A stretch of 23,352 bases of DNA from a virus: positions 1 to 23,352 of the IMG/VR virus record IMGVR_UViG_3300026097_000108; one strand, written 5' to 3'. A model generated the notes under the pieces. That model did no database searches. It had not been told where the DNA came from and saw nothing but the letters and a program-made list of their open reading frames with translations. The translations under genes and the position numbers were made by a program. Shown here in pieces: positions 1-23,352 of the stretch (the stretch's first letter is position 1; every line of letters begins with the position of its first letter).

Positions 1-1768
1 TGGCATTAACAGAGATAATAGGAACTTGTGACGCACTACCATGTGTTCTGAACGTTGCAATGTTCATGGTATTTGCAAGCATGGTTGCAGTAATTGTTTT
101 AGCAGTAATCGTGTTGTTGGCATGTAACTTGCCGTTCGATCCTACAATGACAGTACCATCATTTTTAATTTCGTTCGAAACATCTAAGAAACCATCAATA
201 TCAGTATTACCAACAGCAAGTGTTCCTGCAATATCCGCATTTTCGTCAACTGAAAGAGTGTCGATTGAAGCCGTTCCATCAATATATAAATCTTGCCATT
301 GCTTTGTAGCTGTACCAAGATCATACGTATCATCAGTTGCAGGAATAAGAGCAGAGTCGAATTGACCAGTTGCAGTAATAAGGTCTGTAGTTTGATTACC
401 TAAGTCTATTCCGCCGTTTAAAGTTGCAGATCCTGTTACGGTGATCGATGTAAATGTTCCATCGGGAGCAGATACTGCGCCAGAAGCAAAGGTTGTATTG
501 CCCTGAACTGTTAGGTCACCGTCAATAGAAAGATTATTGTCTATAGTGATATTATTAGCGACAACATTATTCGCATAAACTTCATGCCAACGATTGGAGT
601 TTGTTCCGAGTCCACGCTGTGTTTCACTTTCAGGATCGATATTAGAATCAACTTGCGCCGTAATCGTTAAAGTATCGGTAGACGCATCGCCGATGTCCAC
701 GTCACCATTTAAAGAGAATCCACCATTAAACGTTGCTGTTCCGTTTGCAGTAAATGCTCCTGATACACCGAGGGTATTAAATACGCCCGCCCCACCGTTT
801 GTTGTATCTGCCCAAACTGTTCCCCATTTACGAGTGGTAGAACCGAGATTTCCTACAGCATCGGTTTTCGGAATCAAAGATGTTGATACGCCTTGTCCCG
901 CAGACGTTCCCAGAGAAAGTTCATCTACATTTGCTACGCCATCAATATAAAGATTGCGGAACTCTCGATTTGGTGATCCAAGGTCTACAGAATCATCAGC
1001 ATCTGGCAAAATATTATCGGATGTAGTAATTCCGACAGCAGTTAAGTTTGCGGTTAATACTGCTGTTCCATCAGACGCAATGTGTCCCACGATATTGTTT
1101 GAGTTGTCCGTGATAACAAACCGAGAGTCGCCAGAAGCATCAACTAATTTTAAGTGAACGTCAGAGTCGCCAATAATAGCATCTGATGCCATAAACAGGA
1201 ACGCTCTATCAGTCCCATTCGACAAGACTAATGCAGGAGAATCGTTGTTATCACTAAAGGCCGTGTTTGCACCAGACAAAATAATGTTTGATGCATTTGA
1301 TGAAAGATCAGCAATATCTCGTAAAGAAAGCGTTTTGAATTCTGGCGTATCGGTCGATCCGCTAATTCGAACAAACTGTCCTAAAGATCCACCAGTTACG
1401 CGAATTCTTGATATGTCTCCTAAAATAACGCGATCAGAACCACTTGTTAGAAAATTAACATTACCTTGGAAGGTTGTGTTTGCTGTAACAGAAACAGCAG
1501 TCGCGTTAATAAATGTGTTGGACGCAATAATTACCCAATTACTTTTTGAAGTCGTGTTACCAGAACGTATGTAATCCGCCCTAAGTTCGTTAGCAGAAAA
1601 AGTTCCCGACACATGACCGTTACCAACGACCGCGCCACCGCGATTTGCCGATCCTGCCCGCGAAACGGTCACTACGTTATTACTAATAACAGTTGCGGCA
1701 AAGTTTGTATTCAAACGCCACGAATTAAAACTGTCGTTTAGATTAGTATTTGAGACTGATACTGTCAT
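1..1768 (-). CDS. Tail fibre-like repeat protein, C-terminus cut off by the window edge
   Basis: The minus-strand frame is open from an ATG at 1768 to the left edge, giving 589 visible residues; the true C-terminus lies outside. The N-terminus (MTVSVSNTNLNDSFNSWR) is the kind of opening I know from marine T4-like phage fibre proteins. Further in are spaced copies of a repeat of the form LGxxxxxWxxLYxDGxA, for example LGSPNREFRNLYIDG, LGTNSNRWHEVYANN and LGTATKQWQDLYIDG. They are separated by Asn/Thr/Asp-rich beta-type segments. Such repeats suggest an elongated trimeric fibre that may contact the host receptor, but this is inferred from family resemblance. The start overlaps the stop of the 69-aa gene upstream as ATGA, so it is likely translationally coupled. 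The apparent plus-strand ORFs here are shadows. Confidence 0.8.
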   Translation of the reverse strand, partial: MTVSVSNTNLNDSFNSWRLNTNFAATVISNNVVTVSRAGSANRGGAVVGNGHVSGTFSANELRADYIRSGNTTSKSNWVIIASNTFINATAVSVTANTTFQGNVNFLTSGSDRVILGDISRIRVTGGSLGQFVRISGSTDTPEFKTLSLRDIADLSSNASNIILSGANTAFSDNNDSPALVLSNGTDRAFLFMASDAIIGDSDVHLKLVDASGDSRFVITDNSNNIVGHIASDGTAVLTANLTAVGITTSDNILPDADDSVDLGSPNREFRNLYIDGVANVDELSLGTSAGQGVSTSLIPKTDAVGNLGSTTRKWGTVWADTTNGGAGVFNTLGVSGAFTANGTATFNGGFSLNGDVDIGDASTDTLTITAQVDSNIDPESETQRGLGTNSNRWHEVYANNVVANNITIDNNLSIDGDLTVQGNTTFASGAVSAPDGTFTSITVTGSATLNGGIDLGNQTTDLITATGQFDSALIPATDDTYDLGTATKQWQDLYIDGTASIDTLSVDENADIAGTLAVGNTDIDGFLDVSNEIKNDGTVIVGSNGKLHANNTITAKTITATMLANTMNIATFRTHGSASQVPIISVNA

Positions 1769-1974
1769 TTAACTTTCTCTACCAAAACTTTAAGAAGGGT
1801 TTTCATTTCGTCGAGGTCTTGACGAATCTGTCTAACCTCATTTTCCTTTTTTCTTTCTTTTTCTCTTCGTGCTTTATATTGTTCAAGCGATGTTAAATCT
1901 GTGTTTAACACCGCTTGTGTTTCAGCATCTCTCACGAGTTCTTCGTGATTTTCTATTTTTAATTTACTTATCAT
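1765..1974 (-). CDS. Small coiled-coil protein of unknown function (69 aa)
   Basis: The N-terminal third holds an H-x-x-LVRD motif (around residues 10-16) followed by AVLNTD (around 21-26). The rest is a very charged Lys/Glu/Arg helix with a heptad-like end (LDEMKTLLKVLVEKV). I recall small proteins of this type in marine T4-like phages but know of no assigned function. Both ends overlap neighbours as ATGA: its ATG overlaps the stop of the DUF4815 gene, and its TGA overlaps the ATG of the fibre gene. It is therefore a genuine operon member. Its position between a large baseplate-rim protein and a fibre suggests a role in fibre assembly or attachment, which is inference only. Confidence 0.8.
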   Translation of the reverse strand: MISKLKIENHEELVRDAETQAVLNTDLTSLEQYKARREKERKKENEVRQIRQDLDEMKTLLKVLVEKVK

Positions 1975-4900
1975 TTTTGAAGTGCAATTGCTCTCATATC
2001 TTTAACCAGAGGAACAACGTTTGTTCCTGTGCTTGTCATTACAATTTTAATCGCAAATGTTTTATATGTGTGATGAATCGAACCATCACCTGCTCGATAT
2101 GCAACAACTTCGTTATTAGAACTATTTAGTCGTGCGTGAGAGTTTGCTGTAGACAAAAATCCTTGACCATTCGTATTTGCTGAAAACCCGAACTCAAACT
2201 CTTTAAAGTCTGTCGTATCAACAGAATCTGAAAAGACGTTCGATGCAGTGATTTGTGTTAGCGGAGAAAAGTCCTTTTCATTAATAGATTCGGCATCTTC
2301 TGGGTTATGAATTCTCGCATACACTTTGACATCTGTTCCCTGCGGTTTATACGATGTTAAGAATACTTTCAAGTCTTCAGCATCATTTCCATCCGCAAGT
2401 TCTACTGGACGTGTAATGTAACGAACTAGTGAATTACCAACTTCTTTATACTCCTCTGTGCTGTCGTTGTTTACAACATTTTCAATAACGATTGCGTTCG
2501 TTCTTGATGTATCAATCACAGGAGATACAAATGGATTAGTTGTTGACAGTTGTCCGCGAACAACCATTGACTTTTTAGAACCGCCTACAGTTGATAAAGA
2601 TTCTTCATTCGTTTTACTAAATACTTTCTTTTCACCATCGATAAAGTCGTTTTCCACTTCAAGTTCAATTGCCTTGAATGTTGGATTAATAACACCAGAT
2701 GTTGATGTGGTTCTCACTGCCCATGTTGCTGTAGTATTAGCGTAAGTTAACTGTGGGATCTTTGTAACCAAGGTATTCATAGCAATATCTTCTACGCTTG
2801 TTACACGTGCGGTCGCACCAGAAACTTGGCCTCGAATATAACCGTTAGCAAAATTTCCAGTAGAATTATCAATATGCAACTCACCATTTACTTGATCGAC
2901 AAAAGTTATAAACCCACTGTTAGTATTTGCACTAAATGCTGTGGTATTGCCAATCCAAGTACCGTCCCCTAAAAATATGTTCAAAGAGTTTGCCGAGGTA
3001 TCCGATGTTGGGAATGTGCCGTAGTTATCGACTTTGACCGTTACAGAACCCAAACCAGAAGTCACAATTTCTCGGACTACGCCATTTGCGAAGTGTGTAT
3101 TTGAAACGCTTTGATCGGCGGCATATGTTCTTAAAACATTACCAATTGCAATTGAATCATTATTAGCAAATGTTAAAACTGATTCGGCAACAATTTTTTC
3201 ACCGTTATTAAAAGTTCCTGAGAAACTATCTACTGAAAAATAATCAATCTCTTCATTTTCAACATATACTATACCTTGGCTTGTTGTGAAGTTTGCGCGA
3301 TGCAGTTTAAACTTCATGTCTTCCGATTGAATTGGACTCCAAGTTCTGTCATTTGCAGAAGTAAACAAAATTCCAGAAGATGGCTGTCGATGGATCAACT
3401 CATTTGTATCTACGTCGGTTCCACCAAGTTCACCAACCCAAACCGCATATTCTTCACTATTCCCGCCGGGAATAAGCGTGAATGCATATTCAGTTTCATT
3501 TTTTAGAAAAACTGGAGAATCAAATACAAATGAAGTTGCTGTATCAGCACTTGTCTCGTTTACAGATACTTCATCTGCTTGTAATGTTTTTGATCCGAAT
3601 GGAACAATAGTATCTGTCGGGAATCCATTTTCAACCTCACGAATCTGAACAGTAACCGGAAGATTATTTGATTTGCGTCCAAAATATAAATCTAACTTAG
3701 TAATAAACGCGCCATCGGAGTTTCCGGTCGCAACACTAAAAGTTTGTGACAACGGATCGGGGCCGCCGCCACCGTCGCCACCACCGCCACCGTCGCCACC
3801 AGCACCGTCACGCTCGTTTGTTGGTCGGGGACGAATTCTAACAGTCGTCAATGTTCTGTTATCTGTAATTCGATTTCTTGAAAATTGGGGAACTGTGAGG
3901 TTTACAGAAGATCCTCGTTGAGTGACATCCAATGGAATTGCTGTATAATCGCCATGTGCTGAAGTGGTAATTAAATCAGATTGTGTTATAACATTTTCAA
4001 CATCTTTTAGTTCAAATCGACGTGTTCCAACACGGAATTGGAGTTCATCATCATTAGGAATTCTGAAATTTCCATAAACTGTTCCTGTACTGTCTGTTAC
4101 TAAAGCAGAGCCTTCTGGTGCAGTATTTGCAAAAGATGAGTCTGTGGGTGTGCAATACTCTGCAACCAACTCTTCATCAAAGTATGGATAAACACGAGTA
4201 TTAGGCTTCATGCGAACACCTGTAAACTGAACCAAACGAGAACGCATAAAGTCGCGAACCGCAACGTTTTCCACAAAGTTTCCTATAGAAAAGTTTTCTG
4301 TGGATGGACTAATATTAGTTTGAATGCCTTCTCTAATTTGTCGCGATTGAGTTGTTGTGGTTCTACCCCTCGTTGTTCTAGTTCTAGATGTTGTTCTCCA
4401 GTTGCCCCAATCAAGTCCAGTTACGCCTGTTAGCTGTGCAATTTCTTCGATTGCCGAGTACATTCCATCAAAATCAACTTGAATATCAGGAAGAGTCGTT
4501 ACATCTGGAGTATTATCCATCGACGGGTTTAAAAGAACTTCGCCTTCCCAATCAAAAGTAATTTCTTGAACAGGGTTACGCAGTTTAGAAGCAAATCTTT
4601 GATCGATTAACGTTTCGTTAGTATATGAAAGGGTAACCAAATCTCCGGTTTGAGTTACGTTTGATGATGTAAAAGAAACATCCCTTTCTAGACTGACATC
4701 TCGACGATTGAACGTTGGTCTTAATTGTGTTTCGTTTCTATCGATTGCCGCACGATACCCAACCTTTGTTGTGTCGGCAATATTATGACCATCAAAATTG
4801 TCTACTAAAAACCCGTTTTTGAAACGATCTAGCCCTGTATCGTTAAATAGTTGTTTATTTTTTGCAGATGTTTCAAGTGCATTAAGAGATGAATAATACT

Positions 4901-7889
4901 CAAGATTTTTAACACGATTTTCAACCGCCCGTAAATCGTTCATTGTATATCGACGATTATTTGTCAACTCTAACTTTGTCGCATAAGAAGGTCTTTTATA
5001 AAACTTTGATGCAAATGGTGACAAAGATGGATATGGGGGAATATCTATAGTCGCCAAAGTCATTGAACCTGCGGGTGCGTCAGGTGTTTGTGCAGTAATT
5101 GCAGGAACACCTTTAACAACTTCAACTGCCCCGTCTTTTGTAAGTATCACCCGATCTTTGCGCAAAAGATAAAATTGAACATCTGCTTGAAAGTTTTCAT
5201 CTGGTGTCGGCATATATGCGCCATCAGAATCAATGTTAAACGATGTTGATGCTGATGGATTTGTTGGTGCGGATGCCACTGTTCCAGTTGCAGATGGAGT
5301 GACCGTATTAGATTTAATTGGCCTGTAATCAACTGCATCACGCAAATCAATTTGTGTGCCTGTAGTCGGAGACACAAACACTGGGATTTCAGCAGTATTA
5401 ATTGCCGACGTGTTAGAAGATAATACATCGTCAATGGGGTAAGAGTCCACGGAAAGGTATCCAATACCTGCCGAACGATTCCGCCCAAAGTAGTTAAATT
5501 TAACCATCAAACCACAACTGGTAGTATCCAGTGAAGATGTTGGTTTTTTGCGCAGATATGCCGTGTCATAAAAACCGTCTTTCATACCCGTGTCGAGTTC
5601 AAAGTCTGATGTTACGTCATTGTCTGTTGTTTGTACTCCAGTAGTCGAACCTTTATATACTGCCACAAGCTTGTAGGCATCAGATACACCAAGTCCCCAA
5701 GGACCATTACTGCCAGATGGATGGGTATCTGTGTTGATATGGATAAACTTATCCTTAAACACGGTCTTAGAAGTTTGAACTGCGTCTGTTCTTAAGATGT
5801 TAAAGTAAACCGATGCGGTAAACGTTGAATCAAGGTTTGCTTGCCCCAAATCAATGCTCATTTGAGCAGTCGTCGCATTTATATCGCCGTTTGCATTAAG
5901 ATCAAAAATGTAGCCACTTGGAAAAGTTGTTTTATGTGGAAGTGTTGTTCCACTTCGCGTAACTGAAACGGTGTTTGCGACTTTTAATGTTGTTGATCCG
6001 GTAACTTCTGTGATACGTTCAACATAAGTGTTTCCACCATCTGTTATTGAAATAATATCACCAACTTTGTATGTTGTTGAAAAGTTAGTGCCAGAACCAG
6101 TAATCGTATTTCCACTAATTGTAGTGATTGTTCCGGTATGATTCTCGGTCGAAACCGCATCACGAGCAACAACAATAATATTTTGCTCGTCAACATTTGT
6201 CAGAGGTATTCCGGTGTCATTTAAAGACTCAGTACCTCCCGCATGTGCTGTGTTTGCAGTTACAGTTGCTGTTCCTGCTGAGTCAAAGTTGACAGTTTTT
6301 TCTGTGCGGAAAATAAACTGAGTATCGACATTATTATTCTCGTCTTTTAATGTTTTTGTGCCACGTTGGGTGAATGGGAATACAAGACTGTTAAGACCCG
6401 CTTCTTGTAACTTAGCATTGCCTGTTGTTTCAAGAACAATGTCTGCCATAGACTTAGGACCGGATGCATTATTAACATACAACCCACGGACTTCAGAAAA
6501 AGATTTTCCAACATTCATTTGCACATCGAACAAATAAATTCTGTATTGTCCCTCTGCTGTGCCTGCAGTGCCTGAATCATATTGGAAACCGCGAATACGT
6601 GCCGTACCAATTTCAGTTCCTTGTGCACCCTGTGTGCCGTAATTTTTTCCTGTGATACCATTTTGTTGTGCATCACGAAGTGAAACTTCACGCAATCCTT
6701 GGAAGTCCCATGTACCAACTACTTCTTTTGCATTAACGTAATTACCGATTGCATGTCCAATCACACGCGCATCTTTTACTTCAAAATCTGTTGCTTTATC
6801 AAAACTACGGACAACCGAAGATTGCAGTTCGACACGATTCCCTTCAACATAACCAACCGATGGTTCGATCTCCGCGACTAACTGGTTAACATCACCATCA
6901 ACGAATCGACCAAGATTGTTATCCTGTTTGAGGTTTTCACGAATACGAATATTAAACGGTTGTGTTGCAAAGTTTCCGTTTGTTTCAAAAATTCGATTTG
7001 CAACTAAAGCATTAACTCCTGCAAGTTCATCATTTACACGCTGAACAACTTCTCCATTTTCTACATTAGCAATTGTAAAGAATGTAGTTGTGTTTGCCGC
7101 AGTTAGATCACGAACAGCAAGTGTCGGTGTCAATTTTATTCGATTTGCTCCGGGTGCGGCAAAGTTAGTTGCGCCCGTTGCATTATCAAGCAAAGAAGAA
7201 TCTTGATTGGAGTCAATGATGGACTCTTGCGTTTCAAAACCAATTTTTTTGTTTGGAGAAGTGCTATATTTGTCTACTATAATGCTTTGAGGAGAAACTC
7301 GAACGAAGCTACCTTTATGATAAATAACACCATCAGAAACAGTTGCCCGAAAACCTAATCCTGTCGAGTTAGCCGTAATTGTATTTGCCGCGACAAGAAA
7401 CTCGTTGTCGGAACGACGACGAACAATGATCGTCTCATCGTTTAAAAATGCGCGGGTTGTATTATTTGCACCTGAGTTTGTATACTTAACAAAAACTGAG
7501 AAAAAGTTAGGATCTGCCACTTCTGAGCCATTTTTAACGTCAATTAACTGGGCAGTCATACCTGACGTTGTTCCACTAATGGTTGCGTTTGCTACAACTC
7601 CATTCTCAAAAAAATCCCCAAGAACTAAAACGCGATTGTTTGCATCTTTGTCGCGCAACTTTACATAATCAATTGAATTTGTTTTGAGACCAACGCCAGA
7701 AATAATTTTACCATCAAACACAACTTTATCAGCAAAACGTTCAATCTGATTTTGAAGGATTGATTGTAGCTGAGTTAGCTCACGTGCTTGAACCGCAAAT
7801 CCCGGACGAAAGAGCACACGATGAAAGTTCTTATTTTGGTCGAAATCGTCGAAATAAGGACTTTGGTTAAGATTGGTTTCAATTCCCAT
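1971..7889 (-). CDS. Giant DUF4815-type virion structural protein (1972 aa)
   Basis: Residues about 12-65 carry the DUF4815 signature: YFDDFDQNKNF, then LFRPGFAVQARELTQLQ and an ILQNQIERF segment. The remaining ~1900 residues are Asn/Thr/Gly-rich and beta-like. At about residues 1360-1376 there is a Gly/Asp linker, followed by DPLSQTF and a domain with ITKLDLYFGRK. G-x-x-x-G-x-TSGA-type modules also occur (for example near FANGYIRGQVSGATARV). Proteins of this kind are common in cyanophages and other marine T4-like phages. The position after gp8, where T4 has gp9-gp12, suggests a baseplate-rim or fibre-platform protein. The start follows gp8 by 14 bases. A late promoter inside gp8 (8113-8120) could also drive it. 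Identity as a DUF4815 structural protein is firm; its exact role is inferred. Confidence 0.88.
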   Translation of the reverse strand: MGIETNLNQSPYFDDFDQNKNFHRVLFRPGFAVQARELTQLQSILQNQIERFADKVVFDGKIISGVGLKTNSIDYVKLRDKDANNRVLVLGDFFENGVVANATISGTTSGMTAQLIDVKNGSEVADPNFFSVFVKYTNSGANNTTRAFLNDETIIVRRRSDNEFLVAANTITANSTGLGFRATVSDGVIYHKGSFVRVSPQSIIVDKYSTSPNKKIGFETQESIIDSNQDSSLLDNATGATNFAAPGANRIKLTPTLAVRDLTAANTTTFFTIANVENGEVVQRVNDELAGVNALVANRIFETNGNFATQPFNIRIRENLKQDNNLGRFVDGDVNQLVAEIEPSVGYVEGNRVELQSSVVRSFDKATDFEVKDARVIGHAIGNYVNAKEVVGTWDFQGLREVSLRDAQQNGITGKNYGTQGAQGTEIGTARIRGFQYDSGTAGTAEGQYRIYLFDVQMNVGKSFSEVRGLYVNNASGPKSMADIVLETTGNAKLQEAGLNSLVFPFTQRGTKTLKDENNNVDTQFIFRTEKTVNFDSAGTATVTANTAHAGGTESLNDTGIPLTNVDEQNIIVVARDAVSTENHTGTITTISGNTITGSGTNFSTTYKVGDIISITDGGNTYVERITEVTGSTTLKVANTVSVTRSGTTLPHKTTFPSGYIFDLNANGDINATTAQMSIDLGQANLDSTFTASVYFNILRTDAVQTSKTVFKDKFIHINTDTHPSGSNGPWGLGVSDAYKLVAVYKGSTTGVQTTDNDVTSDFELDTGMKDGFYDTAYLRKKPTSSLDTTSCGLMVKFNYFGRNRSAGIGYLSVDSYPIDDVLSSNTSAINTAEIPVFVSPTTGTQIDLRDAVDYRPIKSNTVTPSATGTVASAPTNPSASTSFNIDSDGAYMPTPDENFQADVQFYLLRKDRVILTKDGAVEVVKGVPAITAQTPDAPAGSMTLATIDIPPYPSLSPFASKFYKRPSYATKLELTNNRRYTMNDLRAVENRVKNLEYYSSLNALETSAKNKQLFNDTGLDRFKNGFLVDNFDGHNIADTTKVGYRAAIDRNETQLRPTFNRRDVSLERDVSFTSSNVTQTGDLVTLSYTNETLIDQRFASKLRNPVQEITFDWEGEVLLNPSMDNTPDVTTLPDIQVDFDGMYSAIEEIAQLTGVTGLDWGNWRTTSRTRTTRGRTTTTQSRQIREGIQTNISPSTENFSIGNFVENVAVRDFMRSRLVQFTGVRMKPNTRVYPYFDEELVAEYCTPTDSSFANTAPEGSALVTDSTGTVYGNFRIPNDDELQFRVGTRRFELKDVENVITQSDLITTSAHGDYTAIPLDVTQRGSSVNLTVPQFSRNRITDNRTLTTVRIRPRPTNERDGAGGDGGGGGDGGGGPDPLSQTFSVATGNSDGAFITKLDLYFGRKSNNLPVTVQIREVENGFPTDTIVPFGSKTLQADEVSVNETSADTATSFVFDSPVFLKNETEYAFTLIPGGNSEEYAVWVGELGGTDVDTNELIHRQPSSGILFTSANDRTWSPIQSEDMKFKLHRANFTTSQGIVYVENEEIDYFSVDSFSGTFNNGEKIVAESVLTFANNDSIAIGNVLRTYAADQSVSNTHFANGVVREIVTSGLGSVTVKVDNYGTFPTSDTSANSLNIFLGDGTWIGNTTAFSANTNSGFITFVDQVNGELHIDNSTGNFANGYIRGQVSGATARVTSVEDIAMNTLVTKIPQLTYANTTATWAVRTTSTSGVINPTFKAIELEVENDFIDGEKKVFSKTNEESLSTVGGSKKSMVVRGQLSTTNPFVSPVIDTSRTNAIVIENVVNNDSTEEYKEVGNSLVRYITRPVELADGNDAEDLKVFLTSYKPQGTDVKVYARIHNPEDAESINEKDFSPLTQITASNVFSDSVDTTDFKEFEFGFSANTNGQGFLSTANSHARLNSSNNEVVAYRAGDGSIHHTYKTFAIKIVMTSTGTNVVPLVKDMRAIALQK
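3766..3801. repeat. Two perfect 18-bp tandem units encoding a Gly/Asp hinge
   Basis: The unit CCGCCACCGTCGCCACCA occurs twice head to tail. On the coding (minus) strand it gives GGT/GGC/GAC codons in a Gly-Gly-Asp-Gly pattern, making part of a flexible linker at about residues 1360-1376 of the 1972-aa protein. It is a GC-rich island in otherwise AT-rich DNA. The repeat keeps the reading frame, so it could expand or contract by 6 residues. Confidence 0.85.
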
Positions 7890-7903
7890 TTATTCTACTA
7901 CCT

Positions 7904-9688
7904 TTAAAAATCTAAAATGATTTTGATATCTTCTGTTTGTTCTGGGTCGCGAGTCACCGCTTGTACGTTTTCAATAAATAAAATTTCACCAGAGAATGTG
8001 TTTGCTTCTGGACCTTTAATTGCTTCTACCGTTGCAATTTCTGTTTCTTCTGTACTTTTAAGAATCACATCATCTTTTGTAAACGGTATATTATCGGCAT
8101 ATCCTTCTACACTATTTATATAGGCAACATAAAAAGATGGATCATTAACCGTTTCGTCCTTGCGAATATAAACAATATTTGCATTTGCTCCTTTTACTGC
8201 ATTTGCAAGTGAATTTGTTGCGCGTACCGTTGGGGACAAATCTGTGACAAACTGAAGTGTTCCGAGTTCTGCTTTTAAACGAGTTCTTTCATTTGTAATA
8301 GTATCTCTAAATGATAATTGGTTTACAGGAACATCATCTTCAATTTGAGTATAAGAAATCTGAAGGCGTGAAGCAAATCGCAAAGTATTTGGGCTGTTTG
8401 ATGTGTTTGCTATTGATTCTACTGCTACTAAATTGTTGTTCGAATCACATTTCAATACAGGATTTTTTAAAATTGATATAGTACGAAACTCTGTATTGGA
8501 AGGAATGTATCCATTACCATTTGCAGAAATCCCTGCAGTTGAATTTTTAAACTGGGTATTTAACAACACTTTGTCTGCCGCAAGTTCTCGTACAGGATTA
8601 GAGCCGTGTCCGCCCACAGGAGAAATGACTACGTTGGCAGTCGCACCTGATCCATGAATTGAGTTAGCAGTAACTAATGCTTGTGCGCGAGTATATCGAC
8701 TTCCAACTGAAATCACGTTCACATTAGAAATTCCGCCAGTATTTGCATTTACTCGCGTGTATGCTTTTGCGCCGCGCCCGTCACCAATAATTGTTAGCGT
8801 AGGGGAGACAATAACACGTGAATCAGTATTTGGTGTTGTTGCAAACGCAGTGTTCACACTGAATGTTTTAGTCGCACCAGAATAATCTGTGATTCGACGA
8901 AGCTGTCCTGCACCAGTACCAGAAATAATGTATATAGAACTGCCGTTATAAAAGTTATCGATTGGAGAAGGGGGGCTATCCCCCGCCGCAGAAAGACGAA
9001 CCGATAAACGACCACCTGACTCAACAACACCGTTTGCAACTTCATGATAACCAGAACCCAAGTCTACGGTTTCAATTACTTCAATTGCACCGTTAACTGC
9101 CGCATTTTGAACAGCAATTTGGCGGTCAGATTCAACTGAACCATCACTTGCAGATAATGTCTTTACTGGCATATGGACAGATGTTAAAAACTTGTTTGCA
9201 TCCCCAAAAGAAATGGTATACATATACTTCCAAGTATATCCATCAGATGTTGTAAATGATGTTGTTGAAAATCCAGTAGGCTTGACCGTTGATGGTGCAC
9301 CTTTATTATTGTACAAACACTTATACACATTGAATTGATCTGTTAATACATAGTAAACACGCTCATACATGTCAATGTCGGTGTCACGATACATCGAGTA
9401 GACTGTGCCCCGTTCCCAATTATAGCGCGGTGCAACGTGGCTTACGTCACCAGTTGTAATTTTTTTACCCCCAATAAACTCTCGGTGCGCTTCATATTGA
9501 AGAAACTGCTCATTGTCGGTTGGATCAATCGGAGTCGGTTCGTTTGGGTACGGATTAACATTTCCAATCACCGCATATAAAATTACGGAGTTTTTTGTGT
9601 CTCTTCCATCCGATGCATTCAATGCTGAAATAAACGCTTCAGCATTGTTAATTGATAAGTCTTTTGTTGCGTATCTGTAAACTGCCAT
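7904..9688 (-). CDS. gp8: Baseplate wedge protein gp8-like (594 aa)
   Basis: The C-terminus (GEILFIENVQAVTRDPEQTEDIKIILDF region) lines up well with the end of T4 gp8 as I remember it (GEMIYMENR...QTEEINILFTF). The N-terminal part has YR..TKDLSINNAEAF, NPYPNEPTP, RYNWERGTVY and DGYTWKYMYTISFGDANKF, matching the gp8 layout of a PR.DW segment followed by a DGYxWEYLFxI segment. At 594 residues it is much longer than T4 gp8 (334). The extra length is a central beta-rich insert containing LGSGYHEVANG and VGSRYTRA. The frame is open further upstream to 9748. I chose ATG 9688 because it forms a TAATG overlap with the gp7-like stop and gives the conserved MAVYRY start. gp8 joins the wedge after gp7 in T4. 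Confidence 0.88.
   Translation of the reverse strand: MAVYRYATKDLSINNAEAFISALNASDGRDTKNSVILYAVIGNVNPYPNEPTPIDPTDNEQFLQYEAHREFIGGKKITTGDVSHVAPRYNWERGTVYSMYRDTDIDMYERVYYVLTDQFNVYKCLYNNKGAPSTVKPTGFSTTSFTTSDGYTWKYMYTISFGDANKFLTSVHMPVKTLSASDGSVESDRQIAVQNAAVNGAIEVIETVDLGSGYHEVANGVVESGGRLSVRLSAAGDSPPSPIDNFYNGSSIYIISGTGAGQLRRITDYSGATKTFSVNTAFATTPNTDSRVIVSPTLTIIGDGRGAKAYTRVNANTGGISNVNVISVGSRYTRAQALVTANSIHGSGATANVVISPVGGHGSNPVRELAADKVLLNTQFKNSTAGISANGNGYIPSNTEFRTISILKNPVLKCDSNNNLVAVESIANTSNSPNTLRFASRLQISYTQIEDDVPVNQLSFRDTITNERTRLKAELGTLQFVTDLSPTVRATNSLANAVKGANANIVYIRKDETVNDPSFYVAYINSVEGYADNIPFTKDDVILKSTEETEIATVEAIKGPEANTFSGEILFIENVQAVTRDPEQTEDIKIILDF
8113..8120 (-). promoter_or_regulatory. Late promoter TATAAATA inside gp8
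   Basis: On the minus strand this reads TATATAAATAGTGTAG, a perfect T4-type late -10 element (TATAAATA). It is followed by AGTGT, the same downstream bases as the promoter at 20822. It lies about 210 bases before the end of gp8 and points toward the DUF4815, 69-aa and fibre genes. It could raise their late expression independently of the long upstream operon. Being inside a coding region, it could still be chance. Confidence 0.5.
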
Positions 9689-12600
9689 TACGAGATATTC
9701 CCTTGAGTATAATAAGCATTTGCAGAGGCAATGTCGCCATTTGCCCAAGCAATGTTTAAGTTTGCTGTTGTATCATTTGTTACTATATTTAGGGGCACTG
9801 TATAGAAATCATCTTTGGCATACTCAATAATTATTGTGCCGTTGTTTGCGAATTCTGCGAGGAATGACGTACTTATTCCAGTGACATCAAAACTTCCATT
9901 CGTTAATGCGATTGTGCCGTTTGACTTTGCGCGGATAAAGTTATTTGCCGTTGTTTCCAAATTAACATCCGCGTTTGACTGAAGACGGAATTCTCCAAAC
10001 AGTGCTTGTCCTGCGGGATGCACCAAGTCAAGAGCAACTTCTCTGAATCGATCCAAAGAAATTGACGAATCAACTTGATATGAAAACTCTTGATAATAAT
10101 GACTGTCTTGAATAAACCCACGCGCAGAAGATACGTGTGAACGAGTTGATGCATAATACCCTTCAGCATTTGCAACACCGCCCAAATTAATCGTTGCAGT
10201 TGCAGATGTTGCCAGAGGACGATTTGTTGCTTCAATAATTACAACTTCACCATCACGATACGCAAAACCAGAATCTAAAACACGGAGTCCAGTAATTGTA
10301 CCGTTTGCGCCAACACCCGCAGTTATATTAGCGTTTTTACCAAGCACCCCTCTATCTTCTACTGAAACAATTTTTGCTGTGCCAGTGTCTGCCACGGAAC
10401 GAGTATCTGCCGTGCCGGGCGTGTACGAAGAATCCATAATTTCAAGAGTGACATTTTGATTGTTCGCAAAATTAATGTTGCCCGGTTCGCGTTGTAAAGG
10501 TCTTTGGAATACACGAACTTCTGTTTCATATGTACCGTTGGCATACTGAATCGTGTTGACTGCTTGACCCGGTGTTCCTGTTCCTTTGATATCCCCAATC
10601 GCACCAGTAGAAGATTGTGTAAGTCTGTCATTTGTATCAAGAGCCGTGAATGTTGAGTTTCCAGTATTAAAATTAATATCATCGGATTGCAGTTTTAATA
10701 CAACCTCACCAATGCCTAAAGCTGAAATATTTGGTTCTGTCACACGGATTGTTGGAGCAACAGAAAAACCACTGCCACCGATAGGCAATCCAAGAGACAC
10801 GATTGAGCCAAATACAGATGCCTCAAAATTAAACGCATCAGAAAGCAAACTGTGAATGTTTTCTATTTGAGTGTTTGATGTAGAAGATACGACATTAGCG
10901 ACAGTCGTATTTGCACCAACTAACCGGAGTCCTTCGTTTTCAAGGAATCTTCTCATTGGACCAGTATCAAATTGGGATGTCAGATTTGCAGTTGTGTTTG
11001 CTGTGACTTGGACTGTTACAAGGTCACGATCATCTGCACCGCCTACGCCACGGATGTAACCGTTTGCTACTGTCGAAATTACTTTTTTAACAACACCAAA
11101 GGCATTTGACGTGCGTCCTACCAACTCGTCCCCTTCACTAACAATCTGACTTGCAACGTTACCAAATTGTAAAACGTGATAGCCGACAGTGTTGCCAGAA
11201 AACGATGAGACTGTACCGACTGTTGTACCAGATTCGGTTGCAATGTTAATCTTTTCGGAACCAGTGAAGTTTTTGTACCCGTTAATACGGAGAACAACAT
11301 CAGTAGTGTCGTAGGCACGAGCTATTGCGTTAACTGTTGCGTTTGCCCCAGAAGTTACCCCAAACAACGAATCGCCTACCGAGATGTTTGGATCAGAAGT
11401 GTTTGCAATAACAATCACAGCATTTGAGTGATCACGGAAATTGTTATTATTTGTAGTATCTCCAGATTCACGGAAACCATAATCTGGTGATGACAAAACC
11501 ATATTTGCAAATTTATCGAGACGACGATCAGCACCATCTGCAGAAGCTACAGTAGGAGCGTTTCCTCCAAACAATGTATTAGAAGAAATTAAATCAGTGT
11601 TAATCGATATCGCGAAAGTGTCGCCAAGATTAGATGGGGAAATTTGAAAGCTCGCAGGCTCGTTACCATCGCCACCAATAATCTCAATTAGAGAACCGTC
11701 CGGTTCAGTTGAAGTAGTATATCCAGAACCACCCTCAACCAAAGAAAATGTGAGAGTTCCGCCCAAACTTTCTGTCGAAGTAACAACAACCTTTGCAAAA
11801 TCTCCATTTAAACTTGAAATTAGATTCAGCACGTCGCCTTCGAGATATTCCCCACCCGGCGATGTAATATTTACATTAGAGATGCCTGCTTCGATAATTG
11901 GTGTATGACCTGTCCCACCAATATCTTCAAGAAGTCGCACTGGTTCTAAATTATTGAATGTTCCGCGCACATTCGATACCAAAACTTGGTGAATATCCCG
12001 ACCTTCCACATTCTTACGAATTATGTCTTCGACAAGTGCTTCTGATTCAGACTCAGTACCCTTAATTGTTTTACCAATAAATTTATAATTGTTTTCATCA
12101 AATCGCGTGACAAGATATCGATCAATATTCCAATCGCCATCAGATACTTTTAATATTTGATCAGCAGGATAAGTGATATCAATATTTTCATTATACAAAG
12201 CACGGAAAAGCAGTTTATATGCCGCGAGAGTTCCACGAGACTGATTGAAAAACTTGATATACTTAATCATCAACCGCTTATCAGCAGTTACATCAAGCGG
12301 AATATTTGGTAAGAAAGAGTTGATAAAGTTTTCAATAAACTCATCAATTGTTGTTGTGGCATCACGATAGGACATCAAACTACGGAGCGCATCGTTCGCT
12401 TTACCGTTTTGTTCTAGGTACTCGTAATATGCCTCGATGAATAAAAGAAACTTTTCACCATCTTCTTCATAAAAGTCTGGAAACTGTGCACGAACCAGTT
12501 TTGACATCTTATCAATGTATAAACTTGGGTCACCTACATATTGACGAATTCCGCTTGGGCGAGTTGCAGAGGCGTGGGTCGCACCATTGCGAGGCATCCA

Positions 12601-12807
12601 AAATGTTTGATCAATGCCTGCAAACTCGTGAGTGTGTGCCGAGCCATTTCCATTTTTATCTAAGTCGTAGGAAATAGCTTCTTGTTCAGAGATAAACAAG
12701 GGATAAAAGTATCCACTATTTCCGACAGCAGGGCTTCCTGCTCGACTGTCTCCAGTGGCAGTGCCGTTAATAAAAAACTGTATACCTTTCGCAACAGGTT
12801 GTGCCAT
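9688..12807 (-). CDS. gp7: Baseplate wedge initiator gp7-like protein (1039 aa)
   Basis: Residues about 97-215 resemble the helical core in the C-terminal half of T4 gp7: PDFYEEDGEKFLLFIEAYYEYL, DVTADKRLMIKYIKFFNQSRG and AAYKLLFRALYNENIDI. From memory the T4 counterparts are NFEAFCEAYIQYL, LNADKRDAVARFFESRS and EASYKFLFKVLYNEEVEI. A second matching landmark is LVHPAG near residue 928 (T4 VHPVGFG). Between them are about 700 residues of beta-rich repeats with GSGY-type turns (near 308-330 and 346-370, and later IGGSGFSVAPTIRV and VLDSGFAYRDGEVV). The length is close to T4 gp7 (1032), but the T4 N-terminal half is absent. The position between gp6 and gp8 is the T4 order. Both ends are TAATG overlaps. 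Confidence 0.78.
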   Translation of the reverse strand: MAQPVAKGIQFFINGTATGDSRAGSPAVGNSGYFYPLFISEQEAISYDLDKNGNGSAHTHEFAGIDQTFWMPRNGATHASATRPSGIRQYVGDPSLYIDKMSKLVRAQFPDFYEEDGEKFLLFIEAYYEYLEQNGKANDALRSLMSYRDATTTIDEFIENFINSFLPNIPLDVTADKRLMIKYIKFFNQSRGTLAAYKLLFRALYNENIDITYPADQILKVSDGDWNIDRYLVTRFDENNYKFIGKTIKGTESESEALVEDIIRKNVEGRDIHQVLVSNVRGTFNNLEPVRLLEDIGGTGHTPIIEAGISNVNITSPGGEYLEGDVLNLISSLNGDFAKVVVTSTESLGGTLTFSLVEGGSGYTTSTEPDGSLIEIIGGDGNEPASFQISPSNLGDTFAISINTDLISSNTLFGGNAPTVASADGADRRLDKFANMVLSSPDYGFRESGDTTNNNNFRDHSNAVIVIANTSDPNISVGDSLFGVTSGANATVNAIARAYDTTDVVLRINGYKNFTGSEKINIATESGTTVGTVSSFSGNTVGYHVLQFGNVASQIVSEGDELVGRTSNAFGVVKKVISTVANGYIRGVGGADDRDLVTVQVTANTTANLTSQFDTGPMRRFLENEGLRLVGANTTVANVVSSTSNTQIENIHSLLSDAFNFEASVFGSIVSLGLPIGGSGFSVAPTIRVTEPNISALGIGEVVLKLQSDDINFNTGNSTFTALDTNDRLTQSSTGAIGDIKGTGTPGQAVNTIQYANGTYETEVRVFQRPLQREPGNINFANNQNVTLEIMDSSYTPGTADTRSVADTGTAKIVSVEDRGVLGKNANITAGVGANGTITGLRVLDSGFAYRDGEVVIIEATNRPLATSATATINLGGVANAEGYYASTRSHVSSARGFIQDSHYYQEFSYQVDSSISLDRFREVALDLVHPAGQALFGEFRLQSNADVNLETTANNFIRAKSNGTIALTNGSFDVTGISTSFLAEFANNGTIIIEYAKDDFYTVPLNIVTNDTTANLNIAWANGDIASANAYYTQGNIS

Positions 12808-14660
12808 TAGTAAGACGACCCGCTAGATGTTGAAGTGGATGTTCCAGTTGTTGAAACGCCAGTGCTCGTTGATGTTGAAGCACCGACTCCTTCTCCACGG
12901 ACGGTGATTGTCGCATCGCCTTCGTTCATCAAAAGAATCTGTTCGCGCACAGGAATCACATCAAAATTTAGTGGCTGTACTGTAATTTTTAATTCAATAC
13001 CCGCATACGCAGAAGGCGAGAAATTATTGATAATAATCTGCCCCGTGTCATAGTCTATCGTTCCTGCATTTGCAGAAATAAACACTTTTTGTCTACTTTC
13101 ATTAAATCGATAAATACGCACAGCTCCATTACCATCATCATCTAAAAATGCACTAAATCCATTAATTGTGGCCTGAGATGATGACAGTGTGCCCGAACGT
13201 AAAGAGTTGTTAAAGTTAAGTGTCAATCTTTCTGCGTTGTTTGTATTCGGCACAATACGTTTTTGCAACTGTAAACTTGCATCATTGTTTAGAATTGATC
13301 CAATACTCACGTTATCTAAGGCACGAACAAACTTTGAGTATCTTAATCGATTACCAAAACGCTCAAGATTATTTGTTGTAAAATTAGAAATTGCGTTACG
13401 GATTGCCTGAATAATTGCGCCCGTGGTTTCGGTTGTCTTTTTCGCATCAAAGTTAGTTGTAATGGTTGGGATAATATATGTGTAATCAGGATCAATCATC
13501 ACAGGATCAATCGCAAGTGGAACTCTGTCCAATATGCTTAAACGCAAGTCTGCTTTCCGAGTAGCAGTCGCAAAGTTTTCTGAAAACGGCTTAACTGCAA
13601 TGTATACTTTACCATATACTGGAGGATCAGCATTCTCGCCGCCAAACGCAATCACGGATTGCAAATCGGGATTTTCGGTCAAAAGAATTCGTGAGTAATC
13701 GTTTTGGTTGACTGCGCGATTTTGCGTTTCGTAGTTGCGTGGCGCATTAAACTTAATTGATTCAACCGTCTCTTGAGGACGACCCCCACGAGAAGCCGTG
13801 TTGACGGTCAAAGAAACATCTGAGTATGAAACCGTGTCTGGTTGTAGCGTCAAAGAATCGACTGAGAATGTAGTTGCACCATTCGTTTCATCACCGTTAC
13901 AAACAAGATATTCTACAATAATTATGTTGCCATCTCTAACAGCTTTACCAAGCGATCCTGAACCAAAGATAATCTCATACTTTCCATCGTATGCTTCTTC
14001 AACAAAATAAACTTCTGAGGTTGAGAATACTTGTGTGACGTTTGTTGCACGAGAATACTCAACAGTTTCTGTATCAACTGCTGAGTTCTGTACTTTGACA
14101 ACAATACTTGTTGTGTCAACATTTTCATTTGGAATGACATAACGTGTTGGATTATTTGCATCCACGGTAAAGCGATGTGTTAAAGGTAATCCTTCCTTGA
14201 TTGTCGCATTCATCGAAAACGTATTGGCACTGTTACGAACAGTATATGCTTCGGGTGTCACATACGTATACGTGATATCATCAATCGTTGTGGTGAACGT
14301 AGAGTTCTTTGGAATAGTAAACTGTGCAACGGTATTCGCAACTCCAGTGAATGAAAGATTCACGTTAGCAGACGCGCCCACTGCAGAGATTGGTGTATAT
14401 CCCAACGCTTTGGCAAACGATGCCACAGAATCACGTTGCTGTGCCGTGTCCAAAAACATCTCGTTTGCGAGCATGTTGATGTAGAAACTGTTGTAGTGTG
14501 TATTGTACGCAAGTAAATCCAAAAGGACTGCCATCGCGGACCCTTCAAAGTCATAGTCGGCAAACTGATCTTGCGTCGAAAGATATGCTTTGAGGTTTGT
14601 GCGAATGTCTTCAAAATCTAATTCGGTGACTCGCAAATAAGTGTTTGCTGTGGTTGTCAT
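12807..14660 (-). CDS. gp6: Baseplate wedge protein gp6 (617 aa)
   Basis: The N-terminus is a strong match to the T4 gp6 / baseplate J-like family: LRVTELDFEDIRTNLKAYL, then FEGSAMAVLLDLLAYNTHYNSFYINMLANEMFLDTAQ and ASFAKALGY (residues about 8-90). The middle holds a conserved ENYETQNRAVNQNDY-type segment and YGKVYIAVKP. T4 gp6 is 660 residues. gp6 forms the dimeric ring joining wedges around the hub. The last ~29 residues are an unusual Ser/Thr/Gly tail. The start directly abuts the gp25 stop (TAA then ATG), and the stop overlaps the gp7-like start as TAATG. Confidence 0.94.
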   Translation of the reverse strand: MTTTANTYLRVTELDFEDIRTNLKAYLSTQDQFADYDFEGSAMAVLLDLLAYNTHYNSFYINMLANEMFLDTAQQRDSVASFAKALGYTPISAVGASANVNLSFTGVANTVAQFTIPKNSTFTTTIDDITYTYVTPEAYTVRNSANTFSMNATIKEGLPLTHRFTVDANNPTRYVIPNENVDTTSIVVKVQNSAVDTETVEYSRATNVTQVFSTSEVYFVEEAYDGKYEIIFGSGSLGKAVRDGNIIIVEYLVCNGDETNGATTFSVDSLTLQPDTVSYSDVSLTVNTASRGGRPQETVESIKFNAPRNYETQNRAVNQNDYSRILLTENPDLQSVIAFGGENADPPVYGKVYIAVKPFSENFATATRKADLRLSILDRVPLAIDPVMIDPDYTYIIPTITTNFDAKKTTETTGAIIQAIRNAISNFTTNNLERFGNRLRYSKFVRALDNVSIGSILNNDASLQLQKRIVPNTNNAERLTLNFNNSLRSGTLSSSQATINGFSAFLDDDGNGAVRIYRFNESRQKVFISANAGTIDYDTGQIIINNFSPSAYAGIELKITVQPLNFDVIPVREQILLMNEGDATITVRGEGVGASTSTSTGVSTTGTSTSTSSGSSY

Positions 14661-15056
14661 TTATCGGACTCTTTCTAAAATTACGTCTAATACAACGGGT
14701 TCTGGATCGTTCAAAACAAAAAATGCGATAGAGATAGTAACTGCATTTAAGTCTTGTCTTTCTTCCACCAACACATCAATCAAATCAGCACGTGGTTCGT
14801 GATTACGAATAACTTCACGGACTGCATTTTCCATGTTTTGTTTTGTTACTGGAGTGAATAATTCAAACAAATGATATCGAATACTGCATCCAATATTTGA
14901 CTTAAATGGACGCTCGTAGAAATCAGTCAGTACCAAAGACTTTACAGACTGCTTTACTGCTTCTCGATTTGTCTTACGAGACAAACGCTTCGTAATTGGA
15001 TTTGCAATAAACCCAATGTCGATGTCGCTGTAAATTTCTCTTTTTGGTAATGGCAT
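14661..15056 (-). CDS. gp25: Baseplate wedge protein gp25 (131 aa)
   Basis: The length and sequence match the gp25/GPW family (T4 gp25 is 132 residues). Visible are the N-terminal YSDIDIGFIANPITKRL, the SLVLTDFYERPF segment, the IGCSIRYHLFELFTPVT segment, and the family's EPR motif at residues 87-89 within NHEPRAD. The protein ends with a beta strand pair (VTISIAFFVLNDP). gp25 sits where wedge, tube and sheath meet and helps start sheath polymerisation. It is followed at once by gp6, as in T4. The upstream neighbour is the 57-aa Hc1-like gene, 23 bases away. Confidence 0.96.
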   Translation of the reverse strand: MPLPKREIYSDIDIGFIANPITKRLSRKTNREAVKQSVKSLVLTDFYERPFKSNIGCSIRYHLFELFTPVTKQNMENAVREVIRNHEPRADLIDVLVEERQDLNAVTISIAFFVLNDPEPVVLDVILERVR

Positions 15057-15079
15057 TTGCTAAACTCTTTTCTTTATAT

Positions 15080-15253
15080 TTAGTCAAAATTTTTAGATGC
15101 TTGAATCTCTGCGCGTCTTTCTTTACAAATTTTTGTGATCTCAGCAAGTGCCTTACGTGCGCGTGTGCCTGCTGACTTATTACCTTGTTCAAATTTCTCG
15201 TTCTCTGCTAAGTAAACTTCATACAAAGATACTAATGAGTCATGATTATTCAT
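15080..15253 (-). CDS. Small Hc1 histone-like protein (57 aa)
   Basis: An ATG at 15253 follows an AGAGGA ribosome binding site by six bases and opens a 57-codon frame ending at TAA 15080. The centre reads EQGNKSAGTRARKALAEITKICK and continues with ERRAEIQ. This resembles the N-terminal helical part of chlamydial histone H1-like protein Hc1 (KGNKAAAQRVR.. as I remember it). I also recall similar short proteins in other phages. It is rich in Arg/Lys with an acidic N-terminus and is predicted all-helical. DNA binding is inferred from the resemblance only. It sits between the spike and gp25, so it should be a late product. A longer overlapping frame at 14974-15192 is a shadow. Confidence 0.78.
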   Translation of the reverse strand: MNNHDSLVSLYEVYLAENEKFEQGNKSAGTRARKALAEITKICKERRAEIQASKNFD

Positions 15254-15263
15254 AAATTTCCTC

Positions 15264-15292
15264 TTGACAGGCTGTTGCCTGATGTGTATAAT
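15264..15292 (+). promoter_or_regulatory. Perfect sigma-70 consensus promoter, antisense to the spike gene
   Basis: TTGACA at 15264-15269 and TATAAT at 15287-15292 are separated by exactly 17 bases, so both boxes and the spacing are the full bacterial consensus. It lies in the 63-bp gap between the spike and the Hc1-like gene and points right, against the operon. Transcription should start near 15299 and run antisense into the spike gene. The spacer contains the inverted repeat CAGGCTGTTGCCTG (15268-15281), which could be an operator or, on the minus-strand mRNA, a small hairpin before the Hc1-like ribosome binding site. Confidence 0.55.
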
Positions 15293-15316
15293 AATATTGT
15301 GGTTCTTTAAGAATTA

Positions 15317-16159
15317 TTAATTTGGTGTTGATGTCTCATTGCCTGCAATACCTGCAGGGTCTGTATGGGTATGACCCGTTAAGGAAATACCTGATGCAAC
15401 AACATCACCGCTACCAATCGTAATTGTTCCTGTTTCTGCATTAATGTTTAAATCAGAACAATCAAAGTCTACATCTCCATCTACAAGAATCTTTACGTTT
15501 CCTTTGACATGAATGGAATCATCATTTGCAACCACTGTGTATCTGTCTCTGACAATGTGCGTAGAGATTGAACCATCAGGGTGTACTTGATAAAACGTTC
15601 CTGATTTGTGCAGTTCTCTAATGCGTTCAGAATCTGGTGTATCATCGTATTCCTTAACATGACCACTACGACTTTCCATAACACGATTGAACGGATACTG
15701 TGCGTTGTATGGGTCATCCGGTTCTCCTATACTTGAATCTGGAGTATACGATTTAGTTTGTGTGCCACGTGCTAAACGATTAATGTCTGATTCATCAATG
15801 TATGTTGGATACTCACCATCTGGATCATTGAATCCAATCAAAGTGTCTGGAAGTGCAGATGGTGCTCCTGCGATTGAACCAAGTATCATAGGTTCTTGTG
15901 CACGTGTCCCATCAATAAAAATACCAAACACCCATGATCCTTGGAGTAACCCTTGAGTTTCTCCAAGACCAGAAACAGATGCTCCGGTTGTTGGGTTGAC
16001 TACAATAGCCCAAGGCAAAGAATCAGTTGATATTTGACCTTTGTCTTCGGTATGCCAACCATAACAACGAACACGTACTCGACCTAACTGTGACGGATCA
16101 TTAATGTCTTCAACGACACCAAGAAACCATACAGTCTCAGTCCCTATGAAGTTTTTCAT
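15317..16159 (-). CDS. gp5: Central spike gp5-like protein without lysozyme domain (280 aa)
   Basis: The first ~110 residues are an OB-fold spike domain: WFLGVVEDINDPSQLGRVRVRCYGWH, then LPWAIVVNPTT and SWVFGIFIDGTRAQEPMILGSI. After a linker comes RVMESRSGHVKEYDDTP, a gp5/VgrG-type segment, then a short beta-prism (HVKGNVKILVDGDVDFDCSDLNINAETG). The C-terminus GISLTGHTHTDPAG carries an H-x-H tip motif (H263, H265) like that of P2 gpV and phi92 gp138, which bind iron. T4 gp5 (575 residues) has a lysozyme domain in the middle, which is absent here. The protein probably sits below the gp27-like hub and pierces the outer membrane. Confidence 0.86.
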   Translation of the reverse strand: MKNFIGTETVWFLGVVEDINDPSQLGRVRVRCYGWHTEDKGQISTDSLPWAIVVNPTTGASVSGLGETQGLLQGSWVFGIFIDGTRAQEPMILGSIAGAPSALPDTLIGFNDPDGEYPTYIDESDINRLARGTQTKSYTPDSSIGEPDDPYNAQYPFNRVMESRSGHVKEYDDTPDSERIRELHKSGTFYQVHPDGSISTHIVRDRYTVVANDDSIHVKGNVKILVDGDVDFDCSDLNINAETGTITIGSGDVVASGISLTGHTHTDPAGIAGNETSTPN

Positions 16160-16334
16160 CCTCTACCTTTTCTACATACTTCAAAAAAGACAAAAGACCG
16201 TTTTTAAGAGTCTCTTTGGTCTTCTCTTGTTCATCAACCCTATCAGTTAAGTGATCAAATGATCCCGAATCTTTTCTTTTTTGATTTACGCTTTGGTTGT
16301 TCTTCAACGAGAGTCTCCTCGTGAGTCGGTTCAT
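16137..16334 (-). CDS. Possible small coiled-coil protein (65 aa), overlapping both neighbours
   Basis: This frame overlaps the end of the 63-aa gene by 80 bases and the start of the spike gene by 23. Its C-terminal half (LTDRVDEQEKTKETLKNGLLSFLKYVEKVEDEKL) looks like a charged coiled coil and fills the otherwise empty 16160-16254. A weak AAGAG lies ahead of the ATG. The N-terminal part, in the overlap, looks less natural (NQSVNQKRKDSG). It may instead start internally at a non-ATG codon. I cannot name a family. Confidence 0.45.
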   Translation of the reverse strand: MNRLTRRLSLKNNQSVNQKRKDSGSFDHLTDRVDEQEKTKETLKNGLLSFLKYVEKVEDEKLHRD

Positions 16335-16446
16335 TAATCTCTTGCAAGAACTCTGGTTGAGGTTCTGGTGTTTGAACTTCTGGTTCTACAATTTCTTGAA
16401 GCATTTCTTTTTGCTTCTTGTCTCGATGTGATCCCGGTAATGGCAT
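16255..16446 (-). CDS. Small acidic/Pro-rich protein of unknown function (63 aa)
   Basis: The ATG at 16446 has a perfect AGGAGG five bases upstream, so translation is likely. The protein starts MPLPGSHRDKKQKEM, continues with an acidic Pro/Glu/Gln-rich stretch containing PEPQPEF and near-repeats of LQEIxEP (LQEIVEP, LQEINEP), and ends in a very basic tail (PKRKSKKKRFGII). It is probably disordered. It lies eight bases after the P-loop gene and before the spike gene, so it is a late operon member. No function can be assigned. Confidence 0.72.
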   Translation of the reverse strand: MPLPGSHRDKKQKEMLQEIVEPEVQTPEPQPEFLQEINEPTHEETLVEEQPKRKSKKKRFGII

Positions 16447-16454
16447 AAAACCTC

Positions 16455-17300
16455 CTACTGTTTCGGAACGTCGATTTGTTTTAGTGCATCTCTTGGAACA
16501 TTATTTTGAATCCAATTAAATACTTGCTTCTGAATTTGGTTATCCTTCATAAATGGTTTGCCTGACTTTTTCAGAGTAACATATGTAAAGTCTTTGACGA
16601 CCATTTTCTTTGAACCCGATCCTTTGATCGGCTTACCGCTATCATCGGTATACGGAATTGTATTTTCGCGGTTGTTTAGAATGACACGAACTTCACCATT
16701 GACACCGCGAGGCAATTTACCTTTGATAATATCTGACATGGTTTTAGATGCGCCGACATGTGTCTTTAACAAGATGTCATCTGGCACAACACGAGACCGT
16801 TCTTGGTTTGCTTTAACCGCCACATAGTAATCGGTCAGTACCCAAGTGACATGAATGTCTTTTGCATCATACCCCAATGAACTAAGATAAGGCATCATTT
16901 CTTTGATATCTTCTAGTTCTTTTAAAGTGATATCAAACATTAAGTTTGGTAACGTTTCTTTTGATTTCGACTGAGACAAAGACATGGCAAGTTTAAGTAA
17001 ACGTTTCTCACGTACACCGCTATCCTTAACCATCTGATGAAGACTTGCAACATCTTCTGGATTACGTAAGTTCATATCAAGATCACGAACTTTAATGAAT
17101 AGCTTCTTCAATTCGTCCACATCAAAAATCTTAAACTTATCGCCTTCCATAAAGTTGCTTGATGCAAACCCCTTACCAGAACCCGCACCACCTGCCAAGA
17201 ATACAACTTGACCGTAGCGTTTTCCTTGATTATACATAATCAGCTTTTCTTCAAGCTGTTGGTACTCGCGCATTTCTGCGTGTTCTTTAAAAGTGATCAT
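16455..17300 (-). CDS. P-loop kinase-like protein (zeta-toxin/nucleotide kinase fold), 281 aa
   Basis: Residues 31-44 read QVVFLAGGAGSGKG, a strand followed by a Walker A motif, and then FKIFDVDELKKLF places acidic residues as in zeta-toxin and nucleotide/polynucleotide kinases. Further on are LMFDITLKELEDI, HVTWVLTDYYVAV and ERSRVVPDDILLKTH, consistent with the base-reading and lid regions of such folds. The substrate is unknown. The frame extends to 17330, but ATG 17300 overlaps the hub stop as TAATG and gives MITFKEHAEMREYQQLEEKL, so I chose it. A kinase between hub and spike genes is not part of the T4 baseplate set. A GATAAATA sequence about 100 bases upstream (17406-17413, minus) could be a weak late promoter. 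Confidence 0.72.
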   Translation of the reverse strand: MITFKEHAEMREYQQLEEKLIMYNQGKRYGQVVFLAGGAGSGKGFASSNFMEGDKFKIFDVDELKKLFIKVRDLDMNLRNPEDVASLHQMVKDSGVREKRLLKLAMSLSQSKSKETLPNLMFDITLKELEDIKEMMPYLSSLGYDAKDIHVTWVLTDYYVAVKANQERSRVVPDDILLKTHVGASKTMSDIIKGKLPRGVNGEVRVILNNRENTIPYTDDSGKPIKGSGSKKMVVKDFTYVTLKKSGKPFMKDNQIQKQVFNWIQNNVPRDALKQIDVPKQ

Positions 17301-18646
17301 TAGATTTCTATTCCTGTGTCCTTCGCGCACTCAATGTATGTAAAAAATTGTTCTGATTTTTTAATCTGGTGTCTAACTTTTGTCACCAAATATTTTCCAC
17401 TCAAGTATTTATCTTGTTGCCCATCCTTCTTATTTAGAGTCGTTGCAACTGGTATTTCTAAGTAAATAGTCCGCCCCACATACAAAGTTTCATCACCCGG
17501 CACAGTAACTTCTAAAACCGTATTAAATAAATGACGTTTGTAAGATGATTGGCTACCAAGATTTCTATTAATCTTTTTGGGGTATGGCCTTTCACTTCTA
17601 AAGATATTATCTTGGTCATGATTGTTGCGTGATTGCGTCATGAAGATTAAAGGATCGCCTGTTACTTGACCCGGAATCTTAAATTTTTGTAAAGTATTGA
17701 ACCTTGAATGCTCCTTTTCGTAGTTAAATACACTTTCTGTTTTATTTTTGCGCAAAATATCGACGTTTATTGTTTTTGACCTAAATAAACCCCCCTGCGC
17801 ATTTTGTAAGATGTTCGATTGTTTCTGTACCGTATAATCAATAATTTTTGAACTATCTCGATAACGGTCTTCAGTTTCTTTATCTGCTTCGTTACCTATT
17901 GTAGGAAGATAAGTAAATCGGTGTGATACATCTTCTTGAACTAAATTGTTAACATCTTCAAATTTAAATCCAAGGAAGTCCTCATAATATAAAAAGTAAG
18001 GAGCATGCCCCAAACAATCTGCTTCACGCGCCAACATATCAATAGTCGCATCAACGGACATGTTGGGTATCACATATTTTTGCAATCCATTGGTTTCTCG
18101 AAAAAATACATCTTTATCGATACGACAATTCGTGACTTGTCGATACGAGCGATACAAATCTTTTATTTGTCTCGAATACACAAACTCATCAGTAATTGAG
18201 CGAATCATTTTATCAATTGTGTTTGGCCCGTATGCACGACTGATTTTTTTGACAGATGCAAAATATGCTTCTGGGCTAATACCTGAAAGCAAATAGCTTT
18301 CAATTTTTTCATCGACACGCTGACGTTCAGTAAGTTCATAGATTGCAAATGCTAAAACTTGTGTTTCATTACCCGGCACTTCGAACTTAACAAAAAGCAT
18401 TTCGCCGCCAGTAAATCCTCCCGCCAATCCCGCACGAGAATCACCCTTTAAACTATCAAGCACACCAAGCGCATCTTGCACTACGATGTCGCATTGCATA
18501 TAATGTTCATGTAAACTTTGAAAAAAGTTGTATTCCAAGACAAGTTTCATAATATCTATTATTTGCCCTGTCTGAGAAACCAACAAGGCTTGTTTAACAT
18601 CTATATCTCCGGCGTATAGATATCCAGTTCTATTTGATCTTGACAT
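17300..18646 (-). CDS. gp27: Baseplate hub protein gp27-like (448 aa)
   Basis: The order (gp53, this gene, spike) and the length fit the gp27 hub (T4 391 residues). The C-terminal region, with GDETLYVGRTIYLEIP, DKYLSGKYLVTKVRHQI and FFTYIECAKD, is the typical end of gp27/gp44-type hub proteins, where the last beta domain closes the ring. The middle has a conserved SVDATIDMLAREADCLGHAPYFLYYED segment, also usual in this family. It should trimerise, sit on the spike and join it to the tube. The frame could begin at a TTG at 18649, but ATG 18646 gives a TGATG overlap with gp53 and is preferred. The stop overlaps the P-loop gene as TAATG. Confidence 0.8.
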   Translation of the reverse strand: MSRSNRTGYLYAGDIDVKQALLVSQTGQIIDIMKLVLEYNFFQSLHEHYMQCDIVVQDALGVLDSLKGDSRAGLAGGFTGGEMLFVKFEVPGNETQVLAFAIYELTERQRVDEKIESYLLSGISPEAYFASVKKISRAYGPNTIDKMIRSITDEFVYSRQIKDLYRSYRQVTNCRIDKDVFFRETNGLQKYVIPNMSVDATIDMLAREADCLGHAPYFLYYEDFLGFKFEDVNNLVQEDVSHRFTYLPTIGNEADKETEDRYRDSSKIIDYTVQKQSNILQNAQGGLFRSKTINVDILRKNKTESVFNYEKEHSRFNTLQKFKIPGQVTGDPLIFMTQSRNNHDQDNIFRSERPYPKKINRNLGSQSSYKRHLFNTVLEVTVPGDETLYVGRTIYLEIPVATTLNKKDGQQDKYLSGKYLVTKVRHQIKKSEQFFTYIECAKDTGIEI

Positions 18647-19221
18647 CAAATACCATCCTTCAGAATCACTTCAACTTCGCTCTTGACTTGATTGAGGAAT
18701 CGCTTGTCTAGTAGTCGAATAGACCTCTTTGCATCATTTAGTTCTACTTCATAATCATACTTTGTGATTAACTCACGCCCCTCTTCTGATAGTGTGTTGT
18801 ATTTTGTTTCGTCAACAACAACGTATCGCTTTTCAATAATTGTTCCATCAAACTTGACACTCTTTTCGTTTAGTATTTGACGATATTCATGCACGGTAGA
18901 TTGTGCATGAGGAATTGAACCATATTTTTGTTTGAGATATGTTTCAAAGTCGCGGTCAAACAGTGGATAGTCAAACATTGGATCAATAATGTTATTAAAC
19001 AACAACACCAACCAAGCAAGGTCGGCATCACCATAGTATTTTTCTGCAACAACATCTGGACGGTCTCCAGATTGTAAATTGTACTCATAGAACACATCCG
19101 AGCGTTCTTGTACTGATGCGCGAATAATGAATCGTCTTAGAACATTGGTAGCATCAATGGTCTGCCCAACATTTGTTAAGTCGTGCTTGGTGATCGGAAA
19201 ATAGGAAAAGTATTCAGACAT
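18646..19221 (-). CDS. gp53: Baseplate wedge protein gp53 (191 aa)
   Basis: The length equals T4 gp53 (196) and the key segment matches: YYGDADLAWLVLLFNNIIDPMFDYPL (residues 62-87), against GNPQLYWVLLMCNDNYDPYYGW in T4 as I recall. It is preceded by YEYNLQSGDRPDVVAEKYYG, the LysM-like start of the family. gp53 clamps the wedge to the central hub. It overlaps gp48 upstream (TAATG) and the hub gene downstream (TGATG), which points to coupled, roughly equal synthesis. Confidence 0.92.
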   Translation of the reverse strand: MSEYFSYFPITKHDLTNVGQTIDATNVLRRFIIRASVQERSDVFYEYNLQSGDRPDVVAEKYYGDADLAWLVLLFNNIIDPMFDYPLFDRDFETYLKQKYGSIPHAQSTVHEYRQILNEKSVKFDGTIIEKRYVVVDETKYNTLSEEGRELITKYDYEVELNDAKRSIRLLDKRFLNQVKSEVEVILKDGI

Positions 19222-20342
19222 TATAAGTCCTCATATCCAAGAGTCACATCTTTGCGTTTTGAGATGTTGTTTTTTTCTAGGGTTTCTTTTGTTTGAATCG
19301 CAGTCTCTTGGAAACCAAGCGTCATTTCTATAGACACTGGTGCTTGAGTCTGTTCAAAAAATAGCGGAGTTCCCTCACCATTATAGTTGACACTAAACGA
19401 GTTCAACACACAGATTTCATATTCAAACAAATGTGGTCTGATACTGTCAGCAAACTGAATGTAAAATTCATCTGGATATTCAAATGCCAGAGTACCGAAT
19501 GCATAAGACGGTAGCATGTGATAACGGAATGTGTTGATGATGTCTTTGATTAAATCAGACTCTTGTTGATTACGTGCGATAAATTTGTACGTAAAACTGT
19601 GGGTACGAAAATTAACACCTTGGAACACCACCGCAAGATGAGGATTCAGTGCCAAGCCTTCGTTCACCGACAGACCAGAAGCAACGCCTCCGGTTGTTCC
19701 GCCGAGTGCTAGCAAACCACCGATTGGTCCTGCAAGTGCCGCCGCACCACCTGCAAGTGCTGTTGGACCAAGCGCACCAAGCATCTGCACACCTGCATCG
19801 GTGTCGTTTCCTTTGAGTGCCTGCATACCCGCATCGATTTTAGATGTAACCATATCAGCAATCGATGAGCCTGCTTGTCCGAGTTCACTCGCAGTGACCT
19901 GTCCTGCCGCCATTGCGCCAAAAATACCAAGATTCTCATTTGAGTAATTAGCCGCATACTGTATGCCAAGATTTGAAGGAACAGGCAATACAACATGTTT
20001 TAAATAATTACGTTCTGCTTCAGTAGTTCGTTGTTTACGGTCATAGCGCATGACACTAAATATCATGTAGTGATCATTGTCGATATCTGGCGGAAATACC
20101 AGTGTCGGCTCAACTTTATTGTTCTTGTATAAATCTTTGATTGGTGAAACAATGCGATTCCCGCGTCTTGCTTTCTGAATCAACTGATTAAAGTTAGCAG
20201 ATATCGAAACACCATTCGGTCCTGCGGAAACAGAAAACGCACCTTTTCCCGCCGCGCCAAGCGCGTCTTCAAGTTGACCTGATGCTTGACCGACAACGGA
20301 CTTGCCTTGTGCGGTAAGTTGTTTGAGATTTATTTTTGGCAT
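19221..20342 (-). CDS. gp48: Baseplate tail-tube cap protein gp48-like (373 aa)
   Basis: The length is close to T4 gp48 (364). The second half has LNPHLAVVFQGVNFRTHSFTYKF followed by ARNQQESDLIKDIINTFRYHM, then YPDEFYIQF and CVLNSFSVNYN, ending with an APVSIEMTLGFQETAIQTKE strand. This is the gp48/gp54 tube-fold pattern, in which the last strands precede a T-LEITM-E-type ending. A Gly/Ala-rich hydrophobic stretch lies at about 188-232. gp48 caps the hub and begins the tail tube with gp54. It is the first gene of the minus operon, 28 bases after a perfect late promoter, so it is probably a late gene. gp54 is the alternative, but the plus-strand gene at 21441 fits that better. Confidence 0.8.
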   Translation of the reverse strand: MPKINLKQLTAQGKSVVGQASGQLEDALGAAGKGAFSVSAGPNGVSISANFNQLIQKARRGNRIVSPIKDLYKNNKVEPTLVFPPDIDNDHYMIFSVMRYDRKQRTTEAERNYLKHVVLPVPSNLGIQYAANYSNENLGIFGAMAAGQVTASELGQAGSSIADMVTSKIDAGMQALKGNDTDAGVQMLGALGPTALAGGAAALAGPIGGLLALGGTTGGVASGLSVNEGLALNPHLAVVFQGVNFRTHSFTYKFIARNQQESDLIKDIINTFRYHMLPSYAFGTLAFEYPDEFYIQFADSIRPHLFEYEICVLNSFSVNYNGEGTPLFFEQTQAPVSIEMTLGFQETAIQTKETLEKNNISKRKDVTLGYEDL

Positions 20343-20367
20343 CTAAATATCCAGTGATACATTTTTG

Positions 20368-20380
20368 ACTATTTATAACG
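20368..20380 (-). promoter_or_regulatory. Late promoter CGTTATAAATAGT of the minus operon
   Basis: The minus strand carries a perfect T4-type late -10 element (TATAAATA at 20370-20377) within CGTTATAAATAGT. Exactly the same 13 bases occur on the plus strand at 20819-20831. Transcription should start about 20 bases before the gp48 ATG. This is probably the main late promoter of the whole leftward baseplate operon. It lies just three bases from the gp4 start codon on the other strand. Confidence 0.85.
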
Positions 20381-20382
20381 AC

Positions 20383-20814
20383 ATGACAAAAGCATATAAA
20401 GGAAAATACCAAGTTAAGAATCCTGAAAAATACAAAGGGAATCCTAACAATGTAATCTTTCGCAGTTCTTGGGAACTCAAGTTTTTTAACTACTGCGACA
20501 AAAATCCTGATATACTACAGTGGGCATCTGAAGAACCTTTTATGGTTGTTCCTTACAAGTCTCCTATAGACGGTAAGTGGCATCGATACTTTCCCGATGT
20601 GTGGATAAAAACTGCAAAAGATACATTTCTTATAGAAATAAAACCTTTTAAGGAAACGCAAGAACCAAAAAGGCGTTCACGTGTAACCAAAAAGTATTTA
20701 TATGAAGTTAAGACATGGGGCATAAACTCTGCGAAATGGAAAGCGGCACAAGAGTTTTGTCATGACCGTAAATGGATGTTTAAGATAATCACTGAAAAAG
20801 AAATGAACTTATAA
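20383..20814 (+). CDS. gp4: Head completion protein gp4, PD-(D/E)XK nuclease-like (143 aa)
   Basis: It matches T4 gp4 (also called gp50/65, about 150 residues) through YQVKNPEKYKGNPNNVIFRSSWELK, then SPIDGKWHRYFPDVWI, LIEIKPFKETQEP and SAKWKAAQEFC. E31, PD at 71-72 and E85-x-K87 form the E...PD...ExK pattern of TnsA-type PD-(D/E)XK nucleases. In T4 it is needed to finish filled heads before tail joining, possibly by trimming DNA. The frame can be extended to a TTG at 20365. ATG 20383 is preferred because it gives the T4-like spacing to the KNPxKY motif, although no strong ribosome binding site precedes either. No plus-strand late promoter is visible upstream. Confidence 0.9.
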   Translation: MTKAYKGKYQVKNPEKYKGNPNNVIFRSSWELKFFNYCDKNPDILQWASEEPFMVVPYKSPIDGKWHRYFPDVWIKTAKDTFLIEIKPFKETQEPKRRSRVTKKYLYEVKTWGINSAKWKAAQEFCHDRKWMFKIITEKEMNL

Positions 20815-20818
20815 TAAC

Positions 20819-20831
20819 CGTTATAAATAGT
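20819..20831 (+). promoter_or_regulatory. Late promoter CGTTATAAATAGT of the plus operon
   Basis: The plus strand carries TATAAATA at 20822-20829 in the same 13-base context as the minus promoter at 20368-20380. It lies in the 39-bp gap after gp4 and should start transcription about 18 bases ahead of the ATG at 20854, leaving AGGAA as the ribosome binding site. It likely drives the unknown protein, gp54, gp26 and gp51. Confidence 0.85.
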
Positions 20832-20853
20832 GTGAGAAAGTACAGGAATTTTA

Positions 20854-21444
20854 ATGGCACAGATTTTCGACGACATTTTATTGCGAGGGGTTCGTCAGGG
20901 GCAAATTCCTGCACGTACCCAAGAAGCACGAGAATGGTTTCGTGAAAAGGCGAGACAAAACCGTTCTAATGCGAGATATCCATCAAACCTGATGAAGGGT
21001 GATGGTAAAGTCGAATCTCCTACAATTGGTCATATGTACCATTTCTTTTATGACCCAAAGAACAAGAAGACGTTACCCTACTACGATAGATTCCCTCTGA
21101 TATTCATGGTCGGTCCTGCCGACAATGGATTCTATGGGATTAACTTGCACTATCTTCCGCCTACGCTTCGTGCGGCATTGATGGACAATCTATACACGAT
21201 TACATCTAACACAAGATATGATGAAAATACGAAACTAAGAATTTCTTACGACATCTTGAAAGGTGCGTCTAAATATAAAAACTTTAAACCAACTTTTAAA
21301 CATTATCTAAGTGCAAAGGTAAAGTCTCAATTTCTTAAGATTGATGCGGTGGAGTGGGATATTGCATTGTTTCTAGATACTGCAAGATTCGAAAAGGCAT
21401 CCAGACAGAAGGTTTGGGCAGACAGCAGGAAGATGCTTACATGA
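20854..21444 (+). CDS. Conserved T4-like phage protein of unknown role (196 aa)
   Basis: The centre reads GHMYHFFYDPKNKKTLPYYD, then RFPLIFMVGP, FYGINLHYLPPTLRAALMDNLY, LRISYDILKGASKY and FKPTFKHYLSAKVKSQF, ending EWDIALFLDTARFEKASRQKVW. I recognise this as a family widespread in T4-like marine phages but cannot name a proven function. Some annotations call proteins in such positions DNA end protector (gp2), which I could not confirm. It is soluble, without signal or membrane segment. It is the first gene behind a late promoter and overlaps the gp54-like gene as ATGA, so a virion or assembly role is likely. Confidence 0.75.
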   Translation: MAQIFDDILLRGVRQGQIPARTQEAREWFREKARQNRSNARYPSNLMKGDGKVESPTIGHMYHFFYDPKNKKTLPYYDRFPLIFMVGPADNGFYGINLHYLPPTLRAALMDNLYTITSNTRYDENTKLRISYDILKGASKYKNFKPTFKHYLSAKVKSQFLKIDAVEWDIALFLDTARFEKASRQKVWADSRKMLT

Positions 21445-22181
21445 CATTTAACGTCAACAATCTTATTTCATCAATTAACAAATCTGGCATCGCAAAGAAT
21501 TCACACTTTGAGGTGCAGTTACAGGGTCACGGAAGTTCTGGTGAAGAGCGCGATTTGATGTTTCGTGCAGACACCGCAGAGATACCCGGACGTAATCTTG
21601 CGACTGCAGAGCATCGATTTACAAACTACGGACCGATAAACAAAGTTCCCTACGGTGCACAGATTTACAGCGACATCACGATTTCTTTTTTGCTGTCGGC
21701 TGACATGCGAGAAAAAGAATACTTTGAATTTTGGCAAGAAAAGATCGTTAACACAGGCGCGTTTGAACAGGGTGTTGAGGCAAAAACCTTTTCACCATTC
21801 AATGCTAAATATTTTAATGATTATGCAGGCGGCGTTATTGTTCGTCAGTACGGATCTTCTGGTGAACTTCGTTCTGTCTATACGCTGAATGAAGCCTATC
21901 CGATTAACATTGCACCCGTTGCATTGTCATGGGGAGACGACACACCATCTAAAATGAGTGTTACTTTCGCATACCGCAACTATCGAGTTGCATTTACAAT
22001 TGGAGATCAACCAAGACGTGGAATCGGTTTCGGATTCTCTATTGGTCCGGGTGGAGTTGCAGGAAATGTCAACTTACCCGGAGTCGGAAGCGTTGCGGGT
22101 ATCTTTGGCGGAATAGATGCAGTTCAAGCAACAGTCGGAGACGTAAACAGTCGAGTTGCACAAATTCGTTCATTACTTTAA
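21441..22181 (+). CDS. gp54: Tail-tube initiator gp54-like protein (246 aa)
   Basis: The fold signs are those of the tail-tube family: KNSHFEVQLQGHG, an LMFRADTAEIPGRNLAT strand-turn segment, and the late strand SWGDDTPSKMSVTFAYRNYRVAF. The last resembles the VTFAYR ending of T4 gp54 as I recall it. A Gly-rich tail (GIGFGFSIGPGGVAG..) follows. T4 gp54 is longer (320) and the tube protein gp19 shorter (163). The position between baseplate genes favours gp54, with a gp19-type tube paralogue as the alternative. The frame is open from 21354, but ATG 21441 overlaps the preceding stop as ATGA and begins the conserved region. Confidence 0.74.
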   Translation: MTFNVNNLISSINKSGIAKNSHFEVQLQGHGSSGEERDLMFRADTAEIPGRNLATAEHRFTNYGPINKVPYGAQIYSDITISFLLSADMREKEYFEFWQEKIVNTGAFEQGVEAKTFSPFNAKYFNDYAGGVIVRQYGSSGELRSVYTLNEAYPINIAPVALSWGDDTPSKMSVTFAYRNYRVAFTIGDQPRRGIGFGFSIGPGGVAGNVNLPGVGSVAGIFGGIDAVQATVGDVNSRVAQIRSLL

Positions 22182-22197
22182 TTATTGAGGTTTTATC

Positions 22198-22896
22198 ATG
22201 GCACTACCGAATATATCAACCCCTGAGTTTGTTACAAAAGTACCTTCTACAGGAGAAGAAATCAAATACCGTCCATTCTTAGTCAAAGAAGAAAAGATTC
22301 TTTTGATGGCAATGGAAGGCAAAGACCAAAATGAAATTCAGAATGCGGTTCAGAAAATTCTGAGCAACTGTATTCTTACACCAATTGAAATCAGCAAACT
22401 CGCAACTTTCGATATCGAGTATTTGTTTCTTCAGTTAAGAAGCAAGTCAGTCGGTGAAGTCATTCAGATTAAGATTGGACATAGCGACGAAAGCGAATGT
22501 ACTCACCGTTCTGAGGTATCAGTCAATGTTGATGATGTTCAAGTCAGGGGTGAGGTACAAGACGGAAAGATTATGCTAACGGATGATGTTGGTATCGTGT
22601 TGCGTTATCCAAACATGACAGACATCCAAGCAGTATCAGGTGAAGACACAGGATCGCTTTTTAAGATTGTCTATCGTTGCATCGATTATGTGTTTGACAA
22701 AGAAGAAGTGTACAACGATTTCTCAGAGACTGAAATTGAGGAATGGATGGAGACTTTGAATCAAGGACAGTTCCAAAAGATTTCAGATTTCTTTAATTCG
22801 GTGCCTCGTTTGTCACATGAAATTGAGTGGACGTGTAAACAGTGCGGACAGAAAGATAAAATTACACTAGAGGGATTACAAAGTTTTTTTACTTAA
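22198..22896 (+). CDS. gp26: Baseplate hub assembly protein gp26 (232 aa)
   Basis: The start LPNISTPEFVTKVPSTGEEIKYRPF followed by LVKEEKILLMAME is the hallmark of the T4 gp26 baseplate family. Further on are NCILTPIEISKLATFDIEYLFLQLRSKS and a C-terminal CxxC (C213, C216) with C101 and H103 upstream, suggesting a zinc-ribbon-like site. T4 gp26 is about 208 residues and is needed for hub assembly. A GAGG ribosome binding site lies ahead of the ATG. The last codons contain a slippery T run leading into the -1-frame ORF (see 22869-22896), so a longer 294-residue product may also be made. Confidence 0.88.
   Translation: MALPNISTPEFVTKVPSTGEEIKYRPFLVKEEKILLMAMEGKDQNEIQNAVQKILSNCILTPIEISKLATFDIEYLFLQLRSKSVGEVIQIKIGHSDESECTHRSEVSVNVDDVQVRGEVQDGKIMLTDDVGIVLRYPNMTDIQAVSGEDTGSLFKIVYRCIDYVFDKEEVYNDFSETEIEEWMETLNQGQFQKISDFFNSVPRLSHEIEWTCKQCGQKDKITLEGLQSFFT
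22869..22896 (+). promoter_or_regulatory. Probable programmed -1 ribosomal frameshift site
   Basis: The heptamer T TTT TTT (22884-22890) is in the right register (AGT TTT TTT ACT TAA) to let two Phe tRNAs slip back one base. A Shine-Dalgarno-like AGAGGG (22869-22874) lies nine bases upstream, as in the dnaX stimulator. The zero-frame stop follows one codon later. A -1 slip continues through Tyr-Leu-Ser into the ATG of the gp51-like frame with no stop between. A weak CATG-GTG-CATG stem follows. Confidence 0.6.
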
Positions 22897-22898
22897 GC

Positions 22899-23081
22899 AT
22901 GGTGCATGACTCCCTTGCGAATATGTATCAATTAAATTTTGCACTCATGCAACACCACAAGTATTCTTTAACCGAACTTGAAAACATGATTCCTTTTGAG
23001 CGAGATATCTATGTGACTTTGTTAAGAAATCATCTTGAAGAACAAGAAGAGAAATTAAAACAACAACAGGCAAAAAGGTAA
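22899..23081 (+). CDS. gp51: gp51-like / tail assembly chaperone T-type extension (60 aa), probably made by frameshift
   Basis: The sequence LANMYQLNFALMQHHKYSLTELENMIPFERDIYVTLLRNHLEEQEEKLKQ resembles the C-terminal part of phage tail assembly chaperones: a helical YSL.ELE..IPFERDIYV motif with an acidic-basic tail. The position after gp26 is that of T4 gene 51. It lies in the -1 frame relative to gp26, and its ATG is two bases past the gp26 stop without a ribosome binding site. Expression as a gp26 fusion by frameshift is therefore more likely than independent initiation. T4 gp51 is much longer (249), so the name is positional. Confidence 0.65.
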   Translation: MVHDSLANMYQLNFALMQHHKYSLTELENMIPFERDIYVTLLRNHLEEQEEKLKQQQAKR

Positions 23082-23083
23082 AA

Positions 23084-23131
23084 ATGATAAATAGGTGTGT
23101 ATCGCGAGGTTGCCGCCTCCATACACTCTAA
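23084..23131 (+). CDS. Possible 15-codon leader ORF before the HNH gene
   Basis: An ATG at 23084, behind AAGG with five bases of spacing, opens MINRCVSRGCRLHTL and stops at 23129-23131, eight bases before the HNH ribosome binding site. It spans the whole GTGTAT/ATACAC hairpin, so translating it would unfold the hairpin. It may be chance. Confidence 0.25.
   Translation: MINRCVSRGCRLHTL
23086..23093 (+). promoter_or_regulatory. Late-like promoter GATAAATA ahead of the HNH gene
   Basis: GATAAATAG differs from the TATAAATAG of the other late promoters in this window at one base, and fits the looser NATAAATA late motif reported for marine T4-like phages. Transcription would start near 23099, inside the left arm of the following hairpin. 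Confidence 0.5.
23097..23126 (+). promoter_or_regulatory. RNA hairpin in the leader of the HNH gene
   Basis: GTGTAT (23097-23102) pairs perfectly with ATACAC (23121-23126), and inside GAGG (23106-23109) pairs with CCTC (23116-23119). No T-run follows, so it is not a standard terminator. The left arm overlaps the expected start of transcripts from the late-like promoter, so a late transcript would lack part of the stem while read-through mRNA would contain it. Confidence 0.6.
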
Positions 23132-23152
23132 TGCTAATAAGGAGCAATCAGC

Positions 23153-23352
23153 ATGACTATTTATCATACACACCATATCGTTCCAAAACACGCAGGCGGA
23201 ACAGACGACCCTTCAAATTTGGTTCAACTCACAGTAGAAGAACATGCGGAAGCACATCTAAAACTTTATAAAAAGTATAATAGATGGCAAGATAAAGTTG
23301 CTTGGCAAAGTCTTTCGGGTCAAATAACTTCTGATAAAGCAAGACGTATAGC
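23153..23352 (+). CDS. HNH homing-type endonuclease, N-terminal part, cut by window edge
   Basis: An ATG at 23153, eight bases after AAGGAG, opens a frame that stays open to the right edge (66 codons). Residues 5-36 read HTHHIVPKHAGGTDDPSNLVQ and then LTVEEHAEAH: the H...N...H pattern of the Cys-less HNH nucleases common in T4-like phages. It continues with LYKKYNRWQDKVAWQSLSGQI and the start of what may be a DNA-binding repeat region. Such genes usually act as free-standing homing endonucleases that cut rival phage genomes near their own site and so spread. Its place right after gp51, inside a run of structural genes, is typical of an inserted homing gene. Confidence 0.85.
   Translation, partial: MTIYHTHHIVPKHAGGTDDPSNLVQLTVEEHAEAHLKLYKKYNRWQDKVAWQSLSGQITSDKARRI

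Follow-up and report, generated by a model that had tools for sequence, protein, structure and literature searches.

Conserved signals for probable programmed −1 frameshifting at the gp26–gp51 junction of marine T4-like phages

Is the short open reading frame that follows gp26 in marine T4-like phages, and that is conventionally named gene 51 in them, a gene in its own right, or is it the C-terminal end of a longer protein made when ribosomes slip back one base near the end of gp26? The locus that raises this question lies in a 23,352-nucleotide stretch of viral DNA (IMG/VR record IMGVR_UViG_3300026097_000108, positions 1 to 23,352; called the window below), and its features are listed in Table 1.

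Table 1. Features at and around the gp26 junction in the window
Feature	Coordinates	Strand	Basis and remarks
gp26, putative short tail assembly chaperone (TAC-N)	22198..22896	+	232 aa; stop TAA 22894-22896; PF12322 T4_baseplate E 1.7e-64, 217.9 bits (cut-off 24.5 bits); phrog_150 baseplate hub, E 1.7e-68
Shine-Dalgarno-like AGAGGG	22869..22874	+	9 nt upstream of the heptamer; proposed to stimulate the shift, with a geometry like that of dnaX
Slippery heptamer T TTT TTT	22884..22890	+	gp26 register
Predicted −1 frame extension (gp51-like, TAC-C)	22890..23081	+	63 aa beyond gp26 Phe231; stop 23079-23081; phrog_634 'baseplate hub assembly catalyst', E 3.4e-28
ORF with ATG 22899	22899..23081	+	usual annotation in relatives is gene 51; taken here to belong to the −1 extension
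Tail tube-like protein (gp19 family)	21441..22181	+	directly upstream of gp26; phrog_45 E 3e-30, PF23849 E 6e-11
HNH homing endonuclease fragment	23153..23352	+	phrog_655 E 2e-15, PF01844 HNH E 6e-5; runs off window

The gp26 junction and its slippery heptamer

The 3′ end of gp26 reads CAA AGT TTT TTT ACT TAA, with the heptamer in the gp26 register (agT TTT TTT) and a single ACT codon between it and the stop, as the original prediction had described it. The AGAGGG that was said to stand nine bases upstream is at that distance, and the −1 frame, which was claimed to run without a stop into the downstream open reading frame, reads TAC TTA AGC ATG GTG CAT ... past the slip and remains open to the end of that frame. 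The product sizes proposed earlier, 232 residues for gp26 and 294 for a fusion of gp26 with a gp51-like extension, are confirmed in the sequence (231 + 63 residues for the fusion), and the predicted fusion product crosses the junction as ...LQSFFYLSMVHDSLANMYQ.... The extension was correctly called gp51-like (Table 1). The ATG of the downstream frame lies 2 nt past the gp26 TAA and has no Shine-Dalgarno core before it, again in agreement with what had been claimed.

The order of the genes around this junction is consistent with that of tail assembly chaperones (TACs): in the relatives described below it is tail tube, gp26, extension, an ORF of about 107 aa and then a long ORF, and a tape measure gene is annotated downstream in phages HTVC008M and Cr30, while a weak tape-measure match is present in the relative L004. 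The window ends without a tape measure gene, and the homing endonuclease fragment stands at its expected place. Elsewhere in the window, the gene at 20365–20814, which immediately precedes the DNA end protector gene, encodes a protein that matches the TnsA-like endonuclease N-terminal domain (PF08722, E 8e-21); its position makes a head completion protein of the T4 gp4 type possible.

IMG/VR was scanned with gp26, which yielded 80 relatives of 38–65% amino-acid identity; in 79 of them the gp26 stop codon is on the contig. Each of these 79 has a T TTT TTT or T TTT TTC heptamer in register at a distance of 7 to 31 nt upstream of the stop, followed by a −1 frame that is open for 55–66 aa (or until the contig ends), so that the original prediction stands up to comparison of the junction across relatives. 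The opposite arrangement, with no slippery run and a good ribosome-binding site before the downstream ATG, was absent in every relative examined. All 61 junctions in a reduced set of loci (61 including the window, used for the codon and stop counts) have the slippery form. Of the 360 Phe-Phe pairs that long ORFs of these contigs contain at other places, only 49 have it, and elsewhere in gp26 of the 61 loci it occurs in register only 15 times in 14,058 codons. Although such counts share ancestry, chance retention of the heptamer is untenable because the relatives are so diverged; the signal is confirmed as real and very strongly conserved, far beyond chance. The named phages that have both the heptamer and the −1 extension are S-PM2, HTVC008M, Aeh1, Va3 (KVP40-like), Cr30, pf16, Milchi and IC12; of those examined, the heptamer is absent from T4, Aeromonas phage 31 and RB43, which have separate 26 and 51 genes, and from K5lambda5 and D532 (Ackermannviridae-type).

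These comparisons also bear on two ways in which such a junction might arise without ribosomal slippage. One is a sequencing error, or the decay of a gene that a mutation has split; in its favour, single-base indels in T runs are a common type of error, but the stop, heptamer and −1 frame recur in the 79 other contigs and in isolates from other sequencing groups, and the extension is under constraint at the protein level (below); we regard this explanation as already refuted by conservation, and its probability as negligible. Alternatively, the −1 product could come from transcriptional slippage, in which RNA polymerase inserts an extra base on the T run. The homopolymer (7 T in the window and 8 in a few relatives) would suit this mechanism, whereas T TTT TTC, with only 6 T, is present in 26 of 76 sequences, and both the codon register and an upstream Shine-Dalgarno-like element at a fixed distance, which are features of ribosomal slippage, are kept. 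T runs of 6–7 are generally short for transcriptional slippage, and we consider it extremely unlikely here.

The −1 extension and the element upstream of the slip site

Within 55 codons past the heptamer the −1 frame has no stops at all in the 61 loci, versus 421 and 312 in the other two frames, and substitutions in the −1 frame are distributed over codon positions 1, 2 and 3 as 710, 254 and 1622, which is a coding pattern. Such a frame could still be a gene 51 apart from gp26, with translation starting at an ATG of its own or through termination-reinitiation at the gp26 stop, which is how cyanophage and pelagiphage records present it (S-PM2 and similar records annotate gp51 in this way). The closeness of ATG 22899 to the gp26 stop would fit that explanation, as would the presence of an ATG within the first 10 extension codons in 25 of 61 loci, but that ATG is missing in the other 36, and 24 loci have neither ATG, GTG nor TTG there. 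None of the 25 relatives that do have the ATG has a Shine-Dalgarno core before it, while the control, the start of gp26 itself, has one in 56 of 57. The Met at 22899 in the window is the fourth residue of the extension; this position is conserved as hydrophobic, with Leu in 42 of the 61 loci and Met in the remaining 19, and the residues before and around the supposed gene 51 start are also under constraint. A separate gene would moreover leave the conservation of xxT TTT TTY in 79 of 79 relatives unexplained, and we judge it very unlikely. Since the relatives lack a ribosome-binding site and most lack the ATG, the downstream frame does not appear to be a gene of its own, and the 'gene' is best read as the C-terminal domain of the predicted frameshift product. 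Low-level reinitiation in the window phage, via its ATG 2 nt past the gp26 stop, is possible. Single-sequence structure prediction of the extension alone gave three helices (pTM 0.45), which is too weak for a structure search.

The Leu-Glu-Gly codons before the heptamer are chosen so as to spell GGAGGG, and the distance to the heptamer is constant: 9 nt separate it from the end of GAGGG in 29 of 61 loci, and 10 nt from the end of GGAGG in 22 of 61. The Glu codon at the element is GAG in 31 of 45 cases (24% elsewhere, p = 4e-10), the Gly codon is GGA or GGG in 43 of 57 (42% elsewhere, p = 2e-6) and the Leu codon ends in G in 28 of 44 (27% elsewhere, p = 1e-6), where these p values ignore shared ancestry. 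Of the 61 loci, 53 have a Shine-Dalgarno-like core, versus about 10% of control positions, and the calculated energy of its duplex with the anti-Shine-Dalgarno sequence is stronger than in synonymous shuffles (mean z −1.39 ± 0.18; control +0.15 ± 0.08); the AGAGGG of the window is only of average strength (z = −0.56). Synonymous selection thus acts on a Shine-Dalgarno-like GGAGGG that stands 9 nt ahead of the heptamer, and this element is a putative stimulator of the shift. No description of such a stimulator for the TAC frameshift of T4-like phages was found in the papers searched, which cover the study by Vladimirov et al. (below) through two papers that cite it.

Downstream of the heptamer the mean folding z is about −1.3 versus −0.5 in controls, and RNAalifold found no conserved downstream RNA structure; an 8-bp stem (alignment columns 17–24/40–47) has 81% of cells paired and only one pair that clearly covaries. 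A stem of up to 10 bp, starting 6 nt past the heptamer, is possible at 22897–22950 of the window, and the stems at this position differ among relatives, with no consensus structure. A longer downstream stem seen in the window was no better than shuffles.

Taken with the conservation of the heptamer, these observations support the original −1 frameshift interpretation, and we conclude from sequence comparison that the locus in the window is very probably the chaperone gene of a marine T4-like phage, with two products that arise by programmed −1 ribosomal frameshifting. The majority of ribosomes would read gp26 to its own stop and make the 232-aa TAC-N. A fraction would move back by one base at T TTT TTT, probably with the aid of pairing between the AGAGGG 9 nt upstream and 16S rRNA, and go on to 23081 to make a 294-aa TAC-NC. 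If the two forms act as lambda gpG and gpGT do, the tape measure protein would be covered by the N-terminal domain that they have in common; the long form, which is rare, would use its helical C-terminal extension to bring in tail tube subunits, and both would have left by the time the virion is complete. We infer the occurrence of frameshifting, its efficiency, the role of the Shine-Dalgarno-like element and the chaperone function.

Relation to T4 genes 26 and 51 and to other chaperone systems

TAC genes of T4-like phages were identified by Vladimirov, Gautam and Davidson (2022, Virology 566:9-15), as cited in PMC12846349 and PMC10274946; according to these citing papers, TAC-N genes of T4-like phages are known to carry poly-T slippery sequences (PMC12846349), and in some T4-like phages frameshifting is replaced by a pair of genes, one short and one a long fusion (PMC10274946). 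As far as these accounts convey it, the idea of a frameshifted chaperone in T4-like phages is not new, its core having been published in 2022. What is added here is the breadth across marine phages, the Shine-Dalgarno-like element and the Ackermannviridae case (below). In agreement with the accounts in the citing papers, the 2022 study reportedly finds the shift kept in several groups of T4-like phages, with 26 and 51 used in T4.

The original prediction held that T4-type gp26 and gp51 are normally treated as separate genes. They are indeed separate in T4, where they lie on opposite strands, but a correction is needed: the two would be paralogues that give the short and long forms, because T4 gp26 (208 aa) matches the core only and T4 gp51 (249 aa) consists of the core (PF12322 E 4e-52) plus a C-terminal domain that is the same as the −1 extension. 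In an unrooted tree of 32 cores, which has long branches, the copies of 26 and 51 from T4, Aeromonas phage 31 and RB43 cluster apart from all frameshift-type genes (support 96/94), as predicted if a single 26/51 duplication occurred in the lineage of these three phages. The phages studied here share with T4-like gp26/gp51 TACs a common gene family (PF12322, phrog_150, phrog_634) and a common logic of short and long forms, and differ from T4, Aeromonas phage 31 and RB43 in that one gene with a −1 shift would yield both. In RB43 (L094:3001-4294) the 51-like and 26-like genes are in tandem on one strand, whereas the T4 pair is divergent. Matches of phrog_150 to the extension were considered as natural in-frame fusions and set aside, since this profile likewise aligns with T4 gp51 along its entire length (13–280 of 282) and may simply contain T4-type gp51.

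T4 gp51 is needed for assembly but is not part of the particle, and both it and gp26 are tabulated as hub assembly chaperones (PMC3004832). The T4 baseplate hub 'catalyst' gp51 and 'hub subunit' gp26 would be the two forms of one chaperone system. Cyanophage gp51 has been described as about 20% of the usual length, without about 200 N-terminal residues of T4 gp51, and Aeh1 has been reported to have no gp51 (PMC3037559). A separate gene 51 accounts poorly for the first of these observations; frameshifting would explain it because the missing part is gp26, which supplies those residues when it is read through the shift. The apparent loss in Aeh1 would be due to an extension that is present after gp26 and unannotated (L085:3001-3141, in the −1 frame past T TTT TTC). 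Thus, in the marine and Aeh1/KVP40-like phages examined, 'gene 51' would not be a gene.

The original prediction also linked gp26/gp51 to the lambda G/GT class of chaperones, and this holds for arrangement and mechanism; no sequence homology to G/GT was detectable, and the fold resembles that of a solved chaperone structure only weakly. In lambda a −1 shift near the end of gene G gives a short product and a minor extended product, GT (PMC5009743). The lambda gene stands beside the tail tube gene and ahead of the tape measure gene; here too the gene adjoins the tail tube gene, and a tape measure gene is annotated downstream in HTVC008M and Cr30. In contrast, the slip site here is poly-T, the core is a 232-aa protein predicted to be alpha/beta and the phage is contractile-tailed. 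The predicted core model (pLDDT 88.6) is alpha/beta, and among the PDB matches listed Foldseek gave the highest probabilities to chains of the HK97 tail assembly chaperone 2ob9 (0.30 and 0.28), at weak E values of 2.0–4.0; likeness of the core fold to the HK97 TAC is suggestive only. No classical TAC family is among the Pfam or PHROG matches, and a PDB sequence search gave no match to E 1.

In the E. coli dnaX gene the slippery heptamer is A AAA AAG, with a Shine-Dalgarno-like element about 10 nt before it and a strong hairpin after it. The junction described here resembles dnaX in its Shine-Dalgarno-like element upstream of a slippery heptamer, and differs in that the heptamer is T TTT TTY and no conserved hairpin was found. 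It is also like the TAC genes of Vandenendeviridae and Andersonviridae (PMC12846349) in having a conserved T-rich −1 site and a stop-free −1 frame between TAC-N and the tape measure gene, although those are other phage families and their motif is GTTTTT.

Extensions that follow gp26 without a heptamer

In Ackermannviridae, gp26-like genes (18 loci; L091:3001-3960 and L095-L112) are followed by a −1 frame of 49–53 aa with the gp51-like motif YSIFEI..MPWHLD, which has no stops in 14 distinct sequences. Its substitutions by codon position are 46, 24 and 161, and the third position dominates even before the GTG or ATG codons; mostly there is no start codon ahead of the conserved part of the extension. 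No X XXY YYZ heptamer is present in the 18 loci, where the junction is GAR ATT TTC ATY TAA. Because a gp51-like coding −1 frame is kept without a heptamer, a non-canonical −1 shift is implied, and the Ackermannviridae chaperone gene is a candidate for one; no description of it was found in the literature searched, which again does not include the 2022 study. It is quite possible, if on balance slightly doubtful, that a selected internal Shine-Dalgarno element stimulates the shift of T4-like phages in the manner of dnaX, and that phages have arrived at the two-protein arrangement in three or more ways: a canonical shift, a non-canonical shift at GAR ATT TTC ATY TAA, and gene duplication as in T4.

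K5lambda5 and Vibrio phage D532 have neither the heptamer nor a separate 51. In D532 (L092:2983-3895) a 58-aa −1 ORF that has only a marginal match to the gp51-like profile follows gp26, and the junction is TCA CTT TTC AAG TAATGG, in which an ATG overlaps the gp26 stop and could allow reinitiation.
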